From: Williamsoniiplasma luminosum
GTDB lineage: Bacteria; Bacillota_I; Bacilli_A; Mycoplasmatales; Mycoplasmataceae
Length of the DNA stretch: 64,000 bases
Direction: 5' to 3'
NCBI RefSeq assembly: GCF_002803985.1
Contig: NZ_CP024963.1
Span: forward strand, 1-64,000
This document shows positions 1 through 64,000 of the stretch, piece after piece. The notes beneath the pieces are model-generated. The model did not search any database, was not told the origin of the DNA, and saw only the letters and a program-made list of their open reading frames with translations. The translations under genes were made by a program, and so were the position numbers. Position 1 is the stretch's first letter. Every line of letters starts with the position of its first letter.

Positions 1-655
1 AACAGCTGTGTCTTCTGATTTATCAGTTTCAGCAGTTGCAATGGCGTTTTGTAAAGCAGTTCAATCAACTAAACTTTTACCAGCTTGAGCAATATTTTTG
101 GCTTGTTCAAGCTTGGTATCTAATGCGTTTAAGTTTGGGGTTGCAGCATTGCTGATTCATTGCTGATTGTAGATCAGTGGTTTTCACAACAGCTGTGTCT
201 TCTGATTTATCAGTTTCAGCAGTTGAAATGGCGTTTTGTAAAGCAGTTCAATCAACTAAACTTTTACCAGCTTGACCAATAGCTTTAGCTTGTTCAAGCT
301 TGGTATTTAATGTGTTTAAGTTTGGGGTTGCAGCATTGTTAAATACAGTCATTGCTGATTGTAGATCAGTGGTTTTCACAACAGCTGTGTCTTCTGATTT
401 ATCAGTTTCAGCAGTTGAAATGGCGTTTTGTAAAGCAGTTCAATCAACTAAACTTTTACCAGCTTGAGCAATATTTTTGGCTTGTTCAAGCTTGGTATTT
501 AATGTGTTTAAGTTTGGGGTTGCAGCATTGTTAAATACAGTCATTGCTGATTGTAGATCAGTGGTTTTCACAACAGCTGTGTCTTCTGATTTATCAGTTT
601 CAGCAGTTGAAATGGCGTTTTGTAAAGCAGTTCAATCAACTAAACTTTTACCAGC
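1..655 (-). repeat. 192-bp tandem repeats coding 64-residue units
   Basis: The block AACAGCTGTGTCTTCTG recurs at 1, 188, 380 and 572, giving spacings of 187, 192 and 192 bp. Copies are nearly identical, so the array is recent or homogenised. The odd 187-bp spacing arises near 149-161: an 11-bp segment CATTGCTGATT stands twice where the other copies have a 16-bp segment (CATTG followed by TTAAATACAGT), a net loss of 5 bp. The array continues beyond the left edge, so copy number is unknown. Confidence 0.95.
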
Positions 656-1588
656 TTGAGCAATAAGTCTCGCTTCAGCGATCTTTTGATTTAGAGCGTC
701 TAAGTTTGGGGTTTTAGGAGGAGCGACTGTATATGTTACAACAACTTCTCCATGATATCGATCATGCGTTCCTTTTATTTGAATTGTTACAGTACCTGAA
801 GTTTTTGTTAAAGCTGATTTAATTTGCAATTGAGTTTTGGGCAAACCTTTAAATTCTGGGTTTTGATTTAAAAAAGCTTCTATAATTTGATCATCATTAT
901 CACTAGGTAATTCGCCTAAAACTTTGTCAGTTGCTGTCGTAAGATTTATTTTCATAAGTTCAAAAGCAAATTCACCTTTAATAACTTTAGATAATTTTTT
1001 TGCTGCAACTTTTATTTTAGAACTTGAAAGCGTTCTATCTAATCCTGTGATGACATAATCCTTGTCTTGAATAATATCAATTCCATCAGTTTTTGTTTTG
1101 ATCGCGTTTTTAATTGCACTTTCAATAGTTTCCTGATTTTGATTGAAATCAGCAATTACTTTAGTGTTTTTAATATCAAGTTTGCCTACATTAACATTAA
1201 AAATTTTCTTCAAAAATACTAACTCTTTTTGTGAAGTTGGGCTAGTTGTTGATTCTTGCGAACCTTTTAACCTAAGATAACCAAATCCAATTTCGTTCTT
1301 AGCTGTAAATGTAATTTTTGAAAATTTTGATCCTTTAATATTTGAAGTTGTATATTCAACACTTGAAAATATTTTATGTGGTGATGATAGTTCTGCGCCT
1401 AAAAAGTCAACTTCAACCGCTTGAATGTTTGAATAACCTTTAATCATTTCTGGTTCAACATCAATAAAGTTTGTTCCATTTGGGACAACCTCTATATCGA
1501 TTCTTTTTACATTATTACATGCAAAGACAGTTGCCGCTGTTGACGCGACAACACAAATACTATTCAATAGTAATAGTAATTTTTTCAT
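77..1588 (-). CDS. Repetitive surface lipoprotein, frameshifted in its repeat array
   Basis: Predicted membrane-anchored surface lipoprotein of unknown function. Residues 1-24 form a signal peptide with a lipobox ending VFAC (Cys24). Residues about 25-300 are a unique region that includes one unit related to those of the lipoprotein at 2181-5186 (…NPEFKGL…YHGEVVVTYTV). The C-terminal part consists of 64-residue tandem repeats (WTALQNAISTAETDKSEDTA…AQAGKSLVD). Two full 192-bp spacings are in frame. The next spacing is 187 bp, which shifts the frame and brings a TAA at 77-79, giving 503 residues. Repeat coding continues in another frame to the left window edge. The start follows a purine-rich stretch (AAGGAAAAGGAA) about 13 nt upstream. 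The repeats look helical and faintly FIVAR-like, but I cannot assign a family. Confidence 0.75.
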
Positions 1589-2180
1589 TTACCTAATTTA
1601 TTCCTTTTCCTTGTTTTCGTTCTCTCTGCGAAAGTTGGTGGATTTCTACAAATGTGTTAATAAAATTAATAATTTATTCATTTTTGTTCCTTCTAAATTT
1701 TTTTAAAATTTTCATATTTCTATATTTATCCAAACAAGAAACTATGATTTTTTTCGATTTGTCAAGTCTTTATTTAAAAAAGCGAAATAATTGTTGAAAT
1801 GCAAATGATAATGTGTTTAATGATATTTTTTAAATCTATGAACACAAGAATTAATTGTGTTCGATAATAAAAATTATTTTGGTTTATCAAGAAATAAAAA
1901 ATTAATTACAAATAGTAATTCCCAAATTCAAACTTCCATCGTTATCACTTAATAGTGATAGTATCTATGCTATTTGGTCATAAAAAACCCTCTTTCTTTG
2001 CACATATTCATACAACCGTTTTGTTGTGATGCAATTATGTGTTTGGAAAAAGGATTGATTACAGTTAAATGTTAAAAGATCTGAAAATGCATGTATTTTT
2101 TACGAAATATTATGATTGTTGTTTGATAACGATAGATCAAATCTCTAAATTAACTAATTGTTTTAAATTTTAATCTAATT
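1589..2180. other. 592-bp intergenic stretch between the two lipoprotein genes
   Basis: No convincing gene. It holds a small minus-strand reading frame at 1646-1681 (MNKLLILLTHL then TAG) behind a good Shine-Dalgarno sequence (AGAAGGA). It looks like the first codons of a lipoprotein signal peptide and lies in the same frame as the ATG at 1588, separated by two in-frame stops. A perfect 7-bp hairpin with a 4-nt loop lies at 1943-1960 without a U-tract. The rest is AT-rich and featureless to my reading. Confidence 0.6.
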
Positions 2181-5100
2181 TTATGCAGCTGAAGAATATC
2201 AACCATTGATAAATCAATGAGTTTCTGAAACGACCATATCTACTGTGCTTGGTATTACTTTAAACAAAGAATTTGAAGCTTTAAGTTCTAATATGTATCC
2301 TGTTCTTATTACACCAGGAAGAGGCGCTAAACATCATATTTTTATGTTTAATCTGTCCTTTCAAAATACTGGAAGAGCTTCTTGAATCGCTGTTTCAGCA
2401 AGATCTTTTGTGGCAAAAGTTTTTGATTCAAGAGCATTATCAATAGTTCGCTCTAACATTCTTCCATCTAAAAATAATTGATTATTTTCAAATTGGACAT
2501 CAGCACTGCCTTGCAGAGTTGCAAAATCAGGTCTAACTTTAATTTTTGCCTCGTGATTTGTGATATGACTAACTATTAAATCGTCTTCTGTTAAAGTTGT
2601 GATTGAGTTCTTATTAAGAAATAGAAATTTTATTGTACTTTCATCTCTATTATCCAATGCACCTAAATTTGTTGTTGTAACAACCAAACTCGGTTTAATT
2701 GTATAAGTTACATCATATTGCCCTTGATGAGTTGGAAAACTATCTTTAATTTTAATTGTTGCTGAACCTTCTAATGGTGTTCCAACAAATTCTAAATCAT
2801 TAATTGTCAAACCAGCAAATACTAATGGATTTTGAGCAATTAAAGCTTCTTTAATTGCTTCTGCATTATTATTTAGAGCTCCTAAATTTAGAGTTGGAGC
2901 ATTAATTGTGGGCTTAATTGAATAAGTTACATCAACTTGTCCTTGATGAGTGGGGGCATTCGTTTTAACTTTAATTGTTGCACCCTCAGTATTTATTGCA
3001 CTTATTTCTAAATGTTCACCTGTTAAACCAACAAATGAATTTTTTTCAAGAAAGATAGATCTAATTGTAGATTCAGCTTGACTGTTTAATGGTCCTAAAT
3101 TTAGAACCCCTGTATTTATATTTGGTTTGATTGTATAACTCACATCAACTTGTCCTTGATGAGTTAGTGAAGTGTTTTTAATTCTAATTCTTGATTTAAC
3201 ATTATCTGGGGTTCCTACCAATTCTAAATCCTCTTTTGCTAAGCTTGTAAATTGTGAATTCATTTGAAGAAAAATATTTTTGATCATGTCTGAAGAATTA
3301 TCATTTATTGCACCTAAATGAGTAATTGTGTTTGTTGTGTCAATATCTGGTTTGATTGAAAAATTCACTACAACTTCCCCTTGATGAGTAGCTACATTAG
3401 ATTTAATTTTAGCACTTTGAGAGCTTGTTGCACTAACTTCTAATTGGTTAGCACCCAAACCTAAAGTTGGGTTTTTTTCAATGAATTTGGTTTTAATTGT
3501 TGCTTCATTATTATCGTTTAGCATTCCTAAAACAGTATTTGCAGTATCGATATTTGTTTTAAGTGAAAAACTTACATTTACACTTCCTTGGTGAGTTGAT
3601 GAAGTGTTTTTCACACGAATAGTTGCACCATTATTTTGTATATCATTAACTTCTAAATCGACAGATTTTAAATCTAAATCTTGGTTTTTCGCAATGAAAT
3701 TATTTTTAATTGTTGCTTCATTATTATCGTTTAGCATTCCTAAAACAGTATTTGCAGTATCAATATTTGCTTTAAGTGAAAAACTTACATTTACACTTCC
3801 TTGGTGAGTTGATGAACTTGAAAGAACTGAAATTGTTGCGCCCAAATCAGTTATTGCAATAACTTCTAAATCCTCAGATTTTAAATCTAAATTTTGGTTT
3901 TTGTCAATGAAATTGTTTTTAATTGTATCTTGTTCTTTGTTATTCAATCCACCCAAAGCTTTAGATGTTGCAATATTAATATTTGTTTTGATTGTAAAAC
4001 TTACTATCACTTCTCCTTGATGAGTAGCTACATTAGATTTAATTTTAATCTTAGCACTTTGAGAGCTTGTTTCACTAACTTCTAAATCTTCCTGACCTAA
4101 ATTTAATGATGGATTTTCAATAAGAAATGCTCTTTTAATTGTGGTTTCAAAATTGTTGTCTAATGGCCCTAAAACTCCATTTCATTGCGCATTATTTGTT
4201 TTGATAGTATAAATTACTTCAACTTTTCCTTGATGAATTAAAGAACTTGGTAAAATTGTAATCGTTGCTTTTCCAACATCTTTAATTTGAATTTCTAAAT
4301 CTTCAGAGCGTAAATTTAATGACGGATTTTTAATAAGGAAAGCAGTTTTAATTGTATCTATTTCAGCATCAATCAATGGTCCTAAATCAAAAATTGTATT
4401 TGCGCTGCGAATCATATTTTTGATTGTATAAAATACATCAACTTGGTCGTGATAAGTTATAGAACTTGGTAAAATTGTAATCGTTGCTTTTCCACCATCT
4501 TTAATTTGAATTTCTAAATCTTCAGGGTGCAAATTTAAAGATGGATTTGCAACAAGAAAAGCAGTTTTAATTGTTTCTATATTTTCATCATTTAGTCCAT
4601 TCAATGTTTTAATTAAAACTGTTTTTATATTAGTTTTAAGTACAAAGTTTACTAAAATTTCTCCTTGATAAGTTCTAGCGTTTGGTTTGACTCTAATTTT
4701 AGCTGTCAAACCAGTTGTCTCAATAACTTCTAAATCATTTGGTTGCATTTTTAGTAATTGATTTTTAGCAAGAAAAGCAGTTTTAATTGTTGCTGCATTA
4801 TTATTATTTAATGATCCAATTTCTTGTGAAAGACCTTCTAATTCAATTATGTTTTTTTTAGTAGCACAAACCGCTATAACACTACCTTTAAAATGTTTTG
4901 TGCCTTTTTGTACTACTATTTTTTGCCTTCCATCTTCAAGAATTTCTGCTTCTAAATCTCTAGCCTTTAAAGTTTTTAATCCCTCATTTATTTGATTTTC
5001 TTCTAAAAATTTAGCAATAATTGTATCGGATTTTAGATTATCTAAATCTATTAAGTTTAATTGAATATTTGGAATTTGTTCAATATCAATTTGATTGTTT

Positions 5101-5186
5101 GGCATTTTAACACCGCATGCTACAACAGTTACTGGGAGTGTTGCACATATGGTAAAATTCCCTAATAACATTAGTATTTTTTTCAT
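2181..5186 (-). CDS. Large repeat lipoprotein (about 1001 residues)
   Basis: Predicted surface lipoprotein of unknown function. The signal peptide ends VVAC (Cys24). Residues about 40-905 are built from about eleven or twelve diverged units of roughly 70 residues. Each runs LGxLNxxxExTIKxxFLxKNPxLxLxxxDLEV…IKV…THQGxVxVxYxIK, which reads as a helix followed by beta-strands. A unique tail of about 96 residues follows and ends at TAA 2181-2183. Several TGA codons are read as Trp, including at 4182 and 2361. Units 6 and 7 are nearly identical in DNA. The start has a strong Shine-Dalgarno sequence (AGAAGGAAGG) and a possible promoter upstream. One related unit occurs in the lipoprotein at 77-1588, so the module is shared between neighbours. 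I do not recognise the family. Confidence 0.85.
2487..5069 (-). repeat. Diverged ~70-residue tandem units inside the lipoprotein gene
   Basis: About eleven to twelve units are spaced roughly 210-220 bp apart and recognised by the repeated ATTAAA-type TIK codons, the DLEV motif and THQG. The two units at about 3490-3605 and 3705-3815 differ at only a few bases over about 110 bp and lie 213 bp (71 codons) apart, which indicates a recent in-frame duplication. The N-terminal unit (about 4870-5069) is the most degenerate, with FKG in place of HQG. Confidence 0.85.
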
Positions 5187-5230
5187 TTTTATTTTCCTTC
5201 CTTCTCGAAATTTATGATTTCCAACAAGAA

Positions 5231-5256
5231 TTTATAGTTTTTTTTGTTTTTGTCAA
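5231..5256 (-). promoter_or_regulatory. Possible promoter of the large lipoprotein
   Basis: On the minus strand TTGACA (5256-5251) precedes TATAAA (5236-5231). The 14-bp spacer is short, so the -10 assignment is uncertain. The Shine-Dalgarno sequence AGAAGGAAGG lies further downstream, before the ATG at 5186. Confidence 0.4.
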
Positions 5257-5340
5257 TCACTTTTGCAAGAAAATGAAAAAAATATTAAATTTTAAGGTAT
5301 TAAGCGAATTCATTAAGTCTTTTTTGCTTAAAATTTCACA

Positions 5341-5364
5341 AAAAAAAACGCAAAATGCGTTTTT
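5341..5364 (-). terminator. Terminator of the nox-to-ackA operon
   Basis: An 8-bp stem AAAACGCA/TGCGTTTT with a 3-nt loop is followed on the minus strand by eight U residues. It lies 49 bp past the ackA stop. Confidence 0.85.
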
Positions 5365-5412
5365 AAAATATTGGATACAAACTTTAAAAATTGTTTTAAA
5401 TTGATTTGAAAT

Positions 5413-6597
5413 CTATTTAATCAATTTTAATGTGTGATTACAAATCATTAATTCTTCGTTGGTACGAACACAATAAATTGGGTATTTTGATTTCGGAGTT
5501 GAAATTAAATTGTAATCAGTATATTTAGCATGATTGGCATTTTCATCAAGTTCTAATTCCAGTAATTTGGCGTTGGCAATAATTTCTGCTCTTGTTGATT
5601 TTGAATTTTCTCCAACTCCAGCTGTAAATACAATCGCATCAATTTTACCTTCAAGTTGGTTAGCGTAATCCACAAGATAACGATCAACAACTTGACAGTA
5701 TTTTTTTCATGTTAAAGTTACTTGTTCATTTCCGGCTCTAACAGCATCAGTGACATCACGCATGTCACTCAACCCACTCATCCCAAATAAACCAGATTGT
5801 TTATTTAGAGCATCGGTGATTTGGAAAACATCCATCCCAGTTTCTTTAACCATGTATTGAACAATCGAAGGATCGATATCTCCAGATCTGGTTCCCATCA
5901 TCAATCCAGCTAACGGAGTAAATCCCATTGATGTATCAAGGGATTTACCATTTTTGATAGCTGCCATACTAGCTCCATTTCCTAAATGACAAATAATTAA
6001 GTTTAATTTGTTTTGGTCAATTTTTAAAACTTGGCTCATATGGGTTGTAATGTATTCATAACTGATTCCATGAAAACCGTATTTTCGAACTTTGTGATCA
6101 GTATATCAATTGTATGGAACAGGATATAAATAATTAAGTGGAGCTAAAGTTTGATGAAATGATGTGTCAAAAACTGCTACCATCGGAATTTTAAATTCTT
6201 TTTCAAAAGCGTTGATCGCAACTAAACCTGGTGGGTTATGTAATGGTGCTAATTTAAAATTCGCTTCAATTACTTTTTTCACTTCTTCATTAATAATGGT
6301 TGGTTGAATAAATTTATCTCCACCATGCACAGTTCTAAAACCAATTCCGGTGATATCTGCTTTGTTTTTGATGACTTGTAATTCAAGCATGCGATTGTTA
6401 ATTTCTCCAACTGCTGCTAAATGATCTGGCATATTGATTTTTCATTCATATTTTTGGCCTTGGAATTTCATCACTAAATTTCCATCAATCCCAATCCTTT
6501 CAGCCAATCCTTCTAAAATCGAAATTGGTGTCGTGTTTTGGGTTTCAAACAACTGGAATTTAATTGAACTTGAACCAGGATTTACTACTAAAATCAT
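5413..6597 (-). CDS. ackA: Acetate kinase
   Basis: Converts acetyl phosphate plus ADP to acetate plus ATP, the substrate-level ATP step of the acetate branch. The 394 residues match the usual family length. The start MILVVNPGSSSIKFQL is the conserved N-terminal phosphate-binding segment. Further family motifs are RTVHGGDKF, VAVFDTSFHQTLA, CHLGNGASMAAI, GLMMGTRSGDIDP and VFTAGVGENS. TGA codons at about 6433, 6103, 6040 and 5674-5706 are Trp. AGAGG precedes the ATG. It is the last gene of the operon, 37 bp after pta, and is followed by a strong terminator. Confidence 0.96.
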
Positions 6598-6634
6598 TTT
6601 TACCTCTAATATCTATTTGTGTTTAATGTTGTTT

Positions 6635-7600
6635 TTAAGCATTTAATGCTTGGAAAGCTGTATAAATTGCAGTTTCATAAATGTCTTCAAGTGTTGCTCC
6701 ACGACTCAAATCATTAATCGGTTTATTTAAACCTAAAATGAAGGGACCAACAGCATCAAAACCACCGAAACGTTGAGCAATTTTATACCCAATGTTGGCT
6801 GATTGTAATTCTGGGAAAACAAAAACATCTGGGATTGCTTTTTTTAATTTGGTATTGGGAGCTTTTTTATTTCTCACTTCTTGAACAAAAGCAGCGTCAA
6901 ATTGGAATTCACCATCATAGATGAAATCAGGTTTGATGTTATCTAATTCAGCAATTGCTCCAACCACTTTATCAACTGCTTCACCAGCTCCAGATCCTTT
7001 TGTTGAATAACTTAAAAAGACAGTTTCAGGATTAGCGACATTCATTGATTTAGCAAAGTTAGTTGCCATAATTCCGATTTGAGCTAATTGTTTAGCATCA
7101 GGATTAACATTTAATGCACAATCTGTGAAAATAAATGCTTGATCATCTTTTTTCATAATGAAAGCAGATGAAGCAATTGAAAAGCCTTTTTTAACTTTCA
7201 CAACTTGTAAAGCTGGACGTAAAGTATCAGCAGTTGTGAAAGTTAAACCACAAACCATCGCATCAACTTTTTGTTCTAAGATCATCATTGTTCCAATGTA
7301 TGTTCTTAATTGCATTAATTTAGTTGCTTGTTCTAAATTGGTTTTTTCACCACGAATTTCAACAAATTTGTTGATGTATGGAGTGGTGTCAATTTGATCA
7401 ACTGATAACATTTGAATTTTTGGATTTGCATTAGTTGGGATATCAGTTTTTTTGTTGAACAACAAAATGACATTGACTAAATTTTCTTCAACAAGCATTT
7501 GGGCTGTTTGTTGAATTTTCAATTCATCACCTTCTGGGAAGATGATGGTTTGAGTTTTTGAATCTTTTAAAATTGTTTTAATTTCTTTTAATGAATACAT
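6635..7600 (-). CDS. pta: Phosphate acetyltransferase
   Basis: Exchanges CoA for phosphate on acetyl-CoA to give acetyl phosphate for AckA. The 321 residues are the short single-domain form. Family motifs include IIFPEGDELKI, VDAMVCGLTFTTADTLRPAL, FLSYSTKGSGAGE and FVFPELQSANIGYKIAQR. The ATG lies one base after the lpdA stop and has no Shine-Dalgarno sequence of its own, so translation is probably coupled to lpdA. It is an operon member between lpdA and ackA. Confidence 0.96.
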   Translation of the reverse strand: MYSLKEIKTILKDSKTQTIIFPEGDELKIQQTAQMLVEENLVNVILLFNKKTDIPTNANPKIQMLSVDQIDTTPYINKFVEIRGEKTNLEQATKLMQLRTYIGTMMILEQKVDAMVCGLTFTTADTLRPALQVVKVKKGFSIASSAFIMKKDDQAFIFTDCALNVNPDAKQLAQIGIMATNFAKSMNVANPETVFLSYSTKGSGAGEAVDKVVGAIAELDNIKPDFIYDGEFQFDAAFVQEVRNKKAPNTKLKKAIPDVFVFPELQSANIGYKIAQRFGGFDAVGPFILGLNKPINDLSRGATLEDIYETAIYTAFQALNA

Positions 7601-7601
7601 A

Positions 7602-9500
7602 TTATAAGTTCAAAGTCTTTCCAGTTAATAAAGCTTCAGCAGCTTCTCCAATTGCCTCACTCATTGTTGGGTGAGGATGAATTGCGTGAGCAATTTCTGA
7701 AATTGTTGATTCAGATTCCATTGCCACAGCAAGTTCTGAAATCATTTCTGTGGCACGGTTCCCAATAATATGTGCCCCAATCACTGTTTGATATTTGTTT
7801 TCAATAATTAATTTAACAAAACCATGAGTATCTCCATCAGCTAAAGCTTTACCAATTGCTTGGAACGGGAATTTGAAGGCTTTGTAATCAAGATTTTCTT
7901 TTTTACATTGTTCTTCAGTTTTACCAATTGTGGCAATTTCAGGACTTGCATAAATACAACTTGGAACACGTTCAAATTCCATTTTCATATCTTCAGCATG
8001 GGCAATCCCTTTTTTACGAGCAATATGGTTAACAGCAATTAAACCTTCATGACTTGCCACGTGAGCTAACATCAAACGACCGTTAACATCTCCAATGGCA
8101 TAAACATTGTCAAGATTTGTTTGACAATAATCATTGGCAATTTCAATGTAACCATTACCAGCTTTTTTTAGACCGATATTTTCAAAACCTTCTGTGAATG
8201 GTTTTCTTCCAACAGATTGTAAGCAGTAATCTGCTTCAAGTTTGATTTCTTTACCATCAAGTTCATAAACAACTTTATTTTTTTCAATCCCTTTAATCAT
8301 CGCGTTTGTGACGATTGTAATATTTGATTTACTACTTAAAATTTTGCTCATTTCTTTTGATAGATCAGCATCAAGCATTTCAAGAATGGTTGGTAAACCT
8401 TGAAGTAAAACAACTTCACTACCATAACTGGCAAACATTGAAGCAAATTCAACCCCAATTACTCCTCCACCAATAATGATAACTTTTTTAGGTAATTTTG
8501 GTAATGATAAAGCATGAGTTGAATTGATTAAGAAACCAGTTTTTTCAGCTTCTTCAAAACCTGGTAAAGTTAATCCACGAGGATTTGAACCAGTGGCAAT
8601 GATTAAATCATCAGTTGTAAATGTTTCACCATTCACTTTGATTGTGTGATTATCAATTGCTTCAGCCACACCTTCGATGTGTTTGATTTTGTTTTTGTTC
8701 ATCAAGTAAAGGACACCACTACTTAATTTCTTAACAACATCTTCTTTACGTTCAATCACTGCTTTTCAATTAACAGTAATTTTGGCATCTTTTGAAATTT
8801 CAATTCCAAAAGATGCTGCTTTATGAACAGTTTGTTCAAAAACTTTTCCAGATTTTAATAAGGTTTTAGTTGGAATACATCCGATGTTTAAACAAACTCC
8901 TCCATAAGCACCTTTTTCAATAATTAAAGTTTTTAAACCAAGGTTTGCAGCTTTAATTGCAGCCACATAACCACCAACTCCGGCTCCCACGATGATTACA
9001 TCAAAGTGTTTTTCTGGATTTGGTGCTTGGAAATTAGTTTTTCTTGGTGGTAAGGTTCCATTACCTTCTTGTAAGGCAGGAGCACAATCTGCTAATGCAC
9101 TTTTTGTTGCTTCACAAGCACTTGGTGTGGTTTGTTTTGGTAACCCACGAGTGATCAATTTATTTGAAACAGGAGTGGCACCAACAACACTGGCGTTTTC
9201 TTCTTCTTTAACTTCTGGACCTTTAACAGCTGGGGTTGGTTCTGGTTTTGATGCAGCAGTTGATGAACCATCATCAATTTCCATCACAACTTCTCCAACA
9301 ACAATATCTTGATCAGCTTTGATCAAGATATTGGCGATTTTTCCAGTCACGGGGGCTGGGATTTCTGAATTAACTTTATCAGTTTCAACAAAGAAAAGTG
9401 GATCACCAGCTTTTACTTCTTGACCCAATGTGACTAAAACTTCAGCAACTTTTCCTTCAGTTAATCCTTCTCCGATATCTGCGAATTTTACTTTAAACAT
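7602..9500 (-). CDS. lpdA: Dihydrolipoamide dehydrogenase (E3) with N-terminal lipoyl domain
   Basis: E3 of pyruvate dehydrogenase: reoxidises dihydrolipoyl groups with FAD and NAD+. It has 632 residues, about 160 more than a bare E3, because residues 1-80 are a lipoyl domain with the ETDKVN lysine site. A linker (about 80-160) leads to the FAD domain ([18 protein letters not shown]), the redox disulphide [13 protein letters not shown], the NAD site [16 protein letters not shown] and the C-terminal base motif [15 protein letters not shown] at 8766 is Trp. The lipoyl domain is almost identical to that of pdhC just upstream, so it is a local duplication. E3s with a lipoyl domain are known in Mollicutes. 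Confidence 0.96.
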
Positions 9501-9512
9501 TTTTTCTCTTTT

Positions 9513-10799
9513 CTATCCAACTAATAAAAGTACTGGATTTTGTAAGTATTCTTCAATTTTCATTAAGAATCTTCCAGCATCAGCTCCATCGATCACACGA
9601 TGATCAACTGTGGCTACAAACGGCATAATATCTCTTGGTTTAAATTCTCCATCAAGATAAACTGGTTGTTTGGTCATTGACCCAACTCCCATAATTGCAG
9701 CTTCTGGTGGGTTAATAATTGGTGTTGCATAAGTTAAACCAACTGAACCAAAATTAGTAATTGTGAAAGTTGCTTCTGTCATTTCTTTCATTGTTAATTT
9801 TTTATCACGTGCTTTTGTTGCCAAATCACTAATTGCATGAGCAATTTGGAATAATGACATTTTGTCAGCGCTTTTAATCACAGGAACCATTAATCCCTCT
9901 GGTGTATCAACAGCAATTCCGATGTTAATATTATTCATAAATTGAATAGCATTATTTGCTTCATCAATTCTGACATTAATATTTGGGAATGCTTTTAATG
10001 CTTGAGCAGCTGCTTTAACAATAAATGCTAGGAAAGTTAATTTGATTCCTTGACTAGCAGCAACATCTTTAATTTGATTACGAGTAGCAACTAAATTAGT
10101 AACATCAATATCTTTAAATCCTGTAAATGAAGCATTTTCAGTATGTGATTTTTTCATCGCTTTAACTGTTGCTTTACGAATCGCATTCATTGGTTTTGAT
10201 TCGAATGTTAATGCATCATTAAATGATGCAACAAAAGCTGGTCCAGCTTGTGGGCTTGGAGCAACGCTTGGTTGTGCTGGTTGATTAACACTTGGTTTTT
10301 TCAAGTCGTGTGAAAGAATTTTTCCATTTGATCCTGATCCAGTAATAGTTGCTAAATCAATGCCTAAATCTTTGGCCATTTTACGTACTAATGGTGTGGC
10401 CAAAATTTGTTTATTACTTTGATTTTGATTTGCATTAACTGAACCTCCACGGTCAATTAGCTTGTTAGAAACAGGGGTTGCTCCAACTACACTTGCATTT
10501 TCTTCGATTGGAGCTGTGGTTGATGCAGCTGGTGTTGGTTCTGGTTTTGCTTCAGCAGTTGATGAACCATCATCAATTTCCATCACAACTTCTCCAACAA
10601 CAATATCTTGATCAGCTTTGATCAAGATATTGGCGATTTTTCCAGTCACTGGGGCTGGGATTTCTGAATTAACTTTATCAGTTTCAACAAAGAAAAGTGG
10701 ATCTCCAGCTTTTACTTCTTGACCCAATTTTACTAATACTTCAGCAACTTTTCCTTCAGTTAATCCTTCTCCGATATCAGCGAATTTAACTTTAAACAT
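9513..10799 (-). CDS. pdhC: Dihydrolipoamide acetyltransferase (E2 of pyruvate dehydrogenase)
   Basis: Transfers the acetyl group from the lipoyl arm to CoA and forms the core of the complex. It has 428 residues: one lipoyl domain (1-80, [12 protein letters not shown]), a Pro/Ala/Glu-rich linker, a peripheral subunit-binding domain (about 135-165, ATPLVRKMAKDLGIDLATI) and the catalytic domain with the C-terminal motif VDHRVIDGADAGRF, which carries the active-site His and Asp. GAGGGAG precedes the ATG. It lies 12 bp after pdhB and 12 bp before lpdA. Confidence 0.97.
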   Translation of the reverse strand: MFKVKFADIGEGLTEGKVAEVLVKLGQEVKAGDPLFFVETDKVNSEIPAPVTGKIANILIKADQDIVVGEVVMEIDDGSSTAEAKPEPTPAASTTAPIEENASVVGATPVSNKLIDRGGSVNANQNQSNKQILATPLVRKMAKDLGIDLATITGSGSNGKILSHDLKKPSVNQPAQPSVAPSPQAGPAFVASFNDALTFESKPMNAIRKATVKAMKKSHTENASFTGFKDIDVTNLVATRNQIKDVAASQGIKLTFLAFIVKAAAQALKAFPNINVRIDEANNAIQFMNNINIGIAVDTPEGLMVPVIKSADKMSLFQIAHAISDLATKARDKKLTMKEMTEATFTITNFGSVGLTYATPIINPPEAAIMGVGSMTKQPVYLDGEFKPRDIMPFVATVDHRVIDGADAGRFLMKIEEYLQNPVLLLVG

Positions 10800-10811
10800 T
10801 TTTTCTCCCTC

Positions 10812-11801
10812 TTAGAATTGGTAATCCAATACTTCTTTCATTTTTACTAAAACCTTGGTTGGATTAACTTGGTGGTATCCTTCTCCACGATCAAACGGAA
10901 TTGAAATGTCATATCCTGTGCATCTTGATAAAGGTGCTTTTAAATATTCAAAACATTCTTCATTAACTGATGCAATAATTTCAGATGAAACTGAAAATTG
11001 TTTAACAGCTTCATGAACAACTAATAATCTTCCTGTTTTTTTCACAGATTCAAAAACCATTTTTCTGTCTCATGGTTGAATTGTACGTAAATCAATTAGT
11101 TCAATACTTGCATTTGGACGTTCTTTTAATAACATATCAATTGCTTTTTCACAATCAACTGTTTGAGCTCCATAAGTCACAACTGTTAAGTCGTTTCCTT
11201 CTTGAATTTTGTAAGCTTCTCCAATTGGAACTGTATAGTATCCATCTGGAACTTCTTGTTTGAAGGCACGATATAACTTAGTTGGTTCAAAAACAATAAT
11301 TGGATCTGGTGATTCAATTGCTGCTAATAACAACCCTTTTGTATCATACGGAGTTGAAGGAATTACAACTTTTAATCCTGCACAGTGCGCATAAATCGCT
11401 TCCATTGCTTCTGAATGGTGTTCTAAAGCACGGATTCCTCCACCCATTGGCATACGAATCACCATTGGAGCAGAATATTTACCACGACTACGGTTTCTCA
11501 CTTTAGCAATTTGAGTTAAGATGTTTTGAAGTGATGCTCATCCAAGCCCTTCGAATTGGAATTCGACAACTGGTTTCATTCCAGCAACAGCCATTCCATA
11601 ACCAGCTCCAGCAAATAAAGCTTCTGAAATTGGCATACTAAAACAACGGTTTTCACCATATTTAGCTCATAGTCCCATTGTTGCACGGAAAACTCCTCCG
11701 TCTTGTCCAACGTCTTCTCCAAAAACTACAACTTCATCTCATTTTTCCATTGCAACATCTAGAGCATTTGTAACTGCTTGTACATTATTTAAAACTGCCA
11801 T
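10812..11801 (-). CDS. pdhB: Pyruvate dehydrogenase E1 beta subunit
   Basis: Partner of PdhA in the thiamine-diphosphate-dependent decarboxylation of pyruvate. The 329 residues are the normal length. It starts MAVLNNVQAVTNALDVAMEK and carries VFGEDVGQDGGVFRAT, MPISEALFAGAGYGMA, RMPMGGGIRALEHHSEA and the PFDR segment near the C-terminus. Two TGA codons near 11061 and 11502 are Trp. The ATG overlaps the pdhA stop (TAATG), with GGAGG inside the end of pdhA, so the two subunits are translationally coupled. Confidence 0.96.
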
Positions 11802-12922
11802 TAGTGGTGTCCTCCATCTTTTGATTCTGGGTATTGATCAAAGAACGCTTTAGCTTCAGCATATTGTTCTTTTAAAAGATCAGTTTTTTCTGCATACATG
11901 TAGTCAAAAACTTCGTTTAAAGGATAGTCTTTGCTTGCCATTGCTTCGTTGAATGATTTGTCAATAAACACTTCATTTTCTTGATCTAATTCTGCTTGTT
12001 TCTTGTCATCTCAAAGTTTTTGAGCAACAAGATAATTTTTCATTCTAATTAATGGATCGAATTTTACAGCTTCTTCATATTCACCTTTTGGACGATAAAT
12101 ATCTGGGTTATCTGAAGAAGAGTGAGCCCCTAATCGGTAAGTATTAAGTTCAATTAAAATTGGTCCATTGCCTTTTCTTACATAATCAAAAGCTTCTTCA
12201 AAAACTCCGTATGATGCTAAGAAATCATTTCCATCAACTTTAATTCCTGGAGTTCCAGTAGCCATCCCTTTAACTGCAAAGTTAATTGCAGCAGTTGCCC
12301 CTGATGAAGGGTGTGAAATTGCTCATTTGTTGTCTTCAACAACAAAAATCACTGGTAATTTTCTTAATTGAGCAAAGTTTAATGCTTCATAAACTTCCCC
12401 TTGGCTTGTTCCACCATCTCCAGTTGTTGTTAAAACAACACTGTCTGATTTTTTGTTAAATTTTTCAGCAAATGCAATTCCTGCAGCGTGTGAATATTGA
12501 CTCCCGATCACAATATTAATTGGAAGATTGTTAATCCCTTCAGGAGAAACACAACCATATTCATTTCCCATTCAATACATCATGATGTTTTTCATTGGCA
12601 TTCCAGTTGCTAATCATGCAGCATTGTTTCTGTATGCTGGTAAAAATCAATCTTTACCTTTTTGAACATGCATTGAATATGCAATTTCTCCAGCTTCTTG
12701 TCCAGTTGATGACAAGAATGACAAAATTTTTCCTAAACGTTGTTGTTTGTTTTGGTAATTATCTTGTGATCTTGATAAACACATTAATTTATATGCTTCA
12801 ATTAAAGTTTCATTTTTAATATTTGGCATTAAAGCTTTGTTGATTATTTTTCCATTTTCATCCATTATGTTAACAGATTCATTTTTTACAGGGTCAAATT
12901 TCCCTATATATTTATAAGCCAT
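11801..12922 (-). CDS. pdhA: Pyruvate dehydrogenase E1 alpha subunit
   Basis: Binds thiamine diphosphate and decarboxylates pyruvate together with PdhB. It has 373 residues. The thiamine-diphosphate motif is GDGGTSQGEVYEALNFA…EDNKW. Other family segments are FLSSTGQEAG and the phosphorylation-loop region YRLGAHSSSDNP. TGA codons at about 12644, 12320 and 12011 are Trp. A Shine-Dalgarno sequence (AAAGGAGAAG) lies before the ATG, just after the lplA stop at 12934. Confidence 0.97.
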
Positions 12923-12933
12923 GCGCTTCTCCT

Positions 12934-13929
12934 TTATTTTAAAATTAAATTCACTAAGTTTTCGATGTCGATATCCGCACCAAAAATTTCGTTAATGTTT
13001 TTAATTTTTGTTAGTTCATTTTTGATAGTTTCCCTATCATATTTTTTTTCAATCAATTTTTCAGTGATTCCTTGGGTACCTAACGTACCTAAGAAATCAC
13101 CAAAAATATGCATTGATTTAATTATTCCTTTATCGACATTCATTCCGATTTCAATCAATCCAATTTGGGGAATATATTCAGTTTTCACTGAACTAAATGT
13201 TTCATTTTTCCCGAAGTTTCATTCTCATGTTTTGAATTTATTAGTTTCTAATTCTTCAATCGCCTTCAAATCTTCTGCATCCAAAATAAATTCTTCAACA
13301 TTTGCTTGACTATATTGTTTGGCAATCATTTTAATAAAATTTTCAATCCCAAGATTATCTTTTAATAATGGCTTGATGTTGGTCACTCTTGCTGGTGCAG
13401 AAGCAATTTTTTTAGATTCCATTTTGACTTGATTAACATTCAAATATTTACCAAGTTTTGGTAAATCAACATCAAACAGTAATGTTCCATGCGAAAGAAT
13501 TTTAGTACTATTTTTAACTTGAGCATTACCAGATATTTTGGCCCCATCAATTTCTAAATCGTTGCGACCTTTAAAATTAGCATTTAATCCAAGACTACGA
13601 AGGAGGTCTAAAATAGGTTGAAGGGATTTTTCAAAAACCTCAGTTGAACTTTCGTTTTGATTGCTAATTAAAAGTGAAAAACACAGATTACCTAAATCTT
13701 GATAAACAGTTCCACCACCAGTATTTCTTCTGACGATGTTCACAGCATCTTTTTGCGCATTAATTAAATTAATTTCGGCAAATGTGTTTTGGTTTTTACC
13801 AACAACAATGGTGTTTTGGTTTTGTCACAAAAACACAATTGGAGGTTGGTATTTTTCAGAATTAAACAAATATTCCTCTGTTGCTAAATTAAAATACGGA
13901 CTATTTGTCTTAGCGAATAAAATTTTCAT
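12934..13929 (-). CDS. lplA: Lipoate-protein ligase
   Basis: Attaches lipoate to the lipoyl domains of PdhC and LpdA, using ATP. It has 331 residues. The N-terminal sequence MKILFAKTNSPYFNLATEEYLF, the nucleotide-binding RRNTGGGTVYQDLGN and the lysine motif KISGNAQ are typical. A C-terminal accessory domain follows. TGA codons at 13222 and 13189 are Trp. The ATG stands three bases after the nox stop with no clear Shine-Dalgarno sequence, so coupling to nox is likely. Its place before pdhABC ties lipoylation to synthesis of the complex. Confidence 0.95.
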
Positions 13930-13932
13930 TAT

Positions 13933-15309
13933 TTATTTTTTTGAACCATTCTTTTTAAAGTAGTTCAAACCTAATACTTCTAACCCTGCAAGAGTGATGA
14001 AGTTGTATGGTTTGTTGAAGTGAGGCAAGAAGAAAATATCAATTAATGGTAATTCATCAATTGTTAATCCTTTTTGAATTCCTAAGGCAAACATATACAT
14101 TGTTTCTGTATGGTTTGCTTCAGAACCAACTTGTGCTCCAACAATTTTTCTTGTTTTTTTATCTCAAACCACTTTTAATGTAACTGGTTGAGTTGATGAC
14201 ATAAATTCTGGTAAATCGTTATCTGTAAATAAGATTTCTTCAGTATCAACACCCATTCTTTTAGCCGAAGCAGATGTAAATCCTAAACTAGCCATTTTGA
14301 ATCCAAAAACATCAATTCCGTTTGCTCCAGTAAATCCTGGAGTTTTCATTGTGTTATTTGTCACAGCATTAACTGCTGCTAAAATTCCAGTTCTCACTGC
14401 AGTTGTTGCCAACTGCACAGGCATTTGTTGGTCTAAGGCAATATTGTGCACTTCAGCACAATCTCCAATTGCATAAATATCTGGATTTGTTGTTTGCATA
14501 AACTCGTTTGTTTTAATTGCCCCAATTGGAGAAAGATCAACAACACCATCTAAAATTTTGGTTTGTGGTCTTACCCCAACCGAAAAGATTACGTAATCAG
14601 TTTTGATTTCGCCTTTATCAGTGATTACACTTGCCACTTTTCCATTTGGTCCAGCTTTAAATTCAACAACTTTTTCACCAAGAGCCATTTTAACTCCAGA
14701 TTTTTTCATTTTGTCTTCAACAACTGAAGTAAATTCAGGGTCGTAGTAATTTGGCATAATTCTTTCAGCCACATCAATTAAGGTAACATTTTTACCTTTT
14801 GTCACAAACGCGTCAACTAATTCAACACCGATGTATCCAGCCCCAACAACAGCTACGCTCTTGATATCTGGATTACTATTTGCTTGATGAATGATTTTTG
14901 CATGGTCATAATTTTTACAAATTTGTACACCATCTAAATCAATCCCTGGAATTGGTGGAATAATTGGTCATGAACCAACACCAATAATTAACTTGTCGTA
15001 ATTATCATCAAATTCTTTTCCAGTATTTAAATCTTTAATTCGCACAGTTTTTTTCTTAGCGTCAATTCCCACTCATTCATGTTTCATTTTGACATGAATT
15101 CCTTCTTCTTCTAAAGTTTGTGGATTCGCATAAAATAATCCATTTGGATCTTTCACTTCTCCACTAACTCACAGCGCAATTCCACATCCCAAGAATGAAA
15201 TTACATCATTCTTGTCATATGTGGTCACTTCTGCATTTGGATTTAATCTTTTAATAGTTCTAACTGCCGTTGTCCCTGCATGATTTGTCCCAATAACAAT
15301 AATTTTCAT
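13933..15309 (-). CDS. nox: NADH oxidase (CoA-disulphide-reductase family)
   Basis: FAD protein that probably reduces O2 to water with NADH, regenerating NAD+ for pyruvate dehydrogenase. It has 458 residues. It shows MKIIVIGTNHAGTTAV (FAD site, conserved His10), FLGCGIAL with the redox Cys42, the NADH site VVGAGYIGVELVD and the second FAD motif ATTNPDIYAIGDCAEV. Codons rebuilt through several TGA. AGAGG precedes the ATG. It is the first gene of the operon. Water- versus peroxide-forming activity cannot be decided from sequence alone; the single conserved Cys favours water. Confidence 0.93.
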
Positions 15310-15494
15310 TTCAACCTCTATATAACATTTTCATTAACTTTTTAAAAAATAATACCCAAAAATCCAATTAACTTGGCTTTTTTGGAAATTATTCTTTATT
15401 ACATTTTATTCCTAAGAACGTCCTTTTTCAAGATTTATTGTGAATTCTTGAGTATACTATAAAATGTTCGAAAGAACAGAAAGGTTTTTAACGT
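15310..15494. promoter_or_regulatory. Divergent promoter region between nox and the permease
   Basis: On the plus strand TATACTATAAAA (15453-15464) is a good -10 region for the permease, with a weak -35. The minus-strand promoter of the nox-ackA operon must also lie here or close by, but I cannot fix its boxes. No operator-like palindrome was obvious. Confidence 0.5.
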
Positions 15495-16937
15495 ATGGAA
15501 ACAGAAAAATTAAAACGCAAATACGGCTTTTGAAGCATCTTCATGATGGCGATTTCTGCCACGATTGGATCGTCAATTTTAATCACTTTTAGTTCGGTTG
15601 GAAGTCAAGTGGCTGACAACCCAATTTTGATGATTCTTGCTTGAGTTATTGGAGGATTATTAGTTCTTCCAGAAATGATTTTATTTGCCGAAACTGCAAC
15701 ATCATATCCTGGCAATGGAACCAGTTATTATTGAATTCGTAAAGCAAAATGAAATGCTATTTCATTTTGATTTGGATGAGTTCTAGTCCTTTTTATCTCA
15801 GCAACTGCAATTGCAACTTCAATCATTGCCCTTGGTGGAGTGGTTGTTGAACTAACCGGGATTGAAGGTAGTGCCGAGGCAAAAGCTTGATATGGAAAAT
15901 TAATCGGAATTGGGATTTTATTCTTGCTTGTTGCTTTCCAAATTTTTGTCCCAAAAGGGTCAGGGAGAGGACAAATTGTTTTTACATTATTAAAAATGTT
16001 ACCGATTGGTTTTGTTTTAATTTTAGCAATGATCAAAGGGAATTTATCAAATTCATTTAATTCAGAAACATTGGACAAAAATTTGGGCGAAATTTATATG
16101 TCAAGTTTTATGTTACTTCCAGCAATTGCATTAACATCATTTGCCTATTCAGGAATGGAGGCCATCACTTATGTGAGTGGAGAGGTCATCAATCCGAAAA
16201 AAAATATTCCTCGCGCTTTGATTTGATCAACAATTGCAATCATTTTAATTTATACATTTTTAATCATTGGACTATTGGCATTGGCCAATCCAAAAGATTG
16301 GACCAATGCTCAGGGGTCAGGGAACGTTTGAACCAACGCGATCATGCATGGTGGTTTACCAAAATGAGTGTCAAACACTTTTAACATTTTAACTGGTTTC
16401 ATTTTTATTGGTTCACTGAATGCTTATTTGGTTTATCATTCAAGATTAATTTTTAAAATGAGTGAAGAAAAAGATTTATTTAAAATTTTTCAATTAACTT
16501 ATAAAAAAACTAATATGCCATGATTTGCAATTGTTTTGATGGTCTTAATTTCACTAATTTATGTTTTATTTTCAACATTATTAGATGTCATGACTTACTT
16601 AACTTTAGCGTTAGCTGTTTTGAAATTTATTACCCAAATAAATATTATTTACTTGCGCTTAAAAGATCCTAATTATGTAAAAATGTACAACAATTATATT
16701 TTTTGATTTTTAGCATTGGTTTCTTCAGCAATTGCAATATTGATGTTTGTCGGAACTATCATGGTGATGTTCGCGACCGCAGGAGCAACTACTCTATGAT
16801 GGAATTTAGGAGTGATTGGAATCATGTTTATTGGTTTACCAATCGGGATTATTAAAGTCAAAATTCAAAAGAAATTGGAAAATAAAAGACTAGAAAACAA
16901 CCAAGAACAACAAGAAAAAATTGAAGTTCAAAAATAA
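15495..16937 (+). CDS. APC-family amino acid permease
   Basis: Predicted amino acid transporter in the cytoplasmic membrane, 480 residues with about 12 hydrophobic segments. The first segment, MMAISATIGSSILI, resembles the substrate-binding helix of APC permeases. SFAYSGMEAITYVSGEVINP matches the conserved TM6 region with the following charged loop. GAAAGG lies 9 bases before the ATG. Many TGA codons are Trp, so the frame looks fragmented under the standard code. The substrate is unknown. It ends in a strong terminator shared with the convergent hydrolase. Confidence 0.88.
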
Positions 16938-16987
16938 AAAACTTGCCGTTAAGCACTAGTTTAAAGTGTTTACTCGGCAAGTTTTTT
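16938..16987. terminator. Bidirectional terminator between permease and hydrolase
   Basis: A long imperfect stem (AAAACTTGCCG … CGGCAAGTTTTTT) with an inner AGCACT/AGTGTT arm is U-rich on both strands. It includes the last codons of the convergent hydrolase gene (stop at 16970). A near copy lies at 18112-18165. Confidence 0.85.
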
Positions 16988-17905
16988 ATTGATAAATTTT
17001 TTTGTTTTTTCTTTATATTCTTGATTGAGATCGGCAATCACATTGAAATGGTCTGGACCAGTTGGTGTTCATAGAACATCATTTGAATTACCATGTTTTT
17101 CAAACATTACTTGACTCATCCAACAAGGCACAAAAGTATCGGTTTTAGAATGAATAAACATTGTTGGAATATCGTAATTAATTTTTTTTAATAAATCATA
17201 TTGTCTTGGATCTAAACCTGTTATTTTTTTAAATCCATGAGGAATAAACATATTTAAAAAGATTCAATTAATCTTAAACATTCCTTCCATTGAGGAATTA
17301 AATTGATTATTTAAATTTGAAAATCCACTATCAGCGATAATCCATTTTACATCACTTGCATAAGCTCCGGTTTCGCCATATAGAATAGCAGCTGATGCCC
17401 CCATACTATTTCCGATTAATCCTATTTCTTTAGGTTTATAATCTGTTTTAAGATGCATAATAATTTCATCAACTAATGGAATGGTTGAATAACCAAAATC
17501 GGTTTTTTCTCCATAACTTTTTCCATGAGCAAAAGCATCAAAAGTAATCACATTATAACCCATGTTGTAAATGTGCATTACCAATCTCAAAGCTAGAAAT
17601 TTATTTTCAGTTCAACCATGTAGCCCAATAACTCATTTGTCAGAATTTTCATGCATTAATTTTAAAGCACTGATATTACCTTTATCAGATTGAATATCAA
17701 AGTTTTCAATTAAATCAATCGGGATTTCTAATTGCATATTTTTCTTTTTTAAGTCATCTAAAAATTCTTGAATATTATTATCTCTATTATATTGAAAACA
17801 AGAATTTAGAGATTTGTTTTTGAATTTAATTCCTATAAAAATTGAAACCGGAAATGTCATCACCAGCATTAAAATCCTTCATCAATTATATTTATATTTT
17901 TTCAT
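16970..17905 (-). CDS. Alpha/beta hydrolase, copy 1
   Basis: Predicted membrane-anchored alpha/beta hydrolase of unknown substrate, 311 residues. It has an N-terminal hydrophobic anchor (about 8-25), HGWTEN near the oxyanion site, the nucleophile elbow GLIGNSMGAS, an acid in the IHSKTDTFVP segment and the His in GPDHFNV. It is about 85 per cent identical by eye to the next gene, and both are 311 residues. Four or more TGA codons are Trp. The last codons lie inside the terminator stem. The promoter region upstream (17981-18008) has TTGTTA, 16 bp, TATAGT on the minus strand. Confidence 0.88.
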
Positions 17906-17937
17906 ATATTTTGTTTTTGTTCATATACCCTTTCTTC

Positions 17938-17960
17938 GTTTTGGTTTAAAAAACCAAAAC
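17938..17960 (-). promoter_or_regulatory. Leader hairpin before hydrolase copy 1
   Basis: A 10-bp stem GTTTTGGTTT/AAACCAAAAC with a 3-nt loop lies between the likely promoter and the Shine-Dalgarno sequence. It lacks a following U-tract, so it is more likely an mRNA 5' stabiliser or binding site than a terminator. Confidence 0.45.
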
Positions 17961-18111
17961 ATTTTGAACATCATGTCTATACTATATACTTATTATTTGC
18001 AGTAACAACTAGATGGTGAAATATTCAAAAAAATATTTAAGAACAAAAAAATAAATTAGTTTGGTGCTCTTTGAACATTAACAACTAAAACAAAAAATTG
18101 AGATTTGATTA

Positions 18112-18165
18112 ATAAAAAACTTGCCGTTAAGCACTAGTTTAAAGTGTTTACTTGGCAAGTTTTTT
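18112..18165 (-). terminator. Terminator of hydrolase copy 2
   Basis: Near copy of the stem at 16938-16987 (ACTTGCCG … TGGCAAGT, one pair changed to G-U), followed by a U-tract on the minus strand. It was duplicated together with the gene. Confidence 0.8.
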
Positions 18166-19083
18166 ATTGATAAATTTTTTTGTTTTTTCTTTGTATTCAT
18201 GATTGAGATCAGCAATCACTTTAACATGATCTGGACCAGTTGGTGTTCACAAAATATCATTTGGATTGTTGCGTTTTTCAAACATTTTTTGACTCATCAA
18301 ATATGGTACGAAACTATCGGTTGTAGAATGAATAAACATGGTTGGAATATCGTAATAAATTTTTTCTAATAAATCGAATTGCCTTGGGTCTAAGCCTGTT
18401 ATTTTTTTAAACCCACAAGGAATAAACATATTTAAAAAGATTCAATTAATCTTATACATCTGTTCCATTTTTCAATTAAATTGATCATTTAAATTAGAGA
18501 AACCACAATCAGCGATAACTCATTTTATATCACTTGTATAAGCTCCGATTTCTCCATATAAAATAGCGGTTGAAGCACCCATACTATTTCCGATTAATCC
18601 TATTTCTTTAGGTTGATAGTTCTTTTTCAAATACTTGATCACTTGATCAAGTAAAGGAATGGCTGAATAACCGACATCGGTTTTTTCACCATAACTTTGG
18701 CCATGAGCAAAACTATCAAAAGTGATCACGTTATAACCCATGTTGTAAATGTGCATTACCAACCTCAAAGCGAGAAATTTATTTTCAGTTCAACCATGTA
18801 ACCCAATAACTCATTTATCAGAATTTTCATGCATTAATTTCAAAGTACTAATATTGCCTTTATCTGTTTTGATATCAAATGTTTCTATTAGATCAATCGG
18901 AATTTCTAATTGCATATTTTTCTTTTTTAAGTCTTCTAAAAATTCTTGAATATCACTTTCACGATTATATTCAAAACAAAATTGTAGGAATTTAGTTTTG
19001 AATATAATCCCGATCAAAATTGAAAATGGAAATGTGATTACTAATAAGAGAATTCTTCATCAATTATATTTATATTTTTTCAT
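18148..19083 (-). CDS. Alpha/beta hydrolase, copy 2
   Basis: Tandem paralogue of the hydrolase at 16970-17905, again 311 residues starting MKKYKYNWWRIL, with the same anchor, GLIGNSMGAS nucleophile elbow, IHSTTDSFVP acid segment and GPDHVKV-type His. Differences concentrate after residue 20 and around 90-110. The duplication unit is about 1178 bp and includes the terminator. The promoter on the minus strand has TATAGT (19145-19140). A hairpin (TGGTTC…GAACCA, about 19093-19114) lies in the leader. The substrate is unknown; lysophospholipase- or esterase-like activity is a guess. Confidence 0.87.
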
Positions 19084-19158
19084 CTAGCCTTTCTGGTTCA
19101 GTTCAATTTGAACCATTACATTTTTAACATTACATTTTTACTATAAACTTAATTCATT

Positions 19159-19779
19159 TTAATTATCAAGAATTGATAAAAATTTTTTTAATTCATCAAT
19201 TTCTAATGTTGTAAAAAGATGATAACTTTCAAAATAATCAATCAAATCCTTAATGCTGATTAAGGCTTTTAAAGTTGTATTATGTTTTTGAAAATTAACC
19301 AGTGATTTTTGCAACTCATAAGTTGCAATTGCTTGTACTCCCAACACTTCTAGACCAATTGTTTTTAAAACTGAAACAGCATTCAAGCAACTAGATCCGG
19401 TCGAAATTAAATCTTCAATCACTAAAACTTTTTGTCCAGAATTGAAACTACCCTCAATCTGTCTTCCTGCTCCATATTCTTTTGTTGAACTACGAACATA
19501 AACCATTGGTAATTGCATTTTTTGGGCAATCATGGCCGCTCAACTAATTCCCGAACTAGCAACTCCAGCAATTAAATTTGTTTGAGGATAATTTTTTTGA
19601 ATACTTTCAATAAACGCATCAATGATCATTTCTCTTGTTTCAACATCACCAGTTAGCAAACGCATATCACAATAAATTGGACTTTTTATTCCACTTGTTC
19701 AAGTAAAATATTTATCAAAATTTAATTGAATTGCTTCAGCCTGAATTAAGGCTTTTATAATATCTTTTTTGTTACTCAT
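19159..19779 (-). CDS. pyrE: Orotate phosphoribosyltransferase
   Basis: Converts orotate and PRPP to OMP. It has 206 residues. The PRPP-binding motif is VLVIEDLISTGSS, and YVRSSTKEYGAGRQIEG is the flexible catalytic loop. The N-terminal half is rebuilt through TGA codons (…IYCDMRLLTGDVETRE…). The ATG lies inside the end of pyrF (8-bp overlap), with GAGAAG upstream. It is the last gene of the pyr operon. Confidence 0.95.
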
Positions 19780-20470
19780 TTTCTTCTCACACTTTCTTAA
19801 TTTCTAAATATGTTTCATATGGTTTAGAACTTTTAGTAATTTCTCTCCCAACAACAATGAAATCAGATTTTGCTTGTTTGGCCTCTTGAATTGTGGCCAC
19901 TCTTTTTTGATCGCTATGTTTTAGATGATTTCTAATTCCTGGGGTCAAACACAAAAAATCTGATCCAAACTTTTGTTTAATTTGCTCAACTTCACCAACC
20001 GAACAAACTACTCCATCTAATTGAGCTGATTTTGCAATTTGTGCAAAATCAAGCACTTGTTGTTCGACTGTTTTGTTCACTTTTCATTGTTCAGATAAAA
20101 CTTCATTATTAATTGAAGTTAAAATTGTGACTGCAAAAATTTTAGTTGATGCTTGGTGTTCATCAATGATTTGTCTTAAATTTTTTAACATATCAACCCC
20201 ACCAGCAGCATGAACCGTGATAATGTCAGGATTTAATTCAATCAGATTTGTGAATGCATTTTCAACTGTGTTCGGAATATCGTGTAATTTTAAATCAATA
20301 AATATTTGATGACCTTGATTTTTTAATTGGGTAATTATATTTGAACCAAATTTCACAAATAATTCTAAACCAACTTTTAGAAAAAGTTTTTCATTTTTAA
20401 ATTGATTCAAAAAATGATCTAAATCTTTTTGATTTGAAAAATCTAAAGCGATGATTGGTTTTGATTTCAT
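19772..20470 (-). CDS. pyrF: Orotidine 5'-phosphate decarboxylase
   Basis: Decarboxylates OMP to UMP, the last step of de novo synthesis. It has 232 residues. Motifs are IIALDFSNQ at the N-terminus, the catalytic FIDLKLHDIPNTV with the Asp-x-Lys-x-x-Asp signature, and CLTPGIR and VVGREIT for phosphate binding. The two halves are joined through a TGA at 20084, and a second TGA at 19787 extends the C-terminus by five residues to TAA 19772-19774. AGGAGG precedes the ATG. The start lies inside the end of pyrD. Confidence 0.95.
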
Positions 20471-21390
20471 AATCTAGTCCTCCTAATTTCTTTGACTAAT
20501 GAGTCGATTGATTCAATGCCTAATTCTTGTAATTTATTTGGTAATTCGCTTAAAATCTTTGTAATCACAATTGGGTCTTTCATGATTGCTGACCCGATTC
20601 CAACCACACTAGCTCCAGCGATTAACATTTCAATCACATCATCAGTTGTTGAAATTCCACCCATTCCAATAATCGGAATATCAACAGCATTTGAGATATC
20701 ATAAACTAATTTTAAAGCCAGTGGTTTGATTGCGCTCCCAGATAATCCTCCTGTTTTATTTTCAAATATCGGAGTTTTAGTTTTGAGATCAAAACGCATT
20801 CCTGGTAATGTGTTTATAACTACAAGAGCATCAATACCAGCTTTTTTACAACTTATAGACACTGCTACAATTGTGTAAATATTAGGACTTAATTTTACAA
20901 AAAGTTTTTTATTTGTTAAGTTTCTTAACTTTGATAACAAGTCATAAACTTGAGTTGGATCACTATCAAAAAGAATATGTTTATTATTTACATTTGGACA
21001 ACTTAAATTAATCTCAATTGCCGATATTCTATCTTCTTTATCCAGTGCTTTAATTAATTCTATAAATTCCAACTCTGTGTTACCAGCAATACTGACAATT
21101 AATGGCACATCAACTGTTTTAAGAAATTCTAATTTTTCTGAAATAAATTTTTTAAGACCGACATTTTTTAACCCAATTGAATTCAAATAACCACCAGGAT
21201 AATCTAATAATTTGTGACCTTTATTTCCAATTTTTGGTTCCAAAGTAATTGTTTTTGTTGTGATCGCACCCAATGCTTGAATATCAAAAAATGTATCTAA
21301 TGCTTCGCCATAAACTGCTGGGCCAGCAGGGATTAAAATTGGATTTTTTAATTCTAAATCACTGATGTAAGTTTTTAATTTTGCTCTCAT
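20443..21390 (-). CDS. pyrD: Dihydroorotate dehydrogenase, class 1B catalytic subunit type
   Basis: Oxidises dihydroorotate to orotate with FMN. It has 315 residues. INLSCPN carries the catalytic Cys, VKLSPN and INTLPGMRFDLKT follow, and GGLSGSAIKPLALKL with IIGMGGI binds FMN phosphate. The sequence resembles the Bacillus-type 1B enzyme, which normally works with an iron-sulphur/FAD partner (PyrK); none is present in this operon. A TGA at 20467 is Trp, so the gene runs 28 bp into pyrF. The pyrC stop lies one base before the ATG. Confidence 0.94.
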
Positions 21391-21391
21391 T

Positions 21392-22672
21392 TTATATGTC
21401 TTCTTTCTGAAAAATTTTTTTACCTTTGATTATCACTAATTGATTTTCTGCAAAGACTTCTTGATTGAGAAAAGGTGTGTTGGTTTGTTTTGATTTGAGA
21501 TTATGTTTATTAATTTCATATTTCTTGTTTAAATCTCAAACTACCAAATTTGCAATTTCTCCAACCTTAATTTGGTTTGCGTTTAATCTAAATATTTTAT
21601 TGGGATTGGTGTGCATTTTATCAATTAATTGTTGTAGAGAGAGCAGATTTGTTTTGACCAAATGTGTGTACATTAAACTAAATGAAAAATCTAATCCGAT
21701 CATCCCAAATGCTGCTTGATTGATCGGAATTTTTTTCTCCTCACTCGTGTGAGGAGCATGATCGGTGGCAATACAATCAATGGTACCATCTTGCAAACCA
21801 ATGATTAATGATTGACGATCAACCTCAGTTCTGATTGGCGGATTGATTTTATATATTCCACTATCATTTTGAATCATTTCTGATGTTAATAATAAGTGAT
21901 TAGGAGTAACTTCACATGTTATATTTAATCCTTCTGCTTTAGCTTTTCGAATTAAATCAACTGATTCTTTTGTTGAAATATGACCCGCATGATAACGTGC
22001 ATTTGTCACTTTTAATAATTCAATATCTCTTGCTAATTGAAGATATTCTGATGACTTATCAAAGCTCGCAATATTATGTTTTTTAGTAAAATTGGTTTGA
22101 TCCATCATCCCATGTTTTTTGATTTGATTTGATTCCAAATGTGTACTTATTAAGAGATCATGTTTTTTGATTTCAATCAAAATTTTTTCCATGGTTCTTT
22201 TGCTTTGAATTCCAAAACCATCATTTGAAAATCATTTTGCACCAACCATTTTCAGTTGATAAAAATCAACTATTTCATTTGTCTTCAAATCTTTTGTAAC
22301 AGCTCCCATTTGATAAATATCAATCACTGAAAATGTTGAAAGTTGCTTTTGAATTCTTTGATAAGTTTCTGGATTATCTGGAATAGGATCAATATTTGCC
22401 ATTGCACAAACCGTTGTAATTCCACCATGAATGGCCGCTTGATTGAATGATGATAAATCTTCTTTATATTCAAAACCAGGAGTTCTTGTATGGGTATGAA
22501 CATCAATTAAACCTGGAGTTAAAAAGAGATTTTTTCCATCAAACATTTCTGCATTTTTAGCATCATTAATTTGTTTTTCAATTCTTGTGATGTTTTGATT
22601 TTCAATCAAAACATCTTTGATCACTATTTTTTTATCTTGAATTAAACTAATGTTTTTTAATAAGATGTTCAT
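21392..22672 (-). CDS. pyrC: Dihydroorotase
   Basis: Cyclises carbamoyl aspartate to dihydroorotate. It has 426 residues, the length of the Bacillus type I enzyme. The zinc motif LIDVHTHTRTPG, the substrate region CAMANIDPIPDNP and the catalytic ATDHAPHTSEEK are clear. Two TGA codons at 22232 and 21536 are Trp; the latter adds a 48-residue C-terminus. The ATG overlaps the pyrB stop (TAATG). Confidence 0.95.
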
Positions 22673-23604
22673 TAAAATTTATCCCTTAAAATCGTTCTTA
22701 AAATTGCCATTCTCATAAAAACCCCATTTGCCATTTGCGCAACCAATCTTGATTTTGGTGCTTCGATTGTTTCAGTTCCCATTTCCACATCACGATTAAC
22801 AGGGCAAGGGTGCATCACAATTGCGTTATGTTTTAGTTTGGCATATCTTGTATTTGATAAACCATATTTTTCCAAGAAACTATTTTGCTTAAATTCTTGT
22901 TCAGTGTGTCGTTCTAATTGAACTCGTAAAAACATCACGACATCAAGTTGATCAATCATTGTATCAATATCAATGAATTTACCAAAGTGACCAAATTCTT
23001 GTTCAACATATCATTCACGTGGCCCCGCAAAGTAAATTTCAGCACCAAGTCTTTTTAAAATTTTCATATTTGAACGAGCGACACGTGAATGTTTTAAATC
23101 ACCCACAATTGCGATTTTTAATCCTTTGAATTTTTCAAACTCTTCATAAATAGTCATTAAATCTAACAGTGATTGAGTTGGATGTTCCCCAGACCCATCA
23201 CCTCCATTTATAATCGAACATTTAATGGTTTGTGATTCTATTAATGGTTTATAGTATTCAATGTCTGGATGCCTAATCACTAACGCATCCACCCCAATTG
23301 CATTCATGGTTAAGACAGTATCATATAAACTTTCACCTTTTTGGACAGCACTTGTTGCAACATTTAAATCAATGGTTTCGATTCCTAATTTCTTTTCAGC
23401 AATTTCAAAACTTTTATGAGTTCTGGTTGAAGTTTCAAAAAATAAATTACCAACCACTGTATGTTCATTTGTTTTATCTAATTTATTTTTTGCATCTTTA
23501 TCATTATTACTTGCTTTGAATTTTTTAGCTAAATTAATTAATTCCATAATCTCTTGATCAGTTAATTGTTCGATTGTTAATAAGTGTTTTAATTGTGTTT
23601 TCAT
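22672..23604 (-). CDS. pyrB: Aspartate carbamoyltransferase catalytic subunit
   Basis: Condenses carbamoyl phosphate and aspartate, the committed step of pyrimidine synthesis. It has 310 residues. The carbamoyl-phosphate motif is [13 protein letters not shown], followed by [17 protein letters not shown], and [12 protein letters not shown] carries the aspartate-binding segment. AAAGGGAAAT precedes the ATG. No regulatory subunit (pyrI) was seen. The carbamoyl phosphate source is not encoded in the window. Confidence 0.96.
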
Positions 23605-23634
23605 ATTTCCCTTTCACATATAAAAAAGAGCAGA

Positions 23635-24150
23635 CTACTCATTAGTGATTTGCACAATATCTTCATTATCAATTTCTGATAATTTAACATCGACTCTTTC
23701 ACTAAATGATGTTGGAATGTTCTTTCCAACAAAATCTGCTCTAATTGGTAATTCTCTATGCCCGCGGTCAATCAAGACAGCTAAAGCAATTTTTTTTGGA
23801 CGGTAGTTTGTTAAAATGCAATCCAATGCTGCACGAATTGTGCGGCCAGTAAATAAAACGTCATCAACAATAACAACGTTGAAATCATTTAAATTTCGAT
23901 CAATAACAAAATCCTTGGTTCTAATTTCAATGTCATCACGAAATCCAGAAATATCTAATTCAATCACGTCAATTTTAACGTTTTCAATTTCTTGAATTTT
24001 TTGACTGATACGTTGAGCTAAATAAACTCCATTAGTTCTAATACCTGCCAAAATTAAATTTTGCGTTCCCTTTGAACTTTCAATAATTTCATGGCAAATA
24101 CGACTAATTGAGCGTTGAATTGCTTGGTAATCTAATAATATTTTTTGCAT
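23635..24150 (-). CDS. pyrR: Pyrimidine operon attenuation protein / uracil phosphoribosyltransferase
   Basis: RNA-binding regulator that binds pyr leader RNA when UMP is plentiful and promotes termination; many PyrR proteins also have weak UPRTase activity. It has 171 residues. The PRPP motif VVIVDDVLFTGRTIRAALD and the C-terminal RADFVGKNIPTS match the family. AAGGAG precedes the ATG. It is the first gene of the operon, directly after the leader element it is expected to control. Confidence 0.96.
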   Translation of the reverse strand: MQKILLDYQAIQRSISRICHEIIESSKGTQNLILAGIRTNGVYLAQRISQKIQEIENVKIDVIELDISGFRDDIEIRTKDFVIDRNLNDFNVVIVDDVLFTGRTIRAALDCILTNYRPKKIALAVLIDRGHRELPIRADFVGKNIPTSFSERVDVKLSEIDNEDIVQITNE

Positions 24151-24180
24151 TTTACTCCTTACCTACAAAATAATTCCTAT

Positions 24181-24275
24181 AAAAAATGCCTACTCAAGAA
24201 CTTGAGTAGGCAAAAACAAAATGTTTGATAAATATCTTACATTCCTTTTTCGCCTCTCTGGACTCAATTAAAGGA
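24181..24275 (-). promoter_or_regulatory. PyrR-binding leader and attenuator of the pyr operon
   Basis: The minus-strand leader contains AGTCCAGAGAGGC (24264-24252), matching the conserved PyrR-binding loop of Bacillus-type pyr leaders, followed by an intrinsic terminator. The terminator has a 12-nt arm TGCCTACTCAAG, TT, the complementary arm and six U residues (24212-24181), and lies 31 bp before pyrR. The expected mechanism is termination when PyrR-UMP binds. The antiterminator pairing was not worked out in full. Confidence 0.9.
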
Positions 24276-24290
24276 TTACTTCTAAATATC

Positions 24291-24318
24291 ATTGTATAGA
24301 TATTTCTAGATTTGTAAA
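24291..24318 (-). promoter_or_regulatory. Promoter of the pyr operon
   Basis: TTTACA (24318-24313), a 16-bp spacer and TACAAT (24296-24291) on the minus strand, placing the transcript start near 24284, just before the PyrR-binding leader. Confidence 0.75.
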
Positions 24319-24406
24319 TAATAGATGTGATTTTTTGAATTTTATATTCAGATTCATTCCTTATTGACAAATAAGTAAATAGAAATGTCCTAAATCTTTC
24401 ATCACA

Positions 24407-25537
24407 TTAAGTGAATAAACCTGTTGAGATACCAATCAAACCAGCGACAAAAATTCAAAGTGGTAATGTTATAAAGGAGGTCAATATGGTTAAAGATGTG
24501 GTTTCTGAAACTAATGCTTGTTCTCGATGAAAAGCAATGGCGTAACTCACAATGGTTGTGGCTGTCGGACTTGCAACAATTGCAATCATTAACATTAACA
24601 CCAGTGTTGAAAGACGAAAACCATGACTTAAATCTCCAATTCAAGCAAAAAATAGAATGATTAAAAGGGCAATTAAAGGCATTAAGATGTTTCTTAAAAA
24701 GACTGTATATCAAACAATTTTATTTTTCAAAGCTTTTACCAGTTGCCCTTTGGCAACAACTGTCCCAATTGCTAATCATGCTAGTGGACTTGCCATCAAA
24801 CTTAAGATTTCTAAAATTTTATTAACCCCTGGGATATAAACATCAATTCTACTAATTGAAACTAAATCACTTTTTGAATTAGGGATTAAATTAATTCCCG
24901 GAATTAATTGACTAATTCAAAGTAAAAAACCAATAAAAGTAGCAATTAAAACTGGGTTTAAAACCACTGGTTTTAAATTTTTTCAATTTAATTGATATTT
25001 GTATGTTTCTCGATTTAAATCACTTGTTAAGTGTTCTTTATTTAAAAGCGGTTTTTGAAAATAATAAATTGCCCCAGTTGATAACAAAATTCAAAAAGCC
25101 ACTAAAAACATACTCGACATCGTTAAGATTTCGGCTTTTTGTTCACTGAATGAAGCTAGTAAAATGGGAAAACCAAAATAAGCAGCAGATGGAAAAGCCA
25201 CAACCATTCCTAAAGAAACTTTTAAAGATGGTCTTGTTTTGTAAAAAAAGAATTGAGATCCAAACGTAACTAAAGTAAAGAAAATACCTCCAATTAACAT
25301 AACAATAAATGCTTCAGTTAATGTTGATGTGTTAATATCAACCAAAAAACTTTTTAATGCTAATGCCGGTAATGCCACATACAAGACAATTTTCACCAAA
25401 ACTTTTTCTCAATCTTTAATAATAATTTGTTTTTTCTGCAAGAAAAAACCTATTCCAATCACCACAATTACAGCAATTAAAATGGATCAGAAATTAAAAT
25501 TTCCAAAAGTGTTATTTATTAGTTCGTTTATGCTCAT
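24407..25537 (-). CDS. AEC-family transporter (auxin efflux carrier / malate permease type)
   Basis: Predicted secondary transporter in the membrane, 376 residues with about ten hydrophobic segments. IVLYVALPALALKSF is the conserved AEC unwound-helix segment, and VVAFPSAAYFGFPILL is the second. The substrate is unknown; malate, citrate and other organic acids are known for bacterial members. Most of the gene is hidden by TGA codons under the standard code. There is no Shine-Dalgarno sequence, and a TATAAT box lies only about 10 bases before the ATG, so the transcript may be nearly leaderless. Confidence 0.85.
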
Positions 25538-25611
25538 TATGTTTTTAATTATATAAGAACAAAACAAGAACAACCCAAAAAAATAATAAAAATGAAAAAT
25601 AAATAACAAAA

Positions 25612-25634
25612 AAATCTCTTATCAAAAGAGATTT
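25612..25634 (-). terminator. Terminator after the HAD phosphatase at 25657
   Basis: A 9-bp stem AAATCTCTT/AAGAGATTT with a 5-nt loop is U-rich on both sides. It lies 22 bp past the HAD stop and probably ends the trxA-proC-HAD transcripts. Confidence 0.8.
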
Positions 25635-25656
25635 TTTTTGTAAAATTAGAATTAAT

Positions 25657-26502
25657 TTATTTACTATCTTTTTGCTTTTTTTGTGTTTTTAAAACTTTAT
25701 TAATTTCTTGAGACACACCACCATTTAAAACTGTATCAGTCACTTTATCAGCATGTTTTTGAACATCTTTTTTAGCATTTCCCATGGCAACACCAGTCCC
25801 CACTCACTTAAGTGCATCAATATCGTTTTCACCATCGCCAAAAAACATAATTTCTTCTGGTTTTATATTGAATTGTTTAGCAACAAATTCAATGCCTTTT
25901 GCTTTATTAATTCCTCTTGGAGCAATTTCAATATTTTGTTTAGCATTAGTTACACGTGAAAAAGAGAAAGTCGGAAATCCTAAAGCTTCAACTTCTTTTC
26001 TAAAAGCAATCATTTTTTTTGTTTTACCAAAAACAATCATTTTAGAGATTTCACCCAAAGCACAAGTTTGTTGATTATATGTATAACTTTTTCTTTTAGA
26101 ATGAATTCTAAAAGAAACAAAAATTGGGTTACGACGATTAGTCACAAAAGCAATATCAGGATTTGCACAATATGAATAAATATGAACTTTGTATTTTTTG
26201 GCAAGGGCAAAAATTGTATCATTATCTTCTTTTGTAAAATTAAAATCATAAATGATTTCAAAAGTACCATTCTCATTAAATTTATAAATTTGACCACCAT
26301 TATGTCCGATAATTGGCACTTCTAGATCTTTTAACTCTAGTTGTTTAGCAATTGGTCAAATGTTTTTAGCACTTCTACCAGTTGCTAGTGTGAAAAAAAT
26401 TCCATGAGCTTGAGCATCTAAAATAGCTTGTTTATCAAGCTCATGAATTTTTTTATTTCTAAATATTGTTCCGTCAATATCTGTAACTATCATTTTAATC
26501 AT
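25657..26502 (-). CDS. Cof-type HAD-IIB phosphatase, copy A
   Basis: Predicted cytoplasmic sugar-phosphate or FMN-type phosphatase, 281 residues. Motif I is DIDGTIF, motif II TLATGRSAK, and motif IV FFGDGENDIDALKW, followed by VGTGVAMGNAKK. The start MIKMIVTDIDG at 26502 has AAGAGAA upstream; a second Met three codons later is possible. The C-terminus gains about 50 residues past a TGA at 25804. It follows proC after 21 bp. The substrate cannot be inferred from sequence. Confidence 0.88.
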
Positions 26503-26523
26503 TTTTGTTCTCTTACTTTCTTA

Positions 26524-27315
26524 CTACTTAGAAAAAGTCTTTTTATCCTTTTCTAAGGCTTTTTTTGTTGCTTTTTTAATTATCTCATCGAATTGATGTT
26601 CGTTTAAAACTTTTATCGATTCAATCGTCACACCACCTGGAACAGCGACTTGGTTCATTAATTCTAAAGGGGAATATTTACTTTGCATTAAGTTAGTTAA
26701 ACTTCCAATTCCGGCTTGGGTTGCGACTTTTTTGGCAAGTTCTGTATTCATTCCATGTTCAACACCAATTTCTTGCATCACATTAATCATTTTGAAAAAT
26801 CAAGCAGGACTAACACCACCAAGAATTGTAAAAATTTCAAATTGTTCTTCTGGAATTTCATAAATTTCTCCAAAATTTTGAACCAGAGAATTGATTTCAT
26901 CTTTTTCTAATTGGGAGAAATTATTTGTATAACAAATGCCTGTTGCACTCATTTGAATTTCAGCATTTAGGTTAGGCATAATGCGGACGATTTTTTGATT
27001 TGGATGATCAAACATTGCAAGCATTTTTGGAATTGATAAACCCGAAATTAAACTTAAAATGATTTTATCTTGAGCAAGATTTTTAATTTGATCAATAATT
27101 GAACTAACAATATTCGTTCTCACAGATAAGATGATTAAATCTGTTGTTTGGACAAACTCTGAGAGATTTGAAGTAACTTGGATATCCAATTCTTTTGATA
27201 AATTAACACTTTTTTGGTCATCATAGTGATAACCTAAAATTTGCACATGATCATTTTGCATTCCTTTGACCAATGAAGACCCCATATGTCCTAACCCAAT
27301 AATTCCAACTTTCAT
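26524..27315 (-). CDS. proC: Pyrroline-5-carboxylate reductase
   Basis: Reduces pyrroline-5-carboxylate to proline with NAD(P)H. It has 263 residues. The Rossmann motif is VGIIGLGHMGSSLVKGM, followed by the family segments ILSLISGLSIPKM, VRIMPNLNAEI and TILGGVSPAWFFKMINVMQE. GGVTIESIKVL closes the C-terminal dimer domain. It has a strong Shine-Dalgarno sequence (AAGGAGG). proA and proB were not seen nearby, so the substrate may come from ornithine or arginine metabolism; that is inference. Confidence 0.93.
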
Positions 27316-27327
27316 AAATTCCTCCTT

Positions 27328-27353
27328 AAAAAAAGTAAAGCCGAAGCTTTACT
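27328..27353 (-). terminator. Terminator between trxA and proC
   Basis: The stem AGTAAAGC/GCTTTACT closed by a TTCG tetraloop (minus strand) is followed by seven U residues. It sits directly before the proC Shine-Dalgarno sequence, so read-through may link the two genes. Confidence 0.85.
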
Positions 27354-27356
27354 TAT

Positions 27357-27668
27357 TTATTTTACCATTTCTTGCAATTTATTTAGTGGCATAAATCCAG
27401 TGTGTTGTGATTTTACTTTTTGATTTTCATAAACCATAATTGCTGGAATTGACATGATCTTATATTCTAATGCTAGATCTTGATTTTTATCAACATCAAC
27501 TTGAACCACTGCAACATTTTTTTCTTGTTCTGCTAATTGTTCAATAATTGGATTTAGCATCTTACATGGCCCACATCATTCAGCCTTGAAATCTACTAAA
27601 ACTTTTGCGTTATTGGCGATAACTTCATCAAATTGAGTCTTTGATGTTATTTGAATAATTTTTGACAT
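27357..27668 (-). CDS. trxA: Thioredoxin
   Basis: Small disulphide reductase, 103 residues. The active site is DFKAEWCGPCKML; the TGA inside this motif is the Trp before CGPC and splits the gene under the standard code. The cis-proline segment is IMSIPAIMVYENQK. AAGGAGG lies in the end of the upstream HAD gene, two bases separate the stop from the ATG, and a TTCG-loop terminator follows. Confidence 0.96.
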
Positions 27669-27670
27669 AT

Positions 27671-28513
27671 TTAGTCCTCCTTTAGGATATTGTCTTGGAT
27701 GTAATGAGCAACACCATTTTCTTGGTTATTAAATTGAGTTGTGTCATGAGCAATTTGCTTTAATTCTGGAACTGCGTTTTCCATTGCAACAGCCACATCA
27801 ACGGCTGTAAACATTGAAAAGTCATTATAACTATCACCAAAACCATATGTTTTGGTGATTTTTGGATCAACATTTAAATATTCATTAACTTTTTTAACAA
27901 CATAACCTTTGTTAACTTTTAATGGGCATATTTCAATCACTCGATTGGTATAAATATTCATATCAACTCGATCACCAAATTCTGTTTTAAACTCTTGAAT
28001 AAATTTTTTAGATTGTTCATCAGTTGTATTACGATTCAAAACAAATGTAAAATGAGTGATTGGTTCTTTAATTTCTTCAACATCATGAGCGACAATATAA
28101 TCACTACCTTGAATTTGAGCTCAATATAATGAATTTTTTCCTTCATTAAAAACATAAGTTTCTCCATTAGAATAAAAATGAATTTTAGTTTCGAATTTAT
28201 TAAAATGTTTTTTAAAAACGCTCTCAATAATATCTCTTGGAACGTATTGATTGAGAATTCATTTATGATTTTTTAAATCATAAATTTGTGACCCATTATT
28301 TCCAGCAATGATTCCACCATATTGATCAATTCCAAGCCTTCGAGCTTGTTCAAAAACATCCTTAGTTTGTCTTGCTGTTGCTATTACAAGCATTATCCCT
28401 TTGTCATACATTTCCTTAATAACTTCTTTTGTGAATTTAGAAAAATAATGATTATCAGCTAATAATGTGCCGTCTAAATCTGAATACACAAGCGCTTTTT
28501 TGTCATACACCAT
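27671..28513 (-). CDS. Cof-type HAD-IIB phosphatase, copy B
   Basis: Predicted sugar-phosphate or nucleotide-type phosphatase, 280 residues. Motif I is SDLDGTLLADN, motif II VIATARQTK, and motif IV GFGDSYNDFSMF with VAVAMENAVPEL. GGIIAGNNGSQIYDL marks the cap domain start. It is a distant paralogue of the gene at 25657-26502. TGA codons at 28259 and about 28100 are Trp. It is co-transcribed with trxA. The substrate is unknown. Confidence 0.88.
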
Positions 28514-28611
28514 TTATTTTTACTCCTTTATAACCATTATTATTATAACAATTATCCGCCCTAAAAATGTGCTTAAAAAACATTAACGTTGGATTGCGTG
28601 AATTAAACAAT

Positions 28612-28633
28612 AAAAAAACCAACAAAGTTGGTT
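28612..28633 (-). terminator. Terminator of the Lys-Leu tRNA transcript
   Basis: The stem AACCAAC/GTTGGTT with a 3-nt loop is followed on the minus strand by seven U residues, 12 bp past the tRNA-Leu 3' end. Confidence 0.8.
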
Positions 28634-28644
28634 AATTTGTAAAT

Positions 28645-28728
28645 TGGTGCGGGATAAGGGAGTCGAACCCTTACGTCAAAGACGCTAGATCCTAAGTCTA
28701 GTGCGTCTGCCAGTTCCGCCAATCCCGC
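28645..28728 (-). tRNA. tRNA-Leu (UAG)
   Basis: The anticodon arm is CTAGA-CTTAGGA-TCTAG with anticodon TAG. The acceptor is GCGGGAT/ATCCCGC, a long variable arm is present as expected for Leu, and CCA is encoded. Confidence 0.96.
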
Positions 28729-28732
28729 AAAA

Positions 28733-28808
<76 letters not shown>

Positions 28809-29093
28809 GTATCACAAGCCTTTTAAATAATAACATAATCCACTATTTTAGAAAAGCAAAAAACCTTGTGAATTTAAAAATCCCCTCTAAATAAATTTAA
28901 AAAGTTACTTGTTTTGAACAATATTTTCCTGTTTTCCACAAAAAATAGTCATATTTCATTTTTAGTCTTGCAAAAGAATAATATTCAAAATCCTTTATGA
29001 TATATTAAATATGTGAGCTATTTTCATTTTTGCTCACGTGGACTCATAAAATTTCATAGTGTTCTTTCTTCTTGTAAGTTAACAAAATTGATT
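28809..29093. other. Intergenic stretch with an unexplained hairpin
   Basis: AT-rich with no protein gene supported. The 6-bp arms GTGAGC (29013-29018) and GCTCAC (29032-29037) can pair, and TATGATATATTAAAT lies just upstream on the plus strand. With the terminator at 29094-29118 this could be a short plus-strand RNA. The minus-strand promoter for the tRNAs should also lie here. Confidence 0.4.
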
Positions 29094-29118
29094 AAAAAAC
29101 TCCTTTTAGGAGTTTTTT
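29094..29118. terminator. Bidirectional terminator after glpX
   Basis: An 11-bp stem AAAAAACTCCT/AGGAGTTTTTT with a 3-nt loop is U-rich on both strands. It lies 38 bp past the glpX stop. Confidence 0.85.
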
Positions 29119-29156
29119 TACTAAATTTTTGGTGATTTTAACTTTAAAAAATCATT

Positions 29157-30176
29157 CTATTTTCTTTTATATTTATCAAATAAATATTTAATTTCTGGTT
29201 TTAAGGCATTAATTTGGTCAATATCATAAACTGATTTGATATTTCTAATCACCCCGTGACTACTCATAAAAGCCGATACATAATATTTTCCATTTAAATA
29301 ATCAATCGCTTTTAGGGTTCCTCCAGCTGTGATTCCGGCTGCAAAAAATCTTGTTCTTGGATCCTTGATCAAATCATTATCATCTAAATATTTTTCAAAT
29401 GATAAATTGATTTTTTGCAGTGCTTGATTTTCATATTCAACTCGTTGTTTGGTTTCTTTTTCATGTGGTCAAACTTGATCATAACCAACTAATTTAGCCA
29501 TCATTTTGCAACCTGATGAGATTGCAAGACTGGCCATCAATCCACCTTCAGGAGCTCCCCCAATCCCATAAACAAAATCAGCTTCACCATTCACAACATC
29601 AATTGCAGCAAGCACATCACCATCCTTGATCAATCGAACAATCACACCCATTTTATCCAGTTTTTTGATAATTTCATTGTGTCGTGGTTTATCTAAAATA
29701 ATTGCTTTGATATCTTTTTTCTTGGCTTTTTTTTGCATTTTTTGAACACAAGCAATAATTCCATGTTGTAAATCTGCACAATCCTTGAGTTGATTAGAAA
29801 CAAACAGTTTCTCCATATACATTTCTGGTAATTTTAACATCGTGTTCAACCGACTGATAGCAATTGTCGCAATTGATCCAGCAAAATTAGAAGCTGCTGG
29901 ATTTGTTCCTTCAACAGGATCAACACAAACATCAAACATTGGTACCTTTGTGGATTTATCACCCAAAATTTGCCCAGAATACAGCATCGGTGCGTTATCT
30001 AATTCACCTTCACCATTCACAACTTTGATGCTAAAACCTTCAGCTGAATTCAAAACCTTCTCCATCGCTTCAACAGCTGCACCATCTAATATATTTTTGT
30101 TTTTTTTACCAATGTATTTATATGAAGCAATCGCGGCAACTTCAACTGTTCTTAATAAAATAATATCTTTGTTCAT
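29157..30176 (-). CDS. glpX: Class II fructose-1,6-bisphosphatase (GlpX type)
   Basis: Hydrolyses fructose 1,6-bisphosphate, or related bisphosphates, with a divalent metal. It has 339 residues. The metal sites are VVNGEGELDNAPML and CVDPVEGTNPAA, and GIGGAPEGGLMASLAI closes the substrate pocket. A TGA at 29469 joins the two halves. Its role in a fermentative Mollicute is unclear: hexose phosphate for polysaccharide or glycolipid synthesis, or another phosphatase activity. The upstream region to 30367 is a divergent promoter area. Confidence 0.93.
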
Positions 30177-30367
30177 TTGTAACTCATTCTTATTTAAATT
30201 AAATCACTTTTCAAAAGCATTACAAAACAATTTCGATTTAATTCGGATTTTATTCTGAAAAATGAACGATTATCAAAGAATTAAATCCAAGTGAAATTGT
30301 TTTGAAAATTTTAAAAAAAATATGTTAGTATGATTAGCGAGAATATTTCAAAAGAGAAAACGAAAGA

Positions 30368-31558
30368 ATGAAAACACAAATCCCAAGAAAATTAAAAACC
30401 TGACTTAAGGACTTAAGTCAAGCCATCTTTTTACTGAAAAAAGATAAAAAACCAATCATCAAAATGTACACTGAACATTTTGAAAAAAACCTTGCAGAAG
30501 GTAAAACTTATATCGAAATTTTAAATGATTTAGAACCAATTAATGTTATTGCTGAAAAAATTTATAAAAAACACAACATCATTTATACAGAAACGGTGAG
30601 TAAAAATGCCAAAATTATTGGTTGAACAGGATTGGTTTTCCAACCTTTGATCATTTTGACCACCATTGCTTTATTTTTAACAGCCGCCTTGTTACCAGCA
30701 ATCACAATTTGACAAAGTGTGGTTTTATACCAAAGTTATGATTTTTGAGAAGCAACATCAATTGCTTGTTTAATTATTGGAGCAACACCTTTTTTGATGG
30801 TTTTGTTATTCTTGATGACTGAAATTTTGTTTAATTTTAGCAATCAATTGTTCATCAATATTAATTGAATGCAAACAAGAAAAGCAATTAAAGCAATGAG
30901 CTGAAAATTATGATTAGGATTATTTTTAATCGCTTCATTATTGCTTGCTTCAATCGCTGGACTGGGCACTATTTTTAGTGGTAATGCTAGTTTAATTTAT
31001 TACGCAACTAACCCGACCCTTAAAAATGAACAAATAATTACCAAAAATCTTAAAGGAGATGCTGTTGATGCAATCGATATTTCCAAAGTAACGATAGACG
31101 ATATGATTCAAAGAGCGCTTATTTTTGGTCAAGAACAAGCACAAGCTGAAGCTGAAAAAATGAGAGAACAAACTGACGGAATCTTAAGAAATGGTCAAGA
31201 ACAAATTGTAAGACAATTTCTACCAACCGACACACCAGCAATGAACGGAGAACAAATTCTTCAAAAAAATCGTGCAACATTAGAAGCACGAATCATCATT
31301 GAAGATTACAAAGTTGAAAATGCCCTTGATGGAATGTTGTATCAAACCCAATTCAAACAAATACCAGCAATTGATCGCAGTAAAGCCGGAACTTTAATTA
31401 GACAACATAACTTTAAATGGGATTTACAAAATCAATATAAATTCGCTTTAAAAGAACAAGAAAATGGCAAATATACACTGATCATTAAAGTGACACCAAA
31501 TAATTGAACCCAAAAAACAGTCGCATTTGGGGGAGAACTTTTTATCTTATACATTTAA
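30368..31558 (+). CDS. HAAS-domain (DUF1700-like) membrane protein
   Basis: 396 residues. Residues about 5-70 (…LKKDKKPIIKMYTEHFEKNLAEGKTYIEILNDLEPINVIAEKIYKK) match the HAAS/DUF1700 pattern, a small helical domain usually fused to membrane segments. Three or four hydrophobic helices follow (about 80-200). The remaining soluble C-terminal region (about 210-396) is rich in Gln and Lys and I do not recognise it. The N-terminal half is invisible under the standard code. In Firmicutes such genes often accompany a PadR regulator; none is present here. The function is unknown. Confidence 0.78.
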
Positions 31559-31562
31559 AAGC

Positions 31563-31614
31563 AAAAAAACTAAATTCTTAAGTGATCAAAAATCACAAGA
31601 ATTTAGTTTTTTAT
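31563..31614 (+). terminator. Terminator of the HAAS-domain gene
   Basis: A long stem AAAACTAAATTCTT/AAGAATTTAGTTTT with an inner GTGAT/ATCAC arm is followed by a T-tract, 5 bp past the stop. Confidence 0.85.
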
Positions 31615-31659
31615 TTTAAACAGAATTCAATAACCTTTTACTTTATAAAAATACAAAGT

Positions 31660-31684
31660 AAAAACCACTCATTAATGAGTGGTT
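31660..31684 (-). terminator. Terminator of the four-tRNA cluster
   Basis: A perfect palindrome, AACCACTCATT and its complement (31663-31684), is followed on the minus strand by five U residues, 16 bp past the tRNA-Thr 3' end. Confidence 0.75.
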
Positions 31685-31700
31685 GAATTTACTTTTTAAA

Positions 31701-31776
<76 letters not shown>

Positions 31777-31789
31777 ATAAATAAAAAAA

Positions 31790-31865
31790 TGGTGGAGTAT
31801 GACGGGCTCGAACCGCCGACAACCTGCTTGTAAGGCAGGGGCTCTCCCAACTGAGCTAATACTCC
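31790..31865 (-). tRNA. tRNA-Val (UAC)
   Basis: The anticodon arm is CCTGC-CTTACAA-GCAGG. The acceptor is GGAGTAT/ATACTCC, CCA is encoded, and the length is 76 nt. Confidence 0.97.
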
Positions 31866-31870
31866 AATAA

Positions 31871-31946
31871 TGGTAGCCTGTACGGGGCTCGAACCCGTGT
31901 ATCCACGGATGAAAACCGTGTGTGTTAACCGCTTCACCAACAGGCC
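31871..31946 (-). tRNA. tRNA-Glu (UUC)
   Basis: The anticodon arm is CACGG-TTTTCAT-CCGTG. The acceptor starts GGCCTGT and pairs with ACAGGCT, with a G-U first pair. CCA is encoded and the length is 76 nt. Confidence 0.96.
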
Positions 31947-31953
31947 AATAAAA

Positions 31954-32029
31954 TGGCGGCTTTTACAGGACTTGAACCTGTGACAAACCGGTTAACAGCC
32001 GGTTGCTCTACCAACTGAGCTAAAAAGCC
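31954..32029 (-). tRNA. tRNA-Asn (GUU)
   Basis: The anticodon arm is ACCGG-CTGTTAA-CCGGT. The acceptor is GGCTTTT/AAAAGCC, the discriminator is G, CCA is encoded, and the length is 76 nt. First of the cluster Asn-Glu-Val-Thr on the minus strand. Confidence 0.97.
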
Positions 32030-32112
32030 ATTTTAATTGTGTATCTTTTTAAGACCTTAAAATAATAACATAAGTTTTTATTATTGTAAATCCTTTATTT
32101 TGGTTTTTTTCT

Positions 32113-32186
32113 TGGTGCTAAAAACAAGAATTGAACTTGCATCTACTAATTACGAGTCAGTCACTCTACCGTTGAGCTATTTTAGC
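32113..32186 (-). tRNA. tRNA-Thr (CGU)
   Basis: The anticodon arm is ACTGA-CTCGTAA-TTAGT, the acceptor GCTAAAA/TTTTAGC, the T arm GCAAG-TTCAATT-CTTGT, CCA is encoded, and the length is 74 nt. It is a second Thr species for ACG, 19 bp past the folD stop and probably co-transcribed with folD. No clear terminator was found after it. Confidence 0.92.
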
Positions 32187-32205
32187 AAAAAAATATCATA
32201 TATCT

Positions 32206-33060
32206 TTATTTTATATGTTTTAAATAAAGTTTATATGTATTTTCCAATAATGTCACAATTGTCATGGGTCCCACCCCACCAGGCACGGGAGTGATTAATT
32301 TCGCTTTTTTGGCAACATTGACAAAATCAACATCACCAACTAATTTATTGGTTTTTTTATCTCTGATAATTCCAACATCAACAACCACAGCACCTTTTTT
32401 AACCATTTCAGCTTTGATAATAAATTTTTGACCAGTTGCTGAAATGATCAAATCCGCTTTGAGTGTATGATCACTAATTTTTTGGGTGTTAATATTGCAC
32501 ATTGTCACTGTCGCCCCCAAATTTGAAAGCATGACTGACAATGGTTTACCAACAATATTTGAAGTACCAATGACGGTGATATTTTTGCCTTTAATTTCGA
32601 CATCATAGGCATTTAATAAGGTGATAATTCCAAGGGGGGTTGAAGGAAAAATTGTCTCATGTCCTTGCAACATTTTACCTTGATTTTGATAATGAAAGCC
32701 ATCTACATCTTTTGATGGATCAATTGCTTGTAAATAGTCTTCTTCGTTAAATTTTTTAGGAATTGGTAATTGTAAAAGGACCCCATCAACATGATCATCA
32801 TGATTAATTTTTTGGATTTGATCATAAATAGTTTTAGTACTTACTTCAGCATCAAAGCGTAATAATTCAGCTTCGATTCCAACATCATTGGCTGCTACTA
32901 ATTTATGTTTAACATAAATTAAACTAGGTTCATCATCACCAATCAAAACCACAACCAGTTTTGGAGCTCTTTGATTTTTTTTAACATTTTGAGCAATTTT
33001 GGTTTTCAAAATTGCTCTGCGTTCTTGGGCGATTTTTTTGCCATCTAAAATTTGCATCAT
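32206..33060 (-). CDS. folD: Bifunctional methylene-THF dehydrogenase / cyclohydrolase
   Basis: Interconverts methylene-, methenyl- and formyl-tetrahydrofolate. It has 284 residues. YVKHKLVAANDVGIEAELL carries the catalytic Tyr-Lys region, VDGVLLQLPIP is present, and DVDGFHYQNQGKML, IGTSNIVGKPLSVML (cofactor site) and TPVPGGVGPMTIVTLLENT are diagnostic. The start is MM at 33060/33057. There is no Shine-Dalgarno sequence; the ktrB stop lies five bases upstream, so coupling is likely. Confidence 0.96.
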   Translation of the reverse strand: MMQILDGKKIAQERRAILKTKIAQNVKKNQRAPKLVVVLIGDDEPSLIYVKHKLVAANDVGIEAELLRFDAEVSTKTIYDQIQKINHDDHVDGVLLQLPIPKKFNEEDYLQAIDPSKDVDGFHYQNQGKMLQGHETIFPSTPLGIITLLNAYDVEIKGKNITVIGTSNIVGKPLSVMLSNLGATVTMCNINTQKISDHTLKADLIISATGQKFIIKAEMVKKGAVVVDVGIIRDKKTNKLVGDVDFVNVAKKAKLITPVPGGVGPMTIVTLLENTYKLYLKHIK

Positions 33061-33065
33061 ATTAC

Positions 33066-34727
33066 TTAACCAATTACGACATCTTCATCAAGATATCCGT
33101 ACCCTTTCTTTTGAGAAGGTTTAACAAAAACCAATAAGGTGTTTGAAATCCCTAATTGTCCTAAAAACATCACAACAATCACAACAATTTTTGAAAACGA
33201 ACCTAACCCGTACAGCATCTGATTCGTATCAAACGGGTTCATTCCGACGGTTCCAAAGGCGGATGATACCAGTGTCAGAATTTCAATAATCGTTGCATTT
33301 CCAACACTTCCCGGACCATAAGAACCATATTCTCTTAACGTGTCTCACGAATCAATAAAAATCATGATCACAGCTAATGAAACAATCACAATTGATAAAA
33401 ACAAAACAGCAAATGCTCTTTTAACAGTTGCTTCTGGAATTGTTTTTTTAAAGGCTGTGGTTTTGTTATTGTTTCGAACAACAGCTCAAGTTGCTAATAA
33501 TAAAATTGCAAATGTTGTTGTTCGAATTCCTCCAGCAGTTGATGATGGGGCCGAACCAATAAACATTAAGACTGATAAAATGGTTTTTGAACCAGCATTA
33601 AAATCATTGATCGGAATTGTTGAAAAACCGGCATTACGTGATGCGGTGGTGTTGAAAATAATATTCATCATTGATTCTCATCAAGGTCTAAAAACAGTTG
33701 GATCAACTTCTCCATTTGTCAGCCCATCAATTGTTGGATGGAAAATCAATGATGTTTCTTGGTTGGCAAATTCACTTGCAAAAACCATTAATGGTCCCAT
33801 AACAAAAAGGATTGAATAGATACAAAAATTTAACTTTGTAAACAAACTAAATGGAACAGTTTGACCTTGTTTTCTGGCTTTGATTTTTCTTCTAATATCA
33901 TGGAATGTTGGGTAACCCAATCCCCCAATTACTCACTCTGATAAGAAAACAATTTGAATTAAATATGAATGATGACCAGCAACGTTGTATGGTTGTAATG
34001 AACCATTTGAGACAATGTCAAAACCAGCATTATTCACAGCAGATGTTGAATGATAAATTGCAAATCATAATGATGTTGAAAAATTATGATGCGGATTAAT
34101 GGTTTGAATTCCAGGGATATCCATTGCTGGTGGTTCAAAAAAGAAACCAAAAAATAGCACAAAGGCTCCCATTAATTGCACGATGGTTAATCAAATAAAA
34201 CCATCACGAATCAATTCAATTGTTGAAGATGTGGTTGATGAACCACGTTCTGTTTTAGCAATGATTGTGTCATTTAAAGAAATTTTACGATGAATTGCTA
34301 AAAACAGAACAATTTTAAAAGTCAAAATTCCAATTCCCCCAGCTTCAATCAAAATCAAAGTTATTAATTGACCTCAAAATGAATAATCTGCTGAAACATT
34401 CAAAATGTTAATTCCAGTATCAGAAAATGCGGAAGAAGCTGTGAACACTCCAAGTAAAAAATTTCAATTATAGGCAGCTCCCGTTTCAGAAAGCACACCA
34501 GGAATAGTTAATAGAAAACCACCAAGCAAGACAACCAAAAAATAAATTAAAAAAATACGTCCAGAAATTTTAGATAATGGTCATGCTTTTTTTAATTTTC
34601 TAAATAATAATTCATTTCTTCTTCTTTTATCATCATGCAAAATTTCTTTTTCTGCTTCATTGATTTTGTAAAGTTTATGATTTATTTTTTTGGTTATTTT
34701 TTTACGTGGAGATTTAGGTGGTTTCAA
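33066..34727 (-). CDS. ktrB: Potassium uptake channel subunit, KtrB/TrkH family
   Basis: K+-conducting membrane subunit, 553 residues with about ten membrane helices. Four pore-loop repeats carry the selectivity segments SSAFSDTGIN, STSAVNNAGFD, TTASRNAGFS and SSAFGTVGMN. IGSAPSSTAGGIRT is also typical. No in-frame ATG lies near the N-terminus. TTG at 34727-34725 follows AAAGGGG by seven bases, with an in-frame TAA just upstream, so I take TTG as the start. The N-terminus is Lys/Arg-rich and cytoplasmic. ktrA, the gating subunit, diverges from the same promoter region. Confidence 0.93.
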
Positions 34728-34760
34728 AAGTTATCCCCTTTCTTAAAATAGATATAACTA

Positions 34761-34790
34761 ATTATATAATATTTTGAGATTTGGTATAAT
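34761..34790. promoter_or_regulatory. Divergent ktrB/ktrA promoters
   Basis: Plus strand: extended -10 TGGTATAAT (34782-34790) for ktrA. Minus strand: TATAAT (34766-34761) for ktrB. Both -35 regions are weak. The two -10 boxes overlap closely, so initiation on the two strands may compete. Confidence 0.65.
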
Positions 34791-34815
34791 TGATTTAGAA
34801 ATAAAAGAGGTTTAT

Positions 34816-35586
34816 ATGATCAAGAAAAAAAATTTTGCCATCATTGGTGCTTCTAACTTTGGAATTTCTGTTCTTTCAACTTTAATTGATAAAAAACAAA
34901 CAGTGACAATGTTGGACAGTGATGCGGAAAAATTAGAAAAAGCGATATCTGGTTTTGATACAGTTGATACGATTGTTTTGGATTCAACGAATAAAATTAA
35001 CCTAGCAAAACAAGGGATTGCTCAATATGATGGAGTGATTGTCGCTATGGGTTCAAATATTGAATCATCATTGATGACTGTCTTAAATTTAGTTGATTTA
35101 AAAGTTAAAAAAATATTTGTTAAAGCTCGAGATGACAAACACAAACGTGTGCTGCAAGCACTAGGTTTAAATGAAAATCAAATTATTACTCCAGATACAA
35201 TTGCTGGAAAAATTGTTGCGACTCGTGCAACTTTTGATATTGATGCAGACATTGAAGTTCAATCAATTGATGATGAATATATTTCAACAAGTTTATTTGT
35301 CAAATCTGAAGATGTGGTTGGAAAAACCTTGCAAGAAGCAGGAGTTTCAGCTTCAAAAGATTTTATTATTATTCAAATTAAACGTAAAGGAAAAATTTTG
35401 ATTCCTGATGATTATACAATTTTAAAATTTGATGATATTGTTGTTATTCTTGCCAAACCAGTTGTGATTAACGAATTGGCTTTAAAAATTCAAGGCGAAA
35501 TGCAAGAACCAACTGTTACATTAAAAGCTGGTTCAATTCTTGATGGGCATCCAACAATCACTTTAGAAGATACAAGAAAAAAATAA
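34816..35586 (+). CDS. ktrA: Potassium uptake regulatory subunit KtrA (RCK domain)
   Basis: Cytoplasmic nucleotide-binding subunit that gates KtrB, 256 residues. The RCK_N Rossmann motif is AIIGASNFGISVLSTL, followed by the acidic residue at the end of the second strand (MLDSD); an RCK_C domain (about 140-225) follows. The start at 34816 (MIKKKNFAIIG) is preferred over an in-frame ATG at 34774 because AAAGAGG lies just before it and 34774 falls upstream of the -10 box. Confidence 0.93.
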   Translation: MIKKKNFAIIGASNFGISVLSTLIDKKQTVTMLDSDAEKLEKAISGFDTVDTIVLDSTNKINLAKQGIAQYDGVIVAMGSNIESSLMTVLNLVDLKVKKIFVKARDDKHKRVLQALGLNENQIITPDTIAGKIVATRATFDIDADIEVQSIDDEYISTSLFVKSEDVVGKTLQEAGVSASKDFIIIQIKRKGKILIPDDYTILKFDDIVVILAKPVVINELALKIQGEMQEPTVTLKAGSILDGHPTITLEDTRKK

Positions 35587-35606
35587 TCCATTGGATTATT
35601 TTTTTG
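35579..35606. terminator. Terminator between ktrA and the DUF4430 gene
   Basis: The stem AATAATCC/GGATTATT overlaps the ktrA stop and has T-rich flanks on both strands. It can serve both convergent transcripts. Confidence 0.8.
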
Positions 35607-35611
35607 AATCA

Positions 35612-36112
35612 TTACTTAATTGGTGTGTATGTAAAATCAATTCTTAGAAAATCAACTAAATAAATATCAGCCAAACCGGTGTCTTTGTTTAGTGATCAAA
35701 AATTCTTTGAATCTCCATTCAAACCATTAATTCCCATTAACATTCCACCCATACCTGGATAGACTTTAAAAGTCATTTTTAACTCTTCTCTATTAGCATC
35801 TAAATATTCATAAGCTGTTTTCCCAAATCAAGAAACATCCAATGTTTTATCAAAATTTAAATATCCTTTTTCGTTTTCTTTGATTTGTGTTGGACCCCAT
35901 TCGGGATGTTTGGTATAACTTTTCATCACTAAATGCACATCACGAGTTCTTAATTGTGATTTTAAATTACTGTATTGAATAAAGGCAAATGCTGATAAAG
36001 CAAAAGCAATCACAAGCATCACTGCCATGACAATGATGGTGATTTTAAATTTCTTGTTGTTTTGTTGAGGTTGTTGAGGTTCTTGTGCTTGTTGAGGTTG
36101 TTGGTTTTCCAT
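35612..36112 (-). CDS. Membrane-anchored DUF4430-like protein
   Basis: 166 residues. A Gln/Pro-rich N-terminus (1-20), a membrane anchor (about 23-48) and an outer domain ending WSLNKDTGLADIYLVDFLRIDFTY. The C-terminal pattern (YLD…GMGGMLMGINGLNGD…WSL) resembles DUF4430, a transcobalamin-C-terminal-like fold. It follows an ECF S-component under a cobalamin riboswitch, so it may capture cobalamin or a related corrinoid at the surface; that is inference from context. Its first 68 bp overlap the upstream gene. Confidence 0.75.
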
Positions 36113-36671
36113 CTTCTAAACCCTTCGTTTCTATTTTTATATTGGTTTTATTCACAAAAATTTTAGGGATGTAACTTTTCATCACTTTCATCACAGGAAT
36201 GATTAAAGCAACACCAATCAACATGTTGGCAACACCATGAATTAAATCAAAACTAAAGCCAGCAATTCAATATGCCATTGCCCCACTTACACCATAAAAC
36301 ATCATTCAAACACCGGTGTTTAGTGTTCCGAAAGCAAAACCAAAAACAGTCATAATAATGACTCCGATTCATCAATGTTTTAAAATTGCTTTTTTGAAAA
36401 CTAAATTAATCAATAGGACAAAAATCGGTCAAATGATCATATAAAAAACAACTCAATCACCAAAACCATAAGTCACAAATTCAAGAACATTAAAACAAAT
36501 TGCAACTGTTAAAATGGCTCAAAGCGGCATGAATAAAGCCCCAATTAAAAAGAGAAATGTGACTAATTCAACATTCGGTAAAAACGATAACGCAACTTGC
36601 AAACTATAAATTAAAGCTGTGTAAATCGCGATGAAAACAATTCTAATTGTTGTGAATTTATAATTGATCAT
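36045..36671 (-). CDS. ECF transporter S component, probably cobalamin or corrinoid
   Basis: Predicted substrate-binding membrane subunit, 208 residues with about six hydrophobic segments (IRIVFIAIYTALIYSLQVAL at the start). It must borrow EcfA/A'/T from elsewhere; none is in the window. The cobalamin riboswitch upstream supports B12 specificity. The start MINYKF at 36671 has AAAGGAG ten bases upstream. The Ser/Thr-rich tail (GKPTTSTSTRTSTTSTKQQEI) is encoded in the same DNA as the N-terminus of the next gene, in another frame. Confidence 0.8.
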
Positions 36672-36765
36672 TTTTTTAATTCTCCTTTCGAGATAATAAA
36701 GTAACAATCAAATTAATTTGATTGTTAGATTTGAGAGCAAACATCTTACTCTAAATTTTTGGAAT

Positions 36766-36985
36766 AAAAACACGATTTAAATAAATCGTGGTCGTGTTTG
36801 GAAAAAGAAAATTTAACCAACTTTTTCTGACCAGGAAAAAGAATAATTGTAGAAAGATAATAGGTCTCCTGACTCAAGTTCATCTCAATTATCGCCTTCT
36901 CGGTTTCCCAATGGCCTGGATAATTGATCCCTTTTACAGTTGCTGGTACAGTTTTGGCATTTAACCAAATTCCCTTAACATTACT
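36766..36985 (-). ncRNA. Cobalamin riboswitch with intrinsic terminator
   Basis: On the minus strand the aptamer shows AAGGGAATTTGGTTAAATGCC-like entry bases (36976-36956), CTGTACCAGCAACTGTAA, GCCATTGGG, GAAGGCG…TGAGATGAA and the B12 box AGTCAGGAGACCT (36874-36862). A terminator follows: CACGATTT, 4-nt loop, AAATCGTG (36790-36771) and five U residues. This fits transcriptional repression by bound cobalamin. It stands 94 bp before the ECF S-component. Confidence 0.93.
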
Positions 36986-37090
36986 TTTCTGTTTTTATTG
37001 CCTTATTATTTTCTCACATTTTTTTCAAGTTAATTTTAAAAATGAAAAATTTGATAAAGATTTAAAAATATTGTATTTAATCAAATATGT

Positions 37091-37120
37091 AAAAATTCTC
37101 CAAGTGATAGGAGAATTTTT
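37091..37120. terminator. Terminator after the broken membrane-protein gene
   Basis: An 11-bp stem AAAAATTCTCC/GGAGAATTTTT with an 8-nt loop is U-rich on both strands. It separates the pseudogene from the riboswitch unit. Confidence 0.85.
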
Positions 37121-37129
37121 AAAATTAAT

Positions 37130-37954
37130 TTATTTTGGTAGTTGAACTGAGTTTTTATAATGGAAAAAGTTTTGAATTGCCGCGTTTTTTAATTCATATA
37201 AATGAACTTGTTTTTCATTTATAACAATGTTATTAATATGAAGTTTTTCCATTCATCAAATAAAATTACCAACATTTCTTAAATAGATAAGAAATATCTC
37301 AATTTCCTTTATTGGCTTGTTTTTGATTGATAACTTCATAAGTTTTTTTTGACATTTTTTTAAGTCGGAATTTAATTTACCTTCAAACAGATCAACTTTA
37401 ATTTTTACAAAAGTTGAAGGAATAATTCAAGCAATTAATGGTACACAAAACGAATATATCATTAACCAATGTGAATTTTTTACAGAAATTATGTTTAGTT
37501 GATTAGAAGTAACATCTAAATTAAAATTTTCTTGAGCAAATTTGTTTGTTGATTCTAAATCATTATTAGAATATAGCTTATTTTTTGATCAAATTAAAGT
37601 GTTGTTTCTTCATCAAAACCATAGACTAACCAATACGTGAAAAACTAAAAGACTAATACTTATAGCAAAAAAGATTGTTATTTCTTTTTTTCGTTAACTT
37701 AGTTCCAAGAATTACTCAACAAGCAAATATTATAAAAATTAATCAAGCAATAAATATAAAAATAGCGTAGTACATTAGTGATTTAAGTTTTTCGGTTTTC
37801 AAATATAAAGGAAATTCATTAAAATCAATTTGATCTTTGAACATATTGAAAATCGCTTTTTGTTTTATTACTCTGTATACTTGTGTTATGTAATTGTGCA
37901 AAGAATACAAAGCAATGTTAAACAAGAATAAAGAGTTGTAATAGCAACTAACAT
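37130..37954 (-). pseudogene. Frameshifted multi-pass membrane protein, unknown family
   Basis: A strong Shine-Dalgarno sequence (GGAGGTGG) precedes ATG 37954, but that frame stops after 22 hydrophobic residues (MLVAITTLYSC…). The reading continues in a second frame (about 37653-37940: …QIDFNEFPLYLKTEKLKSL, then a hydrophobic helix) and returns to the first frame after a run of seven T (A on the coding strand) at 37685-37691 (KKEITIFFAISISLLVFHV… to …NSVQLPK, TAA 37130). About four hydrophobic segments are visible. Two compensating shifts suggest decay; slippage at the A-run is an alternative. I do not recognise the family. Confidence 0.7.
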
Positions 37955-38054
37955 ATTATTTCCACCTCCAATAAATTTTTTGATTAAATTTCATATTTTA
38001 TAGTAATATTTTATTCTCAAAACATCTATTAATCATGTTTATGCTGAAATTTTT

Positions 38055-38097
38055 AAAAAAACACTAGCAAAATAACCGAAGTTAGTTTGCTAGTGTT
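38055..38097 (-). terminator. Terminator of the ligA-gatCAB transcript
   Basis: A 12-bp stem AACACTAGCAAA/TTTGCTAGTGTT with a loop of about 14 nt is followed on the minus strand by a U-tract, 12 bp past the gatB stop. Confidence 0.85.
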
Positions 38098-38108
38098 TGG
38101 CGCTATTT

Positions 38109-39542
38109 TTAGTTTTTTAAATGTTTCAACAAAATATCGTTGGCGATATCTGGATGAACATTGCCTTGAGTTTCTTTCATCAATAGTCCCATGATTGTTT
38201 TTAAAACACGTTCTGGTCGTTCATTGAATTGTTTCAACAATTCTTGGTTAGCTTGTAAAATAGGTTCTAATAAATCTTGAATAATAATTGGATCACTAAT
38301 TAATTTCAAATTATTTTCCTCAATTATTTGATCAACAGTTTTAATATCTTCATTCATAATAATTGGGAAAATAGTTTTAACATGTTTTGATGAAATAATT
38401 CCATCATTTAAATGATTAACTAGACTTGCTAAATTTTTAGGTGTTAATTTAATTTGATCAATTGTTAAATTATTTTTATTTAATTCAGAAAGAATATCAG
38501 TAATTAAAAACTTCACAACTTTATTCGCATCATTGGTTAACTTAATCGTTGCTTCAAAAAAATTTGTTAGTTCTAAACTTGATAAAATAATATTCATATC
38601 ATGAACTTCTAAACCCAATTGTTCCACAAATTTTTTTCTTTTAACACTTGGTAGTTCTGGAGAATTGGCAATCACTTGATCAATTCATTTTTGATCAAGT
38701 TGAATTGGAGCAATGTTTGGTTCGGTAAAATATTTATAGTCAATTGCCCCAGCTTTAGCTCTCATTTGCACTGTTTGTTGAGTGGTTTCATCAAATCTTC
38801 GGGTTTCTTGTTCAACAATTCCATTTTTTAATAAAATTTCTTGTTGGCGTTCAACTTCAAATTCAATTGCTTTTTTAATGTTAGCAATTGAATTTAAATT
38901 TTTAATTTCAACTTTATTTGAAAAGGTTGTAGTCCCAAATGGACGAAGTGAAATGTTGACATCACAACGTAATGATCCTTCATACATTTTGACATCACTA
39001 ATCCCTAAAAATAGTAAGATTTCTCTTAAATTATTTACATATTCCATTGCTTCATCAGCACTTCTTATCACTGGTTTGGTCACAATTTCGACCAAACCAA
39101 TGCCACTACGATTGTAATCAATAAATGTTAAATCACCTTTATGAATTTGTTTGGCTGTATCTTCTTCAATGTGCAATCTTTCGATTTCAATATTTTTTTT
39201 AATTCCATGAACTTCGATTTCTAAAATTCCTTCACTTCCAATTGGGCAATATTGTTGGGTAATTTGAAAACCTTTAACTAAATCTGGATAAAAATAATTT
39301 TTACGATCAAATTTTACTAATGGATCCAATTTCATTTTTAAAGCATTAACAGCTAAGATTGCTAATTCAATCCCTCTTTTATTAACGGTCGGCATTGCTC
39401 CAGGATAACCTAAATCAACTTCATTGATCATTGTATTTGGAGTTGCTCCAAAACCAACTTGGGCAGAAGAAAACATTTTACTGTTCGTTTTTAATTCAAC
39501 ATGGTTTTCAATTCCAATGATAATTTCAAAATTATTAATCAT
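38109..39542 (-). CDS. gatB: Asp-tRNA(Asn)/Glu-tRNA(Gln) amidotransferase subunit B
   Basis: Tail-binding and kinase subunit of the amidotransferase that makes Gln-tRNA(Gln) from Glu-tRNA(Gln). It has 477 residues. Motifs are IIIGIENHVELKT, FDRKNYFYPDL, DYNRSGIGLVEIVTKP, SLRCDVNISLRP and the C-terminal YqeY-like tail domain. The start at 39542 has GGGGGAT upstream and overlaps the end of gatA by 8 bp. A TGA at 38676-38684 is Trp. asnS is present at 57305, so the main role is probably Gln-tRNA synthesis. Confidence 0.96.
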
Positions 39543-40998
39543 ATTTTTTATCCCCCACAATTCTATCTTTAATTCCAATAATATCTTCTAAAACTTTTGC
39601 TGCTTGCAAAAGTTTTTTATCTTGATAAACTCCAGCATTTAAGTTAATTCCAATCGGCATCGCTTCTTCTGTTGTAAAAGGAATTGTGATTGAAGGAATC
39701 CCGGCAAAATTTCCCATCACTAAAATGTCATGTAAGAAATCTGAATCAGCTTTTTCGTCATCTTCTAAAGCTGTTTCAATTAAGGGAGCTGGTTGAAATG
39801 ATGGTGGCAGAATCAAAATATCATCACTTGCTAAAATATCATTTAAAGCATTGGCGATTAATCTTCGCACACGTTTAGCTTTTAAGAAATAGAGGTCTTG
39901 ATTTTCTTGTTTTAAATTTAATGAACCAATTACAAATCGACGTTTAACAATTTCACCAAGATATTTTGAACGAGAATTAATCATAATTTGAGCATAATTT
40001 TCACCTTCAGCTCTCATCCCAAATCCCATTCCTGAAAGGTTTGCATGTGATGAAATTGCTTCAGGATAAGAAATCATCATATACACAGGATTAATCGTGT
40101 TCAATAAATCAAGATCAAAACTGACTTCATTTACCTCATATCCTTTTGCTTTTAACTTATTAAATAACTGTTCATATTTGCGTTTGATTTTTTCAGGCAA
40201 ATGTTCTTGAACTTCTTTTAAATAAGCAAATTTAGTGGTTGGTTTTAAGTCATTAATGTCCTTTAAAAAATCTTGATCACGAGTTTCGAATGAAGTAAAA
40301 TCTTTGTCATCTTTTTTGAAAGTCACATCTGCGATCAAAGCCATATCATCAACATTTCTTGTGAAAAATCCAGCATGATCTAAACTTGGTGCATAAGGAA
40401 TCACTCCATAACGAGAGATAGCTCCATATGTTGGTTTAAAACCAACAATCCCCACATAACTTGCGGGTTTTCGAATTGAATCACCAGTATCTGTTCCTAA
40501 CGAAAATGGAACAAGACCCTTGGCAACAGCATAAACAGAACCAGATGAAGAACCACCGATTTGTCTTTTTTGATCATACGGATTTGAAATTTCTCCATAT
40601 GCTGAATGCAATCCGGTTCCACCCATTCCTAATTCATCCAACGTTACTTTACCTGCCATCATTGCTTGATTTTGGTTTAACAATTCAACAATTGTCGCAT
40701 TAAAATTTGGAATGTAATTAGATAGAATTTTAGACCCTGCAGTTGTTCTAATATTTTTGGTTGAAAAATTATCTTTTGCTACATACGGTATTCCATATAA
40801 AAGATTATTTGGATCAAAATTTTGATCCAAATACTGAGCATATCTCAGCATATCATCTGTTGGTAAAGTGATCAAAAAATTTGGTTGATCATCTTTTTGC
40901 ATTTCTTCAATCACTTGCTTGGTCAAATCAAGAGCGGTGATTTTTTTGGTTCTTAAAAGTTCATGCAATTCTCTTATGCTTAAATTTTTATAATTCAT
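39535..40998 (-). CDS. gatA: Asp-tRNA(Asn)/Glu-tRNA(Gln) amidotransferase subunit A
   Basis: Amidase subunit that releases ammonia from glutamine. It has 487 residues. The catalytic Ser-cisSer-Lys triad lies in GIPYVAKDNF (Lys) and IGGSSSGSVYAVAKG, followed by SLGTDTGDSIRKPASYVGIVGFKPTYG. GGTGGTG precedes the ATG, which overlaps the gatC stop (TAATG). Confidence 0.97.
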   Translation of the reverse strand: MNYKNLSIRELHELLRTKKITALDLTKQVIEEMQKDDQPNFLITLPTDDMLRYAQYLDQNFDPNNLLYGIPYVAKDNFSTKNIRTTAGSKILSNYIPNFNATIVELLNQNQAMMAGKVTLDELGMGGTGLHSAYGEISNPYDQKRQIGGSSSGSVYAVAKGLVPFSLGTDTGDSIRKPASYVGIVGFKPTYGAISRYGVIPYAPSLDHAGFFTRNVDDMALIADVTFKKDDKDFTSFETRDQDFLKDINDLKPTTKFAYLKEVQEHLPEKIKRKYEQLFNKLKAKGYEVNEVSFDLDLLNTINPVYMMISYPEAISSHANLSGMGFGMRAEGENYAQIMINSRSKYLGEIVKRRFVIGSLNLKQENQDLYFLKAKRVRRLIANALNDILASDDILILPPSFQPAPLIETALEDDEKADSDFLHDILVMGNFAGIPSITIPFTTEEAMPIGINLNAGVYQDKKLLQAAKVLEDIIGIKDRIVGDKKYD

Positions 40999-41289
40999 TA
41001 TTTCACCACCTTTGTAATCACAACAAAGTCATCAATTGTTTGTGGTGCATTATCTAAGACAATTTTTTGATCAATATTTCTAGATTCTGAATCTTCACGT
41101 AAAAATGTATGTGCATTTTCTAATGGGTAGTGCATCGCACTAATTCCATCAGTGTTGATGTTTAAAACCTTGGCAAATTTTTCTTTAATCAAATCATCAA
41201 TTGAAGCTATCATCTCAATCTCTTCTTCATTTAATTCAAGCATAATATCATTTGCAAGTTCTTTTATATAGTCCTCATTTAAGTCATGT

Positions 41290-41306
<17 letters not shown>
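40998..41306 (-). CDS. gatC: Asp-tRNA(Asn)/Glu-tRNA(Gln) amidotransferase subunit C
   Basis: Small stabilising subunit of GatCAB, up to 102 residues. The C-terminal HTFLREDSE motif is typical of GatC. Two starts compete: ATG 41306 is only three bases from AGGAG, while ATG 41300 (MKNKHDLNEDY) has nine bases and is the better site. Both lie within the end of ligA, so the genes are coupled. Confidence 0.9.
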
Positions 41307-43302
<1,996 letters not shown>

Positions 43303-43372
43303 CTTGTGTTATCTTTCTACTATCAATTATATCAATTATGAGTTTTTTTCTTGGAAAAATCCATGAAAAAAA

Positions 43373-45379
43373 CTATTTAGATTTACTCTTAATCTTATAA
43401 ATTTTTGGCTTTTCAAAAGAATTATATTGTTCGAAAAGTGGACTATTTTTAGAATTCGAATTTTTATTATTTTTGGCTTTTTCTGGTTCTTGTGCTACGT
43501 TTTCTTTTTGTTCTGCAAACAAATCAATATTATTAATTTCTGCTCCTTCATATCTTTTTAATTTGGTTCTTTCTTTTGAAGCATTATTGATTTGTTTTAA
43601 AATTGGTAAAGATAACAACATAAATAGTCCTACTTTTGGTCTTAAAATAATCGGTAACACTAGCGAAGAACCAAGAGTGATAATCATTGCGAACATGAAA
43701 ATTTGTAATAATTTGGCAAATGTAACTGAATTTTTGAAAACATTTTCAGCATTAAATAGCACCAATGGATATCTTGGTAAAATAACCAAAATATTAATCA
43801 AAATAGAAACGACAATTGGGAAAATTAAACACAAGAAATTGGAAATAACATATTTAAATGTTGAATTATATGTGACAAATCGTCATGTATATTGTCACAG
43901 ATACATATAATTCACCGACATGAAAAACAACTTAATTATATAAAAAGCTTTTAATGTATTGATAATATATAGAGTATTATTTTCCTTCAAAAGTGTTGCA
44001 ATTAAAAATGTTATTACAGCTTCAGTGATCAAAAATGATACCGCTATAATGTTGACGGATTTTGCCACTTCCCCAAATTTGCCCTTTGCTTGAATCAACG
44101 AAATTTGACCTTGCATCAAGATGATCAGGGCAATGGTGCCCCCATATATTCCTGAAAAAATCGGACTGGTAAAAATAAATTCAACAGCTTGTTTTTCGGC
44201 TTGGGCGACCACTTGTACTTGGCCCGCTAATGCTGAAATATCCCTTGATGCGAAGTCATCAAAAATAATTTGCCCGTATAAACCAGTAACAATGTATGGT
44301 GAAACCATCGACATGAAAATAAAGGCTGTTGCAGCCACAACCATTGTATACAATTCATATTTAGAATATGATTCTCATTCTAACCGTCCGTTTTTTGATA
44401 AAACGGACGTGAAATATTCTCTAAACCCAAGAATCAAACTTGTTAAGATAATTCTTAAATTAAATGCAATCAATAAATAAAGTGATAATGATGAAGAAAT
44501 TTTAAATCCTGATGACCCTAAAACAATAAATAAAATGATTAAATCAGCATTGATTAAAACGTCTTGACCTAGATTAGATCAAAACATTTTATTGGTCGAA
44601 TTGACTAATGCATAGTTGTTAAAATCAGGATAGTATTTGATTCAGGTGTAATATCTTTTGACGTATAATTTCATCATAAATCCCCGAATTGGACCATAAA
44701 CAATTAGCACAATCAGTGGGATGATCGGATGAATAAATTCCTGACTATCAATCGCTTTATTTAAAATTAAAAAGAACGCTCCATAGACTAAAATATCGGT
44801 AAATAGAATGATGATTTTTTTGGTGCCCGATTTTTGATCGGCCATAATAATATTTTCATAGATACCAAAAAAACAAGTTGATACGAGTTGTTTAAATCCT
44901 AAAATAAAAATAATTCCAACCATTTCTCAAACACTAATTGGCACTGAAATAGCTTTTCCACCTTGTTGTGAAATGGCAATAATTTCAGGCATTTCGATTG
45001 GTGTTCCATTCATTAAACTGGGCAAAATTGCCATTTCTAAAGGGTATAAAAATGAAATTGCGGTGATGATTACAATCCCGATTCAAATTGATTGGCGATA
45101 TTTTGTTTTGGAAGTTGAAATGATTTCATTGGCTGTAATTCAATCAGAATTTGCCATCGGTTTCATCAGCAAAACAACGGTTGCAATTCCCAATGCTCCT
45201 TCAGTGCTTCCAACAGCTAAAGATAAGGCGGTCGAAATTCTGATAAACCCATTGACAGATGATCCATAAGCTTTCAAAATTCAGTAAATCATTAAAAATT
45301 GGATGACTGCTCCAACAATGGACATGATCGCTCCAACCATTGCATTCATCACACTTTGAAATCCGCTATGTTTATTCAT
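43373..45379 (-). CDS. Large polytopic membrane protein, MOP/MATE-like
   Basis: 668 residues with about 12-14 hydrophobic segments, rebuilt through several TGA codons (W near 44640, 44355 and 43892). The layout of long paired helices and the opening FQSVMNAMVGAIMSIVGAVIQFL resemble flippases of the MOP superfamily (oligosaccharide or MATE type). The match is by overall pattern, not by a signature motif. The last 80 residues are a charged Lys/Asn/Glu tail in the cytoplasm. AAGGAGG precedes the ATG. The substrate is unknown; surface polysaccharide or lipid export is possible. Confidence 0.65.
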
Positions 45380-45408
45380 TTTAACCTCCTTACTTTTTTA
45401 TTGTTTTA

Positions 45409-46308
45409 TTATATATTTAATTCAATTACCTTATCGCTTAAATATTCTAATTCGTTTGGTAATTTACCAAAAACAATTTTATAGGCTCGTAAATAAATCA
45501 TTTTTTCATTATTAATTTTTTCACCACCATACCTAAAATCATTAATGATTGGTAAGTTGTAATATTCTAAAGTTGCTCTAATTTGGTGTTTTCTTCCAGT
45601 GATTAAATGCCCTTCAATCAATAAACTATCTTCATTAGTTTCGATTAATCTAAAACGTGTTTCTGCGGTTTTATAAAAATCTTTTTCTGTTTCACTGTAA
45701 AAAGATTTTTGCATTTTGGGATCATAATCAATTCACCCTTTAGCTTCAAAATCGCCAGTTCAATGTTGCTTGCGAACTTTGATTAAATAATACTTATCAA
45801 TTAATTCATGATCCTTAAACGCTTTTAACAAAATGTCAAGTGACATTTTGTTCTTCGCATAAATCACCAATCCTGAGGTCAATTTATCAAGTCTGTGAAC
45901 ATGTGAAACAACAAATGAATTTTCTTTTTGCGGATCATAAATCCCTTGGTTAAAACAATATGTTTTGACCATATCATCTAATGATTCGTTGATTGGTGAA
46001 TGCATTTCAACGTTAGCTTCTTTGTTGATGATTAAAATATTTTCATCTTCATAAACTATCTCTAAATCTAAATTTTCAACCATTTTAAAATTATCTCGAA
46101 CGATTGGTTTATTAGAATCATAAACTTCAACAAGATCATTTAATTTTAAAATGATTTGTGGATCTTTAATTTTTTTACCATTAATTTTGATATCACTTTT
46201 TCTGAATCATTTATGAATTACAGATAGTGGTGTTGAAGAAAAAGTTTTCTTCAAAAATTTAAAAATGGTTTGATTTTGATCATTTTTTTGAATTTCAAAT
46301 TTTGTCAT
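45409..46308 (-). CDS. RluC/RluD-type rRNA pseudouridine synthase
   Basis: Converts specific uridines of 23S rRNA to pseudouridine. It has 299 residues. An S4-like RNA-binding domain (about 15-75, …LSVIHKWFRKSDIKINGKKI) is followed by the catalytic HRLDKLTSGLVIYAK with the essential Asp, and by LIEGHLITGRKHQIRATL. CTAGGAGG upstream lies at the stop of the CPBP gene. The exact target position (C- or D-type) cannot be told from sequence alone. Confidence 0.92.
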
Positions 46309-46319
46309 TTTTAGACCTC

Positions 46320-47294
46320 CTAGTTTATAAATAGCAGAACAAAAGCGAAAGCATTATATCCAGCATGTGTCAATCAAGTATATGTAACATTCCCTCGACA
46401 AACACTAAAAATGGTTGAAAAAACTAATCCCGATAAAACATAACTTAGAATATGTTCGACGTCTCCAGAATTAACATGAATCATTCCAAACATTAAAGCA
46501 CTGACAAATAAAGCAATGGTTCTATTTCCACACCCAACATAAACAGCATGTCTCATCGCCATTTCTTCCACCAATGGGGCGATTAAAATTGTTAGCACAA
46601 ATAAAGAAATGATATAAGTGATTCTAATAGTCGGATTTTCATTATTAATTAACCCAATCAACTCTGATTGGTTTTGCGAATCTTCACCTAATGCTGTTCC
46701 TTTAACTAAAAAACCATACAACTGCCCGATTCCAATCATCAAACCAATTCCGACCAAAATTACGATCAAGATTTTTAATCAGTCTTTTTTAAATGTGCTA
46801 ATAATTCTTGTTTTTAAATCAGTCGTTCAATACAAAGCGACAATCGCAACGATGATTTCAGCAATAATTTGAAACCAAAGAAAAATAATGTTTTTCCATT
46901 CTGACCCAAAATTGATAAGTGATACAAAAGTACTCAAAAGCACTCCAATAAGTGGGACAAATAATTGGAAACCATAGAAAATAAACAATCCAGATTTAAA
47001 AAATAGTGCTTTATCTTTGATTAAAAGAAAAACCAAACCAATAATTGTTGAAGCAAACGAAACTAAAAAATTATAAGTTACTAGTTGTGCATTAGTTTTT
47101 TCATCAATTGCTGGAGTTGACATACCACCAATAAATCTGAACATGATCAATGAAATCAAAGGCAAAATTAAACCCGTGATAACAAAAATTATTCCATTAG
47201 TTTTGTAATTGTATAAATTAAAATAAAATGGGTATTTGGTATTGGTTTCAGAGCTTGGAATTGATATTTTTTCTCAAACTGATTTTCTATCCAT
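46320..47294 (-). CDS. CPBP-family intramembrane metalloprotease
   Basis: Predicted membrane protease of the Abi/Rce1-like family, 324 residues with about eight hydrophobic segments. The diagnostic motifs are EEMAMRHAVYVG (EExxxR) and FGMIHVNSGD (FxxxH). Family members include prenyl-protein proteases and bacteriocin-immunity proteins; the role here is unknown. Its stop overlaps the Shine-Dalgarno sequence of the pseudouridine synthase gene, so the two are co-transcribed. TGA codons at 46770-46826 and 46374 are Trp. Confidence 0.87.
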
Positions 47295-47343
47295 TTTATC
47301 TCAAACCTCTTTTAAAATATTCTCTTAATATTTTAACATAAAT

Positions 47344-47366
47344 AAAAAAACAACTATTTAGTTGTT
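47344..47366 (-). terminator. Terminator of ptsH
   Basis: The stem AACAACTA/TAGTTGTT is followed on the minus strand by seven U residues and starts just past the ptsH stop. Confidence 0.75.
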
Positions 47367-47369
47367 CGT

Positions 47370-47639
47370 TTATCCGCTGATAACTCCGTTAGCAATCATC
47401 GCTGCTTTGATACCTACGATTGCTTCTTCAGCATCGACCCCAGTTGCTTCAATTGTAATTTCAGCACCTGATTTGATAGCCATTGCCATAACGTTCATGA
47501 TTGATTTTATATTTCCAGTTTTATCACCTGAAATAATTTTAATATCAGATGTAAATTTTGAAGCTTCTTTCGCTAGCACTGAAGCTGGTCTTGCGTGTAA
47601 TCCGACTCTATCGGTAACGATTGCACTAAATTTTGCCAT
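47370..47639 (-). CDS. ptsH: Phosphocarrier protein HPr
   Basis: Carries phosphate from enzyme I to the sugar-specific PTS enzymes. It has 89 residues. His15 lies in GLHARPAS, and Ser46 in the regulatory NIKSIMNVMA segment is conserved, so control by an HPr kinase is possible. AGGAG precedes the ATG. It is a single-gene unit with its own terminator. Confidence 0.97.
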   Translation of the reverse strand: MAKFSAIVTDRVGLHARPASVLAKEASKFTSDIKIISGDKTGNIKSIMNVMAMAIKSGAEITIEATGVDAEEAIVGIKAAMIANGVISG

Positions 47640-47742
47640 TTGTAAATTCTCCTATTTAAATCACTAATTTGATTATACATTTTATGTATGATTTGTTAAA
47701 TCTTTTTTGTTCAATATATCATTTTCAACCAAAAAATAAATT

Positions 47743-49917
47743 TTATTTTTTGGTTAGAACTGGATTATCACTTGCAAGAATCATTGATCCATAACGTGAA
47801 TCAGTAAATTGAATTTGAAGTTGTCGATCCATTTTTTTAATCACAATTCCATCACCAAACATCACATGATTTACAAGATCGTTTTCGTTGATATCCGTTT
47901 TTATCACTTCAATTTCTGGTTTTTCACCAAACACTTTTTTGAGATATGAACCAGATTTTCCTTCTTGTTTGACAAAAATGTTTGATTCATATGTGTATAA
48001 ATCAGGATTTAATTCTTTGACAAATTTTGATTCAATCAAAGCCCCACCAGATAAATGCGAATATTCACCTTTGATATAACTAATGTACAAAATTTCTTTT
48101 GCCCTTGTTAATGCAACATACAACGCTCTTCTTTCCTCTTCAAATTCAGCAATTGTTAACATTGAATTTTTTGAAGGGAAGACATCTCGATTCAAACCAA
48201 CAACAAAAACCACTTTGTTTTCCAAACCTTTGGCTGAGTGAATTGTTAGTAATGATACACGATTAGATTTTTCTTCATCAGCTTCTTCACTTGCTAAACT
48301 TTCTTCTTGTAAAAACGCTAATGTAACATTTTCTTCTCCGTATAATTCTGAATTAAATCCTTTTTCAAAATTTTTAAGTTGATCATATAGTGCTTCAACA
48401 TTTTTTCACTCATCACGATCTTTGTCATCTAATCTTTTAACTATTGCTTCATATTCTGATTCTTTAACCAAGAATTTCATTAATTCAACAAGTGATTCAT
48501 TGTTTTCAAACATCACTCTTGCTTTGATAAAAGTGTTTCTGATTGGGTCTAAATATTTCGTAATTGTTCTAACACTATTTTCTTCATCAATCATTAATTC
48601 AAAAAGTGATAATTGTTTTTCTGATGCTAAATTGTAAATTTTTTCAATTGTGACATCTCCAACTTTAGGTGTGAATTTAAGCACTCTTTCCACAGATAAA
48701 TCATCACAAATTGATATTGATTTAAGTAACGCAATTGAATCTTTGATCACTTTACGTTCTCTGAATTTTATACTTCCAATTAAGTTGTAAGGAATTTTGG
48801 CATTATCTAGTGTTTTTTCAAACTCTTGAGACCATGCATTCATTCGATACAAAATGAACATATCGCCATATTGATAACCTTGTTCTTCAACTAGTTTTTT
48901 TATCTCATGTGCTACGAATCTAGCTTCCCCATATCTTGTTGAAAATTCTTTTAATTTTGGTTTTGGCCCGTGATCATTATTTGTAAAAATTGATTTTGGT
49001 TCACGGTGTTTGTTGTGTTCAATCAAATCATTTGCTAAATTTAAAATTTGTTGTGTTGAACGATAATTTTCGTTCAACACGACAGTCACAGCATTAGGAT
49101 AAACTTGATGAAACTGCATGATAATTTGAATTTTAGCCCCTCTTCATGAATAGATCGTTTGATCAGGGTCTCCAACAACTGTTAGATTATTTTTCCCAGC
49201 GGTTAAGAGTTTGATTAAATCAAACTGAATTTCATTGGTATCTTGAAACTCATCGACCATAACATAATCAAATCTATTTCTTCATTTTTGTAAAATATCT
49301 TTATTATCACGAAAGATTTTATAAACCAAAATTTGTAAATCATCGAAATCAACCAAATTTTGTTCAAATAAATGTTGTTGATATTTCTTATAAATTTTAG
49401 CAAAGGCTTTTTCTTCAATGTCTTTACAAATATCCAAAGCTTCATCAGGTTCTGTTAATTCATTTTTTCAAAAACTAATTTTTGATAATGCTTTTTTATC
49501 AAATCTATTCAATGTACCATCTTCATTTAGTTTCATATTTTTGATGATTTTACGGATGATTGCTCTTTGATCATTTGAATCTAATATTGAAAACTTATTA
49601 TGCAGCCCAATTGCTTCACATTCTTCTCTTAAAACACGAGCACAAAATGCATGAAATGTTGAAATGAATGGATTAACATTTTCATTATCCAGCATTTTTT
49701 TGATTCTTTCTTTCATTTCGTTTGCTGCTTTATTAGTAAATGTCATTGCCAATATTTTTCTCGGAAAAATATTTTTTTCATTAATCAAATAAGCAATTTT
49801 AGCAGTAATTACTCTGGTTTTCCCAGATCCTGCTCCTGCAATAATTCTCAAAGGAGTATCAGTTGTTTTAACGGCAATTAATTGTTGTTCGTTTAAATTT
49901 TCAAATAATTTATTCAT
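47743..49917 (-). CDS. pcrA: ATP-dependent DNA helicase PcrA/UvrD
   Basis: Superfamily 1 helicase for repair and rolling-circle functions, 724 residues. Walker A is [13 protein letters not shown], motif Ib [35 protein letters not shown] covers motifs III-IV, and [11 protein letters not shown] with [14 protein letters not shown] covers V-VI. The start [12 protein letters not shown] at 49917 has GAAGGAG seven bases upstream; an in-frame ATG further upstream lies inside the RDD gene and is not preferred. An inverted repeat (47727-47755) covers the stop codon but has no U-tract. Confidence 0.96.
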
Positions 49918-50641
49918 TCTTTTCTCCTTCTTTATCAATGTTTTGAATTTCTTCAATTTGGTCTTTGTTAAAATTTCCTGGTTGATCTTTTAATGAAACA
50001 TGTGTTTCTTGGTTAGTGATTAACTTGTCTTTATTTGGCTTTGATCAACCATGAAATTCTTCTTTATAAACAACATAAACTCCATATTTAAGATCAACAC
50101 TTGCTTGATGATTTTTTTGAAATTTAATACTCATGCCAACAAAAAATAATCATAATCCATAAAATAAAAATCCAATATTTTTCAAAAAAATCAACATCCA
50201 AATTGCATCTGCTGTTTCTTTATTTTTTGTGGTACTTTGAAAAATTAAAATGGTTATAACTTGAAATAAGAATGCTAAGAATCAAGGAATCAAAAGAAAA
50301 TAACTTTCTCTCAACAACAGTGGGAGAAAATCAGGTTGGCTTTTACCTTTTTGTTTCAATCTAATTTGAAACAAAAGTTTTCCTAATGTGTTGCCTTTTG
50401 TTCAGTAAGGAATAATGACAAAGTAAATGATTGTTGCAAAAAAAGATGATGCGACCAGAACGATGATTGGTAGTCAATCACCAGGTGTAGATTTTCAGGT
50501 TGCATTAAGTATAACTCATGGGATTGCCAATATTAACAAATCAAAAAATCTAGCAAAAAAAATTCTGTAGACATTTGCTATTTGATATTTTTTTTCAGAA
50601 TACACATTAGCTTTAGTTCTTTTTTTTGCTAGATAATTCAT
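49910..50641 (-). CDS. RDD-family membrane protein
   Basis: 243 residues with three or four hydrophobic segments. The RDD domain shows FARFFDLLILAIPWVIL at the first helix and GNTLGKLLFQIRL, the conserved G-x-S/T-x-G-K segment, near the second. The C-terminal 60 residues are a charged cytoplasmic tail. It overlaps pcrA by 8 bp. The function is unknown; some RDD proteins are ion exchangers. Confidence 0.85.
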
Positions 50642-50653
50642 CAATCCTCCTAC

Positions 50654-51616
50654 CTATTTATTTTTTTTGATTTCATTTGTAATGAACGTATTAAATTCCA
50701 AAATATATTTTGTGAATTCTGGATCTTTGTTTTCTAAAAAGATTTTGTTTTCATTGATAAATTCTGATAATTTAGCATCCATTTTAGTTTTGACATATTT
50801 AAGTGCTTTTTTATATAATTGTTTATTATCAAATTTAGAAACCATGCTTAAAAAACCAATTGTTAAACCATAAATATTTGCATAATTTAATTCATCTTTC
50901 AGTTCTTTGTAAGCACCAATTCGACGGTAATAATTTAAAATATGTGGTCATTGATTAACAAGATCAAAAGCAGAATATTTCAAAACATTTCTTCTGTGAG
51001 TATTAATCATTTTTGAAATTTTATAAAAGGTTCTTGCATGACCAAGTGCTTTGTAAACAAACAATGTATCAAATCTGTTTCATCTTCTAAAAGTGATTCT
51101 AAAATCTCTTAAAAATTGTAATCTAAACATTTTTCCATAAATGTTTTGATTGACATAAGCATAAACATCTTGTTCCTTGGTCAAATCATAAACTCGATCG
51201 CTTTCCAATAAAGCACTATCACTATAACCTTTTGCAATCCCAGAAAGCTCTTGAGTAAACTGAATAATATCCAATTTTTGTGGATGTTTTTGAACTGCTT
51301 CATTAATTGTTTCCACAAAAATTGGTTCCAAAACATCCCCTTCTTTCAAGATTGAAAAATATTCACCTTTTGCTAATGAAATCGCTAAATTTCAATTCGA
51401 ACCAGACCCTTGAGATTTATTATTCAAAACAAGTGTAATATTACTATTTTGCTCAAACTGTTCACGAATAAAATCCAAAGATTCTTTTTCGATATTCGGA
51501 TCATCATTGATCATCAAAATTTCAAAGTTTTGGTTTGTTTGTTTTTTCAAAGAATTTATGGTTTTAAAAATTCTTTCTTCTCTTCCTTGCGAAGATATGA
51601 TGAAGCTAATTAACAT
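50654..51616 (-). CDS. Family 2 glycosyltransferase
   Basis: Predicted GT-A fold sugar transferase, 320 residues. The N-terminal strand LISFIISSQGREERIFKTI, the nucleotide-binding ILMINDDPN and the acidic motif SILKEGDVLEPIFV (in place of DxD) support GT2. The last 190 residues are basic and family-specific. It may build glycolipid or capsule; that is inference. Three TGA codons are Trp. It lies 12 bp before the RDD gene. Confidence 0.85.
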
Positions 51617-51838
51617 AAAAACTCCTTACTTCTATTTAATATCTTTTATTTTATCACCTTCTTATTTTTTCCTCATAAAAACTATTTTTTTGTCATCTAA
51701 ATTTTTGACATTTTTAAAATTCTATTTCCTTTTTTTGTCCTTTAAAAAAGGAAAATACATAAAAAGTTGTTTAAGAATAAGAAAGTAGTTTTTAAACTCC
51801 CAAGTATAAAATTAGAAAGTAAGAAAGGAGTCCAAAAG
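51617..51838. promoter_or_regulatory. Divergent region between the glycosyltransferase and ROK genes
   Basis: Contains an inverted repeat TTTCCTTTTTT/AAAAAAGGAAA (51725-51735 and 51744-51754) without a terminator tail on the plus strand, and TATAAA (51805-51810) as a possible -10 for the ROK operon. A regulator site is possible but not identified. Confidence 0.45.
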
Positions 51839-52801
51839 ATGAAAAAAGTATGTTTTGACATTGGCGGTTCTTGTATTAAAGTAATTGTATTTGATGAAAA
51901 AAATCAAATTATTTTGAAAGAAAAAATCGGCCATATAGGAGTGATGGAGGTTCGTTTAGACGGCCAAGAATTGAGTGAACACAAAGAAAAGTTTAAAGGT
52001 GTTGACATGATAAAAGGCATTCCACTGATGATGTGTTTGATCAATATTGCAAGTTACATCAACAAAATGGATGAAAAAGTCAAAGTTGGGATTTCGGTTC
52101 CGGGTGTTGTTGATGCAAAAAAATACAAAATATTAACACAGTCAGCAATTTTTAATGTTGATGAAGATATTTTGGGATTTTTTGCGAAACAAAAATTAGT
52201 TGACAAAGTTTGAATTGAAAATGATGGGAAAGCTGCTGCAATCGGTGAAATGATTTATGGACAAAATAACAAAATAACAAATGCAGTTGTTTTGGCTCTT
52301 GGTTCAGGACTTGGTGGAGGAATTATTATAAACAAAAAAATTTATAAAGGTTCACATCTCTCATCAGGCGAATTTTCAAAAACTATTGCCAATATAAATA
52401 ATTATGAATCATCATATGCAAACCTTTCTGTATCATCTTTAAGTACAACAGCAATTTGTTTTAGATACACAATGATGACCGGCAGTGAAAAGGTAATTAA
52501 TGGTCATGAGTTTATGCAATTGGTTGAGCAAAACGAACCAACAGCAACTTCATTGTTTAAAAATTGAATGAAATCATTGGCGAATTTTTTGGTAAACCTA
52601 AGTATCTTAGATCCGGACAAAATTTTGATTGGTGGAGGAATTAGTGCTAATCAAACATTTATGAATGCACTAAAAAATGAAGTTGATAATCTTGATTTTC
52701 GTATGCTAATTAAATTTAATGTAGAGGCTTGCAAATTATCAAATGATGCAGCTTGCTATGGAATGTTGGCTCTAATTGAAAAAGAATATATAGAAGAATA
52801 G
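51839..52801 (+). CDS. ROK-family sugar kinase, copy 1
   Basis: Predicted sugar kinase, 320 residues. The ATP phosphate motif is FDIGGSCIKV; the catalytic Asp lies in IENDGKAAAIGE; the second phosphate motif is ALGSGLGGGIIINK. The usual ROK GEFGH His and the CxCGxxGCxE zinc site are missing (here SSGEFSK). With a GH1 6-phospho-beta-glucosidase two genes downstream, a beta-glucoside kinase role is likely, by inference. AAGGAG precedes the ATG. It is about 75 per cent identical by eye to the next gene. Two TGA codons are Trp. Confidence 0.88.
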
Positions 52802-52810
52802 AAAAACAAC

Positions 52811-52838
52811 TTTTGGTTTATTAATTAATAAACCAAAA
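52811..52838 (+). promoter_or_regulatory. 28-bp perfect palindrome between the two ROK genes
   Basis: TTTTGGTTTATTAA followed directly by its reverse complement, 10 bp past the first ROK stop. It is followed by A/G bases carrying the next Shine-Dalgarno sequence rather than a T-tract, so it is not a simple terminator. It may process or stabilise the mRNA, or bind a regulator. Confidence 0.6.
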
Positions 52839-52859
52839 AGAAAAAAGGAGTTCAAAAAG

Positions 52860-53822
52860 ATGAAAAAAATATGTTTTGACATTGGTGGTTCTTCTATTAA
52901 GGTAATTACTTTTGATGAAAACAATAAAATTATTTTAAAAGAAAAAATCGATCATGTTGGCGCCAAAGATAATAGCGTTGATGGTAAAGGTGTGAGTGAA
53001 ACATCAGATGCAACTAAAAATCTAAAAATGTTAAAAAGAATTCCACTTATAAAATGTTTGGAAAATATTGCAAATTACATCACACAAATGGGTGAAGAAG
53101 TAAAAGTTGGTATTACCATTCCCGGAGTTGTGGATTCAAAGAACTATAAAGTATTATCTAAATCTGCAATTTCTGATATTGATGAAGATATTTTAGGATT
53201 TTTTAAAAAGCAAAAATTAGTTAAACAAATTTTGATTGAAAACGATGCAAGAGCTGCTGCAATTGGTGAAATGGTTTATGGACAAAATAAAAAGATAACC
53301 AATGCATTGATTCTAACAATCGGATCAGGAATCGGTGGGGGGATTATTATAAACAAAAAAGTTTATAAAGGTTCACATCTCACATCAGGGGAATTTGGAA
53401 AAACTATGGCCAATATTAGTGATCACGGATCATTATACCCCAACCTTTCTGTTGGTTTTTTGAGCACAACTGCGATGTGCTATAGATACACAATTGCAGC
53501 AGGAAGTGAAAAACTTATTAATGGACATGAGTTGATGCAATTAGTTGAACAAAAAGAACCAATTGCAACTCAATTATTTGATAATTGAATAAAAACATTA
53601 ACAAGATTTTTAATCAACGTGAGTATTTTGGATCCAGACAAAATTTTGATTGGTGGGGGAATTAGTGCAAATGAAACATTTATGAATGCACTAAAAAATG
53701 AAGTGAATAATCTTGATTATTCATCAATCATGAAATTTAATGTAGAAGCCTGCAAATTATCAAATGATGCAGCTTGTTATGGAATGTTGGCTCTCATTGA
53801 AAAAGAGTATATAGAGGAATAA
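52860..53822 (+). CDS. ROK-family sugar kinase, copy 2
   Basis: Tandem paralogue of the preceding kinase, also 320 residues. It has FDIGGSSIKV, IENDARAAAIGE with the canonical NDA, and TIGSGIGGGIIINK. Its loop reads TSGEFGKTMAN, closer to the family GEFGH than copy 1 but still without His or the zinc cysteines. It may differ from copy 1 in sugar specificity. AAAAAGGAG precedes the ATG. A TGA at about 53586 is Trp. Confidence 0.88.
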
Positions 53823-53826
53823 AAAT

Positions 53827-55275
<1,449 letters not shown>

Positions 55276-55293
55276 TTTATATTTTGACAAAAC

Positions 55294-55318
55294 AAAAACC
55301 ACTTTGAAAGTGGTTTTT
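55294..55318 (+). terminator. Terminator of the ROK-GH1 operon
   Basis: An 11-bp stem AAAAACCACTT/AAGTGGTTTTT with a 3-nt loop lies 18 bp past the GH1 stop. Its 3' arm is the left copy of the 13-bp direct repeat that brackets the MATE segment. Confidence 0.85.
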
Positions 55319-55346
55319 ATAAATTAAAATTGGAAGTGCAACACTT

Positions 55347-55600
55347 CTAACAAAATACTTCGTATAGTTGTTGAGCTGAATTGTAGTTCAATAATTTACG
55401 GGGCATTTTGTTTATTTGATCTAAGATACTATTAATATTATCATTTTCTAATTTCTCAAAACTGGTTTTTTTCGGAAGGGCTCTACGCAACAAACCATTA
55501 AACTTTTCGTTGGTTCCTTTTTCACAAGAAGCGTAAGTGTTGCAAGTGTAAAGCGCGAGTTCTAGTTTTTTAACCAAGTAATTTAGCATATTTAGCTCAA
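55347..55600 (-). pseudogene. C-terminal remnant of an IS30-family transposase
   Basis: Reading ALYTCNTYASCEKGTNEKFNGLLRRALPKKTSF and INKMPRKLLNYNSAQQLYEVF (stop TAG 55347) matches the C-terminal third of IS30 transposases, including the catalytic Glu region near GTNE. The N-terminal HTH and the first two catalytic Asp residues are absent, and the frame merges at its upstream end into the MATE gene (to 55625), so it cannot be active. Confidence 0.8.
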
Positions 55601-57006
55601 GTTTTTCTGATTCATCTAGTTGCATACATGATTGAACGACAAAGTGGATCCATTAATACTCCAAGATAAATTAGAATCAATCCAACTCCACCATAAATGT
55701 GAAAACCAAAAATAATTGCCATTGGAATTCCAACCATTCCAATTCCCATCGTAATAATTGAAATTATTAATGGATATCATAAATCACCACTCGCCCAACA
55801 AGCTCGCAGTAAAGTCATATTGACTGTATCAACCATTAATTTCAGACAAGACACTCCCATTAAAGCTAATCCTCAAGGGACAATTTCAGTTGCATCGTGA
55901 TTAAATAACAATAGCGCTGGATAAGCGGTGATCATCATGAATGATCCAAACACGATTGAAGCATACATTGCTGTTTTTCAACAATCAATTCCAGCTTGAT
56001 AAGCGCCTTGTAAATCTTTAGCCCCAATTTTTTTTGCAACCATAACGGCAGTTACTGTTTCCATTGCAAACATGAAGGCAAGTGAGAATTGACTAATTGA
56101 ATTGATTGATCGATGGAGAACAATTCAACTGTTTTCGCTATTTCCACTTATTAAATGAGCAACTGCCGTTCCGGTTCCGAAGTTACATAAACTTCAAAGC
56201 CCCATTTCCAAAGTAATTGGCAAACCAACTTTAAAAGTTTCTTTAGCAATTTTTCAATTGATTTGTTTTCCCTTATTAGCCTTGTAATCAATGAAACGAA
56301 AATTCATCAACATCATATAAATCATTTGTACAAATCCAGCCACAACAATTCCTAAAGATGATCAAATTGGATCAAATTTAAAAACAAATAAAACTAAGGT
56401 TACAAAAATTAAATCAACAAAGTTACTTGCCACAGCCCCGATTGTTACATAAACATTTTTTTTGACCGCTTGTAAACCTGAAATAAACACTTGATTTAAA
56501 GATGCGATTATTAGTTGCAAATTTAATAAACGATAATAATCTATTGCAAATGCTTTAGGGCCACGACCATTTGGTAGAAGTTCTGTAAATTGATTGGCAT
56601 TCATTAAATCTAAAATTGAAGAAGCAAAAGTTTCTACCAAAACAAATATTCCAGAAGTTATTGAAAAGTTTATAACAATACCAGTCATAATGACTTTACT
56701 AATTTCATTTTGACGTCCCTGACCAATCAAGTTTCCACACACCACCAAACTCCCACTCGCAATTAAAGTCGGAATAAATTGAAGTGCTGTATATGTTAAG
56801 ATCGCTTTACTCACTGCGTCTGCATAAGCTTTGTTTTGAAAGTTATTAATCGCAATAATGTTGATTTGAGCAATGATTACATTAAATGATAATTGAACAA
56901 AAATTGGGATTGCCATTTTTAAAATATCTTGTCAGTTATCAATTTTTCAAAATGGATTTTTGATACGTTCGAAATTCGTGTTTTTGTCTTGCTTAAAAAT
57001 TTTCAT
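55570..57006 (-). CDS. MATE-family efflux transporter
   Basis: Predicted drug or toxin/cation antiporter, 478 residues with about 12 helices in two halves. The N-half has IPIFVQLSFNVIIAQINIIAI and VVCGNLIGQGRQ; the C-half has VGLPITLEMGLWSLCNFGTG and MVAKKIGAKDLQGAYQAG, the repeated G-x-x-x-G/gating loop of MATE proteins. I read the frame codon by codon to TAA 55570-55572 and found no break. AAAGGAAAC precedes the ATG. Its last 18 codons overlap the transposase remnant, so the present C-terminus may derive from the insertion junction. Confidence 0.9.
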
Positions 57007-57304
57007 AGTTTCCTTTAAAAATATTTTCTCATATTTACCTCAGTCTTAACAAAATTTTCCATTAAATATTTAGCTTTTTATTTTCATAATTTTTCAAAAA
57101 TATATACTGAAAAAGTGTTCTTATAAAAATTGGCACTGATGATTAAAAAAAGAAGTCCTAACATCTAGGGGTTTTGCCCTCGGAATGAATTGATCAGTAT
57201 TTATTGTCATTGGTTGAGATGCATGAAATAATTGAAAAGCAAGAAAAACTAGAACGCGAGTTCTTATAAATTAAAATTGGAAGTGGTTTTTATTTTGTCT
57301 GTTC
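57007..57304. other. Intergenic stretch with an insertion-element relic
   Basis: On the plus strand 57171-57268 reads *HLGVLPSEWIDQYLLSL then VEMHEIIEKQEKLEREFL*, which resembles the coiled C-terminal end of a transposase-type orfA, followed by the 22-bp IS-end-like sequence and the right 13-bp repeat. This assignment is tentative. The left half (57007-57120) should hold the MATE promoter. Confidence 0.4.
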
Positions 57305-58672
57305 TTAAAATAGTAAGTTGTTCGGTGTTCTTGGATATAACAAGACATCACGAATGTTAGCCACCCCAGTGATGTACATCAATAATCTTTCAAAACCCAA
57401 ACCAAAACCAGCAGATTTGAAGTAACCGTATTTTCTTAAATTTAAATATCAATCTAAACTTGATGGATCAATCCCCATCTCTTCACAACGCTTGATTAAT
57501 TTATCATAATCACCTTCACGTTCACTACCACCAACTAATTCGCCAATTCCCGGAACTAGTAAATCAACGGCTGCAACTGTTTGATGATCATCATTCAATT
57601 TCATGTAAAAAGCTTTAATATCTTTGGGATAATCAATTACAAAAGTTGGTGCTTGATTGATTACTTCACAAATGTAGCGTTCATGTTCTGTTGCTAAATC
57701 TAAACCAAATGCAATTTTATTTTCTTCAAATTGGTGTCCATTTTTAACTGCGTTTTGTAACAATTTGATTGCTTCAGAATAAGATGTGGTTTTGAATTTT
57801 GATTCAACCAAATTTTTAATTTTATCAATTAAACCAGCTTCTAAATTAGCATCTAAGAATTTGAATTCAGCATCGCATTTTTCAAAAACATAATTCACAG
57901 TGTACTTAATTAATGATTCAATCAGAACAATATTATCTTGTAAATCACTGAAAGCCACTTCAGGTTCAATCATTCAAAATTCAGCTGCATGTTTACTTGT
58001 GTTTGAGTTTTCAGCTCTGAAAGTTGGACCAAATGTATAAACTTTTTTAAACGCTTGAGCAAATGCTTCAGCATGTAATTGTCCCGAAACTGTTAATGTT
58101 GATTGTTTACCAAAAAAATCTTTTTCATACTTATCATCACCTCTGGTAGTGACTGTAAATGCTTCCCCAGCACCTTCAGCATCATTTCCGGTGATGATTG
58201 GTGTTTGAGCATAAATAAAGCCACGATCATTAAAATATTTATGAATTGCGAAAGCTAATTCTGAACGAATTTTATAAACGGCATTGAAGGTTTTGGTTCT
58301 TGCTCTTAGATGCGCGATCTCTCTTAAAAATTCTGGTGAATGTTCTTTTTTTTGCAATGGATAACTCTCCACAGCTTGATCTAATAATTCTATTTTATGA
58401 GCTGATAATTCAAAAGGTTGGCCTTTGGTTGGTGTTAATAACAATGTTCCTGTAATTTCAACAATTGAAGCAACTCTTGATTTGGTCCCATCTTCAAAAC
58501 CATCAATTCCTTCTTTGTAAACCACTTGCAAATCATCAAAACTAGTTCCGTCATTGATAACCATGAAACAAACATTTTTACCTTGTCGATTTGATCTAAC
58601 CCTTCCGATGATGCTGATTTCTTTGCCTTCTAATTTTGCAAAATCTTGATATATTTCTTGTAATTCCTTCAT
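57305..58672 (-). CDS. asnS: Asparaginyl-tRNA synthetase
   Basis: Charges tRNA-Asn. It has 455 residues. An OB-fold anticodon domain ([22 protein letters not shown]) precedes the class II core with motif 2 [22 protein letters not shown] and motif 3 [25 protein letters not shown] is the amino-acid site segment. TGA codons at 57974 and 57449 are Trp. AAGGAG precedes the ATG, eight bases after the hydrolase stop. Its presence means Asn-tRNA is made directly. Confidence 0.96.
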
Positions 58673-58680
58673 GTTTCTCC

Positions 58681-59808
58681 TTATTTTTCATTAGAAAAAT
58701 AGAATGTTTTAATTTCATATTTTTCTTCTTGATTATTTAAAATTGTATTTTGATCAATGCCCATTTTTTCTAATGCGTTGATGCTTATTTGTTTGTCAGT
58801 TCCGATCACTTTATTTTCAAATTTAATTCAGTGATATGTTTGAGATATCAAATGCTCTTTCAATGAAAAACCATGGGCTGAAAAATTATAAATTAAGATT
58901 TCATCATTTGGTGAAAACGATTTTCGATCAATGAATAAACGATAACTGTCTGTTGGTGGTGTGACTCAATCATTGGACCCATGTGTGAACAAGGTTGGAA
59001 TTGATGATTTTTTTCCATCTTTTTCATAAATTTTAAAGACATCAATTTCATTTCAATCTAAATTGGTTTCATCATTTTGAGATTGAATAATTCTATTTAT
59101 TCTTTGGGCAATGCGTTTTTTTCCAATTAATTTTTTGAAAAAAACATTTCTAATATGCAACAACAATGTTTGAATCGAACCATAAGTGACATCACTTATG
59201 GTAAATTTTAAGCGGTATTTTTTCATTAATTTTTCATCTTTTGCTTGAACAATATTTGCAACAAAAGCACCCATACTAATTCCTAATAATCCCAAGTGTT
59301 TATAACTCTTATTTTCATACAATCATTTCATGGCAGCCAACAGATCTTTTTGTTCCAAAATCCCCATTGTGACTGGTTGTTCTTTTTGACTATCACCATG
59401 ATTTCTAAAATCAAAAGCAAGAATATTATATCCCAATTCAATAAATGGTTTTGTTGAATATAACGCTCAATATTTATCTTCGCCAAAACCATGGCATGCA
59501 ATCATTCATTTATCACTGTTTTGATCTGTGATATATTGCATACCATGTAAAACCACATTATCATCAGTTGTAAATTTAAACGGAATCAAATTATCTGACA
59601 TTGATAATTGGAGTGATGGTTGCTTGAAAAGTTTTTTCATCACCTTGTTCATGCGTCTAATTTCTGGGTAAAAATAAATGTGTTTTTTTAATTTTTTGTT
59701 ACTCACACCACAAAAAAAAGTTCCAATTAAATTAAAAAATTTGATTAAATCTTTATTAATTTTTTTGAACATTTTTCGATAAATTCTTTTCTCAAAAAAA
59801 TTTTTCAT
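58681..59808 (-). CDS. Alpha/beta hydrolase, third member
   Basis: Predicted hydrolase of unknown substrate, 375 residues. After a basic N-terminus with a hydrophobic stretch, it shows WMIACHGFGEDK (oxyanion region), the nucleophile elbow GLLGISMGAF, an acid in LFTHGSNDWVTPP and the His in FSAHGF. It is a distant relative of the tandem pair at 16970-19083, not part of that duplication. It is co-transcribed with asnS. Several TGA codons are Trp. Confidence 0.86.
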
Positions 59809-59833
59809 GGATTCTCCTTGTATAAAAAAGATA

Positions 59834-59862
59834 AAAAATAATTTTTAGAAAAATTATTTTTT
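59834..59862 (-). terminator. Terminator of the RpiR-family gene
   Basis: The AT-only stem AATAATTTTT/AAAAATTATT overlaps the stop codon and runs into a U-tract on the minus strand. Being AT-only it is weak. Confidence 0.55.
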
Positions 59863-60633
59863 TGTAATGTGGTTATAGTGATAGATTAATAAATCATTGA
59901 AATAGTGGAATGGAACTGACTTAGAAAGTACGACTTCTTTATTTTCATCAACATTATCAATAACTAATGTATGAACCGAATCAGAGTTTTTTTGAATTTG
60001 AGGTGAAGGGATTCTTCCCGAAACGAAAACAACTTTTGCATTTTTATCTTTGATTCTGGTGATCACTTTTTCCAAATGCAATGATGTCCCATATTTTGTG
60101 TAAAAAATAAATAAATCACCTTTATCAGCATCTAAAACTCTTTGGTTAATTGTGTCTCAATCCGAGTCCAATAAAATGACTGGTAATTTTTGAGAATAAA
60201 AGAAATTAGCAAGCTCTGTTGTTGCCCCTCTTAAAACACTTTCTCAATAAACTATATACAATCGAGATGTATTTTTGATTAATTTCAATGTTTCAAACAT
60301 GACCTTTTTTTCAAGCAATGAATAGTTATGTTGAATCATACTAATGTATCCATTTGTTACATGTTCATCATTTTTAGAGATATCGATTTCAATCGCTTCT
60401 GCATCATTTGCCAATGAAATAGAAAAATCACGATATCCTTGAATATTCAATTTTTTCAGCAATCCGTAGATTGCTGAATAACCTGTTTCTACCTCTTGTG
60501 ATAAGGTTACAATTTTCATATTTGTTGCAACAATCATTTGTAAATTTTTCTTAATATAATCAACGATTTTTGTCTCACGAGTTGTTAATTTATTTTTATC
60601 AATTGTGGCTAATTTTCCAAGAAATGATCTCAT
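59854..60633 (-). CDS. MurR/RpiR-family transcriptional regulator
   Basis: Sugar-phosphate-responsive regulator, 259 residues. The N-terminal HTH_6 domain (about 18-75: TTRETKIVDYIKKNLQ…LSQEVETGYSAIYGLLKKLNIQGYRDFSISL) is followed by a SIS domain (about 115-230). TGA codons near 60241 and 60082 are Trp. Its targets are unknown; the ROK-GH1 operon 5 kb away is a candidate because RpiR proteins commonly control sugar genes. That link is inference. Confidence 0.88.
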
Positions 60634-60730
60634 TTTTTATACCGTTTTCTTTCTAATCATAAATTTATTTTATATGAAAATGGAAAATTTACCAATTTTT
60701 TTGCTGTTTTCTATTTATTTTTTCCATAAA

Positions 60731-61678
60731 CTATTTTTCGGTGAATTTAGCATATGCAAGTTGGGCCATCATGGCACCATTGTCAGTGCAATACTCAAAT
60801 TTAGGAATGATTGTTTTATGAATTTGATATTTTTTTCCCAATTCCATGATTGTGGTTCTAATTCGACTATTTGCCGACACCCCACCACCAACTGTTAAAG
60901 TTTGTGGTTTATATTCTTGAATTGCTCTTTCTAATTTCATCGCAATCACTTTTGTTGCTGCTTCTTGAAAAGAAGCACAAAAATCATTGATTTTAATCGG
61001 TTCTTGTTTTTGATTGAGATTATGAATCAAATTAATCGCTGCTGTTTTTAAGCCTGAGTATGAAAAATCATAACTTTGATCATTTTTACTCAAAGGTAAT
61101 TGGTAAGTTGGAGTTCCTAATTGAGCAAGTTTATCGACTTGTGGTCCACCAGGATAATCAAACCCCAGAACACGTGCCACCTTGTCATAACTTTCACCAA
61201 TTGCATCATCAATTGTTGAACCAATAATCTCAAAATTGTTGGGTGATTTCACTAATTCAATTTGGGTATGACCCCCACTTACAATCAAAGCAAGGACAGG
61301 GTAAACAAAATCATTGTCAATTGATGATGCGAAAATATGTCCTTCAATATGATCAAGCGGAACAATTGGAACATCTAAATATGTTCCAATTGTTTCAGCA
61401 ACCATTTTTCCGATAATTAATGATCCTAATAATCCAGGATTGGCAGTGTACGCGACTTGATCAATTGTGTTTCAATCAAGTTTAATTTTTTCTTGAACCT
61501 CATTTAAAACTCAATTGAGATTTTCTAAATGTAATCGGGCCGCCAATTCTGGAACCACGCCACCAAACTGTTTGTGGTTTTCAATTTGTGAAGAAACAAC
61601 GTTGCAAAGAATTTTATCATTTTCAATCACCCCAATTGAAAACTCATCACAACTTGATTCAATTGCTAATATTTTCAT
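60731..61678 (-). CDS. tsaD: tRNA N6-adenosine threonylcarbamoyltransferase
   Basis: Catalytic subunit for t6A37 formation on tRNAs that read ANN codons. It has 315 residues. Motifs are [15 protein letters not shown], the metal-binding [23 protein letters not shown] and [21 protein letters not shown] precedes the ATG. The last gene of this unit, it is 97 bp upstream of the RpiR-family gene. Confidence 0.96.
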
Positions 61679-61732
61679 AATAAAAACCTCCTAAGTATTA
61701 ATATCTTAACTTATTTTGAGATAATAGATATT

Positions 61733-62239
61733 ATGAATACTACTATCGATTTTAAAATGATTAAAAAAATAAACAATAAAGTTGCTTTGTGAATGGGAGC
61801 AGTGACTTTTTTTGTGTTAATTATTGCTTTGGTGATCATCGTTTCACTCCCAACCATTCATAAAAATCAACAAATCGTCATTTCTTTAAATTTGTTGATT
61901 AATTGTATTTTGATTTTAATCACCATTTTATTGATTGGTTGAAGCCAAATTATCACTTCATTTCTTTATCACCAAGTAAGTTATAAAGATCAAAATAATC
62001 AACAAATCATGCAAGAAAAATTTGAAATGAGTAAAATTTCACACATCACAATCATTACTGTTTTACTAATTATTACAACTCTTCAAATCGTAACGATGGG
62101 TTTGGTTGGTGAAAAATTTAGCAGTTTGTTATCAACATATTGATGAGTGATTGTTGTGTGTTTCTTTTGAAATGCTTTGATCACATATTTATCATTTGGT
62201 TTTAAAACTTATATGTACAATAATGCATTAAAAAAATAA
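61733..62239 (+). CDS. Small four-helix membrane protein, unknown
   Basis: 168 residues with four hydrophobic helices (about 19-43, 50-75, 105-125 and 135-155). Five TGA codons are read as Trp, so the gene is invisible under the standard code. It starts MNTTIDFKMIKKINNKVALW. No good Shine-Dalgarno sequence; a GATAAT box lies close upstream, divergent from tsaD. No motif recognised; the function is unknown. Confidence 0.7.
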
Positions 62240-62257
62240 GCACGAGCTTATTTTTTT
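62231..62257. terminator. Bidirectional terminator between the membrane protein and trmB
   Basis: The stem AAAAATAAGC/GCTTATTTTT with an ACGA loop has T-tracts on both strands and overlaps the stop codons of both convergent genes (62239 and 62248). Confidence 0.85.
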
Positions 62258-62913
62258 ACATTCTGAATGCGGTACATATTAATATTCTTATTTAATTGAT
62301 TAAATTTGGTTTCATATTCGGTTGGAATATTGCCGATTAAAAGTTTTTGATCATCATATAAATCTTTTGTTTCAACCAGTAATTTTCAATTTTTGGTTTC
62401 TTTTAATTGTTCTAAGCTAAATTCGAACAATCCATCATTATCAGTTTTTAGTTGTAAAATCCCATTGGGTTTTAAAATTTGGGAATAGATTTCTAAAAAA
62501 TTCACATGAGTTAATCGTTTTTTAGCATCCCTTGTTTTTGGTCAAGGATCTGAAAAGTTTAAATAAATTTGATCCACACTATTTGGTTCAAACATCATTA
62601 ATAAATTCTCGGCAAACTTATTTAAAAATTTTAAATTAGTCATCTTTTCTTTGCCTAATGTTTGAATCGCTTTTTTTAATGCAACCCCAACAACAGTCTT
62701 TTCTTTTTCCATTGCAATAAAATTAATGCCTGGATTTTGCAAAGCATTTTCAATCAGAAATTGCCCTTTACCAGAACCAATTTCAAGTGAAATTGGTTGT
62801 GAATTTTGGAAAAAATTTATCGAATTGATTTTTTTATCTTCTGTTCAATCAATCAAAAATTCAGCATGATTTTCTAAAAAATCATGAGTTCATTTCTTAT
62901 TTCTTAATCTCAT
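62248..62913 (-). CDS. trmB: tRNA (guanine-N7-)-methyltransferase
   Basis: Methylates G46 of tRNAs with S-adenosylmethionine. It has 221 residues. The SAM motif is [11 protein letters not shown], followed by [11 protein letters not shown] and the signature [18 protein letters not shown]; the C-terminal contact segment is [16 protein letters not shown] precedes the ATG and overlaps the mgtE stop. TGA codons at 62542 and elsewhere are Trp. Confidence 0.95.
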
Positions 62914-62922
62914 ATCAACCTC

Positions 62923-64000
62923 TTAAAAAAATGCTAATCCAATTCCAAAAAAGACAGAAATTGTAATGATGTCAATCACCAAAGTGATAAATGGACCTGT
63001 TGCATTTGCTGGGTCTATTTTCAAAGCTTTGGCAATAATTGGTGCTAATGTGGCAATGATTCCAGCCACCAGAATTGAAATCAAAATCGTGATTGAAGAA
63101 ACCCCAATTAGTTCTCAAACGATTGTGTTTATTTCTCCAACTTGAACAACATAAACAATTAGAAGTCGGACAATATTTACCACTATTAAAATTAGTGCCA
63201 CAAGCATGGTTGTGATAAATTCTTTCATTAGAAAAGTTTTAATGGTTTTTTTCTTCACTTCACGAAGTGTTAATGCCCGCATCATAATTGTTGCAGATTG
63301 GCTTCCGTAAAGACCAATCACCCCAGCAATCACAATCGCCATTGGAGCCAATAAAACAATTCCAATATATGCTTTAGAAGTGACTGGTAAACTAGTAACA
63401 TCACCAAGATATAAATTATAAAAAACCATTGTTAGAATTTGGGTAATGGTTCCTAAAACTAATAAAAGAACTAATCAAAGTGTTCTTGATTTAAACATTT
63501 TAAAAATGCTTAAATCAAAATAGTTTTGATCATCATGTTTAATTCCAGCCATTTTATTCATGTCTTCAGATGTTTCTTTTTCAATCACATCCACAATATC
63601 ATCAACTGTGATAATTCCGATCATTTTATTTGAATCATCAACCACAGGAATACTTGTGACATCATAACGTTTGAACATATTGGCCACTTCTTCTTGATCG
63701 GCTGTTGAATTGACATATAAAAGTCTAGTTTCCATAATCTCTTTGATTTTGGTTTTTGGGGAATTAAAAATCAAATCTTTTAATTCCACAAAACCTTTTA
63801 AATGACCATAATCATCTAACACAAATAACGTATCAATTGTTTCAAATTCTTCATGAATTTCTCGGACATATTTGATTGTTTTTTCAATTGAATCTTTCTC
63901 TTTGATTTCAATGAAATTCACAGTCATAATTCCACCAGCAGTGTCTTCTTCATACTTAAGAATGTTATTAATTTCTGCACGGATTTTAGGAGATGCTGCT
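62923..64000 (-). CDS. mgtE: Magnesium transporter MgtE (C-terminal part, runs off the window)
   Basis: Mg2+-gated channel or transporter. The visible C-terminal about 359 residues hold the end of the N domain (EIMETR-type linkers, KYEEDTAGGIMTVNF), two CBS domains (…LFVLDDYGHLKGFVELKDL and VTSIPVVDDSNKMIGIITVDDI) and five membrane helices with GVIGLYGSQSATIMMRALTL lining the pore. A TGA at 63430-63474 is Trp. The 5' end lies beyond the right edge, so the start and length are unknown. Confidence 0.95.

Follow-up and report, generated by a model that had tools for sequence, protein, structure and literature searches.

Cobalamin riboswitches before a candidate B12 importer and a class Ie ribonucleotide reductase operon in Williamsoniiplasma luminosum and related Mollicutes

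The window, a 64-kb stretch of Williamsoniiplasma luminosum DNA, carries on its minus strand a cobalamin riboswitch aptamer, an intrinsic terminator and two overlapping genes, one for a candidate B12 S-component of an ECF transporter and the other for a membrane-anchored transcobalamin-like protein. The aptamer (36842–37000) is matched by cmscan to the full RF00174 model (1–189) with 72.9 bits and an E-value of 4.6e-16, against a gathering score of 31.5 bits, and the terminator (36763–36790) consists of an 8-bp stem, CACGATTTATTTAAATCGTG (36790–36771), followed by the U tract TTTTTATT; both elements, as well as the lack of any cobalamin synthesis gene within the 64 kb, are thus found as a preliminary description of this DNA had claimed. 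A proposed antiterminator has as its 5′ strand AAUAAAAACA (36990–36999, minus strand), which is complementary to the 3′ arm and U tract of the terminator and pairs in MFE folds. Blocks of similar complementarity are also found in the nrdF leaders of four genomes (G000, G002, G008 and G019; G numbers denote the genomes compared), some of them with altered partner bases. A sequence-shuffle test lent the proposed antiterminator weak support in this very A+T rich region, and the block is likely, on modest support, to be the antiterminator of the importer leader. A ribosome-binding sequence, GAAAGGAG, can be read upstream of the ATG of the S-component gene at 36671.

The S-component gene (36045–36671, minus strand) encodes 208 aa and is legible only under code 4, with its seven TGA codons read as tryptophan. 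Among PDB sequences, the sole related entry is 6fnp_A (E 9.3e-8 with the single sequence), and a profile built from 13 members reaches the same entry with an E-value of 1.5e-15 and matches no other S-component. The structure 6FNP is that of ECF-CbrT with the B12 S-component of Lactobacillus delbrueckii, for which transport of cobalamin and cobinamide has been shown (PMC5997447). The Pfam family ECF_trnsprt (PF12822), a generic family label only, is matched with an E-value of 4.6e-4 and 20.7 bits, below its gathering score of 30.7. The predicted model (pLDDT 85) is six-helical. Its best Foldseek matches, 14 in number, are all S-components, with weak E-values of 0.1–4 and no single vitamin favoured; they include ThiT, RibU, BioY and FolT, and 6FNP is absent among them. 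Since these fold matches are weak and cover several specificities, the assignment to CbrT rests on sequence and context. Its identification as an ECF S-component in the preliminary description is upheld, and by sequence it groups with no other vitamin family, 6fnp_A being matched alone among the solved S-components. Although it is only a distant relative of CbrT, it is supported as a candidate cobalamin carrier of the CbrT type.

The second gene (35612–36112, minus strand) overlaps the S-component gene by 68 nt and likewise needs TGA as tryptophan; most of it lies outside the interval 36045–36985 to which the preliminary description had confined the unit. Its product of 166 aa has a predicted helix at 19–56 and a beta-grasp domain at about 60–166, which is probably extracellular because it is carried on a membrane helix. 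The protein had been called DUF4430-like, and this holds for a relative rather than for the protein itself: PF14478 (DUF4430) gives no match at E<=1 when the protein is searched against Pfam, but a 48% identical relative in G002 (L066:2768–3277) passes with 28.5 bits against 23.8. The protein's own Pfam and NCBIfam matches are weak and probably due to chance, and the classification came from relatives and a structure model. The transcobalamin-like fold that had also been proposed is borne out: the 17 best Foldseek matches of the AlphaFold model (pLDDT 86) in the PDB are all transcobalamin, intrinsic factor or the bacterial RUMGNA_00854 (E 8e-5 to 3e-3), including 5np4, the isolated beta domain of transcobalamin with cyanocobalamin. 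With a profile of 13 members of the family, the top match is the C-terminal domain of gastric intrinsic factor (E 0.0026), and RUMGNA_00854 and transcobalamin-2 rank lower. The likeness to the beta domain at the C terminus of transcobalamin and of intrinsic factor, and to DUF4430, is one of predicted fold and profile match, whereas the differences are that the protein is bacterial and has a single domain, carried behind an N-terminal membrane helix, with no alpha barrel.

Judging from the model, the anchored protein may capture corrinoid, and a handover from it to the S-component may follow. Alternatively, it may be a structural or regulatory partner that has borrowed the beta-grasp fold and binds no corrinoid, a possible if rather doubtful reading: the fold serves many ligands, the mammalian proteins hold B12 between two domains of which only the beta domain is present here, and the family is poorly conserved in sequence (27% on average), but the nearest folds are specifically those of cobalamin carriers, 5np4 among them, and in related genomes the gene often adjoins cbrT and stands under a B12 switch.

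As possible users of the cofactor, QueG and a class II ribonucleotide reductase (RNR) had been suggested. When the 1.03-Mb genome was searched family by family, QueG was not found, whereas the second RNR large subunit of the genome, encoded at about 531.6–534.1 kb, proved to be NrdJ, the adenosylcobalamin-dependent class II enzyme: it scores 1226 against 854 bits with NCBIfam NF005991 (“vitamin B12-dependent RNR”) and 552 against 400 with TIGR02504, and alignment to T. maritima NrdJ shows that the active-site Cys, Asn and Glu blocks are conserved. A match to the B12-binding domain PF02310 at 811 kb, the sole one in the genome, is IMP dehydrogenase. Import of ready adenosylcobalamin, first suggested by the absence of PF01923 (the PduO-type adenosyltransferase, found in none of 60 genomes), was dropped once a search with PF02572 found an adenosyltransferase of the CobA/BtuR type at 162681–163202, with 163 against 25.7 bits; with the NCBIfam equivalog TIGR00708 it stays below the cut-off (127 against 168 bits). 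EcfA and EcfT genes are found at about 374 kb, so that the six-helix S-component fold, weak as its E-values are, is accompanied by this module elsewhere in the genome; a permease of the FecCD/BtuC type was not found in the genome search.

The genome contains two copies of RF00174. The second (568742–568925, minus strand; 74.4 bits) lies 532 kb from the first and about 230 nt upstream of nrdF-nrdI-nrdE. Over aptamer, downstream hairpin and terminator stem, the two leaders share about 95% identity. The best match of NrdF is the metal-free R2 protein of M. florum, 6gp2; in their alignment, V125, P185 and K219 replace three metal-binding Glu residues, and Tyr132 is kept. NrdF is therefore assigned to class Ie, which suggests that nrdFIE encodes a metal-free, oxygen-requiring backup reductase.

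The distribution of these genes was compared among 60 related genomes, with nrdJ counted intact or broken. nrdJ, btuR and cbrT are almost only found together: nrdJ and btuR are both present in 22 genomes and both absent from 36, each occurring without the other once, while nrdJ and cbrT occur together in 20 and are both absent from 37, with three cases of nrdJ without cbrT and none of the reverse. Among the 37 genomes with nrdE, a B12 switch stands at nrdF in 9 of the 11 that have nrdJ (intact or broken) and in 0 of the 26 that do not. The p-values of 4e-14 to 4e-7 overstate the case, because they were computed as if the related genomes were independent; the co-occurrence spans several genera and two families. 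Furthermore, cbrT adjoins nrdJ in G001, G003, G009, G010, G017 and G035, and a B12 switch precedes cbrT also in relatives from other genera. Sub-threshold remnants of the switch are found at nrdF in G020 and G025, where nrdJ is gone, and in G036, with nrdJ in fragments, the switches are weak and both cbrT and btuR are degraded. Two genomes (G033 and G001) have both reductases and no B12 switch at nrdFIE. In four others (G003, G014, G021 and G026), NrdJ is the sole RNR large subunit found and the B12 switch is absent, as would be expected if there is nothing to switch; G014, G021 and G026 should, for want of another large subunit, depend strictly on B12. A further observation in these three is that nrdJ, cbrT and btuR stand in a row (G014:C1:104262–107289).

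These data also bear on the reading that the substrate of the S-component is a different vitamin or a corrinoid precursor, the riboswitch in front of the gene being a recent copy without consequence. S-components have one common fold, the fold matches are to S-components of several kinds, and the near-identity of the two leaders means that one of them may be recent. However, such a reading is quite improbable, as the sequence search of the PDB yields CbrT alone among the solved S-components, members of the family co-occur with nrdJ and btuR, in several genomes right beside nrdJ, the neighbouring gene product has the fold of a cobalamin-binding protein, and the B12 switch before cbrT recurs in other genera.

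Cobalamin would be the ligand of both leaders, to judge from their aptamers, and by analogy B12 would turn off the importer and nrdFIE alike: known B12 riboswitches of this class act as repressors on genes for uptake and for B12-independent isoenzymes, for example, nrdABS of Streptomyces. That the riboswitch at nrdFIE is an ON switch through which B12 activates the class Ie reductase is hardly credible, for although ligand-free folding is compatible with either sign, known switches of the class act as just described and an intrinsic terminator lies 3′ of the aptamer in both leaders of this genome and in the nrdF leaders of G002, G008 and G019.

The locus thus very probably serves as import arm in a small B12 regulon of a Mollicute that scavenges the vitamin. 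What the parts are, that there are two switches, which genes these precede and how the genes co-occur come directly from computation, and the following scheme is proposed to connect them. The anchored transcobalamin-like protein, the CbrT-type S-component and the shared EcfA and EcfT would bring in cobalamin, the CobA/BtuR-type enzyme would convert it to adenosylcobalamin, and NrdJ would use this cofactor to make deoxyribonucleotides. When plentiful, B12 would bind the two near-identical riboswitches, and the terminators thus formed would silence the importer operon as well as nrdFIE; when B12 is short, antitermination would turn on import and nrdFIE.

A different riboswitch is known at this position, namely the 2′-deoxyguanosine switch on the ribonucleotide reductase operon of M. 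florum (PMC12268651). It resembles the present case in that a riboswitch with its terminator immediately precedes nrdFIE in a member of this bacterial family, but it senses the end product and not the cofactor of a rival enzyme. Among the genomes compared, a 2dG-I riboswitch is found just upstream of nrdFIE in ten, all lacking nrdJ, and 2dG-I at nrdFIE is restricted to genomes without nrdJ; in Mesoplasma-type relatives of this kind it occupies the position of the B12 switch. A search of genome contigs for NrdF returned mostly Actinobacteria and few named Mollicutes; as for named species, Mesoplasma grammopterae has 2dG-I and NrdE only, a B12 switch at nrdF accompanies an intact NrdJ in the Spiroplasma endosymbiont of Danaus chrysippus, and a B12 switch together with a split nrdJ match is found in Spiroplasma sp. 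AdecLV25b. Two 2dG-I matches in the W. luminosum genome itself (813 and 925 kb) were considered as nrd control and set aside, neither lying at nrd genes. As a separate observation, a 2dG-I-class match of 52 bits (L073, G001:C1:95227–95291) lies directly 5′ of nrdJ, the anchored protein gene and cbrT in G001, a genome without a B12 riboswitch.

B12 switches also have other targets. In G028, the genes of the anaerobic class III RNR, nrdD-nrdG, are preceded by one (L175, G028:C1:166178–166348), and four further genomes (G009, G017, G023 and G032) have one before deoD and a gene for a deoxynucleoside kinase. These are all other sources of deoxynucleotides, and they have in common that a shortage of B12 would turn on its import and the alternatives to NrdJ. 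It is somewhat more probable than not that a branch-wide B12 regulon exists in the spiroplasma/mesoplasma Mollicutes, in which class Ie is held behind NrdJ, the B12 switch decays and the 2′-dG switch takes over the operon upon loss of nrdJ, and class III and salvage are also governed, B12 setting the source of DNA precursors in general. Nature would then offer an example of replacement between riboswitch classes on a single operon, with the 2′-dG switch in nrdJ-less Mesoplasma and the B12 switch in nrdJ-bearing relatives.

It is already known that B12 switches act on uptake genes and B12-independent isoenzymes and that ECF-CbrT stands beside nrdJ in Lactobacillus. Borovok et al. reportedly described in 2006 a B12 riboswitch of Streptomyces that acts on the class Ia operon nrdABS, so that there, as proposed here, B12 represses a B12-independent reductase in the presence of the B12-dependent NrdJ; the target here is instead the metal-free class Ie nrdFIE of a Mollicute, and the same switch stands also on B12 import. 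The L. delbrueckii nrdJ-cbrS-cbrT-pduO genes and ECF-CbrT (PMC5997447) share with the present system a CbrT-type S-component, an adenosylcobalamin-dependent NrdJ and an adenosyltransferase in a B12-auxotrophic Firmicute, and cbrT adjoins nrdJ in several Mollicute relatives too. Unlike in L. delbrueckii, the importer is here under a B12 riboswitch, the adenosyltransferase is of the CobA/BtuR and not the PduO type, the operon includes the anchored transcobalamin-like protein, and the control extends to a second reductase.

In the literature searched, mainly open-access, nothing relevant was found on cobalamin riboswitches or class II reductases in connection with Mollicutes, Mesoplasma or Spiroplasma, nor on the use of B12 by Mollicutes, control of a class Ie reductase by B12, alternation of B12 and 2′-dG switches or a transcobalamin-like partner of an ECF transporter. 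A survey of class Ie shows in a figure which other reductases its genomes encode, and its text makes no mention of riboswitches, B12 or NrdJ (PMC11846895). In a survey of Ni and Co/B12 use from 2009, 15 of 17 Mollicutes use neither metal and the other two are urease-bearing Ni users, so that probably no Mollicute was scored as a B12 user (PMC2667541, tables). The genes found here suggest that one Mollicute branch carries B12 import, activation, use and regulation, that the metal-free reductase serves these organisms as a B12- and metal-independent backup, and that the anchored partner provides a corrinoid capture step for ECF transporters.

Several minor observations may be added. In G023 and G032, B12 riboswitches of 70–90 bits (L029, L016 and L008) precede deoD-deoxynucleoside kinase and lipoprotein genes, and nrdJ, nrdE, btuR and cbrT were not detected in either genome; these switches may be relics or may serve another B12 user. 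B12 riboswitches are also found before predicted lipoproteins of unassigned family (L025, L026, L065, L076 and L171), some of whose genes lie beside cbrT or beside long S-components (370–393 aa) with extra domains, and further corrinoid binders are possible among these lipoproteins. Within the window, a PyrR-binding RNA (24179–24278, minus strand; 56.8 against 54 bits) is followed by a long run of minus-strand genes; these may form an operon for pyrimidine synthesis, an unusual find in a Mollicute if so.
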